Source of the DNA: Methanosarcina sp. KYL-1
GTDB lineage: Archaea > Halobacteriota > Methanosarcinia > Methanosarcinales > Methanosarcinaceae
Assembly: GCF_024372725.1 (NCBI RefSeq)
Contig: NZ_VOUA01000007.1
Span: 1-64,000, forward strand
DNA length: 64,000 nt
Direction of reading: 5' to 3'
Shown piece by piece: positions 1 through 64,000 of this stretch. The translations under genes and the position numbers were made by a program. Under the pieces are notes generated by a model. The model saw only the letters and a program-made list of their open reading frames with translations. It was not told the origin of the DNA and did not search any database. Every line of letters begins with the position of its first letter. The stretch's first letter is position 1.

Positions 1-4
1 TTGC

Positions 5-128
5 TTATGGCGGCCATAGCGGCAGGGCAACTCCTGTTACCCATCCCGAACACAGCAGATAAGCCTGCCCGCGTTCCTTACTGTACTGAAGTGCGCGAGC
101 CTTCGGGAACTCTGGATCGCTGCCATAT
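5..128 (+). rRNA. rrf: 5S ribosomal RNA
   Basis: This is an archaeal-type 5S rRNA. The ends pair as a terminal helix (about 6-14 with 119-127). The interior has the conserved loop segment CCCATCCCGAACAC at about 40-53 and a 3' domain with CTTCGGGAA. The RNA is about 123 nt, normal for methanogens. It sits at the very start of the window, so the 16S and 23S genes presumably lie just upstream, but that is inferred. No tRNA follows it. Boundaries come from the helix and may be off by a few bases. Confidence 0.93.
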
Positions 129-685
129 TCCCTTTCATTTCTTTAATTCTGTTTTTCTCTTTGTTTTTTCCTTTTTCTGATCCTTATTTCCCTTTTAGTC
201 CGCTTGAGCTTAGCCTCGGCCGATAAATGAACTGCCTGCTTTGCGATTATGTCGCAGCTCCCCTAAATCTCCTTTTTTGCTAACGATGTCCAACTCCGGT
301 TGGTTAAGCGAAGCTTTTTGAAAATAAACAGGGTCCGGTGTCTAACCGCAATTTGTCAGTTCATCCCGGTTCCGGTCCCTGCCCCGCAAGGGGCGCGCCA
401 ACCCGCCCGCTGCGGCGGGCGGCTTTAAGCTGGCAAGTGGAATATTAAAAAAATCCAATTCGCAGATAATTAGCAGATTATTTTGTTAAATTTTTGAGGA
501 AATTGGGAATCCTGGATTATAATAGTACCTGAAATCAGTAATTCAAAAAACGCACATGAAACTCATCGAGTAACAGGCACAAATAAATGAAAGCACTTTA
601 AAGCACTTTCATGCCAAAGAAAAGATTGGCTTCAGGCTTAATTTGCTGAAGCCTCAAATTATTTGTTTTCCATCTTTCTGTCTTT
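129..685. other. Gene-free region after 5S rRNA
   Basis: There is no credible coding sequence between the 5S rRNA and the end of the transporter gene, which is on the opposite strand. Apart from the hairpin island at about 281-425 it is AT-rich. The short direct repeat AAAGCACTTT(A/C)A at about 592-611 lies near the transporter's 3' end. Confidence 0.7.
281..425. ncRNA. Possible structured RNA or rRNA-operon trailer (hairpin cluster)
   Basis: This GC-rich island in AT-rich intergenic DNA packs several self-complementary elements. These are CCAAC/GTTGG (290-294 with 299-303), AAGC/GCTT (306-309 with 313-316) followed by a T run, and CAGGG.CCGG (329-338) pairing with CCGG.CCCTG (372-381). A GCCCC/GGGGC stem closed by a GCAA tetraloop follows (381-394), then an 8-bp stem CCGCCCGC/GCGGGCGG (403-410 with 415-422). 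No open reading frame spans it. It could be the processed trailer or terminator of the rRNA operon, or an independent RNA. I do not recognise a known family. Confidence 0.4.
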
Positions 686-2071
686 TCAAGCAAGCAGCTT
701 TAAAATAACATCCTTCCAGCCCATAACAAATACGACCAGGATGATCAGGGGGAGGAAGTATGCAACATAAGGTTTGATCCATTTAGGGAACTTTATTCCC
801 TCTCCGGTATCCGCTTCTTTTATGAAGTTGCTCCAGCCCCAGCCCAGGTCATTGGTACAGAAAAGTACGAAGACCAGTGCGCCCAGGGGAAGCAGGTTGT
901 TGCTCAGGATGAAATCTTCAAGGTCCAGCACAACGGTGCCTTCTCCCAGGGGGGCAAAGCTGTTCCAGGGGCCGAAGCCAAGCGCACAGGGCAGGGAGAG
1001 GGCAAATATTCCTATCCCGTTTATCAGGGCGGCTTTCTTCCGGTTCCAGCCCCATTCGTCAATAGTGAAAGCCATTATGTTTTCAAAGACAGCGATCACG
1101 GTTGTCATGGTAGCAAATGTAAGGAACATAAAGAATAGGCTGCCCCATAGCTGCCCACCGAGCATCTGGTTGAAGATGTTAGGGAGAGTTACGAAGACCA
1201 GGCCCGGGCCGGTTCCTACGTTCACACCGAAGGCAAAGGCTGTGGGAAAGATCACCATGCCTGCCAGCAGGGCAACCAGCGTGTCCAGTGCCATAACATG
1301 CAGGGACTCGCCTGTAAGGGAACGCTCCTTTCCAATGTAGCTCCCGAAAATTGCCATGCCACCTAAGCCGAGGCTCAGGGTAAAGAATGCCTGTCCCATG
1401 GCGGCATATATTCCTTCCCATCCGAAGTTTGAAAAGTCCGGTTTCAGGTAGAAGCTAAGTCCTGCATCGGCTCCTGGCAGGGTAACGGCTTTGAAGACCA
1501 GTATCAAGAGCATGATAAACATGCCTGACATCATGAATTTTCCTACCCTTTCTACACCTTTCTGAAGCCCCAGGGAACAGACGAAAAAGCCCAGGACCAC
1601 CACGATGGCCATCCAGAAGATCAGTTCTCCGGTACTGCCAAGGAAGGCTCCGAAAGCGGTTCCTATTTCTTCAGGGGCAAGTCCGGAAAAAGCGCCTGTC
1701 AGCTCCCTGTAAAAATAGGCAAAGCCCCACCCTGCGACAGTTGTGTAAAACATCATGAGGATGACGTTTCCTATGATTCCCAGGTAGCCGAAGATGTGCC
1801 ATTTGCTTTTTGCAGGTTCAAGTGCCCGCATGGCTCCTGCTATGTTCTTACGGCCTGCCCTACCTATCGAAAACTCCATTACCATGATCGGAAGGCCGAG
1901 TAATAGCAGGAATGCCAAATACACTAAAACGAAAGCAGCTCCTCCGTATTTACCAGTGATGAAGGGAAAACGCCAGACGTTCCCAAGCCCTATTGCACAC
2001 CCGGCAGAGATTAGCAGGAAGCCTAACCTGCTTCCTAGCTGCTCACGTTCACCCGTTTTTCTTTCTGACAT
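686..2071 (-). CDS. Sodium:neurotransmitter symporter (NSS/SNF) family transporter
   Basis: This is a sodium-coupled secondary transporter in the cytoplasmic membrane. Prokaryotic relatives (LeuT/TnaT type) import amino acids, but the substrate cannot be read here. The 461 residues form about 11 hydrophobic segments, the usual prokaryotic size. The signature GNVWRFP at residues 30-36, in the unwound first helix that binds sodium and substrate, is intact and followed by a glycine-rich stretch. The ATG start has a GGAG ribosome-binding site 9 bases upstream. It is transcribed alone toward the 5S gene, with about 500 bp of AT-rich DNA upstream. Family assignment is firm and substrate is unknown. 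Confidence 0.93.
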   Translation of the reverse strand: MSERKTGEREQLGSRLGFLLISAGCAIGLGNVWRFPFITGKYGGAAFVLVYLAFLLLLGLPIMVMEFSIGRAGRKNIAGAMRALEPAKSKWHIFGYLGIIGNVILMMFYTTVAGWGFAYFYRELTGAFSGLAPEEIGTAFGAFLGSTGELIFWMAIVVVLGFFVCSLGLQKGVERVGKFMMSGMFIMLLILVFKAVTLPGADAGLSFYLKPDFSNFGWEGIYAAMGQAFFTLSLGLGGMAIFGSYIGKERSLTGESLHVMALDTLVALLAGMVIFPTAFAFGVNVGTGPGLVFVTLPNIFNQMLGGQLWGSLFFMFLTFATMTTVIAVFENIMAFTIDEWGWNRKKAALINGIGIFALSLPCALGFGPWNSFAPLGEGTVVLDLEDFILSNNLLPLGALVFVLFCTNDLGWGWSNFIKEADTGEGIKFPKWIKPYVAYFLPLIILVVFVMGWKDVILKLLA

Positions 2072-2579
2072 CTTTTTTCTCCTGAATGCTGTATTTTCTC
2101 ATTCATTCAGTATTTTCGTGGATGTTAGAGGGGATGCTGGATGAATTCTTAATTTTGGTTTAATTTATTAGTGTTACACAGTTTTATGACGATTGTTACA
2201 TGGACATTATCTATCCAATAATATATTGAATGGTGTTACGCCATGTCCTACGATTACATGTTATGCAAAATCATGCCACACCGTGCCCAGCAATGTAAAT
2301 TAATCAGCATATTCGCTTAAAAATATATCTTTTTTATATTGACAGATTCCTGCTGAAAATTGCTGATAAACGAACGCTATTTCCTGATATGTAAAGAGGT
2401 TTCTATGCAGGAATATGGACTTGAATCTTGAAATTTTTCATTTCTTTTAATGAATGAGTCTTGAATATAATGAGTCTTAAATGAGATGAGAGTATCATAA
2501 GTAATTCTTAAAGCTTCAAAATAATCCTTAAGGTTCCCAAATTGGGCTTCTTTTTAGAAGAGTATAAAATGAAATGGAA
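2072..2579. other. Gene-free region between transporter and NAC gene
   Basis: AT-rich spacer upstream of the transporter and downstream of the NAC gene. Several TATA-like stretches occur (for example around 2220-2235 and 2322-2340), but none can be assigned to one start site. No hairpin terminator or coding sequence is seen. Confidence 0.6.
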
Positions 2580-2933
2580 TCAGGCAGAGGAGAGTGCCAC
2601 GATGGCTTCTGCCAGATCTCCGTTTGAATTCTTAAGGGCTTCTCGAGCTTCCTCTTCGGAAACGCCGGTCTGCTCCATAACCAGTTTGATATCTTCTGTG
2701 GGGATTTCCAGTTCTTTCGGGACTTCCTTTGCATCGCCGACGATCTGGTATGTATCGGAACCCTGGACTCTCATGATGGTTACATTTGCATTTTCGATGA
2801 TTATCCTGGAGTCCGCGGTGTTAATGATTACTTCCTCAACATTATTGAGTTCCTTGACATCTATCCCCATCTGTTTCATCATCTGTTTCATTTTGGCCGG
2901 GTTCATTCCCCGGCCTCCCATTCCTGGAATCAT
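2580..2933 (-). CDS. nac: Nascent polypeptide-associated complex protein (alpha-NAC homologue)
   Basis: This is the archaeal homologue of eukaryotic alpha-NAC, a ribosome-associated chaperone that contacts nascent chains as a homodimer in the cytoplasm. The 117 residues comprise a Met/Gly-rich N-terminus (MIPGMGGRGMNPAKM), a beta-rich NAC domain at about residues 30-75, and a C-terminal UBA domain at about 80-117 (EEEAREALKNSNGDLAEAI). Size and layout match archaeal NAC proteins. A GGAGAAGGGG ribosome-binding site precedes the ATG. The IscA-like gene lies 90 bp upstream on the same strand, so the two may be co-transcribed. Confidence 0.93.
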   Translation of the reverse strand: MIPGMGGRGMNPAKMKQMMKQMGIDVKELNNVEEVIINTADSRIIIENANVTIMRVQGSDTYQIVGDAKEVPKELEIPTEDIKLVMEQTGVSEEEAREALKNSNGDLAEAIVALSSA

Positions 2934-3023
2934 AAGATCCCCTTCTCCTTTGTATTTAGTTTCCCCGTGCTTTTTTCTATTCTGGCAGCTTCATAAGCCG
3001 CTGCGCGATTTTTGTGTTATCGA

Positions 3024-3341
3024 TTAGTGGCAGCCACCGCAGGTGCCGCATCCGCCTGCACTGGGGTTGCGGATCAGGAATCCTTTCCCGTTTTCATCCT
3101 CTATGTAATCGATGCTGCCCTCAGAGAAGCTTTTCTCAATGTCCTTTGCCATGACGAGTTTGATTCCGTTGCTTTCCACTGTAACGTCATCTTCCCCTAC
3201 TTCATCGTCAAGGGCCAGCCCGTACTGGACTCCGCTGCAGGCTACACCGGCAACAAATATCCTCAGTGCAAGTTCGGGTTTGCCTTCCTGTTCCAGCAGT
3301 GTTTTCAGTTCAGCAGCAGCTTTTTCTGTTACTTCGATCAT
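3024..3341 (-). CDS. IscA/HesB-family iron-sulfur cluster protein
   Basis: This is an A-type carrier or scaffold protein that binds an Fe-S cluster or iron and passes it to apoproteins in the cytoplasm. The 105 residues cover one HesB domain. Cys35 (in VAGVACSG) and the C-terminal pair Cys98/Cys101 are the family's ligands. The tail CGTCGGCH adds Cys104 and a terminal His, a slightly extended ligand set. A GAGGT ribosome-binding site precedes the ATG. It is upstream of nac on the same strand and is not linked here to the sufC/sufBD genes 40 kb away. Confidence 0.92.
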   Translation of the reverse strand: MIEVTEKAAAELKTLLEQEGKPELALRIFVAGVACSGVQYGLALDDEVGEDDVTVESNGIKLVMAKDIEKSFSEGSIDYIEDENGKGFLIRNPSAGGCGTCGGCH

Positions 3342-3655
3342 TGTATGTACCTCTTTTATAGTTTTTTAAAATACTTCATCAGTTGAAGACTATAATCCTG
3401 TGGAATAAGCCATCCGTTACAGCTTACTGATAACTTCCAAACGTTAAATAGTCTTGCATTATTTTATAACGCTTATAAACAGTCGGTGCCTGTTTTCTCA
3501 CCTGAAAATAGCCTGTTTTCAAATAAATCCTTTGTGTGAAGCGTGGATTTCTTTTAGCAGGAATCAGGTTGTTCTACGTAAATACATTAATATATCTTCT
3601 ATATTATATAATTTTCCCTCTATATTTAATCTAAGGACCGCCCTTTACAGGGTAT
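3342..3655. other. Gene-free region, AT-rich
   Basis: Spacer between two minus-strand genes. It contains the TATA-rich stretch ATATATCTTCTATATTATAT at about 3588-3609. On the minus strand this lies about 250 bp upstream of the IscA-like gene, too far to be its core promoter. No RNA or coding sequence is seen. Confidence 0.5.
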
Positions 3656-4816
3656 TCACACAAATTCGGCGTCTTCATCCACCGGCTCTTCCAGCACTTC
3701 GGCATTGTAAGCATTTATTTCCAGAGAGTTTCGCTTTCCTTTAACTTCCCAGACCGGAATGTACACAAGTTCTACCTCCAGTTCTATCTCATCGGGTTTA
3801 GGGCTGATACTCCTTTGTTCGTAGATGATTGCCTGCCCTTCGGTATTGTTGAAGCGCATTTCCCGCGTGTTTTCTTCTACTATTGAATCCAGAAGAATTT
3901 TTTCTGCCTGCTTCCTGTCAACGTTGTGCCTCTTAACTTCATACTGCACTGCAGGGATCCGGGTTGGCGTTCCGAGGCCTTCAAGCTCCAGGTCTTCTTT
4001 TGTTTTGTTCAGTGCATTCAGGAAACCTTTCCCCTCTCCCGTAATGGTCAGAATTTTGGACCTGACACGCTTTTCAGCTTCTACGGTGTAGGTGTATTTC
4101 CAGAATGGCACAAACTTCAGGACCGCATCTTTGGGGCTGCTCAGGTAAGGTTTGGCAATGATGATTGCCTGCTCCTTGGAAATCCTGGGTTCCACCGATT
4201 TTATGTTCAGCACATCGTATGAATCTACCCTGGGAATTTCAACGTGTTCCGGCTTCTTTACAGGTTTTCTGTTTTCATAAGCTCCTTCCGACGGCCTGGG
4301 CACAAAAGAGGGTTTTTCCTCCTCTTTTTTCAGTTCCTGCAGAGGCACTAGCCCGGCGTTGAACTCCATTTCTTTTCCTGTATACTTTTCTTCGATTTTT
4401 TCAATTTCTTCATGTGCTTTTACAGGGAGTTCGGGGGATGTCCAGGTTTCTTTTTCCGGGATTTCGGGTTCCTGAGGAGGAGCTTTAGCTTTCCTTTCCA
4501 TGTTTGCAAGAACCGCTCTTCCAATCTGCAGGGCCAGCTCGTCCCTGTCCCATACATAGATCCCGAGTTCGGCCGCGTACTCGTTGAACTCTCCTGTGGT
4601 TTTCTGGGTCATCACATAGATTCCGGTGCTACCCTTTATCTCTTCGGAAAATGTTTTTATTTCCTCATAGTCAGGCTGTATCGTACACCTGACGTAAGCC
4701 TGATGCCTGTTTTTCTCCACAAGGATCTCACAGGAGCCGGATATTGTGACACTGTATCCGGATGATTTGAAGATGTCCACGAGGATTTCTAAAAGGTCTT
4801 GCTTCATGATTCTCAT
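3656..4816 (-). CDS. Hypothetical protein with N-terminal restriction-endonuclease-like domain
   Basis: I recognise no characterised family for the whole protein. The first 110 or so residues look like a nuclease-fold (Mrr-type) domain: a hydrophobic helix, a strand with SGSCEILVEKN, then VRCTIQP and GIYVMTQKT, ending in GIYVWDRDELA. A charged Glu/Pro/Lys linker follows (about 115-200), then a C-terminal half with repeated alpha/beta patterns (about 200-386). No classical catalytic Asp-Glu-Lys triad is obvious, so activity is doubtful. In-frame starts exist at 4834 (GTG), 4816 and 4807 (ATG), none with a clear ribosome-binding site. I chose 4816. It is divergent from the debranching enzyme gene. 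Confidence 0.7.
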   Translation of the reverse strand: MRIMKQDLLEILVDIFKSSGYSVTISGSCEILVEKNRHQAYVRCTIQPDYEEIKTFSEEIKGSTGIYVMTQKTTGEFNEYAAELGIYVWDRDELALQIGRAVLANMERKAKAPPQEPEIPEKETWTSPELPVKAHEEIEKIEEKYTGKEMEFNAGLVPLQELKKEEEKPSFVPRPSEGAYENRKPVKKPEHVEIPRVDSYDVLNIKSVEPRISKEQAIIIAKPYLSSPKDAVLKFVPFWKYTYTVEAEKRVRSKILTITGEGKGFLNALNKTKEDLELEGLGTPTRIPAVQYEVKRHNVDRKQAEKILLDSIVEENTREMRFNNTEGQAIIYEQRSISPKPDEIELEVELVYIPVWEVKGKRNSLEINAYNAEVLEEPVDEDAEFV

Positions 4817-4944
4817 TTGCTTTATATCTTGCACAGCTAAAATAGTTTATGTTTACAATTGAAATATAATAATTTCCAGCTTCATGGAACTGCCGGATTT
4901 CTACAGGATATCCATTTTTCCCCGGATTTTCCCTGGAACTACAG

Positions 4945-4953
4945 CTATATAAG
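4945..4953 (+). promoter_or_regulatory. TATA box for the glycogen debranching enzyme gene
   Basis: CTATATAAG is centred about 29 bp before the ATG at 4978. Archaeal transcription starts about 25 bp after the TATA box, so the mRNA leader would be only a few bases, although AGGT lies just upstream of the start codon. Confidence 0.5.
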
Positions 4954-4977
4954 AAATCAAAACCTAATCAGGTAGAT

Positions 4978-6972
4978 ATGAGCGGGATAAGGCTTGGGGC
5001 CGATTCTTTTTCAAGCTACGAAGCCGGCATAAAGAAGGAGTGGGTCATAGGAAACGGGCTTGGAGGATATGCCTCGTCCACGGTTATAGGGGCAGGGGCA
5101 AGGACTTATCATGGGCTGCTGGTTGCGGCTCCCAGGGATTCTCCGGGCAGGGTCCTGCTGCTCTCTTCCCTTGATGAAGAGCTTTCCCGTAAAGAAGATT
5201 CCCGCAAAGAAGAAGCCTACAGGCTTGCAACCCATAAATATCCGGGTACGGTCTCTCCCACAGGTTTCAACTACCTTAGCAGGTTTGTCCTTGATCCTTT
5301 TCCTATCTGGGTGTTTCGGGCCGGGGACTTTACGGTGAAAAAAAAGGTTTTCATGGTCTACGGCAGGAATACAACTGTCATCCTGTATGAGGTCAGTTGC
5401 CGGAAGGAGGGGGGTTTTCTGAGGCTCTATCCCCTTGTGAATTCCCGAAGTTTCCACGGGACCACCCGTTCTCAAAACATGTCTTTTTCCCAGGAAGCGG
5501 AGAGGAAAGGAATCAGGATAGAAAGTTCGAATGGCTCTGTTTTCTGGCTTTCATCCAATCTTCACTACCGTCCTGACCCCAGGTGGTACTACAATTTTGA
5601 GTATGATACTGAAAAGCAAAGAGGGCTTGCCTTCCAGGAAGACAATTTCAACCCCGGGTGCTTTGAAAGCCAGCTGGACCAGGGAACATCCCGCTTCTTT
5701 GTTGCCGCTTCTACTGAGGATATCTCATCCTTGACCCTCGAAGTTGCCGAAGAACTCTATACCAGGGCGGTATACCGCCAGAACCTCCTCGCCTTCAATT
5801 CAAGGCTTACCGAACCTTTCGCCCTGAAACTCCTCAGGGCAACTGATGCCTTCATTGTGAAGCAGCCTGCTACAGGTGAAAAGACGGTTATTGCCGGCTA
5901 TCCCTGGTTTTCAGACTGGGGGCGGGATGCCATGATATCTCTCCCCGGACTGGCCCTCATTACCCGCCGTTTTGAGGATGCCAGGTCTATCCTTGAAAAC
6001 TTTGCCAGGCACTGCCGGAAGGGCCTTATTCCCAATAGCTTCCCGGCTTTCGGAGGAGAAGCCATCTATAACACCGTAGATGCCTCCCTGTGGTTTATTC
6101 ATGTCCTGGGACGCTATTTTGCATACACGAAGGACCTCGTTTTTCTATCCGATGTCTGGAGCACCGTGGATGATATCATCGAAAACTACTGGAAGGGCAC
6201 GGATTTCGGGATTGGAATGGATTCTGATTACCTTATCCGCCAGGGTCCCCAGCTTACCTGGATGGACGCAAAAATCGGAGACTTTGAGGTGACCCCGAGG
6301 GAGGGAAAGGCATGTGAAATTAATGCCCTCTGGTACAACGCCCTGAAAACTGCTTCTCAAATCGGAAACCTCCTCGGAAAGGATGTTGCTCCTTACGAGA
6401 CCCTGGCAGCAGGGGCAGCTTCGAACTTTGAAGAGCTTTTCTGGAACCCGGATAAAAACTGCCTCTTTGATCTCGTATCCCTGGACAAAGGCGGAAATCA
6501 GGTCAGGGACCCGGCAGTCCGCCCTAACCAGATCCTTGCAGTTGCCCTTCCTTACACAATGCTCTCCTCCGAAAAAGAAAAGGCAATTGTGGACCGGGTC
6601 GAACAGGACCTTTTGACCCCCTTCGGGCTCAGGACCCTCTCAAGAGACCACCCCTCCTATATAGGGCGCTATCAGGGTGACCCCAGGAGCAGGGACCTTG
6701 CCTACCACAACGGCACGGTCTGGCCCTGGCTCGTTGGGGCTTACGTGAAAGCCTACCGCAAGGTCCACAATTATTCAAAAGAAAGCCTGGAAAACATGCG
6801 GGCTCTCATCAAGGGCTTTGACATGAACCTCGAGTCAGGTGGTATCGGTACCATCTCCGAAGTTTTTGACGGGGATTACCCCTATACTCCGGGTGGCTGC
6901 ATCGCCCAGGCCTGGAGCGTTGCGGAAGTTTTGAGGGCTTATGTGGAAGACGTGCTCGGGATCAAACCCTGA
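4978..6972 (+). CDS. Glycogen debranching enzyme (amylo-alpha-1,6-glucosidase)
   Basis: This enzyme hydrolyses alpha-1,6 branch points during breakdown of the storage glycogen that Methanosarcina makes. The 664 residues match the archaeal/bacterial family. An N-terminal glycogen-debranching domain (about 20-220) begins with EWVIGNGLGGYASSTVIG. A C-terminal (alpha/alpha)6 barrel (about 285-655) has the family block WFSDWGRDAMISLPGL at about 307-322 and the later YHNGTVWPWLVGAYV. A conserved SEVFDGD block sits near the end. The ATG start has AGGT upstream and its own TATA box. It is monocistronic, with no other glycogen gene in the window. Confidence 0.94.
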   Translation: MSGIRLGADSFSSYEAGIKKEWVIGNGLGGYASSTVIGAGARTYHGLLVAAPRDSPGRVLLLSSLDEELSRKEDSRKEEAYRLATHKYPGTVSPTGFNYLSRFVLDPFPIWVFRAGDFTVKKKVFMVYGRNTTVILYEVSCRKEGGFLRLYPLVNSRSFHGTTRSQNMSFSQEAERKGIRIESSNGSVFWLSSNLHYRPDPRWYYNFEYDTEKQRGLAFQEDNFNPGCFESQLDQGTSRFFVAASTEDISSLTLEVAEELYTRAVYRQNLLAFNSRLTEPFALKLLRATDAFIVKQPATGEKTVIAGYPWFSDWGRDAMISLPGLALITRRFEDARSILENFARHCRKGLIPNSFPAFGGEAIYNTVDASLWFIHVLGRYFAYTKDLVFLSDVWSTVDDIIENYWKGTDFGIGMDSDYLIRQGPQLTWMDAKIGDFEVTPREGKACEINALWYNALKTASQIGNLLGKDVAPYETLAAGAASNFEELFWNPDKNCLFDLVSLDKGGNQVRDPAVRPNQILAVALPYTMLSSEKEKAIVDRVEQDLLTPFGLRTLSRDHPSYIGRYQGDPRSRDLAYHNGTVWPWLVGAYVKAYRKVHNYSKESLENMRALIKGFDMNLESGGIGTISEVFDGDYPYTPGGCIAQAWSVAEVLRAYVEDVLGIKP

Positions 6973-7476
6973 GGCAATTCTGGGATTTCATAATTTTAAA
7001 ACTCACTCAGAATCTCATTTTGCGTTTGCTTTTCTATCGTCTACAAAGGCTCTTAATTTGAAGGCGTGCCATTTTCCCTGCTGGCTGCCAAAAAGTGTTA
7101 ATTGATGTTCTTACAAAATTTGATTTACTCATAACGCTGGTTTACTTCTAAAATCATGTAATTTTCTGTCCCCTTTACTCGCAGAAAAGGTTCTATAATT
7201 TTTATTATTTATGTTGAAGTTTTACTTATATATTGGAACTTTTTTAAGGTATATCTGGAGATTTTCAGGGTATAAAGCCTTATTAATTTCCTGAAAAGTC
7301 GATTATATAATTCTTCTTGAACTACTCTTTTACATCTTTTTTATAAATAGTATGCAAAGTTTTATAACTTACTTACTCAATGTTTTTATGCTTTATTTAT
7401 ATAATATAACTTATTAATGTCTAAAAAAATTTACTATCTATTCTACTACACATTCTTTTCCAAAGGGGAATTTCTG
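6973..7476. other. Gene-free AT-rich region before the C1 protease
   Basis: The last 200 bp are more than 70 percent AT by eye, with several TATA-like runs (for example 7340-7350 and 7393-7410). These make a promoter for the protease gene likely, but no single TATA box can be picked. An ATG at 7417 is in frame with the protease but has no ribosome-binding site. Confidence 0.55.
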
Positions 7477-10071
7477 GTGATTGATCATCGAATTATAAGG
7501 ATTCTAGGAGTAGTTTTTGTACTCTTGCTGCTGGTTTCCAGCCTTACGGCGGCAAAAAGTTCCGCTTCCGAAGGTTCGGGTAGTGTAAGCGCAACGCCAG
7601 GGAACGCAGGTGCCAGAATCAGTCAGGCACCTCTGAGTCCCGAATTTGTGGAGTACCAGATGATGAAAAATAAAGGCCTTGAGATTGCCAGGGAAAAAGC
7701 TGTTAACGGCCGTGGATTAGGTCTGGTGCCTTCTCCTGTTTCCCTCTCTTATCCCGGAGTTTTGGCAGGTGATTCAGGTGCAGACCTGTCGGAAGATACG
7801 GTACAGCTTCTTTTTTCAGATTCCTCAGATGGCCTGCCAGCCTACTATGACCTGCGTGAGCTCGGAAGGGTAACTCCTGTCAAAAATCAGGGGCCTCTGG
7901 GCACCTGTTGGGCATTTGCCACTTACGGTTCTCTGGAATCATACCTGGTTTCCGAGCCTGTGCCTGAAGCAAGGGACTTTTCCGAGAACAACATGAATAA
8001 TTTGCTTTCAAGTGCTGCTCCCGAAGGTTTTGATTTTGCCGAAGGCGGCAACCAGTTCATGTCAACCGCTTATTTAGCACGGTGGAGCGGGCCTGTTGCT
8101 GAGAATGACGATCCTTATCTTTCTTCCTCATACTACGCCGGATATCCGGATTATCCTGAACAGAAGCATGTTCAGGAGGTACTTTTCCTTCCCGGGGCCC
8201 AGGGGCCTTCTGCCGATGAGTATATCAAGCAGGCAATTATGGACCGCGGTGCCGTGTATTCAACAATGTACATTTCCAGCAGCTACCTAAATTCGATAAC
8301 AGATGCCTATTACTACAGCGGTAGCGTATCTTCTAACCATGCAATAACAATTGTAGGGTGGGACGACACCTTTTCCAGGGATAACTTCCTGAGTTCTCCT
8401 CCCGGAGACGGGGCTTTTATCGTCAAGAACAGCTGGGGAACTTCCTGGGGTGAAAACGGTTATTTCTACATTTCCTACTATGATTCTCGAATAGGGACTT
8501 CCAATGCGGTATTCACTGCTGAGGCAGTCGATAACTATGACTGTATTTATCAGTATGATCCGCTTGGCTGGACTACGAATGTAGGTTATGGGACCGGTAC
8601 GGCCTGGGGTGCCAACGTATTTACCGCTAATAGTGATGAAGAAATTAAGGCAGTAAGCTTTTACACCACAGACTCTAACACTGCTTATGTACTCTATATC
8701 TACACAGATCCTGAAAACGGTCCCCTTAATCCCTCTGGCCCTGTTTGCTCCGCATCCGGCACAATTTCCGGCCCCGGATACCACACAGTACCGGTAAACG
8801 GAGTTCAGGTCAGGAATGGGCAGAAGTTTTCGGTGGTTGTGAAACTTACAAATCCTGCGGATAGGTATCCTGTGGCTCTTGAAATGCCATTTTCCGGATA
8901 CAGCAGCAAGGCGAGCGCAAATGCCGGTGAAAGCTATCTCAGCAGCAACGGGGTTTCCTGGAGTGACCTAACCTCTCTTTCCGGGTTTGAAGAATCCAAT
9001 ATCTGTATAAAGGCTTTTGCCATTGAAAATTCCATGGAGATGCACGATGTTGCAGTCGCGGGAATAAGTGCACCTTCCAGGGTTGTTATGGGTGACTCAG
9101 CAACTATTGCCGTGACGGTAGAAAACCAGGGAAGCTTTACTGAAACTTTTGACGTCACGCTCTTTTCCGATAATGCAACTCCAGAAAACGGGGATGACGA
9201 CTTAATCATCGGGACGCAAACTGTTTCATCTCTTGAAGCAGGTGCTTCGAAAACTCTCACCTACACCTGGAACACAGGAAACTCAGGTACCGGGAACCAC
9301 ATCCTTACTGCCACAGCAGAGACAGTAGCTGGTGAATCTGAAACCCTGGACAATTCCATGGCAGTCACGGTTTCGGTAGAGGAAGAGCTGCATGATGTTG
9401 CGGTTAAGGCTGTTAGTGCTTCTTCTCAGGTTATTGTCGGGGACCCGGTAGCTGTGAATGTTGTAGTTGAAAACGAAGGAAACCGGGTTGAAACTTTTGA
9501 AGTGATGCTGGTTTCAGACAACGCAACCCCGGATAACGGGAATGACGACTTAATTCTCGGGACGAAAACCGTCACATCTCTTGAATCAGCAGGTTCTGAA
9601 ACGCTTACTTACACCTGGAACACCGAAGGCTCAAATATAGGGGTCCATACCCTTACTGCAACAGCAGGGGCAGTTGCCGGTGAAAACGATCTTTTGGATA
9701 ATTCTGGGTCAACAGCTACTGTTGTAAAGGAGGAGAGTGCCGCTCCGGAAATGTACGTTTCTGACATTTTCTTCAAGAAAACAGGACCACACCTGAAAGC
9801 CATTGTCACTATCAGCGTTGATTCGGACGCTGACAGCATGCCCGAATCTACGGATGCTCCGGCAGGTGGTGCAGAGGTCAGCTTTACTCTTACGTGTCAG
9901 GAGGAACAGAGGGCATATACCGGCATTACCGATTCAAGCGGGGTAGTGGAATTCCAGTGGAAGTCGGCTCCAATGGGGACTTACGTGGCTGAGGTTGTCG
10001 GTATTTCCCTTAATGGGTATGTCTGGAACTCGGCTCTTGACCTGGATAACCCGGACTCCTATACAAAATAA
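7477..10071 (+). CDS. Secreted papain-family (C1) cysteine protease with CARDB repeats
   Basis: This is a secreted protease of about 864 residues. With the GTG start at 7477 (GGGG 8 bases upstream) it has a compact signal peptide with a VVFVLLLLVSS core. An in-frame ATG at 7417 would add 20 residues. The papain domain has the oxyanion Gln and catalytic Cys144 in KNQGPLGTCWAFATYG, His288 in NHAITIVGWDD and Asn318 in VKNSWGTSWGENGYF. Next come a lectin-like beta domain (about 350-525), two CARDB repeats of about 112 residues each (starting near 530 and 645), and a C-terminal Ig-like domain (about 760-864). It converges on the subtilisin-like protease gene, with a shared terminator hairpin between them. 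Confidence 0.92.
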   Translation: MIDHRIIRILGVVFVLLLLVSSLTAAKSSASEGSGSVSATPGNAGARISQAPLSPEFVEYQMMKNKGLEIAREKAVNGRGLGLVPSPVSLSYPGVLAGDSGADLSEDTVQLLFSDSSDGLPAYYDLRELGRVTPVKNQGPLGTCWAFATYGSLESYLVSEPVPEARDFSENNMNNLLSSAAPEGFDFAEGGNQFMSTAYLARWSGPVAENDDPYLSSSYYAGYPDYPEQKHVQEVLFLPGAQGPSADEYIKQAIMDRGAVYSTMYISSSYLNSITDAYYYSGSVSSNHAITIVGWDDTFSRDNFLSSPPGDGAFIVKNSWGTSWGENGYFYISYYDSRIGTSNAVFTAEAVDNYDCIYQYDPLGWTTNVGYGTGTAWGANVFTANSDEEIKAVSFYTTDSNTAYVLYIYTDPENGPLNPSGPVCSASGTISGPGYHTVPVNGVQVRNGQKFSVVVKLTNPADRYPVALEMPFSGYSSKASANAGESYLSSNGVSWSDLTSLSGFEESNICIKAFAIENSMEMHDVAVAGISAPSRVVMGDSATIAVTVENQGSFTETFDVTLFSDNATPENGDDDLIIGTQTVSSLEAGASKTLTYTWNTGNSGTGNHILTATAETVAGESETLDNSMAVTVSVEEELHDVAVKAVSASSQVIVGDPVAVNVVVENEGNRVETFEVMLVSDNATPDNGNDDLILGTKTVTSLESAGSETLTYTWNTEGSNIGVHTLTATAGAVAGENDLLDNSGSTATVVKEESAAPEMYVSDIFFKKTGPHLKAIVTISVDSDADSMPESTDAPAGGAEVSFTLTCQEEQRAYTGITDSSGVVEFQWKSAPMGTYVAEVVGISLNGYVWNSALDLDNPDSYTK

Positions 10072-10112
10072 GTTGATTCCAAGCAGGCTAATAAGTTGAT
10101 TTCAAGCAGGAT
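10067..10112 (+). repeat. 23-bp tandem duplication spanning the protease stop codon
   Basis: Two copies of a 23-bp unit starting AATAAGTTGATT lie at 10067-10089 and 10090-10112, differing at two positions. The first copy contains the TAA stop of the C1 protease, so this is a tandem duplication of the gene's end. Confidence 0.8.
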
Positions 10113-10224
10113 AGAGCTTTTTCAGGCTCAAAATTTTCTTTTTTAAGGCGGTAAATACTTTCTTGAAAACTCCTTAAGCCTTCCATAATTTGCTTGAAAA
10201 CCGATATTTCACCAAAAAAGTAAA

Positions 10225-10249
10225 GTTTGGCCTTTTTAACGGGCCAAAC
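10225..10249. terminator. Bidirectional terminator hairpin between convergent proteases
   Basis: GTTTGGCC (10225-10232) and GGCCAAAC (10242-10249) form a perfect 8-bp stem around a T-rich loop, followed by TTTCTTG. It sits in the 200-bp gap between two genes transcribed toward each other. Confidence 0.6.
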
Positions 10250-10273
10250 ATTTCTTGTATATATTACAGAGGA

Positions 10274-12250
10274 TCAAGGATAGGTCCCTGTCCCGGACAT
10301 GGTGTTTCCGTCCCAGGGGATCGTGTGGCTCATGCCGTTCACGGTAAAGGTAAAAGTCAGTGTCCCGTTTTTGTATTTTACCTCGTCCGAGCGCACGGTC
10401 ACTTTTCCTGTTGCATCTGTTACGGCAGAATCCAGGTCACCGCTTGCCCCGCTCCAGTAGCCTGAGACTGTGGCTCCTTCAACAGGGCTGTTATTGATAT
10501 CCAGGATTGTCACAACAGCAGTTGCGGACACGAAAGTGTTTTTGCCGGATATTCTTGAACTCGTTGTTACACTTACGTCAGCAATGTGGAGGACGTTTCC
10601 GGTAGCTGCTTCCGTGACTTCCACGGTAGCTGCGTCAGTGTCAACTGCATTCTGGTTGTCCGTTACCGTCAGGGTCACGTTATAGGTCCCGGCGATGGAA
10701 TAGATATGCTCCGGAGTAACCCCGGAACCTGTACTGCCGTCCCCGAAATCCCATTCATACGTAACAATGCTCCCGTCCGTGTCATATGAAGCTGAGCCGT
10801 CAAAGCTTACTGCAGTTCCTTCGCTTCCTGTATACGGGCCCCCTGCTTCAGCCACGGGGGGGGTGTTTGGGATCGGAACGTAGTCCAGGGCAGCTTTTGC
10901 ATCGACTATCCCATATCCGTATTCCGGGTCCCAGCCTGCAGTGCCCATGTCCCTTGCGGTTGCTTCTATCGCAGTCCTTACAGAATCAGGTCCTTCTTTC
11001 CCGCTGGCTATCAGCATGGCTGCAATTGCCGAGACGTGCGGGGTTGCCATGGATGTCCCCTCAAAGAACCAGTATCCAATGACTGTCGGGTCTTTTGTTG
11101 TGGGGTTGAAAGTGTTCTGGAGGATTCCGTCCCCGTACCCGTCGCCGTTCTGGTCTATGTCCACATCTCCCCCGGGAGCCATGACGTCCAGAGCTGATCC
11201 GTAATTGGAATAGTGTGCGCGGCTTCCGTCATATCTTGTGGCTCCTACAGCGATGCATTTTTCGTATGCTGCAGGATAGTTGACTGTTCCCGTCTCATCG
11301 TTTCCTGAGGCAGCTACGGTGGTAACACCGTTGTTGTAGGCGTAGTCAAGAGCAGCATCAAGGGCCGGGCCCGGATAGTATCCCGGTGGGAACCCGAGGC
11401 TCATGCTAATGACCTTTGCTCCGTTGTCGGTTGCGAAATATATGCCATCTATCAACTGCTGAAGGGTCCCGTTTCCGTTTACATCAAGGACTTTTACGGG
11501 CATTATTATGCAGTTGTAGGCCACACCTGCCACGCCTGCGGCGTTGTTCGTGCTCTGGGCCAGGGTGCCTGCCACATGGGTCCCGTGGGAATGGTCATCA
11601 TTGGCATGGTCATCGTTATTGACAAAGTCGTAGCCGGGAATGAAGTTCGTGTTTGCGAGGTCAGGAGCTCTAATATAAGGGCCGTAATTTTCGTATGCCA
11701 CTCCGCTGTCCAGTACCGCAACTATAACTCCTTCTCCACTGGAAACGTCCCATGCAGGTTCAGCATTGATCCCGCCTGTACCGCTTTTGAAGTTCCACTG
11801 GTAAGGTGTGTAATAAGGATCGTTCGGTACCATGAATGCATGTGAAACTGCATTGGGCACGGCATATTCTACATTGGGATTTTTGCTGTAGATCTCTATC
11901 ATTTCTTCAACGGTTTTGCTTTTCGGGACCTTAAGCAGCTTGAATCCTGCATAGGGGCTTTCGTATATTTCCAGGGTCCCTTCCCTGGCATTGATCTCTG
12001 CAACCTTTTTCCCCGTGGCTCCCGGTTTGAACTTTACTATGATTTCACCGGGGACATATTCTGCAGAAGGAACGTTTACATAAAGTTCTTCATAATTTGC
12101 AGTATATACGCTAAGTTCTTCAAGCCCTTCATCCGAACTCTGGAGGTCCAGTGCTGAAACAGGGGCTACCAATCCTGTAAGTGCTAGGAAAATAACCAGC
12201 ACTATCCGTATCTGATCTTTTAATTCGGTTTTCGTCCTCCCACTCTCCAT
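10274..12250 (-). CDS. Secreted subtilisin-family (S8) serine protease with PKD domain
   Basis: This is an extracellular serine protease of 658 residues. A signal peptide (IRIVLVIFLALTGLVAPVSA) ends near residue 34. A propeptide or inhibitor-like domain (about 62-138) starts with VPGEIIVKFKPGATG. The catalytic domain (about 150-455) has Asp181 in AVLDSGVAY, His222 in HSHGTHVAG, the oxyanion Asn317 in AASGND and Ser400 in GTSMATPH. A PKD domain (about 465-550) contains YEWDFGDGSTGSG. A C-terminal Ig-like domain (about 555-658) carries VTDATGKVTVRS, similar in plan to the end of the neighbouring C1 protease. The promoter region 12251-12617 is shared with divergent hisI. Confidence 0.94.
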   Translation of the reverse strand: MESGRTKTELKDQIRIVLVIFLALTGLVAPVSALDLQSSDEGLEELSVYTANYEELYVNVPSAEYVPGEIIVKFKPGATGKKVAEINAREGTLEIYESPYAGFKLLKVPKSKTVEEMIEIYSKNPNVEYAVPNAVSHAFMVPNDPYYTPYQWNFKSGTGGINAEPAWDVSSGEGVIVAVLDSGVAYENYGPYIRAPDLANTNFIPGYDFVNNDDHANDDHSHGTHVAGTLAQSTNNAAGVAGVAYNCIIMPVKVLDVNGNGTLQQLIDGIYFATDNGAKVISMSLGFPPGYYPGPALDAALDYAYNNGVTTVAASGNDETGTVNYPAAYEKCIAVGATRYDGSRAHYSNYGSALDVMAPGGDVDIDQNGDGYGDGILQNTFNPTTKDPTVIGYWFFEGTSMATPHVSAIAAMLIASGKEGPDSVRTAIEATARDMGTAGWDPEYGYGIVDAKAALDYVPIPNTPPVAEAGGPYTGSEGTAVSFDGSASYDTDGSIVTYEWDFGDGSTGSGVTPEHIYSIAGTYNVTLTVTDNQNAVDTDAATVEVTEAATGNVLHIADVSVTTSSRISGKNTFVSATAVVTILDINNSPVEGATVSGYWSGASGDLDSAVTDATGKVTVRSDEVKYKNGTLTFTFTVNGMSHTIPWDGNTMSGTGTYP

Positions 12251-12617
12251 GAGGTTTTATTTGCGGCTATGGAGAATTTTATCTTCTCCCAGCCCTTGTT
12301 TATGGGGTCTGTTTCCTTCATTATGAGGTAATCAAAAAGATCAGGCCCAACTATTATAAACGATTGAAAGCTACTCTATAAAAAAGTTTTGTAATATAAC
12401 TTTAGTTCCTTTAACTCCTATTTTTATACTATTCATTAGTAATTTATATTAAATGTTTTCTATTGATAACTTTTTATTGTTGAAATGAATCTCTTTTCCA
12501 GGCCAACATCTTGTGGAAAAAATTCTTATATTCTTCTATTTTTTTTCCAGTTTGGCAGCCCATTCGGGGAAAAATTATCCCCTTTACTTTTTATACTAGT
12601 CGGGCAATCTATTCCCC
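12251..12617. other. Divergent promoter region, S8 protease / hisI
   Basis: AT-rich gap between two divergent genes, containing TATA-like runs for both directions (for example TTTTTATACTATTC near 12421). The element at 12588-12595 is the best candidate for hisI. No coding sequence is seen. Confidence 0.55.
12588..12595 (+). promoter_or_regulatory. TATA box candidate for hisI
   Basis: TTTTTATA is centred about 26 bp before the hisI ATG at 12618, which suggests an almost leaderless transcript. There is no ribosome-binding site before the ATG, which fits that idea. Confidence 0.45.
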
Positions 12618-12980
12618 ATGATTGACTTTGACACTCTTAAATATGAAAACGGCCTGATCCTGGGGGTTGTCCAGGACCAGGCGAGCAAGGAGGTGCTTAT
12701 GTGCGCCTATATGAATCGGGAAGCTCTTGAAAAGACAGTAGAAACCGGAATTGCTCATTTCTGGAGCCGGAGCAGGAAGAGCTTGTGGAAGAAAGGAGAG
12801 ACCTCGGGGCATTTACAGAAGGTAAAAGAAATCAGGATCGACTGCGACATGGATTCCGTGCTCCTGTTAGTGGAACAGGTGGGCGGGGCATGCCACATGG
12901 GATACAGGTCTTGCTTTTACCGAGACCTTGAGGGAAAGGTTGTCGGGGAGAAGGTTTTTGAGCCGGATGAGGTTTACTGA
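12618..12980 (+). CDS. hisI: Phosphoribosyl-AMP cyclohydrolase
   Basis: This enzyme catalyses the third step of histidine synthesis, opening the adenine ring of phosphoribosyl-AMP in the cytoplasm. At 120 residues it is the stand-alone archaeal form, without the fused HisE domain of many bacteria. The conserved metal-binding region [14 protein letters not shown] and the late [14 protein letters not shown] block, with the zinc cysteines, are both present. The middle block [20 protein letters not shown] is intact. The gene is monocistronic, and the other his gene in the window (hisH at 18936) is separate, typical of scattered his genes in methanogens. Confidence 0.96.
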
Positions 12981-13150
12981 TTTGGACAAATTACTGATTT
13001 TTTTCAAATCTCCTATTTTCATTTTTTTCCAATTCTTTCGCGTTCTTGAACTTTTGTTCGTTTTTTCCTGACTTTCGGGGATTTTTGCCTCCTTTTTCCT
13101 TTCAGCTTCGTTTTAGTACTCCTTTCATCAGAAAAAAAGCCCCAGAAGTT

Positions 13151-13160
13151 TTATTATATA
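13151..13160 (+). promoter_or_regulatory. TATA box for the PIN-domain ATPase
   Basis: TTATTATATA lies about 25-34 bp before the ATG at 13185, so a very short or absent leader is predicted. Confidence 0.5.
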
Positions 13161-13184
13161 CCTTCCGGCTCTATATCCCCTTAT

Positions 13185-15107
13185 ATGGCTGATGAGAAGC
13201 GGACATGGAGGATCGTTCCGGATACTAGCGTGATTATCGATGGGCGGCTTTCTTCCCGGATAAAAAGCGGTGAGTTCAGGGGTGCGGAAGTTATTATTCC
13301 CGAAGCCGTGGTATCGGAACTGGAAGCCCAGGCAAACAAGGGCAAAGATATCGGGTTTAAAGGGCTTGACGAGCTTTCCGAACTTAGAAAGCTGGCAGAC
13401 AGGGAAGAAATCGTCCTGAAATTCAGTGGGGTACAGCCCACCATTGAAGAAATCAAGCTTTCGAAGGAAGGCAGGGTTGATGCCCTTATCAGGAGCACTG
13501 CCCTTGAGGTAGGGGGTCTTTTTTTAACCGAGGACCGGGTCCAGTCTATCATAGCAGGGGCAAAGGGCCTTGATGTGGAGTATGTGCCTCCCAAGGTAGT
13601 GGACCCTTCGGAACTGGGGCCTCTCAAAATCGAACATTTTTTTGCTGATGATACTATGTCCGTGCACCTTAAAAACGGGGTCTCCCCAATGGCCAAGCGG
13701 GGCCCTGTGGGAATGGTGCGCTATGTCAGGATAAGGGATGAGCCTATTACATACCCAGAGCTTTCCAGAATCTCAAAGGAACTTCTCGAAAGGGCAAGGG
13801 TCGATCCGGAGTCTTTCATCGAGATGTCTTCTGACGGGGCTACGGTCCTGCAGATCCGGAATATGAGGATTGCAATCACACACCAGCCTTTTTCCGATGA
13901 CATGGAGATTACGGCAGTCAGGCCGACTGTAATTGTAGACCTTGAACAGTACCGCCTGAGCGATAAGCTGAAGGAGCGCATCGTAAGCCAGCGGGGTATT
14001 CTTATTGCCGGGCCTCCTGGAGCCGGAAAATCTACCTTTGCGGCCGGGGTTGCCCGCTACCTGAACGAGCGCGGACAGGTTGTCAAGACCATGGAGTCCC
14101 CAAGGGACCTGCAGGTGCCCCCTGAGATTACCCAGTATTCTCCCCTGAATGGGAGGATGGAGGATACCGCAGACCTCCTGCTCCTGGTCAGGCCGGACTA
14201 CACCATTTATGATGAGGTCCGAAAGACCGGGGATTTCCTGATTTTTGCAGACATGCGCCTGGCGGGGGTCGGGATGATAGGGGTCGTGCATGCAACAAGG
14301 GCTGTGGACGCAATCCAGCGCCTGATCGGAAGGGTGGAACTGGGCATAATCCCCCAGGTCGTGGATACGGTAATTTTCATCGACAAAGGAGAGGTTGCAA
14401 AGGTCCTTGTGCTCGCCTTTACGGTTAAGGTACCTCACGGGATGACCGAGCAGGACCTTGCAAGGCCTGTAATTACCATTGCGGATTTCGAAACCGGGAG
14501 GGTCGAGTACGAGATTTACACCTACGGAGAACAGGTCGTTGTCATGCCCATCGGGACTGCCGTAGAAGGCCGGAAACCCGCCTGGAAGCTTGCTGAAGAA
14601 GAGATCAAAAATGTCATAAGCAGGTATGCGAAGGGCCCGGTTGAAGTGGAAGTGACATCGGACAGCAGCGCAATCGTGAAGGTCCGGGACGCGGAGATGC
14701 GCAAGGTTATAGGCAAAGGCGGAAACGTTATCGACCGGATAGAAAGCATGCTTGGGCTCCACATAGACGTCCGGGAACTTGAACATGAACCTTCAAGGCC
14801 TCCGGGAGGCCGAAAGTACGGGGCTGAGGCCGAACCCCCCTCCTTCAAGGCCAGAGCTGCCGGGCCTGAAGCAGGAATCGGTCCTTCTTCTGCCCACCCC
14901 CTCATCGAAATGAACAAGAAACACCTGATCCTTGGGGTCCCAGAACTTGCAGGAAAGGATGTGGAAGTTTATGTCGAAGACGAATACCTCTTCAGCGCGA
15001 CCGTAAGCCGGCATGGGGACGTAAAACTTCGGAGAATTTCGGACCTTGCCTCCGAAATAATGGAGGCCCAGGAAAGAGGAGAAATCATTGAAATCAGGCA
15101 GATCTGA
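13185..15107 (+). CDS. PIN-domain and KH-domain containing ATPase (COG1855 type)
   Basis: This archaeal protein of unknown physiological role has 640 residues and three recognisable parts. A PIN-type RNase domain (about 8-140) starts with VPDTSVIIDGRLSS and has the conserved acidic residues, including D in FLTEDRV. A P-loop ATPase of the type II/IV secretion (VirB11/PilT) superfamily has Walker A GPPGAGKST at about 276-284. A KH RNA-binding domain near 505-535 carries VIGKGGNVIDRI. This combination suggests ATP-driven RNA processing or a toxin-like RNase scaffold, but that is inference. It is monocistronic, with a T-rich tract downstream. Confidence 0.9.
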   Translation: MADEKRTWRIVPDTSVIIDGRLSSRIKSGEFRGAEVIIPEAVVSELEAQANKGKDIGFKGLDELSELRKLADREEIVLKFSGVQPTIEEIKLSKEGRVDALIRSTALEVGGLFLTEDRVQSIIAGAKGLDVEYVPPKVVDPSELGPLKIEHFFADDTMSVHLKNGVSPMAKRGPVGMVRYVRIRDEPITYPELSRISKELLERARVDPESFIEMSSDGATVLQIRNMRIAITHQPFSDDMEITAVRPTVIVDLEQYRLSDKLKERIVSQRGILIAGPPGAGKSTFAAGVARYLNERGQVVKTMESPRDLQVPPEITQYSPLNGRMEDTADLLLLVRPDYTIYDEVRKTGDFLIFADMRLAGVGMIGVVHATRAVDAIQRLIGRVELGIIPQVVDTVIFIDKGEVAKVLVLAFTVKVPHGMTEQDLARPVITIADFETGRVEYEIYTYGEQVVVMPIGTAVEGRKPAWKLAEEEIKNVISRYAKGPVEVEVTSDSSAIVKVRDAEMRKVIGKGGNVIDRIESMLGLHIDVRELEHEPSRPPGGRKYGAEAEPPSFKARAAGPEAGIGPSSAHPLIEMNKKHLILGVPELAGKDVEVYVEDEYLFSATVSRHGDVKLRRISDLASEIMEAQERGEIIEIRQI

Positions 15108-15109
15108 TC

Positions 15110-15245
15110 TGCTGCATTCCTTTTTGTTTTTCCCTTTTATCCGGCTCCATTTCATTTTTTTCTCTTCCCGGCCCCCATTTCATCTTTTTCCTTTTCCTGG
15201 AATACCTTTCTTTATTTTGTTTATCTCTTTTAATTTTCTAACAAT
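15110..15245 (+). terminator. Pyrimidine-rich terminator region
   Basis: Multiple T5-T6 tracts within a C/T-rich stretch directly follow the PIN-ATPase stop codon. Archaeal termination commonly uses such oligo-T runs without a hairpin. Exact sites cannot be set. Confidence 0.4.
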
Positions 15246-15316
15246 CAGTCCAAAAATTTATATCGTGTGACTGCCTGAATCCATATAAGATATTTTCAAT
15301 GGGGGACGTGGTTTAA

Positions 15317-16180
15317 TTGGGTAAAATCAATAAGGGAGAGCCAGAATTCAGGGAAGACCTTCAGGGAAGAATTGAGGTTTTTGACCAGAGCATCCGGAGT
15401 TTTGAGAAGCGTCTCAGGGCAGTTGAACGCCGCCTGTCGCTGGAAGAGCCTCCTGCGCCGGGGGCAGGGTCTGACTTTCCCGGCCGGCTTGCCGGATCTT
15501 TTCAGAATGGGATCCCCGGGGAATTTGCAGGCGAGACAGCTGTTTCTCCACAGGGCCCTTCCGTTTTCCCGGCTGATTCATTTCCTCTTTCCGGGAGTTC
15601 TTTTCTTTCCAGTTCCGTTTCCTCCCTTTCGGAAGGGGATGCTTCGAATCTTGCTTTCAGCACCATGGTTTCTTCTGCAGGGGCTTCGGGTTCCTCTGTG
15701 GTTTTTTTGAATTCCTCGTCCGAAGTCTCCGCAGGCACTGAAAAAATAAAAGAGCTCAATGCCCTGTTTTCCAGTTTTTCCGAAAGCCTCAATTCCCTTC
15801 AGGAAGCCGTTTCCGAGCTTTCGGATTTTGTACATGACAGCCTGCAGCCTGAAATCGAAAGGCTAGGTGAGGAAGTAGAGGGGGTAAAAAAAGAAGAAAC
15901 TGCGGTAAAGGAGTCTGCAGCAAGACTCAAAACCCGGATTGAAGCTGCCGAAAACCAGAACAGGTTCACCCTCGGTTCAATCAAGGTTCCCGTGGAAGTC
16001 TCGGGGGTTGCAGGGGCTTCGGTCCTTTTCCTTACAGGTGTTCTGGTCTGGTCGGGCCGCTGGGATGTCATAAGGTCTCCTTATTTCTCGATGGGGCTTG
16101 CGTTTTTGATGGCTGCAGCTGTGTTCTTGAAGTTTTACATGGTTAACCGGAAGCAAAAATCGATGGCAGTTCAGGAGTAA
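15317..16180 (+). CDS. Hypothetical coiled-coil membrane protein
   Basis: I do not recognise this 287-residue protein. It starts with TTG because the only nearby ATG (15299) hits a stop after five codons. Residues about 10-45 form a charged helix (DQSIRSFEKRLRAVERRLSL). A Ser/Gly/Pro-rich low-complexity region follows (about 50-140). Residues about 140-215 form a coiled coil (ELNALFSSFSESLNSLQEAV and onward). Two transmembrane segments close the protein (about 225-245 and 255-275), with a basic C-terminal tail, so the bulk is probably on one side of the membrane as a tether. No neighbour indicates a role. Confidence 0.75.
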   Translation: MGKINKGEPEFREDLQGRIEVFDQSIRSFEKRLRAVERRLSLEEPPAPGAGSDFPGRLAGSFQNGIPGEFAGETAVSPQGPSVFPADSFPLSGSSFLSSSVSSLSEGDASNLAFSTMVSSAGASGSSVVFLNSSSEVSAGTEKIKELNALFSSFSESLNSLQEAVSELSDFVHDSLQPEIERLGEEVEGVKKEETAVKESAARLKTRIEAAENQNRFTLGSIKVPVEVSGVAGASVLFLTGVLVWSGRWDVIRSPYFSMGLAFLMAAAVFLKFYMVNRKQKSMAVQE

Positions 16181-16526
16181 GACCGTGAATACAAAAAGTG
16201 GCAGGCATGTAGTAAGCCGAAGTCTGCAATAAGATAAAACTCCTCTCTTGGAATAGCTTGCAAGTGCTGCAAACAGGACAGTTTATGCAGTGTTACGGAA
16301 ACCCAAACTTTTTATGCCCCGTGAACTCTGCTTTTCTGTCCCTGCCTTTCTAATTCCCGGTAATCTCTGATGCCATGGGACGGAAAAGTCTCTGATCTAA
16401 AAAATTAAACATGATACCCGATGATCAAGTCTCTCTTTTAATCCTCCTTTTCTCTAATGAGGCCAATCCAAACACATTTTTTATATATGACTACTCTCAT
16501 TTATTTAAGCTATCTTACCCCTCCTG
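16181..16526. other. Gene-free region before the LysE-type gene
   Basis: Spacer between two plus-strand genes. It contains the TATA element at 16479-16488. A GTG-start ORF in this region was not supported. Nothing else is seen. Confidence 0.55.
16479..16488 (+). promoter_or_regulatory. TATA box candidate for the LysE-type exporter
   Basis: TTTTATATAT lies about 40 bp before the GTG at 16527, giving a leader of roughly 15-20 nt. Confidence 0.45.
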
Positions 16527-17183
16527 GTGATCCCCATTATAGAGCTGATAAAGGCCCTCATTCTGGGCTTTACGGTAGGCATATCTGCCGCCCTTATCCC
16601 CGGCCCCATGATGTTCGCAACGGTTGTTACATCCTTTAAAAAAGGCTGGCAGGCAGGGCCTTCAGTATTCATCGGGCACGCCATGGTAGAGTTTACCATA
16701 TTCCTGCTCATCCTGGCAGGTGCATCATCTTTTATCGGGAAAGGCATGATTTCGTATATGGCCGTAATCGGCGGCCTGGCAATGGCACTTTTCGGGCTGG
16801 TGATGATTAAAGGTGCAAAAGAAACCTCTACAATGGATGTTTCTGCTTCAGTCAGAAAATTGAACCTGTCGGTCGGTCCTTTGCCTGCAGGGATTCTAAC
16901 CTCTGCATTAAATCCTATTTTTCTCGGATGGTGGTTAACAGCAGGCAGCGCTATCGTCCTGCAGGAATACCTTGCCGGCATCCTTGCAGTAGCCGCATTT
17001 GTTGCCGGGCACTGGACAGCCGATCTTGGGGTCCTTGTAGCCGTATCATCATCTTTTTCCAGGGGAAAGGAACTGATCTCACAGCGTGCGCATGAAAAGG
17101 TGCTTTACCTCTGCGGAGGACTTATGGTGGCCTTTGGCCTTTATTTCCTGTTCAATTACAACAATGTTTCCGCAATGATGTGA
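16527..17183 (+). CDS. LysE/RhtB-family transporter
   Basis: This is a small integral membrane exporter of 218 residues, the usual size for LysE/RhtB proteins, which export amino acids or related metabolites. The family's first-helix motif is present: GFTVGISAALIPGPMMFATV at about residues 13-32, with the conserved Gly and Pro residues. About six hydrophobic segments follow, including LNPIFLGWWLTAGSA. The start is GTG with CTCCTG just upstream and no good ribosome-binding site. The substrate is not predictable. The gene is monocistronic and converges on the pilin-like gene at 17368. Confidence 0.88.
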   Translation: MIPIIELIKALILGFTVGISAALIPGPMMFATVVTSFKKGWQAGPSVFIGHAMVEFTIFLLILAGASSFIGKGMISYMAVIGGLAMALFGLVMIKGAKETSTMDVSASVRKLNLSVGPLPAGILTSALNPIFLGWWLTAGSAIVLQEYLAGILAVAAFVAGHWTADLGVLVAVSSSFSRGKELISQRAHEKVLYLCGGLMVAFGLYFLFNYNNVSAMM

Positions 17184-17301
17184 GCTCTTCTTTCCTGCCA
17201 TTTCCGGCGCCGGAAAACCATCAAAAATAGTTTAAGAGAAATAGAAAGCAAAAACAGCGGCTTTTTGTTCTTTCGGGCCCGGGCAGTTTTTGAAACTTCT
17301 C

Positions 17302-17390
17302 AACTCCGGGTTACCTTATCAATTAACTGTGGGTACTTTACCAATTAACTGAAGGTTACCTTATCAATTAACTCCGGGTCACTTTAACAA
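17302..17390 (-). repeat. Four imperfect ~23-bp repeats overlapping a gene's 3' end
   Basis: Units beginning AACTCCGGGTTACC, AACTGTGGGTACTT, AACTGAAGGTTACC and AACTCCGGGTCACT lie at 17302, 17325, 17347 and 17370. The fourth encodes the last residues and stop codon of the pilin-like protein, so the others look like tandem copies of that gene end. Confidence 0.8.
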
Positions 17391-17826
17391 AGTAATCGTT
17401 TTCAAAATCCCGGTAGCCGGTTCTCATCACTTTTATAGCGACATATCCTTCGGCTTTTCCCTGGGGAAGCTCTGGGTTTGCAAGCCTTATAAGGACATTT
17501 CCTTCCGTATCCGTAACTCCAAAAACTGCTTTTTTCCGGTCCGGGCTCCAGGCAATTACATTTGCCTCCCCTATCCTCCTGTTATCCCTGTCAAGCACGG
17601 TGACCAGGAGGGTCAGGTTTGCATCAAAATATCCATCTGACGCAGGAGGAAATGAAAAAGTGCTCGCGTTTGTTCTGGCATACATGGGTTCGGGTGGGGA
17701 GGGCATGCTGGAAATGGCTGAGATGATTGCATAAAACCCTGCAAGGCCAACAATTGAAAGGACTACAATCCTTATCGGAAGCCCGATAGTCCCTGTTTCG
17801 TCCCCACTGAGCTTTCCGGGCAGCAT
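17368..17826 (-). CDS. Pilin-like membrane-anchored protein
   Basis: This is a 152-residue protein with one N-terminal membrane helix after a short charged leader (SGDETGTIGLPIRIVVLSIVG), then an outside beta-rich domain (about 50-150) with a transthyretin or Ig-like look (ANVIAWSPDRKKAVFGVTDT). The leader-plus-helix pattern resembles archaeal type IV pilins, but I see no clear KG/RG prepilin-peptidase site, so processing is uncertain. The ATG start at 17826 follows GAGGT; an in-frame GTG sits two codons earlier. It is downstream of and probably co-transcribed with the similar gene at 17878 (51-bp gap). Confidence 0.78.
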   Translation of the reverse strand: MLPGKLSGDETGTIGLPIRIVVLSIVGLAGFYAIISAISSMPSPPEPMYARTNASTFSFPPASDGYFDANLTLLVTVLDRDNRRIGEANVIAWSPDRKKAVFGVTDTEGNVLIRLANPELPQGKAEGYVAIKVMRTGYRDFENDYFVKVTRS

Positions 17827-17877
17827 ATGCACGACCTCTTACCCGATTTTTATCAAAAATTTAAGTTAAAGCCCGGG

Positions 17878-18363
17878 TTAGCGGGTCTTTATGATCATTA
17901 TGGCGTCTTTTTTCTCGTAATCATAAAAGCCGTCTGCTAGGATTTTCAGGTCCATTGTCCCTTCATTCTGGTTCGGGTCGAGCCTGACTTTTGCGTCCTC
18001 GGGAGTCGTCAGGACCGTAATCCCGTTGATATCCGTATTGTTTGAGGCCGCGCCGCCGAGGCCCCTCAGGATCACATTTGAATCCCTGACCGGGTTTCCG
18101 TCCTGGTCTGTTACCCGGACTTTTACAGTCACTGCAAAGGAGTCCTTTGCGGTATCAGCGCTTACTATTATTGAATTTCCTCCCTGCAGGCTTCCTCCTT
18201 CCAGGGCGGCTCCGTCCACAAAAACCGACATCTCTTTTGTAGGAGTCGGTATGATCGCAATGAGTGTGGCAAGGGCAACCATCCCAACGACAAGCATAAC
18301 CACGATGTTGATCGGGAGTTCCATAGCTTTCTCATCGTTCCTGAAAAATTGAAATTTCTTCAT
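17878..18363 (-). CDS. Pilin-like membrane-anchored protein with Ig-like domain
   Basis: This 161-residue protein is built like its downstream neighbour. A short leader with NDEKAMELPINIV is followed by one membrane helix (to about residue 35). A beta domain follows with the Big-1/carboxypeptidase-regulatory pattern VRVTDQDGNPVRDSNVILRG and NGITVLTTPEDAKV. It is probably exposed outside the cell. The start at the ATG 18363 has GTGGGG upstream; GTG at 18375 is an alternative. The shared DE...LPI motif before the helix links it to the 17368 gene and, more loosely, to the protein at 51843. The role is unknown. Confidence 0.78.
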   Translation of the reverse strand: MKKFQFFRNDEKAMELPINIVVMLVVGMVALATLIAIIPTPTKEMSVFVDGAALEGGSLQGGNSIIVSADTAKDSFAVTVKVRVTDQDGNPVRDSNVILRGLGGAASNNTDINGITVLTTPEDAKVRLDPNQNEGTMDLKILADGFYDYEKKDAIMIIKTR

Positions 18364-18613
18364 GCTTTTCCCCACTTCTTAGTATTTTCCACAATATTTA
18401 ATGTAAAATCTTTTACATTTACCAGTACTCGATCCCTGTATATAAAATTATTTAATTTTTAGACCAGCAAGTTTTTTTATTGGAAAACCCTTTTATTATT
18501 AAGGGGGTGAGCTATATACTTATATACCAGCCTGAACATAAACACACTGAATATTGCATATTCTCCGAATACTGCATTATTCACATTAATTATGAACGAG
18601 GGGAAACAGTTTT

Positions 18614-18808
18614 TTGACGCAAAAATGTTCTGATGACCCAGAAGAATCGGACCATAGACATAGTTTTTTGTGTGTTTTCGGATTGCACAAGTGGAAACGA
18701 AAAGGCGGAGCGTTGTGCTTTTTGCCCAAAGTGCTTGAAAAACGGTATGAATGCGTGCGCTGCGGCAAGTCCAAGGTGATTTTTGAAAGGGCGGCAAAGA
18801 ATTTATAA
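18614..18808 (+). CDS. Small zinc-ribbon-like protein (DUF1660-like)
   Basis: This is a 64-residue reading frame with a TTG start and no strong ribosome-binding site. Its C-terminal half carries VFGLHKWKRKG and RYECVRCGKSKVIFE, the Cys-x2-Cys plus His/Trp arrangement of DUF1660-type small zinc proteins, which are often annotated as prophage proteins. Coding potential rests on this motif only. It lies alone between the pilin-like genes and hisH. The real start could be downstream. Confidence 0.5.
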   Translation: MTQKCSDDPEESDHRHSFLCVFGLHKWKRKGGALCFLPKVLEKRYECVRCGKSKVIFERAAKNL

Positions 18809-18935
18809 ATTTTCGCTTATCAGGCATTCTTTTTTATCTGGTGGAGGGCTGTAAAGGCTCTGATACCGGGCTTTTTTATAGCCTGGGTTAATTTGCTCGT
18901 AAACTTAATCTATTTTAACTTTATTTGTTAGATCT

Positions 18936-19544
18936 ATGAGGCGAATTGCAATTATCGATTATGGGGTCGGAAATCTCCGCAGTGTCCGGAAGGGACTTGA
19001 ACAGGTGGGGGCCAGTCCCGTAATCTCAGGGGACCCTGAAAAGATCCTTGCCGCTGACGGGGTGATCCTCCCGGGTGTTGGTGCTTTTGTGGACGCAATG
19101 AAGTGCCTTGTCCCCCTTAAAGAGACTGTCTACGAGTATGCAAAATCCGGAAAGCCAATGCTCGGCATATGCCTCGGGCAGCAGTTGATGATGAGCTCTT
19201 CCGAAGAAGGAAGGCTGACCGAGGGGCTTGGCCTCGTCCCGGGAAGGGTACTCCGTTTTCCCAAATCCGAATTGAAAGTGCCCCACATGGGCTGGAACAA
19301 TATCAGGATCAAGCAGGACCACCCCCTTTTTGAAGGCATACCCGAAGGCTCTTTCGTGTATTTCGTGCACTCTTACTACGTGGACACAGCCCCCGAAAAT
19401 ACCCTTGCATCATGCGAATACGGGCTGGAATTTGCAGCTTCGGTCGTAAACTCTGCAGGCAACGTTATGGGGACTCAGTTCCATCCGGAGAAAAGCGGAG
19501 CGATAGGGCTGCAAATCCTGAAAAACTTTGTCGGAATGTGCTGA
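18936..19544 (+). CDS. hisH: Imidazole glycerol phosphate synthase, glutaminase subunit
   Basis: This glutaminase supplies ammonia to HisF in histidine synthesis. The 202 residues match HisH. The class I amidotransferase triad is present: the nucleophile Cys in LGICLGQQLMMSS, and His and Glu in TQFHPEKSGAIGLQ. The start MRRIAIIDYGVGNLRSVRKG is the family's N-terminus. The ATG has no strong ribosome-binding site and lies close to an AT-rich promoter stretch. hisF is not in the window. The gene is monocistronic, followed by the repeat-bearing spacer before the AIR-synthase-like gene. Confidence 0.96.
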   Translation: MRRIAIIDYGVGNLRSVRKGLEQVGASPVISGDPEKILAADGVILPGVGAFVDAMKCLVPLKETVYEYAKSGKPMLGICLGQQLMMSSSEEGRLTEGLGLVPGRVLRFPKSELKVPHMGWNNIRIKQDHPLFEGIPEGSFVYFVHSYYVDTAPENTLASCEYGLEFAASVVNSAGNVMGTQFHPEKSGAIGLQILKNFVGMC

Positions 19545-19962
19545 ATATACTTTCAAAGGAATATGCTGGCAGGCTTTGTAGCTAAAAACGTTATTTTTTA
19601 TTTTTGCCTTGCATTTGAGTGGTTTGAAAAACTGCATAACCATATGGGTAAACTTCATTACTTTAAATTACGTTGTGTTAAGTTGCATAAGTTGCATTAG
19701 GTTGCATTATTTCGGAATGGTCACATTAAGCTTTTAATTTCCCGATTGATGCTTAAGGTCTTATTAATGCTCGAAATACTCCATCAATGCTTTAATTGAG
19801 AATAATGTTTTAACTAACCAGTTAGTGCTTGAATTAACTAACCAGTTAGTGCTTGAATTGCGAATGATGTTTTAACTGATCAATCAGTGCTTGGATTGTA
19901 AAATTATCCTGTCCCGTCCCCTTTTGGGCAGGAAAAAAGTTATTCTGCGAGAAGATGGTACC
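19545..19962. other. Gene-free leader region of the AIR-synthase-like gene
   Basis: No coding sequence is accepted here, although the downstream frame stays open back to a TTG at 19891. It contains repeated (A/G)TGCTT-ended segments (from about 19749) and the inverted-repeat set at 19811-19896. Confidence 0.6.
19811..19896. repeat. Three direct repeats, each holding a 14-bp inverted repeat
   Basis: Copies lie at 19811-19834, 19835-19858 (identical, 24 bp) and 19873-19896. Each contains a perfect inverted repeat: ACTAAC-CA-GTTAGT in the first two and ACTGAT-CA-ATCAGT in the third. The bases differ on both arms yet pairing symmetry is kept. They could be dimeric regulator sites or small hairpins. 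Confidence 0.7.
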
Positions 19963-21291
19963 ATGGATATAGAAGGCTATGCAAAACGGGCTCTCAGGCA
20001 GGACCCTGCAAATGAGGCCGGGCTCGAGGCCCAGCTGGCTTCAAGAATTCTCGAAATCAAGAAAATAAGCCATGAAAACGCCCATGAGATCGCTGCAGCG
20101 GTCATTACCGAGGCAAAGGCAACCCTCCAGGTGGAAGGGGACGTGTTAAACCCTACACTCTCAGGTGTTTCCATGGGGGAGTTCGGAGTCGGTTCCAGGG
20201 GGACCGGAGATTTCTACGTGCACGCCAAACTCGGAGAGGTTATAGGCCAGACCGGAGCGGTTGTGGACAGCTCTCAGCTGGACGATTCAGGGGTCGTGCG
20301 GATAGGCAACGAATACCTGGTGGTCACGGTTGACGGCATTCATTCCCGTTTAAGCGACTTCCCCTTCCTTTCCGGGTTCCATGTAGCCAGGGCAGCCCTC
20401 AGGGATGTCTATTCTATGGGTGCCCGTCCCCTGGCCATGCTCTCTGACATCCACATTGCAGATGACGGGGACGTGGCAAAGATCTTCGACCATATTGCAG
20501 GGATTACCACGGTCTCGGAACTGACCGGCATCCCTCTCATCACAGGCAGCACGCTCCGGATCGGCGGGGACATGGTCATAGGGGACCGCATGACCGGAGG
20601 TGTCGGGGCTGTAGGCGTAACCTCTTCCCTTACCTCGCGGAACCAGACCCGTCCCGGAGATTTCATACTTATGACCGAAGGGGCCGGAGGGGGAACAATC
20701 TCCACGACTGCGCTCTATTACGGCATGCACGATGTCGTTGAAGAGACCATCAACATACGGTTCCTGGAAGCCTGTGAAGCCCTGCTGAAATCGGGGCTGC
20801 ACGAGAAAGTCCACTCCATGACCGACGTCACTAACGGAGGAATCCGCGGGGATGCCAGGGAGATCTCAAAGACCGCAGGGGTAAAAATGGTCTTTGAAGA
20901 GACAAAGATCAGGGCTCTTGTAAACCCGAAGGTCCTTTCCATGTTAGAGGGTCTGAAAATTGACTATCTGGGCGTGTCCCTGGATGCCCTGCTGGTCATC
21001 GTCCCGCCGGAACATGCGGATGCTATCCTTAAGACCGTCCGGGCAGCAGGGGTTGAGATCGACGTCATAGGCCGCGTGGAAGAAGGAAACGGGGCAGAAA
21101 TTCTCATAAACGGAGAACTCCGGGACTTTGCACCCAGGTTCAGGGAGTCTGCCTATACTCCTGTGAAAAAGGTTCACGGAGAAGAAAATCCCAGGGACTT
21201 TGAGGAAATGAGAGCGGCAATCGACAGGGCGGCTGCGGGCTCTATTGAGAAAAAGCAGAAGGTCCTGGAAAAGATCCTTCAGAAACGCTGA
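19963..21291 (+). CDS. AIR-synthase-related protein (PurM/SelD/HypE superfamily)
   Basis: This protein of 442 residues belongs to the ATP-binding PurM-like superfamily, whose members activate substrates by phosphoryl transfer. Its own reaction is unknown. Residues about 1-75 form an extra N-terminal helical domain. The PurM N-terminal domain follows (GDFYVHAKLGEVIG, then VTVDGIHSRLSDFPFLSGFH and MTGGVGAVGVTSSL), and the C-terminal domain has MTEGAGGGTISTTALYYG. Closely similar proteins are common in methanogens. I chose the ATG at 19963 over the TTG at 19891 because the latter falls inside an intergenic repeat and adds residues without family support. Confidence 0.85.
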   Translation: MDIEGYAKRALRQDPANEAGLEAQLASRILEIKKISHENAHEIAAAVITEAKATLQVEGDVLNPTLSGVSMGEFGVGSRGTGDFYVHAKLGEVIGQTGAVVDSSQLDDSGVVRIGNEYLVVTVDGIHSRLSDFPFLSGFHVARAALRDVYSMGARPLAMLSDIHIADDGDVAKIFDHIAGITTVSELTGIPLITGSTLRIGGDMVIGDRMTGGVGAVGVTSSLTSRNQTRPGDFILMTEGAGGGTISTTALYYGMHDVVEETINIRFLEACEALLKSGLHEKVHSMTDVTNGGIRGDAREISKTAGVKMVFEETKIRALVNPKVLSMLEGLKIDYLGVSLDALLVIVPPEHADAILKTVRAAGVEIDVIGRVEEGNGAEILINGELRDFAPRFRESAYTPVKKVHGEENPRDFEEMRAAIDRAAAGSIEKKQKVLEKILQKR

Positions 21292-21351
21292 ACTGACTAA
21301 AGAGCAGTAAATTTCTGAAAATTGTATCCCGTAATTGTAACTATAAATAAA

Positions 21352-22656
21352 TTATTGTGCTCGTTTTACGACGAGCACTTCCCTTTCTTTTCCTATAATT
21401 TCCACTTCTTCCTCTTTTCCTATCTCTTCTTCGGACCTGGCTTTCCAGTACTCTCCGCTGTAGCGGACATATCCCTGTTTATCAGGCCCAAGCGGGTCGA
21501 TTGTCCGGGCGGTATCGCCTATGATTGCTCCTATGACCGGTTTTTTCTTCCTCGACTCGGCTACTTTGTAGACTGCAAAGACCAGGAATAGCCCGAAGAC
21601 TATTGTGGGAGTTACAATGGTCAGGGTAAGAAGTCTCCGGAATTCGGGGGTGTAGAGGTTTTCGGTTCCCATGGGTACGAGGAAGATGCTTCCTATGACA
21701 AGGCTGACCAGGCCGGCAATCCCGAAGACCCCAAAGCCCGGGGACTGGATTTCCATGATCATAAGCACTACCCCTACAAGGATGAGGAAAAAGGCCCCTA
21801 TATTTATGTCAAAACCTGTCCCTATCAAACCGAGCACAATAGCAATGACCCCGAAAAGTTCGGCTCCGGCTCCGGGGTTTGAGATCCCGAAGATTATCCC
21901 GTAGAGTCCTATGGTCAGGAGCAGGGAAGAGAGGACCGGGTTTGAGATAAGTCTCAGGAAAGCCAGAGGAAGCGGAGGTTCGTATGTTTCGGTGCTGGCG
22001 CCTTCGGTACGGAGAGTCCTTTCCTTTACCTCCTGCCCGTCTGTCTGGGCAAGCAGGTCCGGAACCGAAGTGGCTACGTATTCGATTACGCCGTACTCAA
22101 GGGCTTCTTCTGCATTCAGGTTCTTGTTTTTTGTTATGACCTCTTCTGCAAAAGTTTCATTTCTCCCGTGTTTTCTTGCCGTTTCTACCGAGAACTTCAC
22201 GAGGGCGTTTATGATCTTTTCATCTTCAACGGGTTTTGTTCCTTCGGCAGACATTTGTACGGGCTGGGCCGAACCGATCACCGTGAAAGGCGCCATTGCA
22301 GCGATGTCAGTTCCCATCAGGATCAGGGTCCCGGCAGACCAGGCTTTTCCGCTTTCCGGCACGTACCCGATAATGGGGATGCTGGTGTTTTCAATATCTT
22401 TTATGATAATCTGGGTCTCTTCCAGGCCTCCTCCCGGAGTGTCCAGGCTGAGGACAAGAGCCTCGAAATTTTCATTTTCGGCTTTTGCTATTGCATCAGC
22501 TATTATGTTGTCGGAAGCCGGAGTGACGGCTCCGGAAATCTCAAGTACGAGCACCTTTTCCTGCGGTCCAGCAGCAGCAGGAGTGCCGAATGCTGTCGCA
22601 AGGATGCAGCACAGAAAAAAAACAGGGAGGAAACGGGAAGCCCTTTCCACACTCAT
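21352..22656 (-). CDS. NfeD-family membrane serine protease (ClpP-class)
   Basis: This is a long-form NfeD protein of 434 residues. After a signal peptide (SRFLPVFFLCCILATAFGTP) comes a ClpP-like protease domain (about 30-215) with LSLDTPGGGLEETQ and the catalytic-region SAGTLILMGTDIAAMAP. Four to five membrane helices follow (about 240-370), then a C-terminal OB-fold NfeD domain (about 375-434) ending in GKEREVLVVKRAQ. Long NfeD proteases cleave stomatin-like partners, and the partner is the next gene upstream, 43 bp away on the same strand. The pair probably works in membrane quality control. Confidence 0.92.
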   Translation of the reverse strand: MSVERASRFLPVFFLCCILATAFGTPAAAGPQEKVLVLEISGAVTPASDNIIADAIAKAENENFEALVLSLDTPGGGLEETQIIIKDIENTSIPIIGYVPESGKAWSAGTLILMGTDIAAMAPFTVIGSAQPVQMSAEGTKPVEDEKIINALVKFSVETARKHGRNETFAEEVITKNKNLNAEEALEYGVIEYVATSVPDLLAQTDGQEVKERTLRTEGASTETYEPPLPLAFLRLISNPVLSSLLLTIGLYGIIFGISNPGAGAELFGVIAIVLGLIGTGFDINIGAFFLILVGVVLMIMEIQSPGFGVFGIAGLVSLVIGSIFLVPMGTENLYTPEFRRLLTLTIVTPTIVFGLFLVFAVYKVAESRKKKPVIGAIIGDTARTIDPLGPDKQGYVRYSGEYWKARSEEEIGKEEEVEIIGKEREVLVVKRAQ

Positions 22657-22699
22657 GTTTATCGTTCCTTTCTTGTTTATACCACGTTCCTTCTGCCCT

Positions 22700-23482
22700 T
22701 CATTCCATTTTCTTTCCGGAAACTGCCTGGGAAAGGGCGGCTATGTTTCCGGTCTCCACGGTTCCGGACTGTGTTACAACTATGAGATTCTTTTCCCTGG
22801 CAATCTCGGCAAGAGTCTGAAGCTCCCTTAGCTTGATGGCCGCGGGTACTCCCTGGTAGAGGGTGGCAGCTTCCTTCATTTTCTGGGCGGCCTGGAATTC
22901 CCCTTCTGCAAGGATGATCCTGGCCCGCTTTTCCCTTTCTGCCTCCGCCTGCTTTGCAATTGCCCTTTTCATGGTTTCGGGCAGGGCGACGTCCCGGATC
23001 GTGACCCCCGTGACCTTGATTCCCCAGGGGTCGGTATAGGCGTCCAGCAGTTCCTGGATGTCCTTGTTGATGTTTTCCCTCTGCGAGAGCAACTCGTCAA
23101 GTTCCATCTGACCCAGCACGTCCCTGAGGGTGGTCTGGGAGAGAGTTGAGGTTGCGAACATGTAGTTCTCGACCTGGGTGATGGCGGCTCCGGGCTCCAC
23201 TACCTTGTAGTAGACAACGGCGTCAACTTCCACTGTCACATTGTCCCGGGTGATCACCGCCTGTTTCGGGACGTCGATCGTAACTATCCTCAGGTCGATT
23301 TTTATTGCCTTATCGACAAAAGGGATAATCAGGAAAATCCCCGGCCCTTTTACTCCGCTAAGGCGGCCCAGCCTGAAAATAACTACGCGCTCATATTCAT
23401 TCACCATTTTTATTGACTGTGAGAGTATTAATAACACAACTACTAATACAGGAATTAAAAATTGACCGAAAAGACCGTCCAT
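22700..23482 (-). CDS. Stomatin/prohibitin-like (SPFH/slipin) membrane protein
   Basis: This SPFH-domain protein of 260 residues probably assembles into membrane-bound oligomers. An N-terminal membrane segment (FLIPVLVVVLLILSQSIK) is followed by the SPFH domain (about 27-190), with EYERVVIFRLGR and GIKVTGVTIRDVALPETM. A helical, coiled-coil C-terminal tail (about 190-260) follows. Archaeal slipins are typically paired with a long NfeD protease that cleaves near their C-terminus, and that gene is immediately downstream. The 520-bp spacer upstream separates it from the divergent DHH nuclease gene. Confidence 0.94.
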   Translation of the reverse strand: MDGLFGQFLIPVLVVVLLILSQSIKMVNEYERVVIFRLGRLSGVKGPGIFLIIPFVDKAIKIDLRIVTIDVPKQAVITRDNVTVEVDAVVYYKVVEPGAAITQVENYMFATSTLSQTTLRDVLGQMELDELLSQRENINKDIQELLDAYTDPWGIKVTGVTIRDVALPETMKRAIAKQAEAEREKRARIILAEGEFQAAQKMKEAATLYQGVPAAIKLRELQTLAEIAREKNLIVVTQSGTVETGNIAALSQAVSGKKME

Positions 23483-23743
23483 GTATCATGCCCCTTTTAT
23501 TTCTTTATATTAGAATTGGGCTTATCAATAAATAATTATTCTTTATCCGGGGAATTATGCCTGAAAATTCCTGCTTTTTAAGCATTTCCGGGTCTAAAAG
23601 TTTTGAATCGTGGAATCTCCTTTAAAATCCTGCAGATAGATATAAGAATCCTTCCTGATTCCGGATTTTTTCCATAAATGGTGCTTGCCACTCTTTACCG
23701 GGTACTATACGGAGCCGGGCCCTGGCAAATAAATTATATTTAG

Positions 23744-23794
23744 CATGCAGAAGATACTAACATGCAGAAGATACTAGCATACAGAAGATGCTAA
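23744..23794 (+). repeat. Three 17-bp tandem repeats
   Basis: CATGCAGAAGATACTAA, CATGCAGAAGATACTAG and CATACAGAAGATGCTAA lie head to tail, with a decayed fourth copy from 23795. Confidence 0.8.
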
Positions 23795-23982
23795 CATTCA
23801 GCGGATATAGGGCGGTGAAGGAGTAGAAGGGCATCGCAGGTGTCTATTTGATCCGGACCAGAACCGGGGTCAGGCAGTGATTTGTAAGCAGGTTTAAAGG
23901 CAGATAGCGCAGAATCGTCAGAAGCAATAAAGTTCGAAAGCGAGATTTTGAACTGCAAAAGCCGTCAGGGCAATAAAACGAA

Positions 23983-23999
23983 GGTTCTAGAGAAGAACC
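23983..23999 (+). promoter_or_regulatory. Leader hairpin before the DHH nuclease gene
   Basis: GGTTCT (23983-23988) pairs with AGAACC (23994-23999) around a 5-nt loop and ends 3 bases before the GGTGAT ribosome-binding site. It may affect ribosome access, but there is no further evidence. Confidence 0.35.
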
Positions 24000-24012
24000 G
24001 CCGGTGATATTC

Positions 24013-26145
24013 ATGAGCAAGGAATGTCCAGACTGCCACGGTCGTGGCTATGAAATAATTTCTACCGAGGTCTGTCCTCTGTGTAAGGGGAAAGGCAAGT
24101 CGAAATCGATTGATTTTATGAAAATTTCGGAAAAAGATATTGACAGTTTCCTGAAAAACGGTGCGGAATGCGAAAAATGTAAGGGTACGGGAAAAATAGA
24201 GGTTAGCAAGCCCTGTGAATCCTGCAGAGGGCTGGGGAATATTTTTTCCTGCAAGGTCTGCGGCACACGCATTTACGGAGCGGAAGAACTCGAGGATGAA
24301 ATATGCAGTTCATGTTCCCGTTCTCAGTATGTCTATGCCCTGGACGACTCATGCGACCTCAAGGACGTGGAAGCAGGAAAACTTTACCATGGGATAGTGA
24401 GCAGCGCAGCCTCTTTCGGGGTCTTTGTGGACCTGAACTCTCACGTAAGGGGACTTATGCACTCAAGCAATGTGGAGGTCCCGCCTGATGTCGGGGATGC
24501 CGTGATCGTCCTTGTGAAAAGTATCAAAGCCGGAGGAAAGCTTGACCTTATCCCAAAGACCATTGCGAAGTATGAGACCATCGAGCTTGAAAAGGAACTT
24601 CCTGTCAAGAATTCAGCAGAAATCGAGCCCAGCATGAAAGGCAGGCTTATCCGGATTGAAGGAGAGGTCATCCAGGTAAAGCAGACCAGCGGCCCGACCA
24701 TTTTTACGATAAGTGATGAAGGGGGTTTTGTCCCCTGTGCAGCTTTCGAAAGTGCTGGAAAACGGGCTTACCCCCATATTGATGTGGAAATGGTTGTGTC
24801 CATTACCGGGGAAGTGACTCTTCGGGATGAGCAGGTCCAGATCGAAGTCATGAGCATGAAGCTGCTGACCGGGGCAAAAGAGGTTGAGGTCAGAGCCCGG
24901 GTAGAGAGGGTAATTGAGGAAAAAGCGGCTCCTGCTGACATTCCCTTCCTTGTTGAAAGCGAAATCATGGAAAAGCTCAAGCCTCAGATGCTCCACGTTG
25001 CAAAAGAAATCAAAAAAGCGATTTTCCATTCCAAACCTATCATCCTCAGGCACCACGCCGATGCAGACGGGATTACTTCTGCCATTGCCATTGAGAGGGC
25101 AATCCTCCCACTGATTACGGAAATCGGGGGGGCGGATGCAGAATATTACTTCTACAAGCGTGCTCCTTCCAAGGCTCCTTTCTATGAGCTTGCCGATGTT
25201 ACAAGAGACATCTCCTTTGCACTTGAAGATGCTTCCAGGCATGGGCAGAAAATGCCGCTGGTAATTCTCGTGGACAACGGCTCCACGGAAGAGGACGTAC
25301 CTTCCATGAGGCAGGCCCGGGTCTACGACATCGACCTCCTGGTAATCGATCACCACCACCCTGATGAGATCGTCGACCAGTTCCTTATAGGGCACGTTAA
25401 CCCTGCCCATGTAGGGGGAGATTTCGGAGTCACGGCAGGCATGCTCTGTGCTGAAGTCGCCCGCATGATCAACCCGGATGTCAGCAATACGATAAGGCAC
25501 TTGCCTGCGGTTTCAGCCGTAGGGGACCGTTCGGAGGCCCCGGAGGCTGGAAGGTACATCGGGCTTGCCTCGGATCGCTATACCCTTGCAGATCTGAAGG
25601 AAATGGCCCTTGCCCTGGATTATGAGCAGTTCTGGTTGAAGTTCAGCAGTGGAAAAGGCCTCATTGATGACATCCTTGACCTGGGAGACCACAAGACCCA
25701 CAAGAGACTTGTCTCTCTGCTCTGCGAGCAGGCGAATACCATGATCAAGGACCAGCTTGATACCTGCCTTTCTAACGTCAAGTCCCATAAACTTGCCAAC
25801 GGGGCTATCATGAATGTGATTGACGTCGAAAACTATGCCCAGAAGTTTACCTTCCCGCCCCCGGGAAAGACCTCCGGGGAGGTGCACGACGTGCTTTGCA
25901 AGCGGAACCCCGACAAGCCTGTGGTAACTATCGGTTACGGCCCGGATTTTGCAGTCATCCGCTCAAAAGGTGTGCTCATGAACATCCCGCGGATCGTCCG
26001 GGAACTCCGTGAAGAACTCGTGGGTGCCGGGGTCAATGGAGGCGGGCACCTGGTAGTGGGCAGCATCAAGTTTGTGGAAGGGATGCGGACCGAAGTCCTC
26101 TCAAGGCTCGCCGAAAAGATTGCATCTGTGGAAGTCGAATTCTAA
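24013..26145 (+). CDS. Archaeal RecJ-like DHH phosphoesterase with DnaJ-type zinc finger
   Basis: This 710-residue multidomain protein matches archaea-specific COG1107. The N-terminus has four Cys-x2-Cys-x-Gly-x-Gly motifs (CPDCHGRG, CPLCKGKG, CEKCKGTG, CESCRGLG; residues 4-75), as in DnaJ, then another Cys pair set. An S1-type OB domain (about 120-190) and a second OB domain (about 205-300) follow. The DHH domain (about 335-560) has HHADADGITSAIAIERAI and IDHHHPDEI. A DHHA1-like end carries GGGHLVVGSIKF. The nuclease activity is inferred from the family. The ATG at 24013 is chosen because GGTGAT lies 5 bases upstream; an earlier in-frame GTG (24004) is part of that site. Confidence 0.9.
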   Translation: MSKECPDCHGRGYEIISTEVCPLCKGKGKSKSIDFMKISEKDIDSFLKNGAECEKCKGTGKIEVSKPCESCRGLGNIFSCKVCGTRIYGAEELEDEICSSCSRSQYVYALDDSCDLKDVEAGKLYHGIVSSAASFGVFVDLNSHVRGLMHSSNVEVPPDVGDAVIVLVKSIKAGGKLDLIPKTIAKYETIELEKELPVKNSAEIEPSMKGRLIRIEGEVIQVKQTSGPTIFTISDEGGFVPCAAFESAGKRAYPHIDVEMVVSITGEVTLRDEQVQIEVMSMKLLTGAKEVEVRARVERVIEEKAAPADIPFLVESEIMEKLKPQMLHVAKEIKKAIFHSKPIILRHHADADGITSAIAIERAILPLITEIGGADAEYYFYKRAPSKAPFYELADVTRDISFALEDASRHGQKMPLVILVDNGSTEEDVPSMRQARVYDIDLLVIDHHHPDEIVDQFLIGHVNPAHVGGDFGVTAGMLCAEVARMINPDVSNTIRHLPAVSAVGDRSEAPEAGRYIGLASDRYTLADLKEMALALDYEQFWLKFSSGKGLIDDILDLGDHKTHKRLVSLLCEQANTMIKDQLDTCLSNVKSHKLANGAIMNVIDVENYAQKFTFPPPGKTSGEVHDVLCKRNPDKPVVTIGYGPDFAVIRSKGVLMNIPRIVRELREELVGAGVNGGGHLVVGSIKFVEGMRTEVLSRLAEKIASVEVEF

Positions 26146-26502
26146 TTACGGCTTCTAAAAACTTTTTTGTTTTTCCCTTCCTTCCCCCTTCCCTTAAACA
26201 GGGGAAGGAAATGGGCTGCCTTGAAGGCAAAACCCAGTACTGTTTTACTCTGCACTTTTTTAATGATAGCTTAAAAAAGAATAATGATAGCTTAAAAAAG
26301 AATAATGATAGCTTAAAAAAGAATAATGAGAGCTTAAGAATAGAAGAACGAGAGCTCAAAAAATGTAAATTTTTCGGGAAACCTTTCCTGAGAAAGGCTT
26401 TCCGCAGAAACAAATTCTTTCTGTCTTTTCGAATTATTTTAGAATTATTTTCGAGTTTTTTTCAAATCCTTTTCGGTATTTTCTACTTTCTTTCCCTGTT
26501 TT
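26146..26502. other. Gene-free convergent region with 21-bp repeats
   Basis: Spacer between the ends of the DHH and GfcR-like genes. It has T-rich tracts on both sides (for example 26160-26175), consistent with termination in both directions, and the repeat array at 26261-26343. A long open frame through the repeats is rejected as coding. Confidence 0.6.
26261..26343 (+). repeat. 21-bp tandem repeat, about four copies
   Basis: TAATGATAGCTTAAAAAAG plus AA repeats exactly at 26261, 26282 and 26303, with a diverged copy from 26324. Because the unit is a multiple of three, it opens a frame encoding repeated NDSLKKN. Confidence 0.85.
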
Positions 26503-27117
26503 TCAGTCCACCCGCACAATTCTCACAAGGGACTGAATGGGGACATTGGCAATGGTGTCTGCGCCCTTTTTGTCCACCAGGACTACTACTACCCTGGGCT
26601 TTGCATCCATTTCCCTCAGGTGTTCAATCACTTCCATTGTGGTGGAACCGGTGGTGATAACGTCGTCCACGATCACACAGTTCTTGCCTGCAACGCTTCC
26701 GAAGTTCCGGCTGATTGTCCCTTTATGGCCGGGCTGGACAACGTCCTGTCCTTTGCGGGAATGGTAGAGAGCAAAGTCCGCTCCCAGTTCGTTTGCCATC
26801 ATGCTTGCCAGGGGAACGCCGCTTGCTGCAACACCTACAACTACATCCACTTCGGCGTTTGTTTTTTCCAGAGTTTCAAGCACCATGTCGCAGAGGGCGA
26901 GGGAAATGTAGTGGAGCCTGGTTGCACTTTTTCCTATGCTGCTCCAGTTTACGGAAATGTCTTTCGGTGCGGGGGCTGTTACATCCTTTTTCGAGCGTGT
27001 CAAAAGCCAGGTTACCGTTTCTCTGGAAACGTTGAGTTCGTCGGCAATCTGGCCGGTTACAAGCCCGTTGTTCTGCAGTTCCACAGCTTTCTGGATTAAA
27101 TCGTCTATATTCTTCAT
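26503..27117 (-). CDS. PyrE-like transcriptional regulator (GfcR-type)
   Basis: This is a 204-residue fusion of a helix-turn-helix domain (about 5-50, [20 protein letters not shown]) with a phosphoribosyltransferase domain (about 65-204). The PRPP-binding motif [16 protein letters not shown] at about 143-158 is intact. Proteins of this build in haloarchaea (GfcR) regulate sugar metabolism rather than make orotidylate. In methanogens the role is not shown. The start has GGAGG just upstream. The gene is monocistronic and divergent from nothing close, with a Nob1-like gene 250 bp upstream on the same strand. Confidence 0.88.
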
Positions 27118-27366
27118 GCCTCCATTCCCACCTTAAAATTGTTTTTTTGTTTTTATAAGCAGTATTTTAAGGCCTATCTTCCGGATGCTCTTAAATACTG
27201 TCTGAAAACCTGTAATCCAGGTATCCAATCACTCAGTTACAGACATTATTACACTATCAAGCGTTATATCTTTTTCTTCAGCTTCCGGTCTAACCTTTAA
27301 CATTCTTTTCTCTTTATTTTTCCTTTTTTCCGGCCCTTCGCTTTTTCCCCTTTCTGTGTTTGCCTT

Positions 27367-27849
27367 TCAAACCTTTCTCTTTCTTTTCTTTTTCAGAGCT
27401 GAACCGCAGATAGGGCAAACCTCGCCTTTTTCAAATGTTTTTTTGCAGCCAATGCACTGCTTCTGCCAGATTATAAGGTCCCTTATTTTTTTCTGGGCAA
27501 TTGGCTTAACCTGGATTCCCAGCTGCACGGCAACGTTCTGGACCGCATAATCATCCGTAAGCAGCACGGCAGTGTCCCTGTGTTCCAGGGCTTTTGCAAG
27601 GATTTCAATATCTGTTTTTGAAAGCTCTTCCACATCCCGGGTGTGCTCTGCCATCTGCTTTATCTCTTTTACCATCTCTGGCTCGGGCCATTCCACCCGG
27701 AGTCCCCCTTCCTTTGCAAGGTCAAAGCGAAGAAGGGCATCCCTGCTCTTCAATTCATCCGCAACCGAAGGAACAGTTATCAAAAGGGAACTGTCCACGT
27801 CGCAGTTTCCCATTATAAAGACTGCCGAATCTGCTATGTAACGGGTCAT
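27367..27849 (-). CDS. nob1: Nob1-like PIN endonuclease with zinc ribbon
   Basis: This is the archaeal Nob1 homologue, an endonuclease that matures the 3' end of 16S rRNA in pre-30S particles. The 160 residues comprise a PIN domain (about 3-110) with acidic residues in YIADSAVFIMG, SKTDIEILAKALEH and VLLTDDYAVQNVA. A zinc ribbon follows (CIGCKKTF...CPICGSAL, about 128-152), then a Lys/Arg tail. The ATG at 27849 is preceded by GAGGAGG. The open frame extends 24 codons further upstream but has no start signal there. Confidence 0.92.
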   Translation of the reverse strand: MTRYIADSAVFIMGNCDVDSSLLITVPSVADELKSRDALLRFDLAKEGGLRVEWPEPEMVKEIKQMAEHTRDVEELSKTDIEILAKALEHRDTAVLLTDDYAVQNVAVQLGIQVKPIAQKKIRDLIIWQKQCIGCKKTFEKGEVCPICGSALKKKRKRKV

Positions 27850-27982
27850 TTTCCTCCTCTTTTCTCTTTTAGTATATAATCCATTGGCTCTTCTCCGTTG
27901 CCTCCGGGTTTCCTGAAACACCGGGTTTTTAATTTTTCCAGCTTTTTCCGAAATTTGTGGTGTTTAATTGCAGGAGAAATAG

Positions 27983-28237
27983 GAATCACTTTAGAACGAA
28001 TCACTTTAGAACGAATCACTTTAGAACGAATTACTTGAAAACGAATCACTTTAGAACGAATCACTTTAGAACGAATCACTTTAGAACGAATTACTTGAAA
28101 ACGAATCACTTTAGAACGAATCACTTTAGAACGAATCACTTTAGAACGAATCACTTTAGAACGAATCACTTTAGAACGAATCACTTTAGAACGAATCACT
28201 TTAGAACGAATCACTTTAGAACGAATCACCTTAGAAA
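27983..28237. repeat. Seventeen-copy 15-bp tandem repeat
   Basis: The unit GAATCACTTTAGAAC repeats 17 times without spacers. Units 4 and 8 are the variant GAATTACTTGAAAAC, and unit 17 is decayed. Together they give a partial 60-bp higher-order period. The 15-bp period keeps long frames open on both strands, but no start signal or domain supports translation. Confidence 0.95.
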
Positions 28238-28812
28238 GAATGTCTGTTGACGGAGCCCGGCCGAAAGAATCGGGACAGATGGTATGCGGGTAGTGAATCC
28301 CTTTTTCAGAACAATAAGTTCTAATTTATGATACTTAATGGTATATATCTAAACAATTTCAATTTATACATTAAGACCTGCCGTTTCCATTTATCATTTA
28401 TCCAGGTCTGGTGCTCTATTATTTATAATGGGGATGATGTCGTTTTGAATTGAATTTCATCGAAGGTATCGTAGTTTGACCCGCCTGGGAGTATTTTCTT
28501 ACGGGCCGGGGTTTATTTTTTGTGTTTTTACTCTTATGGGGGTTCCGGTTGTTGTACAGGGCAGAATTGACGAAGATCTTTCTGAAATTTGTGCTAATTG
28601 TAGCCCTGTCCGTATCCGTCGTTTTATCCCTGTTTATGCTGTTTAATTTGCACTGAATGAGGGTGTTGATAAGGAGGGTACAGGAGCAAAAGCTCGTCCA
28701 ATACTTTTTTGAATCTAAAAAAATGCCTTTTCAGGGAGCTTTTACCTGAAAGCCCTATGAAAAGGCGGAGTGTAAATGAATTGTGGAGTTAAAACAGCTC
28801 TCTTAAGGTTTT
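28238..28812. other. Gene-poor region after the 15-bp array
   Basis: About 570 bp between the array and the DUF169 gene. It contains the doubtful small membrane ORF at 28522-28656 and a TATA-like stretch near 28343 (GGTATATAT). Nothing else is recognised. Confidence 0.5.
28522..28656 (+). CDS. Possible small membrane protein (44 residues)
   Basis: This open frame starts GTG, with two later in-frame TTG codons preceded by a G-rich stretch. It encodes one strong hydrophobic helix (FVLIVALSVSVVLSLFMLF) after a basic segment (LLYRAELTKIFLKF), a normal topology for a small membrane protein. No homologue is recognised, and the frame may be chance. It is the only hydrophobic open frame in this spacer. 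Confidence 0.3.
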   Translation: MFLLLWGFRLLYRAELTKIFLKFVLIVALSVSVVLSLFMLFNLH

Positions 28813-29502
28813 TCAGTTAAGGCAGATCTTTTCTAGGCCTGAGATGACATCGGACAGAAGTTCAACCGGAATTCCGATAATCATTTCTTCGTCTGCGATT
28901 TCGGTATAGGCCCGGCTTCCGCTGCAGCCTACGGTAATTCCGATCTTGCCGTCTCTGTAGGCCTGGACAACGCCGTCGGAACAGATGCTCTGCTTGCCTG
29001 CAAAACTGACTTCCAGCCTGCCTCCTATCTTGTACATGATAGCCTGGGTAAGCAGCATGATCTGTTTGGGGTTGCAGATGAGCACCACAACATCGGGGGC
29101 AAAGGATGCTTTTTCGAGGGGTGAGTACAGGACAGCTTCCATGCTGTTCGGGGGCAGGGTCGGGGCCATTTCTACGGTGCGCCTTGAGGCACTGGAGGTA
29201 CTGAAATGCTTCAGTCCTTTGTAGTAGAATTCTCCGCTGGCTACTTTTGCAGGCATTGTGCCAAGGCCCATGGATGCAGCTCCGCCTTTGCACATCTGGT
29301 CTTCTCCAAGGGAGTAGAACTCTTCTCCGTTCCTCCTCACCCTGTCGATCATCTGGCAGTGCCGCATGGTCTCACCTACCTTTTTGATCCCTTCGGGGAT
29401 TTCCTCTCCTGCAGGAATAAGTTTTACTGCAACGGGGGAGGTTTTGAGTTTCAGGCATTCAACCATTTCCTTGCCGTAGCTGTTGATTTCTTTTATGTCC
29501 AT
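28813..29502 (-). CDS. DUF169 family protein
   Basis: This 229-residue protein has the DUF169 layout, common in methanogens and often near methyltransferase or Fe-S genes, but no biochemical function is known. An N-terminal segment KLKTSPVAVKLIP is followed by several conserved cysteines (RHCQMI, DQMCKGGAASMGLG, KQSICSDG, TVGCSGSRAY), suggesting metal or cluster binding. The start has AAGGTGA just upstream. About 320 bp upstream on the same strand lies another small protein typical of methanogens. Cysteine-rich binding is an inference from residue spacing. Confidence 0.88.
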   Translation of the reverse strand: MDIKEINSYGKEMVECLKLKTSPVAVKLIPAGEEIPEGIKKVGETMRHCQMIDRVRRNGEEFYSLGEDQMCKGGAASMGLGTMPAKVASGEFYYKGLKHFSTSSASRRTVEMAPTLPPNSMEAVLYSPLEKASFAPDVVVLICNPKQIMLLTQAIMYKIGGRLEVSFAGKQSICSDGVVQAYRDGKIGITVGCSGSRAYTEIADEEMIIGIPVELLSDVISGLEKICLN

Positions 29503-29824
29503 TTTCTCACCTTTTTTGAACGGTTAATTTTGAAACTAATATAATATATTTTTATTACTTATGTTTGTTCAGTTTTGGATAAACAATACACAACCGTATT
29601 TAATATAAATATTCCTAAGTTTATATTTTCTGAAAAGATTTTGGCAGTTCTCTTATTTTTCTTAAGAGTTGTCTGAGGATTGCGTTTTGAATATCACGGC
29701 ATTCAACATTTTTTAAGGGCATGTCCAGCCAGTATAATCTCCTGTATGTATCCGAAAATGTGTCCAAAAGTGTGTTCGAAACTGTATCGAAACCGGTACT
29801 ATAAATGAATGGTTTCGGAATGTA
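29503..29824. other. Spacer with TATA-rich promoter and 12-bp repeats
   Basis: Upstream region of the DUF169 gene. On the minus strand an AT-rich run (ATATAATATATT around 29538-29550) can serve as its promoter. A four-unit 12-bp repeat lies at 29747-29794. No gene is seen. Confidence 0.55.
29747..29794. repeat. Four imperfect 12-bp tandem repeats
   Basis: TGTATCCGAAAA, TGTGTCCAAAAG, TGTGTTCGAAAC and TGTATCGAAACC lie in sequence at 29747, 29759, 29771 and 29783. Confidence 0.65.
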
Positions 29825-30151
29825 TTACTCTAATTTGTCAAAGATGATTTCCATCTTTCCCATATCTCTTGCCAGATTCTTGGAAATCATGCCGTTTTCA
29901 AGCCAGCAGGCATTCATTACTGCTGCCGGGACCAGACATGTCGGAGTAAGGGGCGCTTCAGCCATTTTCTGGGCAAGAGTGGTGTCAGGGCCGCCCATCA
30001 GGTCTTTCATCTCCATGTCAAATTGTGTGCCCCATTTCCTGAGTTTTTCACATGTGGTCTTGATATGCACGTGAGTTTTCTTGCCTTCTTTGGTGGCAAC
30101 GACCTTTGTCGTATGTCCGCAGACTGTGTTTAAGGAAAGTTCGGTGACCAT
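29825..30151 (-). CDS. Small conserved methanogen protein (possibly DUF6951)
   Basis: This is a 108-residue soluble protein. It contains NTVCGHTTKVVATKEGKKTH, then IKTTCEKLRKWG and PTCLVPAAVMNACWLENGMIS, with four cysteines that could bind a metal. I think it belongs to the DUF6951 type found in methanogens, but that name is from memory and unverified. The ATG follows GGAG. It is upstream of the DUF169 gene on the same strand, separated by 320 bp. No function can be inferred. Confidence 0.8.
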   Translation of the reverse strand: MVTELSLNTVCGHTTKVVATKEGKKTHVHIKTTCEKLRKWGTQFDMEMKDLMGGPDTTLAQKMAEAPLTPTCLVPAAVMNACWLENGMISKNLARDMGKMEIIFDKLE

Positions 30152-30705
30152 TATGTTTTCTCCATTTTATGCATTACATGCACTTAGAGCCGGATGGTTC
30201 CGGCCTGTGAATGTAATCATGATTTTTTTAAGTTTGTGAAATTAGCTGTTTGCCGATCTCTCACGTTTTTATGCACTTTGTTTTATATTTATTTTTTCCC
30301 TCCCTATCTTTTTTATGGATTGGTTTTTATACTTATACTCTATTCTTCCACAGGCCTTTTCCCGGGCATGCCCGACTCAGACTCCGGGTCAGGTTGCAAA
30401 AGTCAAGTTTTTATGGGTGCATGATCGTAAAGTTCTTATACGATTCTACTTGTATTGGTAAGTCCAATAGCAAAAATGCTAATTAAACACTCCTATTAAT
30501 ACAATTAATATATTATCAGTGCAATTAGGCTACTGAAGGGTATGCTCTCGCTCTGATCGGGATCACCAGTATTACAGAATTAAAATACGGTAAATCACAA
30601 TTGAGTACGGTATATCTACAATTTAAATGATGTAAGGCATCAAATAAACAAAATATTAATTGACAAGACATTGATTATAGTTCAGTTCAATCATGAGGTT
30701 TTAAA
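30152..30705. other. Gene-free region upstream of rps8e
   Basis: About 550 bp with T-rich tracts after 30215 and a very AT-rich part (30480-30690) before rps8e. The latter holds TATA-like runs (TTAATATATTATC near 30506; ATATTAATTG near 30652) that could be the ribosomal-protein promoter. No RNA gene is recognised. Confidence 0.55.
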
Positions 30706-31083
30706 ATGAGATGGCAAGGCAATTCCAGAAGGAGAGTGACCGGTGGAAAGGTCATCGCTGCCCGCGGGAAGCGTAAGTTTGAGATGGGCCGCGAATCTGC
30801 GGATACCCGTATCAGTGAAGTAAAGAGGAAAAATGTCCCCACAATGGGTGGCAACAGGAAGGTAAGGCTTCTTCAGTGCAACGTCGCAAACGTGACGAAC
30901 CCGAAGGACGGAAAGACCGTGACCGCCCCAATTGAGACTGTAATTGACAACGCTGCAAACAAGCACTACGTAAGGCGTAACATCCTCACAAAGGGTTCCG
31001 TCATAAAGACTCCCATCGGTTCTGCAAAAGTTACTAGCAGGCCCGGGCAGGACGGAGTCGTAAACGCCGTATTGATCGAGTGA
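30706..31083 (+). CDS. rps8e: 30S ribosomal protein S8e
   Basis: This is a ribosomal small-subunit protein found only in archaea and eukaryotes, and it confirms the archaeal origin. The 125 residues start with [20 protein letters not shown] and end in the conserved [18 protein letters not shown]. The protein is basic throughout. GAGGTTTT precedes the ATG. It is followed 75 bp later by an Lrp-type regulator, with which it may be co-transcribed by readthrough. Confidence 0.97.
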
Positions 31084-31158
31084 TTCAAAGAGCCCTGGCC
31101 TCCGCATCAGGGGATTCTTTGCCCAAAATTTTTATTCCTTTTTGTGCCGGTGACCCCC

Positions 31159-31650
31159 ATGGACGATAAAATTCGACACATACTGGAGATTCTTGAAAAT
31201 GATGCCCGGGCAAGCCCGGAAGAGATTGCAACACTTACTGGTATGTCTCCACAGGAAGTTACCCAGACAATCTCAAAGCTTGAAGAGACGGGAGTCATCC
31301 GTCACTACAAGACCATTGTCGATTGGGACCTTGTTGGGGAAAACTACGTATATGCAGTGATTGAGCTGAAGGTTACCCTTGAGCGCAACCAGGGCTACCA
31401 GGCAATTGCCGAAAGGATCTATAAGTTCCCTGAGGTCAGGTCCGTCAGGCTCCTCTCCGGGGATTATGATATTTCTCTCACTGTCCGGGGTAAGTCCATG
31501 AAGGATGTAGCCTTTTTCGTGGCAGAGAAGATTGCAACCCTTGACCAGGTCCAGAGCACGTCTACCCATTTCGTGCTGAAAACCTATAAGGAGGACGGGG
31601 TAATTCTCCACGAACCGGAAGCAATTAAAAGGCTCCCGGTCTCGTTTTAA
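31159..31650 (+). CDS. Lrp/AsnC-family transcriptional regulator
   Basis: This is a 163-residue DNA-binding regulator with an N-terminal winged helix-turn-helix (about 5-55: IRHILEILENDARASPEEIA and onward) and a C-terminal RAM-type ligand domain (about 65-150), containing VRLLSGDYDISLTVRG. Such proteins usually sense amino acids. The ATG at 31159 is preferred because GGTGA lies 5 bases upstream; an earlier in-frame GTG at 31144 has no such site. An aminotransferase gene follows 81 bp later on the same strand. The pairing suggests the two are co-transcribed and functionally linked, an inference common for such pairs in methanogens. Confidence 0.9.
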   Translation: MDDKIRHILEILENDARASPEEIATLTGMSPQEVTQTISKLEETGVIRHYKTIVDWDLVGENYVYAVIELKVTLERNQGYQAIAERIYKFPEVRSVRLLSGDYDISLTVRGKSMKDVAFFVAEKIATLDQVQSTSTHFVLKTYKEDGVILHEPEAIKRLPVSF

Positions 31651-31731
31651 GATGGGGACCCTTAAAGCCAAATTTTTTTATTCCATTTTATATTCTATTT
31701 AACTCATCATATTTTTGATCGGGGTGTTTGC

Positions 31732-32913
31732 TTGAGACCTCCATGTGATCCTTCAAAATTTGTTGCGGAAACAGTTAGAAGTGTCCCGCCCTCAGGGATA
31801 AGGCGTTTTTTTGACCTTGTTTCCGGGCTTGAGGACATAATCTCCCTTGGCGTAGGGGAGCCGGATTTCATTACTCCCTGGCACATCCGCGAAATGTGCA
31901 TCCACTCCCTCGAAAAAGGGCAGACCTCATACACTTCCAATTATGGGCTTCCGGAGCTCAGAGACGAACTTACCAGGACTTATTACAGGCGCTACGGCCT
32001 GGACTACGACCCTGCATCCGAAATCCTGGTCACCACCGGGGTTAGTGAGGCCCTTGACATAGCGGTCCGGGCAGTTGTCAATCCCGGAGACGAGGTCATC
32101 GTGGTTCAGCCTGCATATGTAGCATATGTACCAGCGGTTGTCCTGGCGGGAGGCAAGCCTGTGATCGTATCCACTCACAGGGACGATGAATTCAGCCTCA
32201 CCGCAGAAGCCCTCAAACCTGCAATCACCAGCAAGACGAAGGCAATCATACTTAACTTCCCAAATAACCCTACCGGAGCAATAATGGGTCAGGAAGGGCT
32301 AGAGGACATCGCCGATCTTGTGGTGGAAAATGACCTGTTCGTGATCTCGGATGAGGTTTATGAATGCCTTACTTATGAGGGCACTCACGTCCCCTTCTCA
32401 TCCCTTGAAGGCATGAAAGAGCGGACCGTTATGCTGAACGGTTTTTCCAAGGCTTATGCAATGACCGGGTTAAGGCTTGGCTTTGCAATGGGTGCTCCGG
32501 AGATTATCCGTTCCATGATGATGATCCACCAGTACTCTATGCTCTGCGCCCCCATAACCGCCCAGGTAGGGGCAATTGAAGCTCTCAGGAATGGAAAAGA
32601 GGAGATGGAGCGGATGGTTCGGGAATACGACCGGCGCAGGAACTTTGTCGTCAGGGGCTTTAACAGGATAGGGCTTGACTGCTGCAACCCCAAAGGCGCA
32701 TTCTATGCCTTCCCTTACATCGGGGATACGGGCCTTTCATCTTCCGAGTTTGCAGAACGCCTCCTGAATGACAAGAAAGTTGTTACTATTCCGGGAGATG
32801 TCTTCGGAGAAGCAGGCGAAGGTTTCCTACGCTGTGCCTATGCAGCGTCTATGGATGACCTTAAGAAAGCAATAGATAGAATGGGAGATTTTGTAGACGG
32901 ATTAAAACGGTGA
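31732..32913 (+). CDS. Class I/II aminotransferase (aspartate aminotransferase family)
   Basis: This PLP-dependent aminotransferase of 393 residues acts in the cytoplasm. The pattern is that of the archaeal AspB-like group: the early SLGVGEPDFITPWHI, the PLP-contact NFPNNPTGAIM and ISDEVYECLTYEG, and the Schiff-base lysine in NGFSKAYAMTGLRLGF. The late conserved arginine is in GFLRCAYAASMDDL. The start is TTG with GGGGTG upstream. It follows the Lrp-type regulator. The exact donor (Asp, Ala or an aromatic amino acid) cannot be settled from sequence. Confidence 0.93.
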   Translation: MRPPCDPSKFVAETVRSVPPSGIRRFFDLVSGLEDIISLGVGEPDFITPWHIREMCIHSLEKGQTSYTSNYGLPELRDELTRTYYRRYGLDYDPASEILVTTGVSEALDIAVRAVVNPGDEVIVVQPAYVAYVPAVVLAGGKPVIVSTHRDDEFSLTAEALKPAITSKTKAIILNFPNNPTGAIMGQEGLEDIADLVVENDLFVISDEVYECLTYEGTHVPFSSLEGMKERTVMLNGFSKAYAMTGLRLGFAMGAPEIIRSMMMIHQYSMLCAPITAQVGAIEALRNGKEEMERMVREYDRRRNFVVRGFNRIGLDCCNPKGAFYAFPYIGDTGLSSSEFAERLLNDKKVVTIPGDVFGEAGEGFLRCAYAASMDDLKKAIDRMGDFVDGLKR

Positions 32914-32989
32914 TCCTGGCCGAAATGATTTTTTTCGGTCTTTAATCTTTCTACTTTTTTAAAAACAGTTTAACTCGTTTTTAATTGTC

Positions 32990-33066
32990 TAATTACTTAC
33001 TTTTTTCTTAGTTACTTCTTACTTTTTTCTTAGTTACTTCTTAGTTACTTCTTAGTTACTTCTTAA
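32990..33066. repeat. Low-complexity CTTAGTTACTT repeats
   Basis: CTTAGTTACTT and relatives occur about four times in a T-rich stretch between the aminotransferase end and the TrmB-like gene end, which converge. The T tracts may terminate transcription. Confidence 0.6.
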
Positions 33067-33138
33067 TTAATAACTTGTTTTTTTATTTTTAGTGAACGTT
33101 TTTTAAAAATCTAATTAGCAGGATTGAAACTTTTGCAT

Positions 33139-33540
33139 TCAGTTCTCTTCGTCATCCATCCTCATTATCAGGGCGCTTACTTTGTCATCCATTTTTTCTA
33201 TTAATTCGTTCATCTGGCTGTACCATTCGTCCACATTTTTCTTTACCATCTGCTTCATTTCCTGGGGCTCGATGGCTACGTATTCGTAGTAGTACCCACC
33301 ACTTTCAATGGACCGGGTTTCACGGTAAACAATCCCGCATGAAATAAGGTTCTGCAGGGAACGGTATGCGGTGCTTCTCTCTCTGTTAAGGATTTCCCCC
33401 AGTTTTTCGGCTGTGAGAGGGCCGTGTGCGAGCAGGGCCTTGTATGCATCGATGTCAAGGGACTTCAAGCCGAGCACACATTTTACCATGTCCTCGCACC
33501 TGAAACTTGCTCTGATCATCTCATGAATAGAATTTGCCAT
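33139..33540 (-). CDS. TrmB-like winged-helix transcriptional regulator
   Basis: This 133-residue protein has a winged-helix DNA-binding domain (about 25-90: LDIDAYKALLAHGPLTAEKL through STAYRSLQNLISCGIVYRE), of the TrmB/MarR-like type. A C-terminal helical, acidic segment (about 95-133) probably serves as a dimerisation coil. It has no TrmB sugar-binding domain. The ATG at 33540 follows GTGGTT; the open frame extends 13 codons further upstream without better signals. Its target is unknown. It is divergent from the DUF5591 gene. Confidence 0.82.
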   Translation of the reverse strand: MANSIHEMIRASFRCEDMVKCVLGLKSLDIDAYKALLAHGPLTAEKLGEILNRERSTAYRSLQNLISCGIVYRETRSIESGGYYYEYVAIEPQEMKQMVKKNVDEWYSQMNELIEKMDDKVSALIMRMDDEEN

Positions 33541-33911
33541 AAAACCACTATTCAAAGGCTGTTTGCCTCTTGTATTCAATTATCATATTCCCCAACCATG
33601 CCAGATCAGCACGTCCTGACAGAAGGGCACGGTCTTTTATACTTATTTTTACTCATTCTGGAGGAAGCATTGTTAGCGGATTTCAATTTCACTTCTTTTA
33701 GTCGTACTTCCCACTGGTATTGAACGCTATTTTTGTTACTTAGTTATCTTTATTGGTGAATATATTTATAAACTTATTTATCTCTCTTATATTCTATTTT
33801 TCTTATTTTATTTTATTGGTGCGGTCGTCCCCAAAATGTACACATCCGATGGGTAATTCCAGCCAGTTAATTATATATATAGTTTCCTGACTCAATTAGC
33901 GGTTGACGCTT
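33541..33911. other. Divergent promoter region
   Basis: Spacer between the TrmB-like and DUF5591 genes. It is AT-rich near 33760-33810 (TTTATAAACTTATTTATC), with a likely TATA element for the plus-strand gene at about 33870-33880 (TTATATATATAG). Confidence 0.5.
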
Positions 33912-34595
33912 ATGAAACCTATTATTCCCGAAGATGAACGTTCCTCCGAACCTCTTGACACCGAGAGGATAATCTACCACCCGGACATGGTAAAGGCTAA
34001 TGAATGGATTCTGAGCGAATACGAAGCCCCTTTTCGGGAACTATGTATTTTTGTCCCCTGCGCCAAACGAAAACCCTACCATGAGAGCCCGTCCCATAAA
34101 AAATTTGACAGGATCATTTTCGGGGCTGCAAAACCCGAGGATGTGCATATCGTAACTTTCGGGACCTGTGGGGTTGCCCCAAGGGAACTTGATACGCAGT
34201 ACCCTTTCATGCATTACAGTTTCATGATGGGAAAATGCAACGTAACGCAGATCAAGAGAGATTTCATAAAGATTGAAAGTGAAAGGCTTGCCAGTTACCT
34301 TGAAAAGACCCGGGATAATTACAGGCACAGGATAGCTTATTGCATTGGGGATTTCCGGACTGCCATGGAAAAGGCCCTGGAAATGGTGGACGTCAAAGTT
34401 GAAGTGGTCCCCAAAGAGTCCACAATCCAGAGTATGCTCCAGCCCGAGAAGTCCTTCATCTACAACAGCCTTTCCAGTAAAGAGTACCTGCAGGACTTTT
34501 CAGATGCGATTACGGAAGCATTAAAGCTTCCCAGAAGGAGAGTTGGCCTCCGGGAAGACCTCTCGGTTGACGATACTGACTGGTATCTCCTGTGA
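33912..34595 (+). CDS. DUF5591 domain protein (archaeosine-synthase-like domain)
   Basis: This 227-residue protein corresponds to the domain found in archaeosine synthase ArcS and TGT-related proteins. It has VPCAKRKPYHESPSHKKFDR near residues 44-63 and FGTCGVAPRELDTQYPFMHY, both characteristic of DUF5591. The stand-alone form probably acts in tRNA modification, but catalysis is unproven. The ATG at 33912 has GGTTGA upstream; an in-frame TTG 9 bases earlier was not chosen. It is transcribed alone from a TATA-rich divergent region. Confidence 0.85.
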   Translation: MKPIIPEDERSSEPLDTERIIYHPDMVKANEWILSEYEAPFRELCIFVPCAKRKPYHESPSHKKFDRIIFGAAKPEDVHIVTFGTCGVAPRELDTQYPFMHYSFMMGKCNVTQIKRDFIKIESERLASYLEKTRDNYRHRIAYCIGDFRTAMEKALEMVDVKVEVVPKESTIQSMLQPEKSFIYNSLSSKEYLQDFSDAITEALKLPRRRVGLREDLSVDDTDWYLL

Positions 34596-34763
34596 GAGTC
34601 TCCCGGCCTGTATGCTTGTGAGCCCGGTTCATACAGGGCATTCGCTACGCTGAAAGCAGGGTAACCTACCAGGTTCCCTATATCTGCTCAACTGCAAGCT
34701 CTTAATTAAGCTCTTAATATCTGGAGGCAGCTGATAGGGCTGGCAGGTCTCTTCAGTTTTTGC

Positions 34764-34810
34764 TGTGCTTTTACTGTGCTTTTACTGCTTTTACTGTGCT
34801 TTTACTGTTT
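34764..34810. repeat. TGTGCTTTTAC short repeats
   Basis: TGTGCTTTTAC and its shortened forms occur about four times just beyond the end of the small membrane protein gene. Confidence 0.6.
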
Positions 34811-34816
34811 CGAAGT

Positions 34817-34966
34817 TTAAAACTGCGAAACAAAGGTCCTTGCCTGCCAGAGGGCAATGACTGCCAGGATCAGGATCAGGACCATCCACATGACGTCCGC
34901 TGCGGGTATGAATGAATTTGCCCAGTATGCATTGTACGCTTCCATAGCAGCTGCGGTTTGTACCAT
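34817..34966 (-). CDS. Small membrane protein of the mttP operon (49 residues)
   Basis: This is a complete 49-residue frame with a strong AAGGAGG ribosome-binding site 6 bases before its ATG. It encodes a soluble start (MVQTAAAMEAYNAYWANSFI), one long hydrophobic helix (MVLILILAVIALWQA) and a basic end with a phenylalanine-rich finish. It begins 18 bp after the stop of the preceding protein and follows mttP in the same direction. That makes translation very likely and suggests a role as a small subunit of methylamine uptake or its control. No family is recognised. Confidence 0.75.
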   Translation of the reverse strand: MVQTAAAMEAYNAYWANSFIPAADVMWMVLILILAVIALWQARTFVSQF

Positions 34967-34984
34967 CTTTTCCCTCCTTTTCTT

Positions 34985-35281
34985 TTACACATACCTGAGG
35001 CAGGCATCCGAGCCCCGGACTTTCCCGAAGTCGGTAATTATGTATTTATGCAGCAGGAAATCCTTTTTGTAGATCCCTTCCTCGTCGACTTTCTGTTCCA
35101 CGTCTTTCAGCATCCCTCCGGAGGCAAGTTCGAGGATGTCGAAGTTGATGCTGTCCCTTTGGAAATTCCCCCTCAAGTTGTATTCTTCCTGGATTTTTGA
35201 AACGATCTCATAGTTCCAGTGTTCTTTTCCATCCAGGAACAGCTCCAGGATCCTGAACTTTATGGGGCGGTTCTTTCCCAT
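34985..35281 (-). CDS. Possible winged-helix protein of the mttP operon
   Basis: This 98-residue protein contains ILELFLDGKEHWNYEIVSKI and later LASGGMLKDVEQKVDEEGIY, which resembles a winged-helix DNA-binding fold ending in a charged tail. Its ribosome-binding site (AGGTGAG) lies in the end of mttP and the gap is 2 bp, so the genes are probably translationally coupled. It may be a regulator or an accessory of methylamine metabolism. The fold is inferred from sequence pattern only. Confidence 0.75.
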   Translation of the reverse strand: MGKNRPIKFRILELFLDGKEHWNYEIVSKIQEEYNLRGNFQRDSINFDILELASGGMLKDVEQKVDEEGIYKKDFLLHKYIITDFGKVRGSDACLRYV

Positions 35282-35283
35282 TT

Positions 35284-36330
35284 TTACTCACCTCTCAGGG
35301 TTTCAAGTTCTCCGGCTTCTTCCGTGAACATGATGAAACTCCCGGCAACGCAGAGCGCACCTCCCAGCAGAATTGTCCACTGAGGAACATCTCCGAAGAA
35401 GAGGAAGATGAAAATAATGGCACACAGCCCGTAGAGGTTTCCTATCCCCTGGCCTCTGCCGACCCCTATCAGGGGGAACGACTTGTACCAGCAGACGTAA
35501 CAGAACCCAAAAGTGATCCCTGCAAAAATCAGAACCAGAAGCGTCAGGGGTTCAAATGCCTGGAATGCAAAGGAGTACATCGGATAGCCAACTATTGCCA
35601 GAAGTGGGACAATAATGATCCACCAGATGATGTTTTCCCCAAGGAACCGAAGAGTAAGCCCCACATCCGGCTCGGAAATGTCAAGCCCTTTGCCTGCAAT
35701 TGCACCTTCAATCCCCCAGCCGGCAGCAGCCATCAAACCTCCAAGGTATCCTATCCAGGGGACGTCCCCTGCAGCAATCTCGGTTATAACCCCGCCGCCA
35801 AAGATTGTGATCCCACCAAGAATAATGACTACAATTCCGATTGCTGCTCTCTTGCTGATCTTTTCCCCATACCAGTAATAAGCAAGTACCGAGCCGATCA
35901 CAGGATAGAGAAGGGCAGCAACGGCTGCAAACGCCCCTCCTATAAAGCCCATGGCCATAAAGGAGCCGAGAATTGCTATGGGCCCTCCGAAGATTGAGGC
36001 CAGGAAGAACCACTTGGAGCAGGGATGAAATTCCTTAAGTGTCCTCCCCAGTTCTCCGAATTTTCCAAGCACTCCGTTCCAGAGCATTAGGGCCAGCATA
36101 ACTGTAAGTGCGTTAAATGCGGTAATCAGGGCCGCAGTTACTACCAGGGACACCGCATCTCCGCTGGTCCCGGCAATAACACCATACATTTCGTCAAAGG
36201 GGTTTAGTACCCACACAACAGTGCCTGGCAGGTACCAGATCCCCCAGAATATAGCACAAAAAAGAGCCCACATATACCCTTTACTGATTTTCCGTTTGCT
36301 TTCCTGCGCTTTCAAAGCTTTGAGATCCAC
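35284..36330 (-). CDS. mttP: MttP-type permease (methylamine transporter candidate)
   Basis: This is a 348-residue integral membrane protein with about ten hydrophobic segments in the EamA/DMT style, such as WALFCAIFWGIWYLPGTVVW and GAFAAVAALLYPVIGSVLAY. MttP-like proteins sit with mttB/mttC in Methanosarcina and are thought to import methylamines, but transport is not demonstrated here. A GTG start has GGAGGAG 6 bases upstream. It follows mttC by 122 bp, with a G-rich stretch in between, and precedes two small co-directional genes. Confidence 0.9.
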   Translation of the reverse strand: MDLKALKAQESKRKISKGYMWALFCAIFWGIWYLPGTVVWVLNPFDEMYGVIAGTSGDAVSLVVTAALITAFNALTVMLALMLWNGVLGKFGELGRTLKEFHPCSKWFFLASIFGGPIAILGSFMAMGFIGGAFAAVAALLYPVIGSVLAYYWYGEKISKRAAIGIVVIILGGITIFGGGVITEIAAGDVPWIGYLGGLMAAAGWGIEGAIAGKGLDISEPDVGLTLRFLGENIIWWIIIVPLLAIVGYPMYSFAFQAFEPLTLLVLIFAGITFGFCYVCWYKSFPLIGVGRGQGIGNLYGLCAIIFIFLFFGDVPQWTILLGGALCVAGSFIMFTEEAGELETLRGE

Positions 36331-36452
36331 GCCAACTCCTCCCTTTTTAAGGGTTATTTGGGGGGGGCAGGTGTTCCCGGGACCCAGTTCCCAGAACCGG
36401 TAAAAACCGGCATTTGAATCCCGGGGCCTCTCTGCTCCCCTCTTCTATATTT

Positions 36453-37106
36453 TTAGTGCTTAAGGGCTGCCTTTACCTTGCTTACGGCATCAGTTGCACT
36501 TTCCCCGTAGATATCTGCCCCAATTTTATCAGCCCAGTCCTGGGTGACCGGAGCCCCCCCTACCATGGTCTTGATCTTATCGCGGATTCCTGCTTCTTTG
36601 AGCTGCTCCTCGATCTGGATCTGGTTTACCATGGTGGTGGTCATAAGGGCGGAACTTGCAATAATGTCGGGTTTGAGTTCCTTTGCCTTTTCAACGAAGG
36701 TCTTAATGGGCACGTCTCTTCCGAGGTCCACCACGTCAAAGCCCGCAATGTTGAGCATGGAGGCAACTATGTCCTTTCCGATGGAGTGGATGTCTCCTTC
36801 GATGGTCCCGATGACGACTGTTCCGAGCTTTGCGGTTTTGGATTTCCGCCTCTCCATCTCGGGTGTCAGAACATCGATTCCTGCTTTCATCGCCTCGGCA
36901 GCTGCAAGCACGTGGGGCAGGAAAAGGGTTCCCTGCTCAAACTGTTCGCCTACATACTGCATGCCTGCGGTATAGCCGTGTTCGATAATTTCCACCGGGT
37001 CGATCCCGGCAGCAAGGGCTTCGTTTGCGGCTTCAGCTGCAATGTCTTCATCAAAATCGGTGATCGAAGCTTTTGCTTTTGCTATAATCTCTTCTTTGCT
37101 AGCCAT
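36453..37106 (-). CDS. mttC: Trimethylamine corrinoid protein MttC
   Basis: This corrinoid protein accepts the methyl group from trimethylamine through MttB and passes it to the methylcobamide:coenzyme M methyltransferase. The 217 residues have a helical N-terminal domain (about 1-90) and a B12-binding domain (about 92-217). The base-off ligand motif D-x-H-x-x-G is visible as GDIHSIGKDIVASML, with the later SALMTTTM and [17 protein letters not shown]. The start is the ATG at 37106, preceded by AGGAGG; the open frame extends 19 codons further upstream but inside the upstream gene's end region. It follows mttB by 19 bp. Confidence 0.96.
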   Translation of the reverse strand: MASKEEIIAKAKASITDFDEDIAAEAANEALAAGIDPVEIIEHGYTAGMQYVGEQFEQGTLFLPHVLAAAEAMKAGIDVLTPEMERRKSKTAKLGTVVIGTIEGDIHSIGKDIVASMLNIAGFDVVDLGRDVPIKTFVEKAKELKPDIIASSALMTTTMVNQIQIEEQLKEAGIRDKIKTMVGGAPVTQDWADKIGADIYGESATDAVSKVKAALKH

Positions 37107-37125
37107 TTTTATCTCCTCCTTTGTA

Positions 37126-38613
37126 TTAGCCCTCTCTAAAAGCCCTGTCAGCCCTGTCGACAACTGCCTTCATGTCCTTGAGGATGTCCGCATCTATTGG
37201 CGGCACCACGTGGTTTTTCAGGACATCCATTACCTTTTCGTTTGCCACTGCTGCAAGGTCCTTGGAGCCGGCTGCGGCCCAGTCCCCAAACATCTTTCTG
37301 TCAATTATCATCGGGTCGGACGGGTAATTCACAAGCATCCTGGTCTGCTTGAGGGCCAGGAAGTTGTTTCCGATTCCTACCTTCTGGATGGAATCCACAG
37401 CCAGGGTTTCGGTGGTAACCGGAACTCCCTGCATGGCTTTCTTTACCATCCTGACGATATCGTTGTCAATTACCAGCTGTTCCATTGAGAATGTCATTCC
37501 AAGCTCAAGCATCCCGGCCCCGTAAATCGTGTTTGCCCCTGAGAGGGCTGGCAGGAGACAGGTCATGGTCTTTTCATGTCCTGCCTGGTTATCCGGGACC
37601 TTGGCGTCAGCCTAGGTGCCTGCCACATAGGAAGGGAGGCCGTAGAACTGGGCGAGTTTGGCTACAGATGCGCTGATCAGCCCGAGTTCCGGGGATCCTA
37701 CCGGGGCAGTTCCTTTCTTCAGGTCAAAGGTTGTGGTGGAACTTCCGTACCAGACTTTGGCTCCCGGTACGGTTAGCTGAGCGAGAGTGATCCCTGAGAG
37801 GACTTCGGCATTGTGAGTAACCAGGGTTCCTGCAAGGTAGACCGGGGAAGACCCTCCGGACATTGCCATGCTCAGGACATTTACGGGGATTCCAAGACGT
37901 GCCCCTTTAATGATGACCTGGCAGGCGTTGACGCTGAGCTCGAGCGGGCTGGTCGGGCATAGGAGCATGGAGAAGATAGGCTTCTTCCTGGCTTCTTCTT
38001 CGTTGCCGCCGTAGTAGGCTTTTGCGATGTCCCAGTAGTATTCGACGTTTTCGCCCACAGGGTCGATGTGGTGGAAGTGTTTGGCAGTGTTTGAAATCGG
38101 GGTCAGGGTCTCGTGGACGTCCTGGGCGCCCTTCCCGGCCCAGTCCCTTGCAGAGACAGGCAGGGAGAAGTAGTCGATGTTTTCGGCCCAGTCACAGAGC
38201 TTTGCAATGTCTGCAATGTCCTGCTCTACCGAGTCCACGGTTACGTACTTCCCGTCCTTGTACTTGCACATCTTGACACCGGTACCGAAGCAGGTCCAAT
38301 GTACCTTGCCCCCGGCTTCCTGAACGGTATTGTACTTCTTGTCGCGCCCCCAGAGCACGAATCTTGAGGGTGCGAGCTGAAGGGCTCTTCGGACAAGATA
38401 TTCCGGGATCTTTACGACCTGGGTCTTATCATCCACCTCACAGCCGTTTTCCTTGAATATCTTCCTTGCCTCGGCATCCGATACCTGGATTCCTGGATTC
38501 ATCAGGACTTCCATTGTGGCGTAGTGGATTGCCTTGAGTTCGTCCAGGGTGAAAAGGCCCAGTTCCACTCCCTGAAGGGAATTAAATCCTGCAAATGCAT
38601 TACATTGTGCCAT
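37126..38613 (-). CDS. mttB: Trimethylamine methyltransferase MttB (contains pyrrolysine)
   Basis: MttB transfers the first methyl group of trimethylamine to the corrinoid of MttC. The gene is one frame interrupted by a TAG at 37612-37614, which is codon 334 of 495. Upstream residues end PSYVAGT and downstream ones begin [16 protein letters not shown], exactly the context known for the MttB pyrrolysine. Length and position match the characterised family, so this is readthrough, not a pseudogene. An AAGGAG ribosome-binding site precedes the ATG. Pyrrolysine genes (pylTSBCD) are not in the window. mtbB lies upstream, separated by 555 bp that probably holds an mttB promoter. Confidence 0.97.
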
Positions 38614-39168
38614 TTTCTCTCTCCTTTTTCTCTAATTTTCTTCTCATTGCTTCCAGTTGTTTTTCATCTTCATTGGGGCAAATCCCTATTTTTCCCTGAG
38701 ATCTTTTCCTGAAAATTTTCCCTGTGATCTTTTCCTGAAAATTTTTTTCCCTAAAATTTATCCTGAGATTTAGGATTTTTAGCGGCTCTGAATCCTGTAA
38801 GTTCCTTTTAAGCTCCTTTTTTACAGTCTAAACTATCCGCTTTATGAGATTTTTTTAATGTCCAGCCTGTTTCCCCTCAGGATAGTCTAAGGAACGCTTA
38901 ATTCTATTTTTTAAGTACAATTCGGATCTTAAGGCTCTTTTTCCGGATATGCCCCCATGTAAGTTTTTCCGGATATGTATTATAATATTCAGTTTATTTT
39001 TAGCCCCGCGTATATATCTCCCTAAAACCTTTTCCTGATCGAAAAATCTTTTCCTGATTTCGCAGGATCCTGATCTCGCAGGGTTATCTGCAGCTTTTAG
39101 CAGGGTTATATGCGGCTTTATCTACAGTTTTATCTACGGTTTTCGGGATTCTCCTCCAGTCTTCGGCA
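38614..39168. other. Region between mtbB and mttB
   Basis: Downstream of mtbB and upstream of mttB, both minus strand. It contains two near-identical copies of GATCTTTTCCTGAAAATTT (about 38699 and 38726) and AT-rich elements (for example ATATATC near 39011) that could be mttB promoter parts. No coding sequence is seen. Confidence 0.55.
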
Positions 39169-40575
39169 TCACCTTCCTGTCTGTTTCCTGAAAAGCTCGC
39201 AGGAGTTTATCTTGATGCCGAGAAGCTTTTCGATGTTCATCTTTGCGGCGAGGCCCTTGGCTGCGCCGGGCACCGAAGTGATCACTCCGATGTCAAGCTC
39301 CTCGCGAAGCTCACGCATGACGTACTCGTCTGCAAGGGATATTGTGTCTACGTTGAGCTTCTTTGCCACGTATTCTTTTGCTTCTTTTATCCTCATGTTC
39401 TTTGAGAACTGCATCCTTGCAACCAGGTCTCCTGCAGCCCTCATCCCGGTCATCCCGGAAGCCATTATGTGTGCAATCGGCATACCCAGTGGGTCGCCGA
39501 CCCCGATCTATATGCCGTCGACGCCTGCAATCTCGACCATTGCCTTACTGGCCCTGGTAACGGCGTCAATGGGCGGGGTCTCAAGCATCGGGATTCCGCC
39601 GACTCCCATGCCCATGTCAACGTGGCAGGGCAGGGTTGAGACCTTTACGGCTTCCTTGATGAAGGTCACTGCACGGGCCAGGTTCCAGGCTGAGGTCTTG
39701 CTGGTGTTGGTGTTGACTACAGGCCCGAAAACGTTTGCTCCGGCTTTTGCAATCAGGGGTGCCTGCTGGTGCGGCCAGAGCCCGGCAAGGGTTGTGCCGT
39801 CGTACTGCAGGCCTCCGTGCATCCCGAGCACCATTTCTCCTGCCATTCCGGCTTCTATATACATGTCCGGGAACTCTTTCCTGAGGGCTTCAATCGCATG
39901 CAGGGTGCCGTACATGTCAGCGTCTCCGGCTGCTGCAGTTGTGTCAAAGTTCACCCCGTCTGCTCCGGAAGCAAAGAGCTTCTGCATGATCCAGACCGTG
40001 TCTCTGGTCAGGTGATCTGCGGCGTGCTCCATGGAGTCCCAGGCTTCCTGGATCTTGAAGGCCTTCATAAGGTCTCCCGGGTTTTCGAAGGGCCCGTCTG
40101 GAGTGTAGTACAGCCCCATGTTGGGCATTGCCCCGTAGAAGAGAGGGATAATCATGTTCTGCTGGCAGACTTCCATTGCCTGGCACTCGTTTGAAACTAC
40201 GGGCTTGACCGGCTTGTAGCTGTAGTCGATGTGTCCCAGTTCCATGGTGTCTGCGCCAAAAGCCCTCTCGTGCATCATGCAGCCTACCAGGCGGCTGGAA
40301 GGGATCCCCACACCGCTGTTGCCCTGGTCCCCGTCGAGCCGGATGGTCCCGATGTCGTGGGTTACGGGCACTTCCATGCCATGCTCAACGCTTACAGCTT
40401 TTCCGGGCATCATAAGGATTGCAGCCAGCTTTTCTATCTCGTTCCCGCTCAGCGCAGGAATTTCCCCGAGGTCTGCAGCGTTTGCAGTTCCAGCCTCCAG
40501 TTCCTCCATAATTTTTTCTTTTGTCAGGAAGATTCTCTTTCCGTCCCCCATTCTCAAAGCATATTCAGTTGCCAT
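39169..40575 (-). CDS. mtbB: Dimethylamine methyltransferase MtbB (contains pyrrolysine)
   Basis: MtbB transfers a methyl group from dimethylamine to its corrinoid protein MtbC. A single TAG at 39508-39510 interrupts the frame at codon 356 of 468, with GVDGI before and [15 protein letters not shown] after, the known MtbB pyrrolysine site and length. A TIM-barrel pattern runs through ([18 protein letters not shown] and [17 protein letters not shown]). The ATG at 40575 begins [14 protein letters not shown], the usual family start, 5 bp after the mtbC stop. The open frame extends 3 codons upstream inside mtbC. Confidence 0.97.
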
Positions 40576-40580
40576 CTCTC

Positions 40581-41231
40581 TCACTTCCCGACGAGCAGTT
40601 CTTTTGCCTTTGCCACGGCTTCACTTGCGTTTTCAGCGTAGCAGTCAGCCCCTATCTTGTCGGCCCAGGCCTGGGTTGCAGGTGCGCCTCCTACCATGAC
40701 TTTCACCTTATCCCGGATCCCGGCTTCCTTCAGGAGTTCAATAACTTCTCTCTGCCCCTGCAGGGTCGTGGTCATCAGGGCCGAAAGCCCTATCATATTT
40801 GCATTTACTTCCTTTGCCTTGTCCACAAACTGCCTGATAGGCACGTCTCTTCCCAGATCGTACACTTCAAACCCTGCGGACTGGAGCATCGTGGAGACGA
40901 TGGATTTGCCTATGTCGTGCACATCTCCCTCGACAGTTCCGTTAACGATGACTCCCAAGGTCTTTTTCTGGGCTCCTGCCGGCATATCGGCTTCAAGGAC
41001 CTTGACCCCCGCAGTCATTGCATCTGCAGCCATCATCACATGCGGCAGGAAGAGTTTTCCCCTCTCAAAGAGGACACCTACTTCGTTCATCCCGGCTGCA
41101 AGTCCCTTGTCAATAATCTCAGCCGGTTCCATTACCTCTTTTGCCTTTTCAACGGCTGCAATCACCCTGTCCTTCTTGCAGGAAATGATCGCTTCCGAAA
41201 GTTCCTGAAGTAATTCTTCTTTGCTTGCCAT
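40581..41231 (-). CDS. mtbC: Dimethylamine corrinoid protein MtbC
   Basis: This is the cobamide-binding partner of MtbB. Residues about 1-90 form the helical cap and about 92-216 the B12-binding Rossmann-like domain, with the His ligand in [16 protein letters not shown] and with SALMTTTL and [17 protein letters not shown]. The 216 residues closely resemble MttC. The ATG at 41231 is preferred over one two codons earlier, which touches the G-rich ribosome-binding site directly. It is the first gene of the mtbC-mtbB unit and follows the long gene-free region to 42734. Confidence 0.95.
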
Positions 41232-41828
41232 TTTCATACCCCCTATCCGGGTTCATATCCTCAGGGCAGGAATAGTCTTTTCTCAGGAAAAGAATGTCCT
41301 TGCCCCCCTTTCCAAATTAAAAATCCTCCCCAAAAGAAGTTCCTCCATTCAAGGAAATTGGTTTATTTCTTCCTATCTTCCTGAAGGATCGGATTTTTCT
41401 TTCCGCAATATAGTCCCAACTCTATATTCGCCTGTGAATCCTTTCCCAGGGTTCACCCCCTTCCTGAAGTTCAACCTTGAGGTGCCAGAAGACTTTTCTC
41501 AAGTATCCTATTTTTTCAGGCTTTTCTAACAGTTATTTCGTTATGAATCTCCCGAAAGGCTTCCCAAAAAAGGCTGCCTGGAAGTTTCGTTTTTCCAGGA
41601 TTTATTTCTCCCCTATTGAATATCTTTTAAATCAATATATTTAATTATATTCTTCTAAAATTTATTTTTTTGATTGTCGATCTTCATGCTTTCTTTCTTT
41701 TCTTCACTCATGATTACAGAACTTCATCTATTTTTTACTGCGAATCCTTACTGAACTTCGTTACTAAATTGCTGTTCTCCCTCATGATGCAGTTTTCAGT
41801 CCTCAGGATTCGGTAGTCTTGGTATACT

Positions 41829-41912
41829 TTTCAGTCATGTGAGTATATTTTTTAGTCACACGATTGTACCTTTCAGTCATTTGAGTATACTTTTTAGTCA
41901 CACGATTGTACT
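41829..41912. repeat. Two 42-bp tandem repeats
   Basis: Two head-to-tail copies at 41829-41870 and 41871-41912 begin TTTCAGTCAT and contain TTAGTCACACGATTGTAC. They differ at a few positions. A further TTTTTAGTCA remnant follows. Confidence 0.8.
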
Positions 41913-42198
41913 TTTTAGTCAACGAAATACTCTTTTCAGTAATCTTGCTATTCTTTTTGATGGTCAGGATATATTATTATGAAAAAGGCCTTCAGCTTCG
42001 CAGCCGGTGAGGGCGTTGGTGCCTGAAAAATAGATCAAAAAAGGTTTTTAAGACAACTGAACGATTGGATTACAGCTACTTTGTCCGGACGGATTCATTT
42101 CAGCTTGATTGAAGTTTCAATATATTTTTTAGTACAAAATTGGAATCAATGGGCCAATCAGGTGAAAAATAGTAGCCTGAATAAATAATCAGTTGGTA

Positions 42199-42264
42199 AT
42201 TCGTTATAATTGGTTGATATATTCGTTATAATTGGTTGATATATTCGTTATAATTGGTTGATAT
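42199..42264. repeat. Three exact 22-bp tandem repeats
   Basis: Units of 22 bp beginning ATTCGTTATAATTGGTTG occur at 42199, 42221 and 42243 without interruption. Confidence 0.88.
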
Positions 42265-42734
42265 TATACTATGCTACATATTGAAATACTCCGGCTGGTC
42301 CGAGAAATACTTCTCTTAACCAGGATACATTTTTTCAGTCCGGCTGATAAGGAGTGCCTCTGCCAGCTTGCCTTATGGTGCCCCATAATAACGAAATTAA
42401 AACCAGATATAAATAATATTAAATAAGAAATTTAAGAAAGAGACATAAAAAACGAGTGATTTTCAGACTTTATTCGTTTCTTTTTTGTTTGCAGCCTTAA
42501 CTATTTTTTGGTCGCTTTTACATTTTTCCCTTTCTTTTGTCTTCTTTCTTACTCTGTTTTCTTTTTTCCTTTGTAAAGATCGAGCTGATGCCACGGGGCA
42601 AAAACGACAATTATATGACGACTTCCGTTTGTAATGGCCAGAATTCAGGAAAAGGAACGGATACGCAGTGAATACAGTGTCGCTTATTTTGTTGCTGCTT
42701 TATTCTGTTGCTACTTTATTTTGTTGCTGTTTTA

Positions 42735-43124
42735 TTATTCCTCATCAAGGCCTGAGTTTTCCCCGACTGAAAGCATAAGTTCCCCGTAGAGCAGTTTTTC
42801 CAGGGTTTCGGCGACGTACTTTCTCTGCTGGTACTTCTGGATGTCTTCGTGCATCCTGAGGTCCGAATCCACCTGGACCCGGAGGAGGGCGAAGTGGAAG
42901 GCTTTTTCGTTTTTTATCTGCAGGGTGTAGAACGTTTCCAGAAGGTGGGGGAGTTTCAGGGGGTCTTCGATGATTTCACTTAAAAGCAGCATTTCTTCGG
43001 GGATGTTTTCTGTATGCTCGGATATGTCCTTCTTACCTGTGATAAGCTGCAGGTCTTTCTCGGAATATACTTTCCCGAGGATAATTATCTGGTTGTTTAT
43101 GTTCCCAACTCCTTTTAGGATCAC
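42735..43124 (-). CDS. Hypothetical protein downstream of sufBD
   Basis: This is a 129-residue protein of unrecognised family. It begins MILKGVGNINNQIIILGKV and continues with a helical, acidic middle (EEMLLLSEIIEDPLKLPHLL) and a basic patch (EDIQKYQQRKYVAETLEKLL). It is mostly helical with no membrane segment or cysteines. It is the last gene of the minus-strand cobamide/Suf cluster, 81 bp beyond sufBD, so it may be co-transcribed. No function is inferred. Confidence 0.65.
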   Translation of the reverse strand: MILKGVGNINNQIIILGKVYSEKDLQLITGKKDISEHTENIPEEMLLLSEIIEDPLKLPHLLETFYTLQIKNEKAFHFALLRVQVDSDLRMHEDIQKYQQRKYVAETLEKLLYGELMLSVGENSGLDEE

Positions 43125-43205
43125 TCTGTACGTAAAACCGTATCCATAACGGTCTCCTGGGATAAAACCCCGGGTTTTGGAAGTAAAACGGGAATGCCCG
43201 GGGTT

Positions 43206-44168
43206 TCAGGCAAGCATTCCCTTCACGATTACGTCGATTGCATCGTCTTCTTCAAGGCCGCGGGCCATGAGGGTTTCTACTTCTTTTTTGTCCACGCAGC
43301 CGATGGCAGCCTCATGGGTCACCTTGGCAAGGGGGTTGTCCACACGGACAATGGGCACGGCTTCGGCTTTTGCGTTGCCCTGGATGACTTCCATACAGTC
43401 AACGTGCCCGCGGGCTCTCGGGGCATGGCCCTCCGTAATTCCCCTGAATATGGATTCGGCATTGTCGGTGATGGCAAGCCGGCTTTTAATTACGCTCCTG
43501 GCATTTTCCCCGTTAAGGGAGATTTTCTCAAGGATCTTTATTTTGTCGTCCGCTTTTCCGTAGACCTTGGTGACCATTTCGCAGATTGAGTCTTTTTCGG
43601 CATCCACACTGTAATCGAATTCAAGGTATCCCACCCTGCCGGAAATTAAGGAAAAGTTTGTGAAATAGCTTCCTCCTTCCTCGATTATTATGTGGGCTTT
43701 CGGAAGCACCTGGATGCCACCGTGGGGGCCGTGGAAGTGGGTTTCGGTGTATTTTAAGGATGCGTTCTTTCCGATGACCATCTTTGCGTCCATTTTGTGG
43801 ACAACTTTTTCAGCGTTAGGGAAGGTGCAGTGGGCGATGAGTTCCACCTCAGAGTCTTCTTCGGCCACGAAGTCCATCAGGATTTCCTGGATCCCGTCTT
43901 TGGGGATCAGCCCGAAGCAGAGGTGGACCGGCAGCGGGATTTTGTACCCTTTAAGGATGGTCATTTTAATGTCCACGCCGTGCTCTGTCTCTTTCTTTTC
44001 GAGCACAATGCCTTCGGTCCCGTTTGCGCTGAGCACCTTATTCCCGCTTACCACGAGGCTGGAGGCTTCATGGTTGTGCAGGACTGCAGCATCTCCTCCG
44101 GCTGCGGTATAGGCTTCGGCAATGTCTTCATCATCCCGGGAAAGCGCGTTCAGTGTTATCCTGGCCAT
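43206..44168 (-). CDS. SufB/SufD-family Fe-S scaffold protein
   Basis: This is the archaeal SufB/SufD partner of the SufC ATPase in Fe-S cluster assembly. The 320 residues contain the beta-helix pattern typical of the family, for example ASLKYTETHFHGPHGGI and LVVSGNKVLSANGTEGIVL, and a C-terminal helical part with GCVDKKEVETLMARGLEED. It is shorter than bacterial SufB, the usual archaeal size. It starts 2 bp after sufC, with its ribosome-binding site GGTGATC inside the sufC end. No SufS or SufU is nearby. Confidence 0.92.
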   Translation of the reverse strand: MARITLNALSRDDEDIAEAYTAAGGDAAVLHNHEASSLVVSGNKVLSANGTEGIVLEKKETEHGVDIKMTILKGYKIPLPVHLCFGLIPKDGIQEILMDFVAEEDSEVELIAHCTFPNAEKVVHKMDAKMVIGKNASLKYTETHFHGPHGGIQVLPKAHIIIEEGGSYFTNFSLISGRVGYLEFDYSVDAEKDSICEMVTKVYGKADDKIKILEKISLNGENARSVIKSRLAITDNAESIFRGITEGHAPRARGHVDCMEVIQGNAKAEAVPIVRVDNPLAKVTHEAAIGCVDKKEVETLMARGLEEDDAIDVIVKGMLA

Positions 44169-44170
44169 GG

Positions 44171-44902
44171 TCAGATCACCTTTGGGGGGGATACCCGGCT
44201 GTCACAGGGTATGCATCTGTTTTTGAAAAATTCGCTGATTTCCAGGGGGTCTCCGCTCCTGAGGATGGCCCCTTCACACATCAGGGAAGCTTTGTCCGAG
44301 GCAGCTGCGATTTCTTCCCTGTGCGTGATCACAAGCACAGAGGAGCCGTTTTCCTTGAGGGTCTGGATAAGGGCTACGATTTCTTTTAAGGAGACAACGT
44401 CAATTCCCGAGTCAGGTTCGTCAAGGATGGCAAGTTTCGGCTTCATGGTGATAATGGAGGCAAGCTCGATACGCTTTCTCTCTCCTCCGCTGAGCGCCTC
44501 TCCTACTTCCCTGTCCAGGTACTTCTCAGGCTTGAGGTCTACCCTGGTAAGGGCCTCCTTGAGCTTTTCTTCCGTGATTCCGCCGTTATCCCTTGCCCCT
44601 ATTGCGAGGTAGTCCCTTACTTTGAGCCCTTCGAAACGGGCAGGTTCCTGCCAGGCAAGGGTTATGCCTTTTCTTGCGCGTTCGGTTATCGATAGCTCTG
44701 CGATATCTTCCCCGTCAAAGATGACGCTGCCATCCTCGTGTTCATACCCCTGAAGCCCCATCAGGGTATAGGCAAGAGTACTTTTACCTGCGCCATTTGC
44801 GCCTATGATACTGTGGATTTCCCGGTCACCTACCTCAAGGTTGACCCCGCGCAGGATTTTTTTCCCGTCACGGCTTAATGTAAGGTTTTTTAAGGTTAGA
44901 AT
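44171..44902 (-). CDS. sufC: SufC ABC ATPase (apparent ATT start)
   Basis: This ATPase drives cluster assembly on SufB/SufD in the cytoplasm. The Walker A motif GANGAGKST, the signature LSGGERKRIE and Walker B ILDEPDSGID are all visible. The conserved N-terminus LTLKNLTLSRDGKKILRG can only be reached in frame from an ATT codon at 44900-44902. It is preceded by an in-frame TAG and by GAGGTG six bases upstream, a good ribosome-binding site. ATG at 44761 would remove the P-loop and cannot be right. The 243 residues match SufC. A base error turning ATG into ATT is possible. cobY ends 22 bp upstream. Confidence 0.87.
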   Translation of the reverse strand: MLTLKNLTLSRDGKKILRGVNLEVGDREIHSIIGANGAGKSTLAYTLMGLQGYEHEDGSVIFDGEDIAELSITERARKGITLAWQEPARFEGLKVRDYLAIGARDNGGITEEKLKEALTRVDLKPEKYLDREVGEALSGGERKRIELASIITMKPKLAILDEPDSGIDVVSLKEIVALIQTLKENGSSVLVITHREEIAAASDKASLMCEGAILRSGDPLEISEFFKNRCIPCDSRVSPPKVI

Positions 44903-44924
44903 CTATGACACCTCTAGCAATTTT

Positions 44925-45536
44925 TTAATTTGCACATTGCAGCAGTTCCTTGCAGCGCTGCAGGTCTTTAACGGTATTCACATTTATTGCTAGTTTGGGA
45001 TTATTCAATATCAGATTAAAGTCTTCCTGTTCTTGTCGGATTTGTGAACTGTCCAGGATGTTCACTCCAGTGGGCACTATGAGCTTTCCATCCTTGTTAA
45101 AGACCGTATCCGGCCGGATTCCTGCTTCCTTGCAGATATTAATCGGGACATAAACCGAGAGTGCCGGCTTTCCTTCTTCCTTGTATTTCTCGATAACCGA
45201 ATCGATCAGCCCCGGGTCGAGCAGGGGCAGGTCGGACATGATGACCATCACAGGCCCCTCTGAGCCGGAAGTTTCTACGGCGTAGATCATGTCTGCTACA
45301 TAGTTCCCGCCAAAGGTTCTGATTACGGGGACTTCCCCTTTATAGCGCTCCTGGATCATGATCTCTGTCTTTGGGGTGACCGGTGAGACTGCTACGGAGA
45401 CTTTGTCTATATTCTTTGCGGCTCTAAGGGTATCGATTACATAGCTAATAAGAGGTTTTCCAAGCAGTTCAACGCAGGGCTTTTCCCCCATCCCAAGCCT
45501 CTGCCCGAATCCCCCTGCCATTATAATAGCGTCCAT
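44925..45536 (-). CDS. cobY: Adenosylcobinamide-phosphate guanylyltransferase (archaeal type)
   Basis: CobY attaches GMP to adenosylcobinamide-phosphate in cobamide assembly, replacing bacterial CobU. The 203 residues form a nucleotidyltransferase fold with [20 protein letters not shown] at the start, the loop that binds GTP. The later [20 protein letters not shown] carries the catalytic Asp region. The ATG at 45536 is chosen because the fold begins there; the open frame continues upstream through cobS in another frame. Its start overlaps the cobS end by 16 bp. Confidence 0.93.
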
Positions 45537-46363
45537 TCCATGCCTCCAAGGTTTCCGTTTATTGTCAGTTTCAGGATAATTGCAATAGTAATCAGGGCCG
45601 CCACCCTGCCGATTTCGTTTGCCGTACCGATTCCGTCGCCGTTTAAGCCCCCAAAGTGTGCATAGCTCCGGTTCAGGAGCACCAGGGACGAGATACATGC
45701 TGCAAGGTAAGGGAGCAGCCCGATGAACCCGAAGGGCAGGGAACATACAACTGCTCCGAAAGTGAATCCTATAAGGAAATTCTTCCGGGTTGCCCCGTTT
45801 ATAGTCATGGCCCCAAGGCCCGGGTAAGCCTGATCTTTCGGGGGAGGAATCGGCTTTCCGAATGCGGCAATGGTGAGCATGGACTGCTTTGCGCTGACCT
45901 CAGCGATAAACATGGCTGCAAACAGCAGAAGCGGAAGATCGGAGCCTGAAGCTGCCGTACCTTCTTCCAGGACAGCCCTGATTGAGCCGTAAAGCGTAAG
46001 TAACAGAAGAATACAGAAGGATACCCCTCCTGTCCCGAGGGTCGTGTCTTTTAAGGCCTTGATTTTTTTTTCAAGCGACCCATGGGCCATGAAGCCGTCC
46101 CCTATATCTGTGACCCCATCAAGGTGGTTAAAGCCCGTAAGATAGTATATGACTGCCATTATCAGGGCTGCAAGGATAGATGCCGGAAAAATTGCCTGCC
46201 CTATATATGCGGCTGCTCCGATAAGCAATCCGAGTACGGCTCCCACAACAGGATAGAAGAATATTTTCTTCATAAGTTCATCGATCCCTTCCATGCTGAT
46301 GCCCACGGGGATCGTGGAAAGGAAGCCAAAACCAGATTTAAAAGCGAGTAAATATGAATTCAT
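45521..46363 (-). CDS. cobS: Cobalamin synthase (adenosylcobinamide-GDP ribazoletransferase)
   Basis: CobS joins the activated corrin ring to alpha-ribazole in the membrane. The 280 residues contain about seven hydrophobic segments. The conserved family motifs include [18 protein letters not shown] near 75-92 (a metal-binding Asp cluster) and the late [19 protein letters not shown]. The ATG at 46363 starts 17 bp after cobZ. It overlaps cobY. The cluster order cobZ-cobS-cobY corresponds to the last steps of the pathway. Confidence 0.94.
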
Positions 46364-46380
46364 GCTGTACCGCCCGTTTT

Positions 46381-46923
46381 TTATTCATTTCTTGCAAAGT
46401 CTGCCATCGCTCTTGAATACATGTTTGAGGACACGCCCCCGATAAGGCCCCCTATTACATCGTCCATGAAGGGGCCCAGTGTAGCAAGGATGCCCGGCTT
46501 TTGCTTGTCATACCTGACAAATTCGAATGTGCCTTTAGAGCCGCTGATGTAGTTTGCAATGCTGTTTCCCAACACCTCGTCCGCAATAATAAAACTCAGG
46601 TCCCTTTCATAGGAGCTTTTGCTGAGGTTCGGGAGCTTCCCGGCCCGGCCTTCCCGTTCAAGCAGGACCCCGGAGTAAATCAGAAGGCAGAGGTTCGGGT
46701 CCGAAAGGGCTATTTTGAGTTCCCTTCTAAATACTTCTTCGGCCTTTTCCCTGGTTTCGAGGCCAGGGTGCGGGACATACATCTCAAGAGCCGTATCAGC
46801 AAGGTCCTGTACGCTTATGCCTTCTTCTGCCAGGACATCGAGAATATCGGTGGCGGCTTTTCCCTCTAATTCTTCAGGCTGCCCTTTTTTCAGGTCCCTC
46901 TCCTCAATATCGGATAGCTTCAT
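46381..46923 (-). CDS. cobZ: Alpha-ribazole-phosphate phosphatase CobZ (archaeal)
   Basis: CobZ removes phosphate from the alpha-ribazole (or cobamide) phosphate and was characterised in Methanosarcina mazei. It is unrelated to bacterial CobC and related to PgpA phosphatases. The 180 residues are mostly helical with conserved motifs in [18 protein letters not shown] and [20 protein letters not shown], and the ending [20 protein letters not shown]. The ATG at 46923 follows AGTGATC; the open frame extends 8 codons upstream without better signals. Confidence 0.93.
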
Positions 46924-46950
46924 AATGATCACTTCGGGAATTGTCAAAAC

Positions 46951-47052
46951 GGTTATTCAGCTTTACTAAAAGATTACTTGGCTTTACAAAACGGTTAATT
47001 CGGCTTTACGAAAAGGTTAATCCGGCTTTACAAAAAGGTTAGTTCGGATTTA
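46951..47052 (-). repeat. 21-22-bp repeats between cbiB and cobZ
   Basis: Four units of GGTTAATTCGGCTTTACAAAA type lie at 46951, 46972, 46993 and 47015, with a partial fifth at 47037. They fill the gap between the cbiB stop and the cobZ start, both on the minus strand. Confidence 0.75.
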
Positions 47053-47091
47053 AATATTTATGCTGGTTGATATAAATGGGTTCAGTCACAT

Positions 47092-47159
47092 ACGGATGCG
47101 TTACAGATACGGGTGCTTCACAGATACGGGTGCTTCACAGATACGGATGCGTTACAGAT
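47092..47159 (-). repeat. Four 17-bp repeats covering the cbiB stop codon
   Basis: ACGGATGCGTTACAGAT and ACGGGTGCTTCACAGAT units lie at 47092, 47109, 47126 and 47143. The last includes the cbiB stop codon (47152-47154), so the gene end has been duplicated in tandem. Confidence 0.82.
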
Positions 47160-48156
47160 ACAGATAGCTCAGGATAGCCGGATAGGTCCCTGAGATCTGG
47201 ATCACTGCCACGGAGGCGGCAAGTGAGAACCCTGAAGCAATTGCTATTAATTGGGACACCCTTTTTATATCTTTTACTTCCGTAGGGACATATGCGGCTC
47301 CGAGCACGTAAGTGTTGGGCTTTTCAAGCTTGACTCCAAGGGCTCCGGCCGTAGCTGCCATCGGGTAGCCGGAATTGGGGGAAGGAGTCTTCATTCCGTC
47401 TTCAAGAGCGCTTTTTATGCTGTTCAGGGGGCTTATTCTGCCTTCTTTTCCGGGAATCAGGGCCACGGCAATGGCTGCGGCAAGGATGAAGATGACGGAA
47501 ATCCGGGCGGGTATCCAGTTCAGTACGTCATCGGACCTTGCTGAGAAATACCCAAGTTCCCTGTAAGGCTCGGTTTTGTACCCTACCATGGAATCCAGGG
47601 TACTTATGGCTTTAAACGCATATGCTGCCACAAGCCCGAGTTCCCCGAATATGGCGTAATAGAAAATGGGGCTCAGGATGCCGTCCACGTAATTCTCGGA
47701 TACCGACTCCACGACTGCCGAAGACATCTGGGTCTTTGTCAGTTTGGAGGGGTCCCGGCTCACATAGATCGGGAGCAGTTCCTTTACTTTTTCAAACCTG
47801 TCTTCCTCCAGGTTTTTGTAAATCTCCCGGGCGGGGGTAAGCAGACAGCGGATGGCAAAGGTGGCTTTCAGGAAATAAGCTTCTATGAGGAGCCCGAGGA
47901 CTGCAGGGACCGCCTGGAGGTTTGCAACATAGAGGACAGCGTAGCCCAGAGAGGACGCAAAAAGCACACAGCAAAGGGCCATTCCCACGCCGTAGAGCTT
48001 CCGGTGGGTTTTCGGGGCTGCCTTTTTGAAAAACCCTATCAATTTCCCTATCCACACGACAGGGTGCACGGCAGCCGGGGGTTCCCCTAAAAATATGTCT
48101 ATAGCTGCCGCAAGCAGGAGTACCAGAGCAAGGTGTCCGCTGTCCGGTAAGATCAT
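47152..48156 (-). CDS. cbiB: Adenosylcobinamide-phosphate synthase CbiB/CobD
   Basis: CbiB attaches aminopropanol phosphate to cobyric acid in the membrane. The 334 residues have about five membrane segments and the family blocks PAAVHPVVWIGKLIGFFKKA, YVSRDPSKLTKTQMSSAVVE and the late SPNSGYPMAATAGALGVKLE. The ATG at 48156 overlaps the preceding gene's stop in ATGA, so the two are translationally coupled. The end lies inside a 17-bp tandem repeat array, so its last residues (SYLYL) are repeat-derived. cobZ follows 230 bp later. Confidence 0.95.
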   Translation of the reverse strand: MILPDSGHLALVLLLAAAIDIFLGEPPAAVHPVVWIGKLIGFFKKAAPKTHRKLYGVGMALCCVLFASSLGYAVLYVANLQAVPAVLGLLIEAYFLKATFAIRCLLTPAREIYKNLEEDRFEKVKELLPIYVSRDPSKLTKTQMSSAVVESVSENYVDGILSPIFYYAIFGELGLVAAYAFKAISTLDSMVGYKTEPYRELGYFSARSDDVLNWIPARISVIFILAAAIAVALIPGKEGRISPLNSIKSALEDGMKTPSPNSGYPMAATAGALGVKLEKPNTYVLGAAYVPTEVKDIKRVSQLIAIASGFSLAASVAVIQISGTYPAILSYLYL

Positions 48157-49643
48157 AAGATGGGCTCCATCACTTTCTTCCAGGCGACTTTCACAAGTTC
48201 GTCAGTGTCCCCTTCCTGCATGAGGCAGTCAAGGACTTGCTGGGCGATTTCCGTTTTGTGGACAAGGTGACAGTCTACACAGCTCCAGACCCGGCCTCCT
48301 CTGGAACTCTGGATCCATTTCCCGCCTGTCCGCTCATTTTCACAGGGGTAAAACGGACAGAAACAGAAGGTGCAGTTCTGCCCTTCGAAATGGCAGGGGT
48401 AATACTCGCAGGTCTTCCTGCCCCCTATGCCTTCTTCGGCGGCTTTTTCAATCACGTTTTGCAGTTCGTGTTTCGCCTGTTCCCTTCCCCACTGGGTAAT
48501 CACGTCCCCGAGAGCAGCTATGAGCCTGTCGTTTTCTTCGGCGGTCCTGACTGCGACCCTTATATAATTCTTCCCGAGACCGTGGAAGGACACACAGTCC
48601 CGGACAAGGACGCCGCGGGCTGCCATCCTGGCACTTAATTCACTTGAGTCAAGCATGAATTTGCTTATATCGACAAAGATGTAGTTGACGTTTACTTCCC
48701 CGGCTTCAAAGCCCCTTATCCTGTCAAGTTTCGCTTTGAGCTTTTCTCCGTCTTCCCGGATCATTGCCCTTGCTTTTTTCAGGTAAGGGTTATCGATCCC
48801 CCCTTCCACGTTGAGAAGGGCTGTGCCGACAGCGTTTGCCACTGCCCCCAGGTTCCAGGAGAGCCGGGCGGTGTTCAGGAGTTCTGCCATTCCCGGGGAG
48901 GCTATCCCGAACCCCATCCGAATCCCGGGGATTGCAAAGGCCTTGGTAAGGGACCTCATCACGAAAACGTAGTCGTTGCTTGCTGCAAGGTCTGCAACGC
49001 TCTGGGCAGGGTCAGAAAGTTCAATAAATGCTTCGTCTACATAGAGCAGGGTCTTATGTGCCCTGCAGCGCTCTGCCAGGGCCTTGATCTCCTCCCTGGT
49101 ACGGAGTTTTCCTGTGGGGTTGTTGGGGTTGCAGATAAAGAGGATTTTTGCCTTTTCCAGTACTTCATCCGGGAGGGTTTCCACTTCGTCCTGCCGGGGA
49201 TACTCGATTTTTGCCCCCATTACGCGGCACTGCATTTCGTATTCCCCGAAAGTGGGCCACGGGAGGAGGACGGTGTCTCCTTTTTCTATCACACATTCGA
49301 CAAGCAGCCGGACAATTTCGGTTGAACCGTTGCCCGGGATTACGTTCTGAGGAGCTATTCCCAACCCTACAAACCTTGCAGCAGCTTCCCTGAACTCAAG
49401 GTACCTGTTGTCCGGATATTCCAGGATTTTTCCGAGGCTCTTTTTTAGAATATCATCAAAGTTTAGTCCGCTTTCCGGATATTCAAAGGGGTTTCCAAGC
49501 GGGTTAAAGTTTGCACTAAAGTCAAGGATTTCGCTTTCAGGAATCCCGTAAGTCTCCGAAGTTTCCTGGATTAACCCTCCATGCCTGCAGGGCTCCAGGG
49601 CTAGCAGATGCTCCCTCAAAGGTACACTTCTTTGCTCTGACAC
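48153..49643 (-). CDS. cobD: CobD with C-terminal kinase-like extension (threonine kinase/decarboxylase)
   Basis: This 496-residue protein makes (R)-1-aminopropanol phosphate for cobamides. Residues about 1-360 form a PLP enzyme of the histidinol-phosphate aminotransferase-like group (FICNPNNPTGKLRTREEI, the Lys in MRSLTKAFAIPGIRMGF, and VRVAV near the end). A C-terminal extension (about 380-496) is Cys-rich: CEYYPCHFEGQNCTFCFCPF and SCVDCHLVHKTE. In Methanosarcina mazei a protein of this build was shown to be a bifunctional L-threonine kinase and decarboxylase. The GTG start has no clear ribosome-binding site; GATCAAC lies just upstream. It overlaps cbiB by 4 bp. Confidence 0.92.
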   Translation of the reverse strand: MSEQRSVPLREHLLALEPCRHGGLIQETSETYGIPESEILDFSANFNPLGNPFEYPESGLNFDDILKKSLGKILEYPDNRYLEFREAAARFVGLGIAPQNVIPGNGSTEIVRLLVECVIEKGDTVLLPWPTFGEYEMQCRVMGAKIEYPRQDEVETLPDEVLEKAKILFICNPNNPTGKLRTREEIKALAERCRAHKTLLYVDEAFIELSDPAQSVADLAASNDYVFVMRSLTKAFAIPGIRMGFGIASPGMAELLNTARLSWNLGAVANAVGTALLNVEGGIDNPYLKKARAMIREDGEKLKAKLDRIRGFEAGEVNVNYIFVDISKFMLDSSELSARMAARGVLVRDCVSFHGLGKNYIRVAVRTAEENDRLIAALGDVITQWGREQAKHELQNVIEKAAEEGIGGRKTCEYYPCHFEGQNCTFCFCPFYPCENERTGGKWIQSSRGGRVWSCVDCHLVHKTEIAQQVLDCLMQEGDTDELVKVAWKKVMEPIL

Positions 49644-50341
49644 GTTGATCGCAAATATTTAGCGTGAATCATGTATATTAAGTTGTTTATTATATTATTC
49701 AGTGCAAACTTGCCTTTATTTGTTCTGGGATTGTTTGATCACGAAAACTGATGCCTTCGGAATCCATTCTACTTTATTTTACAAAATAAATATTTTATTT
49801 GTGTCTTGTGATCTTGCCTCAAGACTGTACTTCACCACGGGTCCCGGATGAATATCGAAAAAGTAAAATAGCATGTTTTTGACTACTACCATCCAAAAGA
49901 GCTGGAGAAGATTGGGAGACTTTCGGAATTCCTGTGGACCCGTTGTTTATCAGTCTTTTATCCGTCTCTATCAATCGTTTATTAGTCGCTTATTAGTTGT
50001 TTATTCCTGCAGGGGTTCTACGATCTTTGCAAGAATTTTAGGGCTCCTTCAGGACTTATGGGCCTGCACTCCAGCTAATCAAGAAATATGCATAACGTAC
50101 AGTTCAGCTAATCAAGAAATATGTATATTCTCTATACTTCAGCTAATCAAGAAATACATATATATGGTTTACACATATGAGTCGGCGGATTTGCCACCTT
50201 GAGGACTTAATCCTTCAAATAATCTTAACATGCTTACTTTAAATCAATCCTTAACCTTTAAATAATCCTTAAAATACTTCAATAAAATCCAATCCGTTGA
50301 GACATTCCTTTTAATTCGATAGCTATCAGGTGCATTTAAAA
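49644..50341. other. Divergent gene-free region between cobD and hisS
   Basis: AT-rich spacer with three copies of AGCTAATCAAGAAATA at 50073, 50106 and 50140 (33-34-bp period). A 109-codon frame through it is not credible. Promoters for both directions should lie here. TATA-like runs are near 49682-49700 (minus) and 50154-50165 (plus). Confidence 0.6.
50073..50165. repeat. Three ~33-bp repeats with AGCTAATCAAGAAATA
   Basis: The 16-bp core AGCTAATCAAGAAATA recurs at 50073, 50106 and 50140, with different spacers ending in TA-rich tails. Confidence 0.78.
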
Positions 50342-51577
50342 ATGACAGTCAATAGGCCAAGAGGGACCCGGGACTTTTTACCTGCCGATACTTCCCGGAG
50401 AAGGTACGTGGAAAGCGTCATGCGAAATGTTGCCCGTAACTGGGGTTACAGTGAGGTTATTACGCCCACGTTTGAACATCTGGACCTTTTCACCCTGAAG
50501 TCCGGGGAAGGGATCATAGGGGAACTCTACAACTTCACGGACAAAGGAGGCAGGGACATGACCCTCAGGCCCGAACTCACGGCACCTGTCATGCGCCTCT
50601 ATGTAAACGAGCTCCAGTCCTTCCCAAAACCCCTCAAGTTGTTCTACTTCGAAAACTGCTTCCGCTACGAGCGGCCGCAGAAGGGCCGATTCAGGGAGTT
50701 CTGGCAGTTCGGGGTTGAGCTTATTGGAAGCGGGAAACCTGATTCTGATGCCGAAGTCATTGCCCTTGCCGAAGCCCTGCTTAAAGCTGCGGGCATCAGG
50801 GGCGAGATGAAGATCGGGAACCTTGCCGTTATCCGTACGCTTTTGAAGGGGCTTGAACCCGAGATCGTAAGCAAGATCATGAGGCTTGTGGACAAGAAAG
50901 AGTTTGCAGGCCTGGAAGCCGTGCTCGAAGAGATCGGGGCCGAAGAGAAACTGAAGGCCGACATCTTCAAGCTGATCAAACTGGAAGGCAGGTATATCCT
51001 CCCGGAGGTCAGGGAAATTGTAGGCAACATCCCTGAACTCGAAAGTTTTGAAAAGACCCTTACCCGTTTGGATACTTACGGCGTTGAGTACACCCTGGAC
51101 TTCGGAATTGCCCGCGGGCTTGACTACTATACCGGTATGGTCTTTGAAGTCTACGGCGAAGGCCTGGGCGCCCAGAAGCAGGTCTGTGGAGGTGGCTCTT
51201 ACCAGCTGATCCAGCTTTTCGGAGGAGGGGACGTTCCATCCACCGGTTTTGGGATCGGCTTTGACAGGATTATGGAAATCTGCGAGCTCGAACCCCCCGA
51301 ACCGAAAAAACTGGTGATGGTCTCGAAGCCAGATACCCACCTGGACGCGATAAAGTTCGCAAGCAAGCTCAGGGAATACGTGCCTGTCCACATTGACCTG
51401 ATGGAGCGCAACTTCAAGGCCCAGCTCTCCCTTGCAAACACAATCGATGCTGACTATGTGGTAATAGTCGGGGAAAAGGAACTCGAAGCCGGAAAACTCA
51501 CCCTGAGGGACATGAAATCCGGAGAACAGGAACTTCTGACTCTTGATGAGATTATTAAAAAGGTTTCGCAGCAGTAA
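50342..51577 (+). CDS. hisS: Histidyl-tRNA synthetase
   Basis: This class II aminoacyl-tRNA synthetase charges tRNA-His. The 411 residues show motif 2 [18 protein letters not shown], the histidine-binding [16 protein letters not shown] and motif 3 [14 protein letters not shown], then a C-terminal anticodon-binding domain (about 325-411). The ATG at 50342 with GGTG 8 bases upstream is chosen; an in-frame GTG at 50330 lies in that site. It is preceded by the repeat-bearing spacer and followed by a very T-rich region. Confidence 0.97.
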
Positions 51578-51579
51578 AG

Positions 51580-51720
51580 CTGCTTCTTTTTTTATTTTCC
51601 CAATTTTCTTTCTTTTTCTTATTTTTCTTCCTTTTTCTTATTTTTCTTCCTTTTTTTCCATTTTCTTCCTCTTTTTTCTCTTTTTTCCCAATTCTCTTCA
51701 TTATTTATTGTCCCGAATTT
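51580..51720 (+). terminator. T-rich terminator region after hisS
   Basis: Tracts of T5-T7 alternating with TTC blocks directly follow the hisS stop. Archaeal termination commonly uses such oligo-T runs. No hairpin is visible. Confidence 0.5.
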
Positions 51721-51842
51721 CTATTTTAATTCAAGTTCGAATTATTTTGTGGATAACTTTTTATATTCTTACAGATTAACATTTCTTATTCCAACCTCGG
51801 AATTTTTCCTTTATTCGGGATATAGGGGATAGGTCTACGTCA

Positions 51843-52352
51843 GTGCAGGGTTTTGTTTCAAGAGATTCAATCGCAGCAGACGAGTCTGCAGTTTTCGGGC
51901 TTCCTTTCAGGTTCTCTGTGGCAGGCATCCTTTTTGCATTGCTCCTGCTGCTTTCCTCAGTTTCCATCTCTGACTTTCTGGATGGGGCAAAAGAAAGGGA
52001 GGCTCTGGCTGAGATCTCAAAGCTCACAGAAGCTGCCGAACAACTCTCGCTTCGGGGGGAAGGCAGTAAAGTAACTCTTGAGTTCAGGGTCCCTGAAGGT
52101 ACGGCAGTGGGTTTTGGGGCTCTACCCGGAAAGGAAGGGCAGTGGCCGGAAGATGCGAATAATTATTATGTCAGCATTGAGGGGAGGATTAGCTCTTACT
52201 CAGCAGGTGCCTCCTTTTCGAATGCGGATCTGAGGGGGCCTGTGTTTTTCGGTTCTGGCCTGCACAGGCTGGTCCTTTCTACAGGAATCGAACCCGTTTC
52301 AGGAAGGCTTTTCGTGCTCGTTTCCGATTCCGGGGATCCGGAGGGGTTATGA
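51843..52352 (+). CDS. Pilin-like membrane-anchored protein, first of a four-gene cluster
   Basis: This 169-residue protein starts with GTG, then AADESAVFGLPFRFSV, then one strong membrane helix (AGILFALLLLLSSVSISDFL) and an outside helical/beta domain with GLHRLVLSTGIEPVSGRLFV. The leader motif DE-x4-GLP resembles the pilin-like proteins at 17368 and 17878. It probably belongs to a pilus-like or secreted surface complex, but neither ATPase nor assembly platform gene is seen. Its stop overlaps the next gene in ATGA. Family names for such archaeal proteins (DUF7287-like) are from memory and unverified. Confidence 0.75.
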   Translation: MQGFVSRDSIAADESAVFGLPFRFSVAGILFALLLLLSSVSISDFLDGAKEREALAEISKLTEAAEQLSLRGEGSKVTLEFRVPEGTAVGFGALPGKEGQWPEDANNYYVSIEGRISSYSAGASFSNADLRGPVFFGSGLHRLVLSTGIEPVSGRLFVLVSDSGDPEGL

Positions 52353-53080
52353 TAAAAAGAGCTGGCCGGGAAAGGGTTTCCATTCTTGGAGATGAAGGCC
52401 TTGTCGTTGAGTCAGGTCTGGTCGTTGAGTCAGGTCCGGTTGAGAAGGAATGTATGGTCAGGGAGAAACATCCGGGGCCTGGTATTCTGGGGGACGAGTC
52501 TGCCTGGGCTGATTTTCTGCTCTCGAAAGCAGCCCTTATCGTAGCAAGCATTGTCCTCTTTGCAGCCCTCTTTCACCTGGCTGCCGGTTTCGGAGCCCTT
52601 GAGGCCCGGGACCGGCTTGATTTCCTTGCCAGGGACTTCAAAGCTGCCGTTGACGGGGTAGGAACCATGAATTTTCCTGCGGAGCCTTCGGAAGCCGCCT
52701 ATTCCTTTGAAGAAAATGAGGTGTTTCTGGCTTCCCCTTTCGAGAAAGGCATAGAAGTGTATGTTTCAGGGGAATATGTCCGGCTTGATGGCGAATTTGA
52801 CGGAAAGGATTTGAGGGCGGTAAAACCCTTCGCTTTCAGGGTCCTGCCTTTCAATGAAACCTTGCTTCTGGAGAAACTTCTTTCCCGGTTCGGGGTAGAG
52901 GGAAGGGAAGAAAGTCCGCTGCCTGCAAATTACTCGGAGATTGAGGCATACCTTTCGGCCCTGGGGATGGAGGAAACTGTTCTGGATACGGACAAAACTA
53001 TCTTCATAAAAAAGGAATTTATCTATGTGCAGGAAGGGGGGAAGGTTTCTGCCTTTGGGTGTGTCCTTGTCTATCAATGA
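52349..53080 (+). CDS. Membrane-anchored hypothetical protein, second of the cluster
   Basis: This 243-residue protein has a long N-terminal cytoplasmic leader including repeated LVVESG, then GDESAWADFLLSKAALI and one membrane helix (about 58-80), then an acidic outside domain. It shares the GDESA-type motif with the first gene. The ATG start has GGAGGGG upstream and overlaps the upstream stop in ATGA, so translation is coupled. No enzyme motif is seen. The role is probably structural. Confidence 0.72.
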   Translation: MIKRAGRERVSILGDEGLVVESGLVVESGPVEKECMVREKHPGPGILGDESAWADFLLSKAALIVASIVLFAALFHLAAGFGALEARDRLDFLARDFKAAVDGVGTMNFPAEPSEAAYSFEENEVFLASPFEKGIEVYVSGEYVRLDGEFDGKDLRAVKPFAFRVLPFNETLLLEKLLSRFGVEGREESPLPANYSEIEAYLSALGMEETVLDTDKTIFIKKEFIYVQEGGKVSAFGCVLVYQ

Positions 53081-53633
53081 CCCGTTTGCAGCGGGCGTAA
53101 AATTGCTCAGGATTTTTAGAGTTTCCGGGTCCGGACTGATCAGGGATGAGAGGGGCGTACTTGAGCCGCAGGCCGACCTCCTTTCCACGGCGATTGCAGT
53201 TATGGGCTTTGTGGTTTTTGCAGCCCTGCTGTCCCAGGCATACCAGGGGTACGAAGACCGTTCCTTTACCCTGGAAAATTACGAAAGCGCTTCCCTTCTT
53301 GCCGGGAACCTGGCCGGGGATCCTGCCTTCAGGGGAGAACACCCTGACCTGCTCTCGGCTGAGGCCCTCGACGGGCTTTCGGGCCCTGAAGGGAAAACGG
53401 AACGAGAGCGGCTTTTTGCAGCTTTTTCCGGAAACTACGTTTTCCTTGTGGAAATCAGGACAGGGGACAGCAGGTGGGAGTGGAGGATTGTGCCGGATGA
53501 TTCGGACCCGGGAATGTTTCTGGAAGGGAAGGACAGGGTTGCTGCCTCCGTGCCCGTAGTCATCGAGTTAAACCCCGCGGAATCGGTCCCCGGAACCTTT
53601 ACTGTGGTGCTCTATGAATCTGGGTGGATCTAG
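53025..53633 (+). CDS. Membrane-anchored hypothetical protein, third of the cluster
   Basis: This 202-residue protein overlaps the second gene by 56 bp. The ATG at 53025 follows AAGGAA; a GTG at 53061 is an alternative start. IRDERGVLEPQADLLSTAIA precedes one membrane helix (about residues 54-72), and the rest is an outside domain. It ends ESGWI with TAG at 53631-53633. Reading through that TAG would add 14 residues and end at a TGA overlapping the next gene's ATG in ATGA, as elsewhere in this cluster. Confidence 0.72.
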   Translation: MCRKGGRFLPLGVSLSINDPFAAGVKLLRIFRVSGSGLIRDERGVLEPQADLLSTAIAVMGFVVFAALLSQAYQGYEDRSFTLENYESASLLAGNLAGDPAFRGEHPDLLSAEALDGLSGPEGKTERERLFAAFSGNYVFLVEIRTGDSRWEWRIVPDDSDPGMFLEGKDRVAASVPVVIELNPAESVPGTFTVVLYESGWI

Positions 53634-53690
53634 GTAGATTTCTTTGAATCTGAGTACATTTCTTTGAACCTGGGATGATTTCTTTGAGAA
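53600..53690 (+). repeat. 20-bp repeats at the gene 3/gene 4 junction
   Basis: GAATCTGAGTACATTTCTTT and GAACCTGGGATGATTTCTTT at about 53646 and 53666 repeat a motif already present as GAATCTGGGTGGAT in the gene 3 end (53616), with a diverged final part near 53686. Confidence 0.6.
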
Positions 53691-54913
53691 TGACTGAAAT
53701 GAAAATAGATTCCCGCCTCGGGGTGAATTTCGGGGAAGGATGCTGTTCCGCTTATTCAACGGTCTTCGATGCCCTTTTTTTGCTTGTGCTGATCTCGCTT
53801 GCCGGCATTCTGCTCATGCCTTCCCTGCAGGCAGAGGAACAGTATGCTGCAGCCGGGTATGTGGCAGGTTCGGAACTTGACTCCTATCTTCTGGAGTCAC
53901 TTCTCTCCTGCAAGCTGGAAGGCTTTGAGTATGAAATCTCCCCCTTTTCGGTGCTCGGGCTTCCCCTTCCTGAAAACTCTGTTGTTGAAAGCCCTGCAAA
54001 AACCCTTTTCGGAAAAGAACAGGGACACAGAACCTTTGCCGACCTGACGGCCGAAAACCTGGCTCTCTCCCTCAAGCTTTCAAATGATGGTTCATCCGTT
54101 TCCCTCAACCCTCTGGCTGCCGACTACTCCGACCGGACTTCGGAAGCTATTGGGGCCTACCTGGACAGAAAACTGGCCGGCAGGTTTTCCTACCATTTTG
54201 AGGCGTACTGGTATCCCGTGGAAGCTTTTCCCCTGGGAAGCGAACTCATTATAGGGGAGGAAGCGCCTGCGGGTGCAGTCAGGCAGAGTGTGAAGCTTTC
54301 CATGCCTCTTTATACGTCCACACCTTCGAGAGACCCTCTCTTTGTCTGTGTGAATGATTCCGTGCTTGAAGCAGCCCTTAATTCTTCCGATGAAGAGGCG
54401 GCCCGGACTCTCTCCGAGGCTTTTAATGCTTCCCTGGATGCCGCAGCCCTTGAAGGTGCGGGGACGGTTATAGGACTGCTTTTCCCTTCTGAATACACGG
54501 GGTCGGTTTTCGGGGAGGAGGCGGACGAGTCTTTCGAGACCCTGCTCTATGGCGTAAGGGAAGACTCAGGTACCGGAACTTCTCCGTCTCCCGAAGATGC
54601 GTTTGCAGGCTTCTTTGCGGGCCTGCTCGGAACCGGGTTCGAAATCGATCCGGAGTTCAGTCCTGAAAATATGTCTTCTTCCGATTTCCTGCTTCTTGAA
54701 GACTTGCTGGAAGCCTGTCTGGAAAAGGAGATAAGAGGAGAGCTTGAAGCCGAGTTTTCAGGTGAAATCAACGGCACGGTTTCCGCCATTCTTGAGGCTG
54801 AAGACTTTTCGGAAGCGCAGGCCCTCCGGGATGGCCAGGTCGAGTCTATCTACCGGCAGATAAATCCGGGAGGGGCACGAGTAGTCCTGAGCCTCTGGGA
54901 GCCTTTTGCATGA
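53675..54913 (+). CDS. Membrane-anchored hypothetical protein, fourth of the cluster
   Basis: This 412-residue protein has an N-terminal leader with EGCCSAYSTVFDALFL and one membrane helix (FLLVLISLAGILLMP), then a large acidic outside region with several Asp/Glu-rich loops. Two further in-frame ATG codons (53690, 53699) are possible starts. The first is favoured if the gene 3 TAG is read through. The domain resembles DUF7284-like archaeal surface proteins, from memory only. It closes the cluster; no ATPase follows. Confidence 0.75.
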   Translation: MISLRMTEMKIDSRLGVNFGEGCCSAYSTVFDALFLLVLISLAGILLMPSLQAEEQYAAAGYVAGSELDSYLLESLLSCKLEGFEYEISPFSVLGLPLPENSVVESPAKTLFGKEQGHRTFADLTAENLALSLKLSNDGSSVSLNPLAADYSDRTSEAIGAYLDRKLAGRFSYHFEAYWYPVEAFPLGSELIIGEEAPAGAVRQSVKLSMPLYTSTPSRDPLFVCVNDSVLEAALNSSDEEAARTLSEAFNASLDAAALEGAGTVIGLLFPSEYTGSVFGEEADESFETLLYGVREDSGTGTSPSPEDAFAGFFAGLLGTGFEIDPEFSPENMSSSDFLLLEDLLEACLEKEIRGELEAEFSGEINGTVSAILEAEDFSEAQALRDGQVESIYRQINPGGARVVLSLWEPFA

Positions 54914-55308
54914 ATATGCCTTTTGCACGACTGCCTTTTGCGTGCCCCTCCTTTGAAGGACTCACAATTTGAATAAACCTGCTCTTTGAATGAACCCTGA
55001 GGGGTGCCTTTCTCCCCTTGCGGGACTTCGGTTTTTTCTTCCCCTTTTAGAACGGGGCTGCTGCTGCTTTTATCTTTTTTCCCCAACACAAACTATATAT
55101 CACATGTTGTGCTTGGTAGTGACGCTTTTACCGAAAAACCGCTTTTTCAGGAATCCTGTAAAAAGCCATACGGCAACTGTTGCCGTGACGGATTATATTA
55201 TATATCTCCGATCGATGTGATTGGTCCGTTATAGTCGGTAAAGATATAACTTCATCCCGGATAGTTTTTCGTCCGGGCATCGATCAACTGATATCAGGAG
55301 AATGACCA
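54914..55308. other. Gene-free region before rps15
   Basis: Spacer with a pyrimidine-rich stretch (55010-55080, possible terminator of the pilin-like cluster) and an AT-rich segment (ATATATCACATG near 55095; GATTATATTATATATC near 55190) that may be the rps15 promoter. No RNA gene is seen. Confidence 0.55.
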
Positions 55309-55767
55309 ATGGCAAAAATGCATACCAGAAGAAAAGGTAAATCCTGTGCCACCAGGCCCAACAGAACCGAGGCCCCCGAGTGGTGCAAGATGAGTGCAGA
55401 AGAGGTTACCACAGTTGTGCTGGACCTCTGGAAGCAGGGTGTCGCAACAGCGGAAATCGGGATGATCTTAAGGGACCGCTATGGTGTCCCCGATGCCAAG
55501 CTTGTAACCGGCAAGAAGATCACGACTATCCTTAAGGACAACAACGTCGCCCCGAGTGTCCCCGAAGACCTCTACAACCTTATCGTAAAGGCCCTCAATC
55601 TCAGGAAACACCTCTCAATCAACAAGAAGGATGTCCACAACAGGCGCTCCCTCCAGTTGACCGAGTCCAAGATCCGCAGGCTTGTTAAGTACTATCACCA
55701 GGAAAAGGTACTTCCGAAAGACTGGTTCTACAAGCCCGAGACCGCAGAAATGATGATTACCAGGTAA
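55309..55767 (+). CDS. rps15: 30S ribosomal protein S15P/S13e
   Basis: This is an archaeal small-subunit ribosomal protein (S15P, S13e in eukaryotes) of 152 residues. It starts [20 protein letters not shown] and contains the conserved [20 protein letters not shown] and ends [23 protein letters not shown] precedes the ATG. It stands alone here; the next gene is on the other strand, convergent. Confidence 0.97.
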
Positions 55768-55873
55768 AACCTGGAAATCTTTTTTTCAAATTCTTTTTTT
55801 CAAAGGCTGGCTTGCCTTCCGGCAAACCTCCTTCTTTTTTTCTTTCGCTTTTTTATAAACGGTGTTTTTTTCT

Positions 55874-56659
55874 TTATATATGGCTGCCTGTGCAGCCCCA
55901 TTCCAGGCTTTCTGGAACTATACACCGCATGCCTGCGATTTCTCCTATTACTACCGGCAGGCCGTATACATCTTCTATTACCCGGGGCGTGATAACCTCG
56001 GCCCCTCCATAGCTGTGAATTTTTCCTCCTTTTAGAAGGATGAACCTGTCTGCATACCTGAGGGCCTGGTTGAGGTCGTGCATCGTCATCACAGCAGCAA
56101 TCCGGTGTTCATGGACTATCTGCCGGATAATTGCAAGGATTTCCACCTGATTCTTGAGGTCAAGGCTGCTAGTAGGCTCGTCAAGGAGGAGAACCTTCGG
56201 TTCCTGTACGAGCGAACGTGCAATTGCGACTTTCTGGAGTTCGCCTCCGCTCATTTCATCTATGTAGGCCAGGCGCAGTTTTTCCATCGAAAGTAAACGG
56301 AAAACCGAATCTACGATCTTCAGGTCCTTTTCGCTTATATCCCATTTGATGTGAGGCCGCCTCCCGAGCAGGACTGCATCAAAAGCTGTCAGCCTCCCGG
56401 TTTCCACGCGCTGGGGAACATAACCTATCTTGCGTGCGATCTCCATCATTTCAAGCTCGAGGAGATTTTCCCCGTCGATATGTACGGCTCCTCCTTTTGG
56501 CTGGAGGATGCGGTTGAGGCACTTTAAAAGGGTGGTCTTGCCAACACCGTTCGGGCCGAGGATTACGACTATTTCCCCTTCCCCGATGTTGAAGGCTATC
56601 TCTTTGAGCACTTCCCGGTTCCTGTATAAAAACCGGAGTTCTTCTACGTTCAGGATCAT
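55874..56659 (-). CDS. ABC transporter ATP-binding protein (iron-complex/cobamide type)
   Basis: This is the ATPase of an importer for iron complexes or cobamides, FecE/BtuD type. The 261 residues contain Walker A GPNGVGKTTLLKCLNRI, the signature MSGGELQKVAIARSLVQEPK and Walker B LLLDEPTSSLDLKNQ, plus a His switch in MTMHDLNQALRYADR. It overlaps the permease gene by 4 bp. The substrate is not identifiable; proximity to the cobamide genes is suggestive only. Confidence 0.92.
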   Translation of the reverse strand: MILNVEELRFLYRNREVLKEIAFNIGEGEIVVILGPNGVGKTTLLKCLNRILQPKGGAVHIDGENLLELEMMEIARKIGYVPQRVETGRLTAFDAVLLGRRPHIKWDISEKDLKIVDSVFRLLSMEKLRLAYIDEMSGGELQKVAIARSLVQEPKVLLLDEPTSSLDLKNQVEILAIIRQIVHEHRIAAVMTMHDLNQALRYADRFILLKGGKIHSYGGAEVITPRVIEDVYGLPVVIGEIAGMRCIVPESLEWGCTGSHI

Positions 56660-57726
56660 CTTCGGTACCCCCTGAGAAGTAGATAAATAAAGGTAGGTGC
56701 TCCCATGAAAGCGGTGAGCACAGAGACAGGAAGCACATACGGTGCTACTATGAGCCTTGCGGCTGTATCCGATACAAGAAGGAGGATTCCTCCCATCAGG
56801 GCAGAGCCCGGGATCAGGAACCGCTGGTCATCTCCTATGACCCGCCTGACCATATGCGGACAGATTAGCCCCACAAACCCGATGACGCCGAGAAAAGCTA
56901 CGATTACCGCCGAGACCAGAGCCGCAACGATCATGCCGATAAGCCTTATTCTCTCCACATTGACGCCGAGTCCCTTTGCTGTTTCATCTCCCGCATCGAT
57001 GGCATTATAGTTCCAGCGGTTGGCTACAAAGAATAAGGTAGCCAGCAGGACTACTCCTGCCATAATCCCCAGTTCCGTCCAGTTCACTCTCCCTACGTCT
57101 CCAAAGGTCCAGAAAACAACGGCAGCAAGCTGGGTGTCGTCAGCAAAGTACTGCAGGAACATCGTCCCTGCTGTAAAGAGGGAAGAAAGCGCAACACCTG
57201 CAAGTACCATCACTTCTGGGGAAGCTCCCCTTATCCGGGAGATTATCAGGATTATCCCTGTGGCGAGGAGACAAAAGAGGAAAGCCGTCATAGTTGTCAG
57301 GTAGGGGTTGTTGATCGTTACCGCATTTGCAACAGTTGACTGCATCTTTCCTGTCCCGAGGAGGATCACCGAGACGGCAGCTCCGAAAGCTCCTGCATTC
57401 GAGATCCCCAGAGTAAATGGTGACCCGAGAGGATTGCGCAGGATCGACTGCATTATCACTCCTGTCACTGAAAGCCCAACTCCTGCAACTACCGCCGCAA
57501 GCGCCTGGGGGAGGCGGATGTTCCAGATGATTGCATCCCACTTGGTAGAGACGCTTTGTCCCAGCAAAGTTTGCATCACCTCGTAAGGGTGAATAGTTAC
57601 AGCCCCAACAGAGATTGAGTACACAAACATAAAGAAGAGGAGGATGGTTCCTCCCAGGATACAGATGGACTTGTGCCGCACGTATCCGAGGTAATCCTCA
57701 GGGATTGCTCCGTCGTTAAAGTGCAC
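56656..57726 (-). CDS. FecCD/BtuC-type ABC permease
   Basis: This is a 356-residue integral membrane permease with about ten membrane helices. It carries the family block FLGVIGFVGLICPHMVRRVIGDDQ near 300-320, where the ATPase binds, and RNPLGSPFTLGISNAGAFGA. A GTG start is chosen since no ATG lies upstream in frame; AGGA lies near. It is followed by the ATPase (4-bp overlap) and preceded by the binding-protein gene 19 bp away. The three form one operon. Confidence 0.92.
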   Translation of the reverse strand: MHFNDGAIPEDYLGYVRHKSICILGGTILLFFMFVYSISVGAVTIHPYEVMQTLLGQSVSTKWDAIIWNIRLPQALAAVVAGVGLSVTGVIMQSILRNPLGSPFTLGISNAGAFGAAVSVILLGTGKMQSTVANAVTINNPYLTTMTAFLFCLLATGIILIISRIRGASPEVMVLAGVALSSLFTAGTMFLQYFADDTQLAAVVFWTFGDVGRVNWTELGIMAGVVLLATLFFVANRWNYNAIDAGDETAKGLGVNVERIRLIGMIVAALVSAVIVAFLGVIGFVGLICPHMVRRVIGDDQRFLIPGSALMGGILLLVSDTAARLIVAPYVLPVSVLTAFMGAPTFIYLLLRGYRR

Positions 57727-57744
57727 TTCCTGATACCCTCCGTT

Positions 57745-58911
57745 TTACTTCGGAATCTGTCCAAAGCCCAGGTTATTGTATTGCTCATTCAGGTCTGAGA
57801 ATACCGGTTCCCCCACAAAAAAGGTGTATATCTCATCTGCTCTGGCTTTCGGGTCAATATCTTCAAACCGGTCCGGATAGAGGACTTTCCCTACAAAGTA
57901 AGCGTTTCCAAGCACTGATTCGTAGTTTGTGTTGTAGTAGTTGTAGGGTATCACTCCGTAAATATTGCCATTCTTCACAACCGAGAGCCCTGTTAGTGAT
58001 GGATCTGTCTTAAGTTCACTGGTGGCTCCGCCGTCACCCAGCTGGGTAGTGCCGATGTCTATGAAGATATATTCCGGGTCCCACTCAATGAGTTTTTCTT
58101 TGGCGATGTCGGCGTGATCCATGCCCATTCCTGCTGCAACGTTATCCGCATGTACCCAGAGGAACGGTGCGTATGCCGGCTCTGTGGAAATAATCCCGTG
58201 AGCTCCTGCATAACTCACCCCGCCTACATAGACATCCTTTTGTTCGGACTCGGGAATGTCTGCTGTCCGGCTGTCAAGGTCTTCCAGTGTCGTTTCGAAG
58301 TAAGCGATCACTTCTTCTGCCCTTTCCCCCTTTCCAACGACTTCTCCCATTAACCGGAGCGAACTGTACATATCAGCTTTATCCTCTTCGTTCCGCATAG
58401 ACCCGTAGGGGAAGGCAACTACAGGAATACCGGTCTTTTCCTGGAGCTCGTCGGCATCCGCGATGCTGGCTGCAGGATCAACCGTCTCTACCTTGAGGAT
58501 GACCTGCGGGCTGATTGCAATGATCTTCTCCGGGTCATCATTTCCTCTGAACTCGCCTATCAGGGGATAGTTCTTTAGCTGGGGATTTGCAAGGGCGTAT
58601 GGACGACCTTCAATCTCTGAGTCCCTTGTCTCTATGCTGTCAACTCCGACTATAAGGTCCTGGGCCTGCAGGTATACGAGATAACGCAGGCACCCGGACC
58701 CGGAGCACACGACACTTTCAACATTTGCGGGTATGGTGACCGCCCTGCCAAATCCATCGGTGATCGTGACTTCTCCGGACTCTTCTGAAGTTGAACCTTC
58801 TTCCTGGACCGGTGCGGATTTGCTCGTGCACCCCGAGCTTACGACCAGGGCAACGATGAGCATTCCTATGAGAATGATGCTCGCTAATTTATTACGACAA
58901 AGTTTTTTCAT
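57745..58911 (-). CDS. ABC transporter substrate-binding lipoprotein (iron-complex/cobamide type)
   Basis: This is a 388-residue secreted binding protein. A signal peptide ends in the lipobox-like VVSSGC, so it is probably a lipid-anchored protein. A low-complexity Glu/Ser linker is followed by the TroA-fold two-lobe domain, for example TITDGFGRAVTIPANVESVV and GVSYAGAHGIISTEPAYAPF. AGAGGAAAG precedes the ATG. It is first in an operon with permease and ATPase. The ligand is unknown (iron complex or corrinoid). The duplicated element at 58966-59058 lies just upstream. Confidence 0.92.
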   Translation of the reverse strand: MKKLCRNKLASIILIGMLIVALVVSSGCTSKSAPVQEEGSTSEESGEVTITDGFGRAVTIPANVESVVCSGSGCLRYLVYLQAQDLIVGVDSIETRDSEIEGRPYALANPQLKNYPLIGEFRGNDDPEKIIAISPQVILKVETVDPAASIADADELQEKTGIPVVAFPYGSMRNEEDKADMYSSLRLMGEVVGKGERAEEVIAYFETTLEDLDSRTADIPESEQKDVYVGGVSYAGAHGIISTEPAYAPFLWVHADNVAAGMGMDHADIAKEKLIEWDPEYIFIDIGTTQLGDGGATSELKTDPSLTGLSVVKNGNIYGVIPYNYYNTNYESVLGNAYFVGKVLYPDRFEDIDPKARADEIYTFFVGEPVFSDLNEQYNNLGFGQIPK

Positions 58912-58965
58912 AATACTTTCCTCTATTCTGATAGAGAAAAAGTATTACATAAAATTATCTAATTG

Positions 58966-59058
58966 TTCTTATCAACCCTTCTAATATCAACTGATTTTTA
59001 AAAAATATGTGATTAATTAAACTTTTCTTATCAATTCTTCTAATATCAACTGATTTTT
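58966..59058 (-). promoter_or_regulatory. Duplicated 34-bp element upstream of the ABC operon
   Basis: Two copies at 58966-58999 and 59025-59058 start TTCTTATCAA and include CTTCTAATATCAACTGATTT. They differ at only two bases and lie 55-150 bp before the binding-protein start. They may be operators for a metal- or cobamide-responsive regulator. Confidence 0.5.
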
Positions 59059-59327
59059 GGAGAACCTGTTATTATCATAACTTCTCATAACATATTATAA
59101 TTATTTGATGACTTTTCTCCCGGGTATTATATATAGCATCAAAAATTATTCAAGTATTAAATTGCAAACTTGCCAGGGGCTTTAGTTCAATAAGCAAATG
59201 ATTGAACTTAGAACCGGATGAACAACCACTCATCAGGCCCGATTTTTCTGCATAACTAAAAAGACACTCTAATAATTTGGGTTAATTAAAAAACTTGGAA
59301 TTAATATAATGAACTTTCCTAAAAAAA

Positions 59328-59487
59328 GTTTGAATAAGGAAGTTCGAATAAGGAAGTTTGAATAAGGAAGTTTGAATAAGGAAGTTTGAATAAGGAAGTT
59401 TGTAACAAAAAAGTTTGTAACAAAAAAGTTTGTAACAAAAAAGTTTGTAACAAAAAAGTTTGTAACAAAAAAGTTTGTAATAAAAAA
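59328..59487. repeat. Composite array: five 14-bp units then six 15-bp units
   Basis: GTTTGAATAAGGAA repeats from 59328 (14 bp, five copies). The array then switches to GTTTGTAACAAAAAA from 59398 (15 bp, six copies, the last GTTTGTAATAAAAAA). All begin with GTTTG. It lies 34 bp after the cetZ stop on the minus strand. Confidence 0.92.
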
Positions 59488-59520
59488 GTGGAATCAGGTA
59501 AAAGGGGAGTAACCTGAATT

Positions 59521-60633
59521 TCAGTATTCAGGCTCAAGCCCATCTATCTGCGCAAATGCTTTATCCACTTCGGCTCCTTCTTCTACCCTCTGCTTTTTCG
59601 CTTTCTCATGGTGAATTGCCTGGACAGCCACATTGTAGAGTTTTTCGAGCTCATGGGCGGATTCCAGAGTGAGGACCGAGAGGACCTGGGGGTATTCCCC
59701 GTTACACACGACTATTCCTTTAAAGACATGCCCGACGGCTCCGGAAAGTTTTTCGATTTCCGTTGAGATGTCATCGATGCTTAAGTATTTTCGGTCGCCT
59801 TTTATGATGACCATTGCCCTGCTGGCTTCGTCGTAGACATCGGTGGAAAAGAGCAGACCTGAGGGGGAAAGGGCGTTCTGGATGGCGGTCTTGACAGGGA
59901 GTTCTTTTTCAGCCCTGAAAAAGCCAATGGTTGCAAGGCCTGCACCCCCGCTCATAACCGTCTTGAAGTCTCCGAGGTCCGTTACCATCATCATTTCGCT
60001 GTCCAGGGCATCAAGCAGGAAAAGGATGCGTTCGGCGATCATATCGTTGATGCCGTTATAGGCTTCCTGGATACTTCCTCCGATGTTTTTCAGGTACTGG
60101 TTGTCCGCAAGGATGATCCCATCCGCGCCACTTGCCCGGATGTCTTTGAGAGAAAAGGCTGCATTTTGCAGGTAGAGGGTCCCTTCTTCCCTGAAGGGGA
60201 GGACTACAATGCAGTAAACGGGATAATCATAGCGTTCTTTCATTTCTTTTACAAGAAGGGGGGTAAATGAAGAACCGGTGCCTCCGGATGCCGAGGTCAG
60301 TACAAAAGCAATGTCAAAACTGCCCCTTTCCTCGATCTGGCGCATGATCATTTCTTTTTTCTCGTCAAAGACCTGCTTTCCTATGTTCCTGTTAGCGCCG
60401 ACTCCGTGAAGGTGAGGGATATGGATTCGGTCCTTCGCTTTTGTGAACCGCATCTCTTTTAAGTCATTGACAGCAGTGTTGATTGCAATGGTTTCCACCC
60501 GGCTTTTATACTTCTGCTTGGAATAAAATTTGGCAAGCTTGCCGCTTTTTCCCCCGCCGAAAGCGTGTTTGTTTATGGAATCCAGAATCCTGTTACCGCA
60601 CTGCCCGTTTCCTATTACCAGTATGTTGAGCAA
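59521..60633 (-). CDS. cetZ: CetZ/tubulin-like GTPase
   Basis: This is a tubulin/FtsZ-superfamily GTPase of the CetZ type, involved in cell shape in archaea. The 370 residues contain the GTP-binding GNGQCGNRILDSINKHAFGG at the start and the signature loop SASGGTGSSFTP near 112-122. Its TTG start at 60633 is chosen because GGAGGA lies 5 bases upstream and the Rossmann fold starts there. The open frame continues 17 codons upstream without a signal. No ftsZ is nearby. The tandem array follows its stop codon. Confidence 0.88.
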   Translation of the reverse strand: MLNILVIGNGQCGNRILDSINKHAFGGGKSGKLAKFYSKQKYKSRVETIAINTAVNDLKEMRFTKAKDRIHIPHLHGVGANRNIGKQVFDEKKEMIMRQIEERGSFDIAFVLTSASGGTGSSFTPLLVKEMKERYDYPVYCIVVLPFREEGTLYLQNAAFSLKDIRASGADGIILADNQYLKNIGGSIQEAYNGINDMIAERILFLLDALDSEMMMVTDLGDFKTVMSGGAGLATIGFFRAEKELPVKTAIQNALSPSGLLFSTDVYDEASRAMVIIKGDRKYLSIDDISTEIEKLSGAVGHVFKGIVVCNGEYPQVLSVLTLESAHELEKLYNVAVQAIHHEKAKKQRVEEGAEVDKAFAQIDGLEPEY

Positions 60634-60764
60634 AAAACTCCTCCATTTTAGGTATGTTCGCCTTTCCCTGTCCGGGTTATTCACGGTTTTTTACAGCGCA
60701 AAGCCTGCAATTACCGGGCTTTATCCTTTGATAACTCCTGATAACTCTTCCTGATTATATATAT

Positions 60765-62036
60765 TTAGTACTTGTATTCTCTGTGCTTTCTGTATACATG
60801 TACTCCCACGATTGCAAGGATCAGTATGGGGATTATATATACATATATCGGCTGTTCGAAGAGGAAATCTAACTTTCCTTTCATCACATAAATACTGGGG
60901 GTTGTCGCTTCGCCGGTTTCCTTGATGTTTGCGGCATCTCTCCCGTTATTGTACTCGTAAGAGAGCTCCGAGTTGATGCTGTAGGTGCCAATGTCATTTG
61001 CTTTCAGGGTGTACCTGAACTCCTTGTCATTGTTCGGCTGAAGCGTATCAATGTAGATCCTGGGGTTTCCGCCTACTACTTCAATGCCTTCGTCCCCTCC
61101 CATGTACTCGAGCCCATCGGGAACCTTGATGTCGAGGCGGACTGCCTGTGCAGGGGCATCACCTGTATTTTTCAGTATAACAGTTGAGGTTATTTTCCCG
61201 TTTCTTTCAACGGATAAAAGATCCACATTCATTGAAGCTTCAATACTTGCGCTCTGCTTATTTCCCTCGATTACGGTTATAGAGGGCATGTTCGAAGCGG
61301 ACTGGTAGATCTGGTCAGCACTGTTGGTGTAACTCGCAGTGACCGCTTTAAGTTTGAAGGTTCCTGCTTCAGTTGCCTTTAACTTATATATATATACGAG
61401 GGTTTCAGGGGTCGATTTTTGGTACCCGATTTCCGGAATTGTACTTGAAATTTCGTATGTGGTTTCTTCCAGAATGAAATGTTCCTGCTTTGGATCGGTA
61501 AACAGGACATTTCTTGCAACATCGTTTCCGGTATTCTTTGCTTTTACCGTCACGGTTATACTTTCACCGATATTTACTTCGGACTTGTCCACATCTTTTG
61601 TAATTTCAAGGTCAGGGTCCCCTGCAAAGGTCGCCTCGGAATGGCCTCCGTCGACGACTTCGTTTACATAGAGGTCTCCCATGTTGTAGTTGGACATCGT
61701 GATCTCAACGGTGGCCCTGGGAAGGACGCTTCCTGAGTGTACGGATTTCAGGCGCATCTGGATTTCACCCTCATCCCCAAACTCAAACTCAACGCTTTCA
61801 TTTATATCGAGCAGGCCGTCCTCGATCAACTTGCTCCTTTCGTACACGTAGTAAGAGGCGGTATTCGCTTCCACGAAGACGTCCGTAATTTCGATCACGT
61901 AGTTGTTAAGCTGGTATCCGTCTCCTTCTTCAATATCCCCGTCATATATTTCGGTTCTTGCTGAAGCTGCGCTGCCAAGCATCAACAGGATAAGAAACGC
62001 ACACAAAACAGGTATATGGATCCTTTTTAGTTTCAC
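60765..62036 (-). CDS. Secreted DUF11/S-layer-like protein
   Basis: This 423-residue protein has a signal peptide (IPVLCAFLILLMLGSAASA), then a beta-rich region with tandem DUF11/CARDB-like repeats (PDLEITKDVDKSEVNIGESI and later GDAPAQAVRLDIKVPDGLEY). The C-terminus is a membrane helix (IYVYIIPILILAIVGVHVYR) followed by a basic tail, so it is anchored on the outside of the cell. It resembles BatD-like or S-layer-associated proteins. No partner gene is adjacent. Confidence 0.85.
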   Translation of the reverse strand: MKLKRIHIPVLCAFLILLMLGSAASARTEIYDGDIEEGDGYQLNNYVIEITDVFVEANTASYYVYERSKLIEDGLLDINESVEFEFGDEGEIQMRLKSVHSGSVLPRATVEITMSNYNMGDLYVNEVVDGGHSEATFAGDPDLEITKDVDKSEVNIGESITVTVKAKNTGNDVARNVLFTDPKQEHFILEETTYEISSTIPEIGYQKSTPETLVYIYKLKATEAGTFKLKAVTASYTNSADQIYQSASNMPSITVIEGNKQSASIEASMNVDLLSVERNGKITSTVILKNTGDAPAQAVRLDIKVPDGLEYMGGDEGIEVVGGNPRIYIDTLQPNNDKEFRYTLKANDIGTYSINSELSYEYNNGRDAANIKETGEATTPSIYVMKGKLDFLFEQPIYVYIIPILILAIVGVHVYRKHREYKY

Positions 62037-62416
62037 TTCTGCTACCTCAAAGACCTGATAAAAAGAGCTATTTACGGCAGGTTTTTCTCCTCTTAATATT
62101 TTTCCGGTTCGTGACCTTAAATATCTTCAACAAAACCAGATATAAAGTTTGTGATCTTTTCTCATTTTTTATTATATAATTCACATTTAACCTGGTTCCA
62201 TTTTCTGATTTTATTGTGTTCTTTTATATTTTTATATTTTCTCTGCTCCTCTATATTCTGTTTCCCTTTTTTATTTTTTCGGTGTTTTGGAAGTCGAATC
62301 AAGAGAATGAATGTAAATTAAGGTAAATTAGAGTAAAAGGGAGGTAGATGAAGGCAAAATAGGTGAAATATGGGCAAAATAAGGATAAAAAAGGTTTTAT
62401 TGGAAAATAAACCTTT
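62037..62416. other. Gene-free region between nadC and the DUF11-like gene
   Basis: Spacer between two minus-strand genes, so it contains the promoter of the DUF11-like gene. It has T-rich stretches (about 62180-62280) and repeated GGTAAATTA/GGCAAAATA motifs. Nothing else is seen. Confidence 0.5.
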
Positions 62417-63250
62417 TTAATTGCCTGAATCCACAATTTCCAGGCTTATGTCAATCCATCTGGATTTATGAATCAATGAACCCATGGATATGACATCCAC
62501 ACCTGTTTTTGCGTATTGTTCGAGGTTTTCGCGGGAAATCCCGCCGGAAGCTTCTATCAGAACAGAGTTCCGCAGCCCTTTTTCTTCGAGTATGCCGAGG
62601 GTGTTTCGGATTTCTTCCGGTTTCATGTTGTCGAGCATGATGATGTCTGCTCCCATTCCTGCGGCAAGGACCGCGTCTCCTGCAGACTCGACCTCTACCT
62701 CGATTTTTCGGGTGAAACTTGATTTTCGGGCTGCCCTGATTGCGGCTTCGATTCCCATCAGCTTTATGTGGTTGTCCTTAATCATGACCGCGTCCGAAAG
62801 GTTGAACCTGTGCGAGTCTCCTCCGCCGGCAATGACTGCTTTCTTTTCGAACTTTCTGATCCCGGGTGTGGTCTTCCGGGTACATGCTACTCTCGTGGTT
62901 TCCGAGTGCCTCCTGACAATGTCGACGCAGGCCTGCGTCTGGGTTGCAATCCCACTGAGGTGCCCGAGGAAGTTCAGGACAAGGCGTTCCGCCCTGAGGA
63001 TGGAGACTGCTCCTCCCCTTAACCGGAAAATGATATCTCCTGCCTTGAGCCGGCTCCCGTCCTTCAGGTCGGTTTCGGCCTTAACTCCAAGGTAAGAACA
63101 GATTGCTGCAGCTTCCGTGATTCCGGAAACCGTACAGTCCTCTTTAGTGAAAATAACAGCTTCTGCAGGCCTGTCAGGTACAAGAGTACACGAAACATCG
63201 TCGTACCCCAGGTCTTCTTCTATGAAGCTTTCGATTTCCTTGATAAGCAT
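62417..63250 (-). CDS. nadC: Nicotinate-nucleotide diphosphorylase (carboxylating)
   Basis: This is quinolinate phosphoribosyltransferase, the last common step of de novo NAD synthesis. The 277 residues contain RLVLNFLGHLSGIATQTQAC, the catalytic-loop ACTRKTTPGIRKFEKKAVIA and the late EVEVESAGDAVLAAGMGADI with IMLDNMKPEEI. The ATG at 63250 begins MLIKEIESFIEEDLGYDDVS, the family start; the long upstream open frame is not used. It diverges from the aspartate dehydrogenase gene, which feeds the same pathway. Confidence 0.95.
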   Translation of the reverse strand: MLIKEIESFIEEDLGYDDVSCTLVPDRPAEAVIFTKEDCTVSGITEAAAICSYLGVKAETDLKDGSRLKAGDIIFRLRGGAVSILRAERLVLNFLGHLSGIATQTQACVDIVRRHSETTRVACTRKTTPGIRKFEKKAVIAGGGDSHRFNLSDAVMIKDNHIKLMGIEAAIRAARKSSFTRKIEVEVESAGDAVLAAGMGADIIMLDNMKPEEIRNTLGILEEKGLRNSVLIEASGGISRENLEQYAKTGVDVISMGSLIHKSRWIDISLEIVDSGN

Positions 63251-63502
63251 GGTCTTTACCCTGGGTACTCTATGCTCCCCGGATTTATAAGGTGTGCGGG
63301 CGTTTCTGCTGTCAGGGGTTTTGTAGAAACGTTTGTAAGAGAGGGAATTAAGTTCTGGTAATAGAAAGTTTGCGAGAGGGGCAATAGAAGGTTTTAAGAG
63401 AGGGAATGGAATACAGTACCCCTTGTCCTCCGGGCTTGCAAAGCCAGGCACTGGAAAAAGTTGCAATAGATTAATGTACTTATTATTTTTCAGGAGTTTA
63501 GA

Positions 63503-64000
63503 ATGCTCAAAATAGGAATTATTGGCTGCGGATTTATCGGCGGGCAGATCTGCAGGGCTGTTGACAAAGGTGAGGTGGAGGCGGAACTGTATGGCCTCTG
63601 TGACTCCTCGGTAGTTAAGGCCCTGGACCTTGCAGCTTCCCTCAATACATGCAAACCGCAGTACATGGAAATTGAAAAACTCGTTAGGAATGTGGACCTT
63701 GTAGTGGAATGTGCTTCCCAGGCGGCAGTCCGGTTCATAGTTCCCGAAGCCCTCAAAGCAGGGTGTGACGTAATGGTCCTCAGTGTCGGTGCCCTTGCGG
63801 ATAAAGCCCTCAGGGAGGAGCTTTTCAGGCTTGCGAAGGAGCACAACTGTAAACTCTACTTCCCCTCGGGAGCTGTTGTGGGGATCGACGGGCTGAACTC
63901 TGCATCTTCAGCAGGTATTTCCTCGGTTACCCTGACCACCCGGAAGCCTCCTTCAGGTCTTAAAGGGGCACCTTTTATCGTAGAACACGGGATTGAGCTT
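63503..64000 (+). CDS. nadX: L-aspartate dehydrogenase, 5' part (runs off the window)
   Basis: This NAD(P)-dependent aspartate dehydrogenase makes iminoaspartate, the precursor of quinolinate in NAD synthesis. The 166 visible residues comprise the Rossmann fold with GIIGCGFIGGQICRAVDKGE at the start, VECASQAAVRFIVPEALKAG and the conserved FPSGAVVGIDGLNSASSAGI near the active site. The ATG follows CAGGAG. The gene continues past 64000. Its divergent neighbour nadC supports the assignment, and nadA may follow downstream. Confidence 0.94.
   Translation, partial: MLKIGIIGCGFIGGQICRAVDKGEVEAELYGLCDSSVVKALDLAASLNTCKPQYMEIEKLVRNVDLVVECASQAAVRFIVPEALKAGCDVMVLSVGALADKALREELFRLAKEHNCKLYFPSGAVVGIDGLNSASSAGISSVTLTTRKPPSGLKGAPFIVEHGIEL

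Follow-up and report, generated by a model that had tools for sequence, protein, structure and literature searches.

The minor pseudopilins of the bacterial type II secretion system (GspH, I, J and K), like the minor pilins of type IV pili, are encoded as a one-operon set of four that runs from small to large. For archaea, the available text of Makarova et al. 2016 (PMC4858521) describes a subclade 4F of type IV pili, with a PilB-type ATPase carrying an extra Cys-rich N-terminal domain, a TadC partner, several class III pilins, a mostly stand-alone dedicated PilA-family major pilin (arCOG02981), a coiled-coil component described as halobacterial (arCOG07564) and linked FtsZ-like genes. The haloarchaeal loci compared here are ordered DUF7311, ATPase, TadC, DUF7283, DUF7285, DUF7284 and DUF7286, and some have FtsZ-like genes close by, recognised by eye only. 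The PilB1-C1 and PilB3-C3 adhesion pili of Haloferax volcanii likewise use an ATPase, a platform and class III pilins partly in trans, but their ATPases are assigned to subclade 4C or clade 2 and not to 4F in the available text of PMC6491452 and PMC4371748.

Here we describe four consecutive genes (P1 to P4) in a 64,000 nt stretch of the Methanosarcina sp. KYL-1 genome (the window), which a first-pass annotation had put forward as its best candidate for an undescribed system, with no known function. That proposal is not supported, as the features fit the archaeal type IV pilus assigned to subclade 4F in PMC4858521. We consider it probable (about 0.8) that P1 to P4 are the minor pilin-like components of such a 4F-kind archaeal type IV pilus, one whose genes are dispersed over the chromosome. 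They are thus most likely part of a scattered copy of a pilus machine that was already predicted, and not a new system. Shared with subclade 4F, as described in that text, are a Cys-rich PilB-type ATPase, TadC and class III pilins, with small pilins off the main locus and a coiled-coil protein as candidate further parallels, whereas in Methanosarcinales the P1-P4 operon, the ATPase/TadC pair, the gene for DUF7286 and the small pilin genes occupy separate loci, unlike the one-locus haloarchaeal versions. A literature search, with supplementary tables of PMC4858521 that possibly list these genes outside its coverage, found no paper on the four genes.

A conserved four-gene operon with prepilin-like signal motifs

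The four open reading frames were confirmed in coordinates and strand (Table 1), including the annotated ATGA overlap of P1 and P2 (4 bases); P2 and P3 overlap by 20 bases, a gap of 41 bases separates P3 from P4, and the operon sits between hisS and the S15 gene. The P3 reading frame may start at a GTG at 53061 (190 aa) or an ATG at 53025 (202 aa). A gene-neighbourhood survey, suggested in the first-pass annotation, covered 86 neighbourhoods from Methanosarcinales genomes with a P4 match (several families; P1 profile built from one round) and 22 further loci with P4 homologues elsewhere in the phylum. The order P1-P2-P3-P4 was complete in 76/86 Methanosarcinales neighbourhoods, and therefore the arrangement is not due to chance; the operon is also present in ANME-2 and Methanoperedens genomes.

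Table 1. Location of the operon and of the genes associated with it
Feature	Location	Strand	Length	Description	Basis
P1	51843..52352	+	169 aa	Minor pilin-like; relatives match DUF7311 (PF23993)	ORF, class III motif, profile match
P2	52349..53080	+	243 aa	Minor pilin-like; without named family	ORF, class III motif
P3	about 53061..53633	+	about 190 aa	Minor pilin-like; putatively related to DUF7285 (PF23956)	DERG motif
P4	53675..54913	+	412 aa	Biggest minor pilin-like protein of the set; remote relative of DUF7284 (PF23955)	
Coiled-coil protein	15317..16180	+	287 aa	Membrane segments at C-terminus	
Candidate pilin B	17368..17832	-	154 aa	In tandem with pilin A	DETG motif ahead of helix
Candidate major pilin A	17878..18375	-	165 aa		DEKA motif ahead of helix
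Orphan ATPase and TadC pair	contig C4, 23067-27793			Same ATPase/TadC type as beside haloarchaeal P4 homologues	
Large DUF7286 protein, then sarcinarray/MAST gene	contig C29, 673-5423				

Each of the four proteins has only one hydrophobic segment, close to the N-terminus, and the residues directly preceding it are DESA in P1 and P2 and DERG in P3, as the first-pass annotation had correctly observed. The window copy of P4 lacks the acidic residues of this motif, but its relatives carry them (D at the -4 column in 58/91 rows), and hence all four families have in common a D-[DE]-[RKS]-[AG] motif just upstream of the helix, similar to class III (prepilin) signal peptides. The -1 position was A or G in 73/74 (P1), 78/78 (P2), 83/84 (P3) and 96/98 (P4) aligned rows. 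Of the leader and single N-terminal helix previously ascribed to each protein, the helix was retained, while a separate Sec-type leader was not, since motif and helix together form the class III signal-peptide arrangement. The four families are accordingly read as bearing class III signal peptides, with processing itself predicted from sequence.

Profile searches and structure predictions, which had been proposed as checks, gave a mixed outcome: profiles tie P4 firmly and P1 and P3 weakly to haloarchaeal families, but the P1 and P4 models had no significant fold match. P4 scored E=1.4e-4 (22.3 bits) against Pfam DUF7284, below the curated cut-off of 27 bits, compared with 32.6 and 31.7 bits for two relatives from the same genus (G104 and G073), and a profile-profile comparison with haloarchaeal DUF7284 gave E=1.8e-14 (probability 98.3, 311 columns). 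These comparisons firmly point to P4 as a remote relative of DUF7284, not a scored Pfam member. P3 matched Pfam DUF7285 with E=7.7e-4 (20.5 bits, under the cut-off of 27), with a weak profile comparison (E=2.8e-4, probability 41). The Pfam search listed no credible match for the window P1, to DUF7311 or to any other family; P1 relatives from Methanoperedens and from another member of the order matched with E=1.3e-4 and 8.7e-3 (23 and 17.1 bits, below the cut-off of 27), and the P1 profile matched haloarchaeal DUF7311-position proteins with E=8e-6 (probability 83.6). P1 and P3 are likewise read as remote relatives of DUF7311 and DUF7285, at a weaker level than P4. No match was found for P2 in Pfam or NCBIfam. 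Its gene position corresponds to that of haloarchaeal DUF7283, but this was dropped as a sequence claim at a profile comparison probability of 0.3, and two cross-checks, P2 against DUF7311 and P1 against DUF7283, gave no match either. The operon thus resembles the haloarchaeal DUF7311-to-DUF7286 locus in these homologies, in the presence of DUF7286 in the genome and in a common motor clade, but differs in P2, in the splitting of the loci and in the position of P1, which directly precedes P2, whereas its haloarchaeal counterpart precedes the motor genes.

The P1 model consists of one 52-residue N-terminal helix and a beta domain (pLDDT 84.8), and the P4 model had a pLDDT of 72.5. Foldseek searches of the PDB with both models gave no match at E<=0.001. 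The best VIA-align scores were all of low Z, at 3.5 for P1 and 6.5 for P4, the latter to dynamin-type helices, and the alignment of P1 with the gonococcal type IV pilin 5vxx_A (Z=3.1, rmsd 5.6, 99 aligned) was level with that of unrelated chains.

An orphan motor and candidate pilins at other loci

The first-pass annotation reported no ATPase, platform or prepilin peptidase in the window, which is right in substance, as the sole PF00437 match (13962-14327) belongs to a PIN-KH ATPase and was ruled out as a motor, and all three components are encoded elsewhere in the genome. There are two prepilin peptidases, further ATPase/TadC pairs (contigs C1 and C2) and an orphan pair on contig C4, and the location of this motor rules out a new system without one. 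In 16/22 phylum loci outside Methanosarcinales, the P4 homologue adjoins genes for an archaeal PilB-type ATPase and for a TadC platform protein of the C4 type, compared with 0/86 Methanosarcinales neighbourhoods with an ATPase or TadC beside P4. The C4 ATPase matched PF00437 (E=2.3e-20), and its N-terminal 250 residues contain 10 Cys, against 0-5 in the 22 ATPases that fall outside its clade. Together with three other orphan ATPases and three haloarchaeal P4-adjacent ATPases it forms one clade (100/100), apart from the 22 others, in a tree where the clade is defined by haloarchaeal ATPases beside DUF7284 and not by published 4F reference sequences. The TadC of this pair had no hit in Pfam or NCBIfam, and is identified as such because of its homology to haloarchaeal TadC-position proteins (1e-35 to 1e-65) and its pairing with the ATPase.

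Two candidate pilins and a coiled-coil protein within the window itself had been overlooked by the first-pass annotation. Candidate pilin A is the best match in its own genome to the pilin gene directly 3' of the Methanoperedens motor (E=4e-29, and 1.1e-30 in another search), pilin B matches a second pilin gene adjoining that motor (E=3.7e-13), and the two were adjacent in 12/12 genus loci examined, own genome counted. The coiled-coil protein is a probable cytoplasmic partner; its matches are a coiled-coil gene in the vicinity of the Methanoperedens motor (E=1.6e-19) and a gene adjoining P1 at locus L134 (E=9e-5), although coiled coils can match by composition, and the Methanoperedens coiled-coil protein reached only E=0.019 against DUF7310. 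DUF7286 was found near P1 to P4 in 23/86 Methanosarcinales neighbourhoods; in several Methanoperedens loci it directly follows P4 on the same strand, and in others the two are divergent.

Co-occurrence of the operon and the orphan motor

Within 149 genomes, P4 and the orphan C4-type TadC were both present in 82 and both absent in 54, with 4 having only P4 and 9 only TadC (13 discordant), a co-occurrence that was matched in 0/20000 within-genus shuffles. Restriction to the 112 genomes of >=90% completeness gave 75 with both, 30 with neither, 2 with P4 only and 5 with TadC only, the last including three genomes of the Methanoperedens genus in which TadC is intact. A control, the C2-type TadC, was present in 140/149 genomes (86/86 P4-positive and 54/63 P4-negative). 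DUF7286 tracked P4 as well: both were found in 73 of the 149 genomes, P4 only in 13, DUF7286 only in 3 and neither in 60; the control genome of Methanosarcina acetivorans has DUF7284 and DUF7286. Of 20 genomes of the genus, 14 have P4, TadC and pilin A together and 3 have none of them. Decay runs in parallel, with both P4 and TadC fragmented in two genomes (G096 and G123), a P4 remnant without TadC in G057 and a TadC remnant without P4 in G100.

Predicted function and alternative explanations

We propose that P1 to P4 would each be synthesised as a prepilin, and that a prepilin peptidase would cleave on the C-terminal side of the -1 residue (A or G) in the D-[DE]-[RKS]-[AG] motif, after which the Cys-rich PilB-type ATPase and TadC of contig C4 would act in trans to push the freed helices into the base or tip of a filament. 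The small pilins A and B (17.4-18.4 kb of the window) would probably build the shaft, which would make these the major pilins and P1 to P4 the minor ones. An accessory role or a place at the cell surface is probable for the coiled-coil protein at 15.3 kb and for the large DUF7286 protein, along with the sarcinarray/MAST protein encoded behind it, and the filament may contribute to adhesion or aggregation. The likeness to a minor pilin set, suggested in the first-pass annotation, is borne out by the class III motifs, by the haloarchaeal homologues adjoining PilB and TadC, and by the co-occurrence with the orphan motor.

It is unlikely that P1 to P4 are shared with, or chiefly served by, the C1 or C2 motors or archaella, with the C4 motor merely co-occurring. 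Other ATPase/TadC pairs are available in the genome, motors and pilin sets mix as argued by Makarova et al. (PMC4858521), and in the available text of PMC6491452 PilB3-C3 of H. volcanii is able to replace PilB1-C1. Since euryarchaeal motors can cross-complement (PMC6491452), the C4 motor may not be the exclusive partner, but it is the C4-type TadC that tracks P4, the C2-type TadC being widespread in P4-negative genomes, and haloarchaeal P4 homologues adjoin ATPases of the C4 type and of no other. We regard as similarly improbable a short pseudopilus-like device for export or surface anchoring, without a long pilus, that handles DUF7286 and sarcinarray/MAST proteins. The four minor pilin-like genes with the large one last, the linkage of P4 to DUF7286 and the sarcinarray/MAST gene behind DUF7286 in this genome would suit such a device, yet there are also candidate major pilins, of the kind a pilus requires, with the same gene linkage, and no secreted substrate was identified. 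A resemblance to GspH-I-J-K sets may be noted, but P1 to P4 lack sequence matches to these or to type IV minor pilins, and the fold searches with P1 and P4 gave no support. Finally, four unrelated membrane-anchored surface proteins adjoining by accident would explain why the window copies have no strong database family match, but this is very improbable given an order kept over several families, a common prepilin motif and co-loss with the motor.

More tentatively, the machine may be a type IV pilus-like surface device peculiar to the lineage (Methanosarcinales, ANME-2 and Methanoperedens) and spread over at least 4 loci. In it, a four-protein tip or base complex of P1 to P4 would bind the large DUF7286 protein and archaeosortase-anchored sarcinarray/MAST proteins, with the unlinked genes kept or lost as a unit. 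Such a device would link cells with partners or with the S-layer and would not be an ordinary adhesive pilus; we hold this to be possible, though doubtful.

With P1 to P4 read as minor pilin-like subunits, four hypothetical genes become parts of a named machine, tied to an orphan motor, two pilins, a coiled-coil protein and the DUF7286 and sarcinarray genes. Scattered pilus systems of this type escape a reading of gene neighbourhoods alone. Methanosarcina acetivorans is described as genetically tractable in the available text of PMC8546582, and the prediction is thus open to test. Questions of cell-cell contact and extracellular electron transfer arise for ANME-2 and Methanoperedens, whose genomes carry the same operon.

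Organisation and conservation of the P1–P4 locus

The 4.04 Mb genome is distributed over 66 contigs; the window takes up the initial 64 kb of contig C7, and the four candidate minor pilin-like genes P1–P4 lie between hisS and the ribosomal protein S15 gene. Overlaps of 4 and 20 bases followed by a gap of 41 bases suggest that they share a single transcript, and each encodes a protein with a single hydrophobic segment near the N-terminus. The interval between hisS and P1 contains low-complexity, T-rich sequence (51578-51780).

Searches with P4 recovered relatives in Methanosarcina and other Methanosarcinales, ANME-2 and Methanoperedens, with a match (E<=0.001) in 86 of the 149 Methanosarcinales genomes. 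We read all 86 neighbourhoods, which were of unequal length and in several cases stopped at a contig end, and 76 contained all four families in the order P1-P2-P3-P4; the remaining 10 held fewer families, some being contig ends or broken copies. A second, organism-named scan gave all four families in order at 41/46 loci. Many P4 matches in genera g5, g6, g8 and others were listed with one internal stop, which is probably the stop codon close to where the match ends at the C-terminus, and intact P4 ORFs of ~390-410 aa were found in the same genera. At locus L056 (9152-11526, genome G110), P4 is cut in two by an opposite-strand 314-aa ORF, transposase-like by eye, and the platform protein gene tadC is intact in that genome. 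At locus L134 (3161-6045, genome G156), four more ORFs, pilin-like by eye from their N-termini, lie on the opposite strand upstream of P1–P4.

The first-pass annotation had pointed to acidic motifs before the helix, and these are present; they are better read as predicted prepilin peptidase sites, because per-family alignments place D-[DE]-[RKS]-[AG] directly on the N-terminal side of the helix in all four families, which is the layout of archaeal class III signal peptides. The last motif position is A or G in 73/74 (P1), 78/78 (P2), 83/84 (P3) and 96/98 (P4) aligned rows. Pilin processing sites of H. volcanii include DSAV and RAVS (review, PMC4371748), and our genome has two Peptidase_A24 genes.

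Coordinates of features in the KYL-1 genome (contig C7 contains the window)
Feature	Contig	Position	Strand	Remark
coiled-coil gene	C7	15317-16180	+	probable partner
pilin B	C7	17368-17832	-	candidate major pilin
pilin A	C7	17878-18375	-	candidate major pilin
hisS	C7	50330-51577		flank, P1 side
P1	C7	51843-52352	+	
P2	C7	52349-53080	+	
P3	C7	about 53061-53633	+	
P4	C7	53675-54913	+	
ribosomal protein S15 gene	C7	55309-55767		flank, P4 side
ATPase/TadC pair	C4	23067-27793		orphan
TadC_C4	C4	25856-27793		platform protein of orphan pair
ATPase/TadC pair	C1			
ATPase/TadC pair	C2			pilin-like genes alongside (by eye)
ATPase/TadC pairs	C12, C31			archaellum-like operons (by eye)
DUF7286 protein	C29	673-4830		1385 aa (locus L150)
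DUF7286 and sarcinarray/MAST pair	C29	673-5423		

Haloarchaeal relatives and the motor genes

Matches below the cut-off linked window P4 to the haloarchaeal family DUF7284 (E=1.4e-4), window P3 to DUF7285 (E=7.7e-4) and P1 relatives to DUF7311. Profile comparison with the haloarchaeal proteins gave E=1.8e-14 for P4, E=8e-6 for P1, E=2.8e-4 (probability 41) for P3 and no match for P2, and by these values the link is firm for P4 and supported for P1 and P3. The P1 model (pLDDT 84.8; long N-terminal helix 20-71, then a beta domain) and the P4 model (pLDDT 72.5; long helix 30-78, small beta sheet, helical region) have outlines compatible with pilins. A PDB fold search with both models returned no chain at E<=0.001 and a second look was not decisive, so that the predicted folds neither support nor refute membership.

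DUF7284 was searched for in 294 genomes of the phylum, and we read 22 P4-homologue loci from outside the Methanosarcinales. At 16 of these an ATPase and TadC of one particular type adjoin the P4 homologue; five others combine P4 with the large protein DUF7286 and show no motor within the sequence covered, and the last is a fragment of 4 kb. Among the Methanosarcinales, the motor was absent from all 86 P4 neighbourhoods. The KYL-1 genome has five ATPase/TadC pairs. TadC_C4 can be identified by its context and homology only, as searches of Pfam and NCBIfam at E 1 and 0.1 gave nothing for it. We built a tree of 29 ATPases drawn from seven genomes, and one clade (support 100/100) unites the C4 ATPase with its counterparts from three further genomes and with three haloarchaeal ATPases adjoining P4; the remaining 22 fall outside. 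The first 250 residues contain 7-10 Cys in the orphan C4-type ATPases of four genomes, 4-7 in the three haloarchaeal proteins and 0-5 in the other 22. A PIN-ATPase-KH protein in the window (13185-15107, +) has a PF00437 (T2SSE) match and might wrongly be taken as the ATPase of a pilus.

C4-type TadC was found in 91/149 genomes, together with P4 in 82 (P4 only 4, TadC only 9, neither 54). After removal of 37 genomes <90% complete, the 112 left gave both in 75, P4 only in 2 (G030, G057), TadC only in 5 (G032, G074, G075, G079, G100) and neither in 30. Within-genus shuffling of TadC labels reached 82 in 0/20000 trials (mean 73.1), and again 0/20000 for the 112 genomes, figures that are not strict probabilities because relatedness inside a genus is ignored. 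The control, C2-type TadC, occurs in 140/149 genomes, including 54/63 without P4, and the distribution of DUF7286 resembles that of P4. Both P4 and TadC are in pieces in G096 and G123, and a remnant of only one of them is left in G057 and G100, a parallel decay that supports their link. Contrary to the general rule, G075 and three Methanoperedens genomes (G032, G074, G079) have C4-type TadC without a P4 match, for which contig gaps, divergence or real loss may account.

Candidate major pilins and the probable pilus system

Next to the motor at L156, from a Methanoperedens genome, are two small genes for pilin-like proteins and one for a coiled-coil protein, and their best own-genome counterparts in KYL-1 are pilin A, pilin B and the coiled-coil gene, all inside the window. 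Among 20 genomes of the genus searched, pilin A, TadC and P4 are all found in 14 (TadC broken in G401) and none in 3; G057 has a P4 remnant only, in G404 (60% complete) TadC and pilin A occur without P4, and G405 (73% complete) has only weak pieces of P4 and of the pilin and no TadC. DUF7286 lies near P1–P4 in 23/86 Methanosarcinales neighbourhoods, and in KYL-1 is directly followed by a sarcinarray/MAST gene (TIGR04209, TIGR04204). Inspection by eye places comparable genes for small secreted proteins after or next to DUF7286 at L154 and L157.

The earlier hint of minor pilins was a good observation and correct: P1–P4 belong, with a probability of about 0.9, to a type IV pilus system as its pilin-like proteins. 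They are likely to use the C4 motor, and are probably minor subunits, not major ones; confidence in any one function, adhesion for example, is low. The most likely reading is that P1–P4 are minor pilins of a C4-motor pilus made from pilins A and B, in which the C4 ATPase and TadC would build the pilus, P1–P4 would start, cap or decorate it, and DUF7286 and the sarcinarray proteins would sit outside.

The proposal of an undescribed system is unsupported, as the scattered set fits the subclade 4F archaeal type IV pilus as outlined in the main text of Makarova et al. 2016 (PMC4858521). The ATPase of that pilus, prominent in methanomicrobia, carries a Cys-rich domain at its N-terminus; the other parts are a coiled-coil component, pilins of euryarchaeal origin and PilA-family major pilins that are mostly stand-alone, and the same authors argue that motors are able to act on pilins encoded elsewhere. 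Searches of the open literature, with that paper covered in its main text, turned up no study dealing with these four genes. The novelty lies in the joining of the scattered loci.
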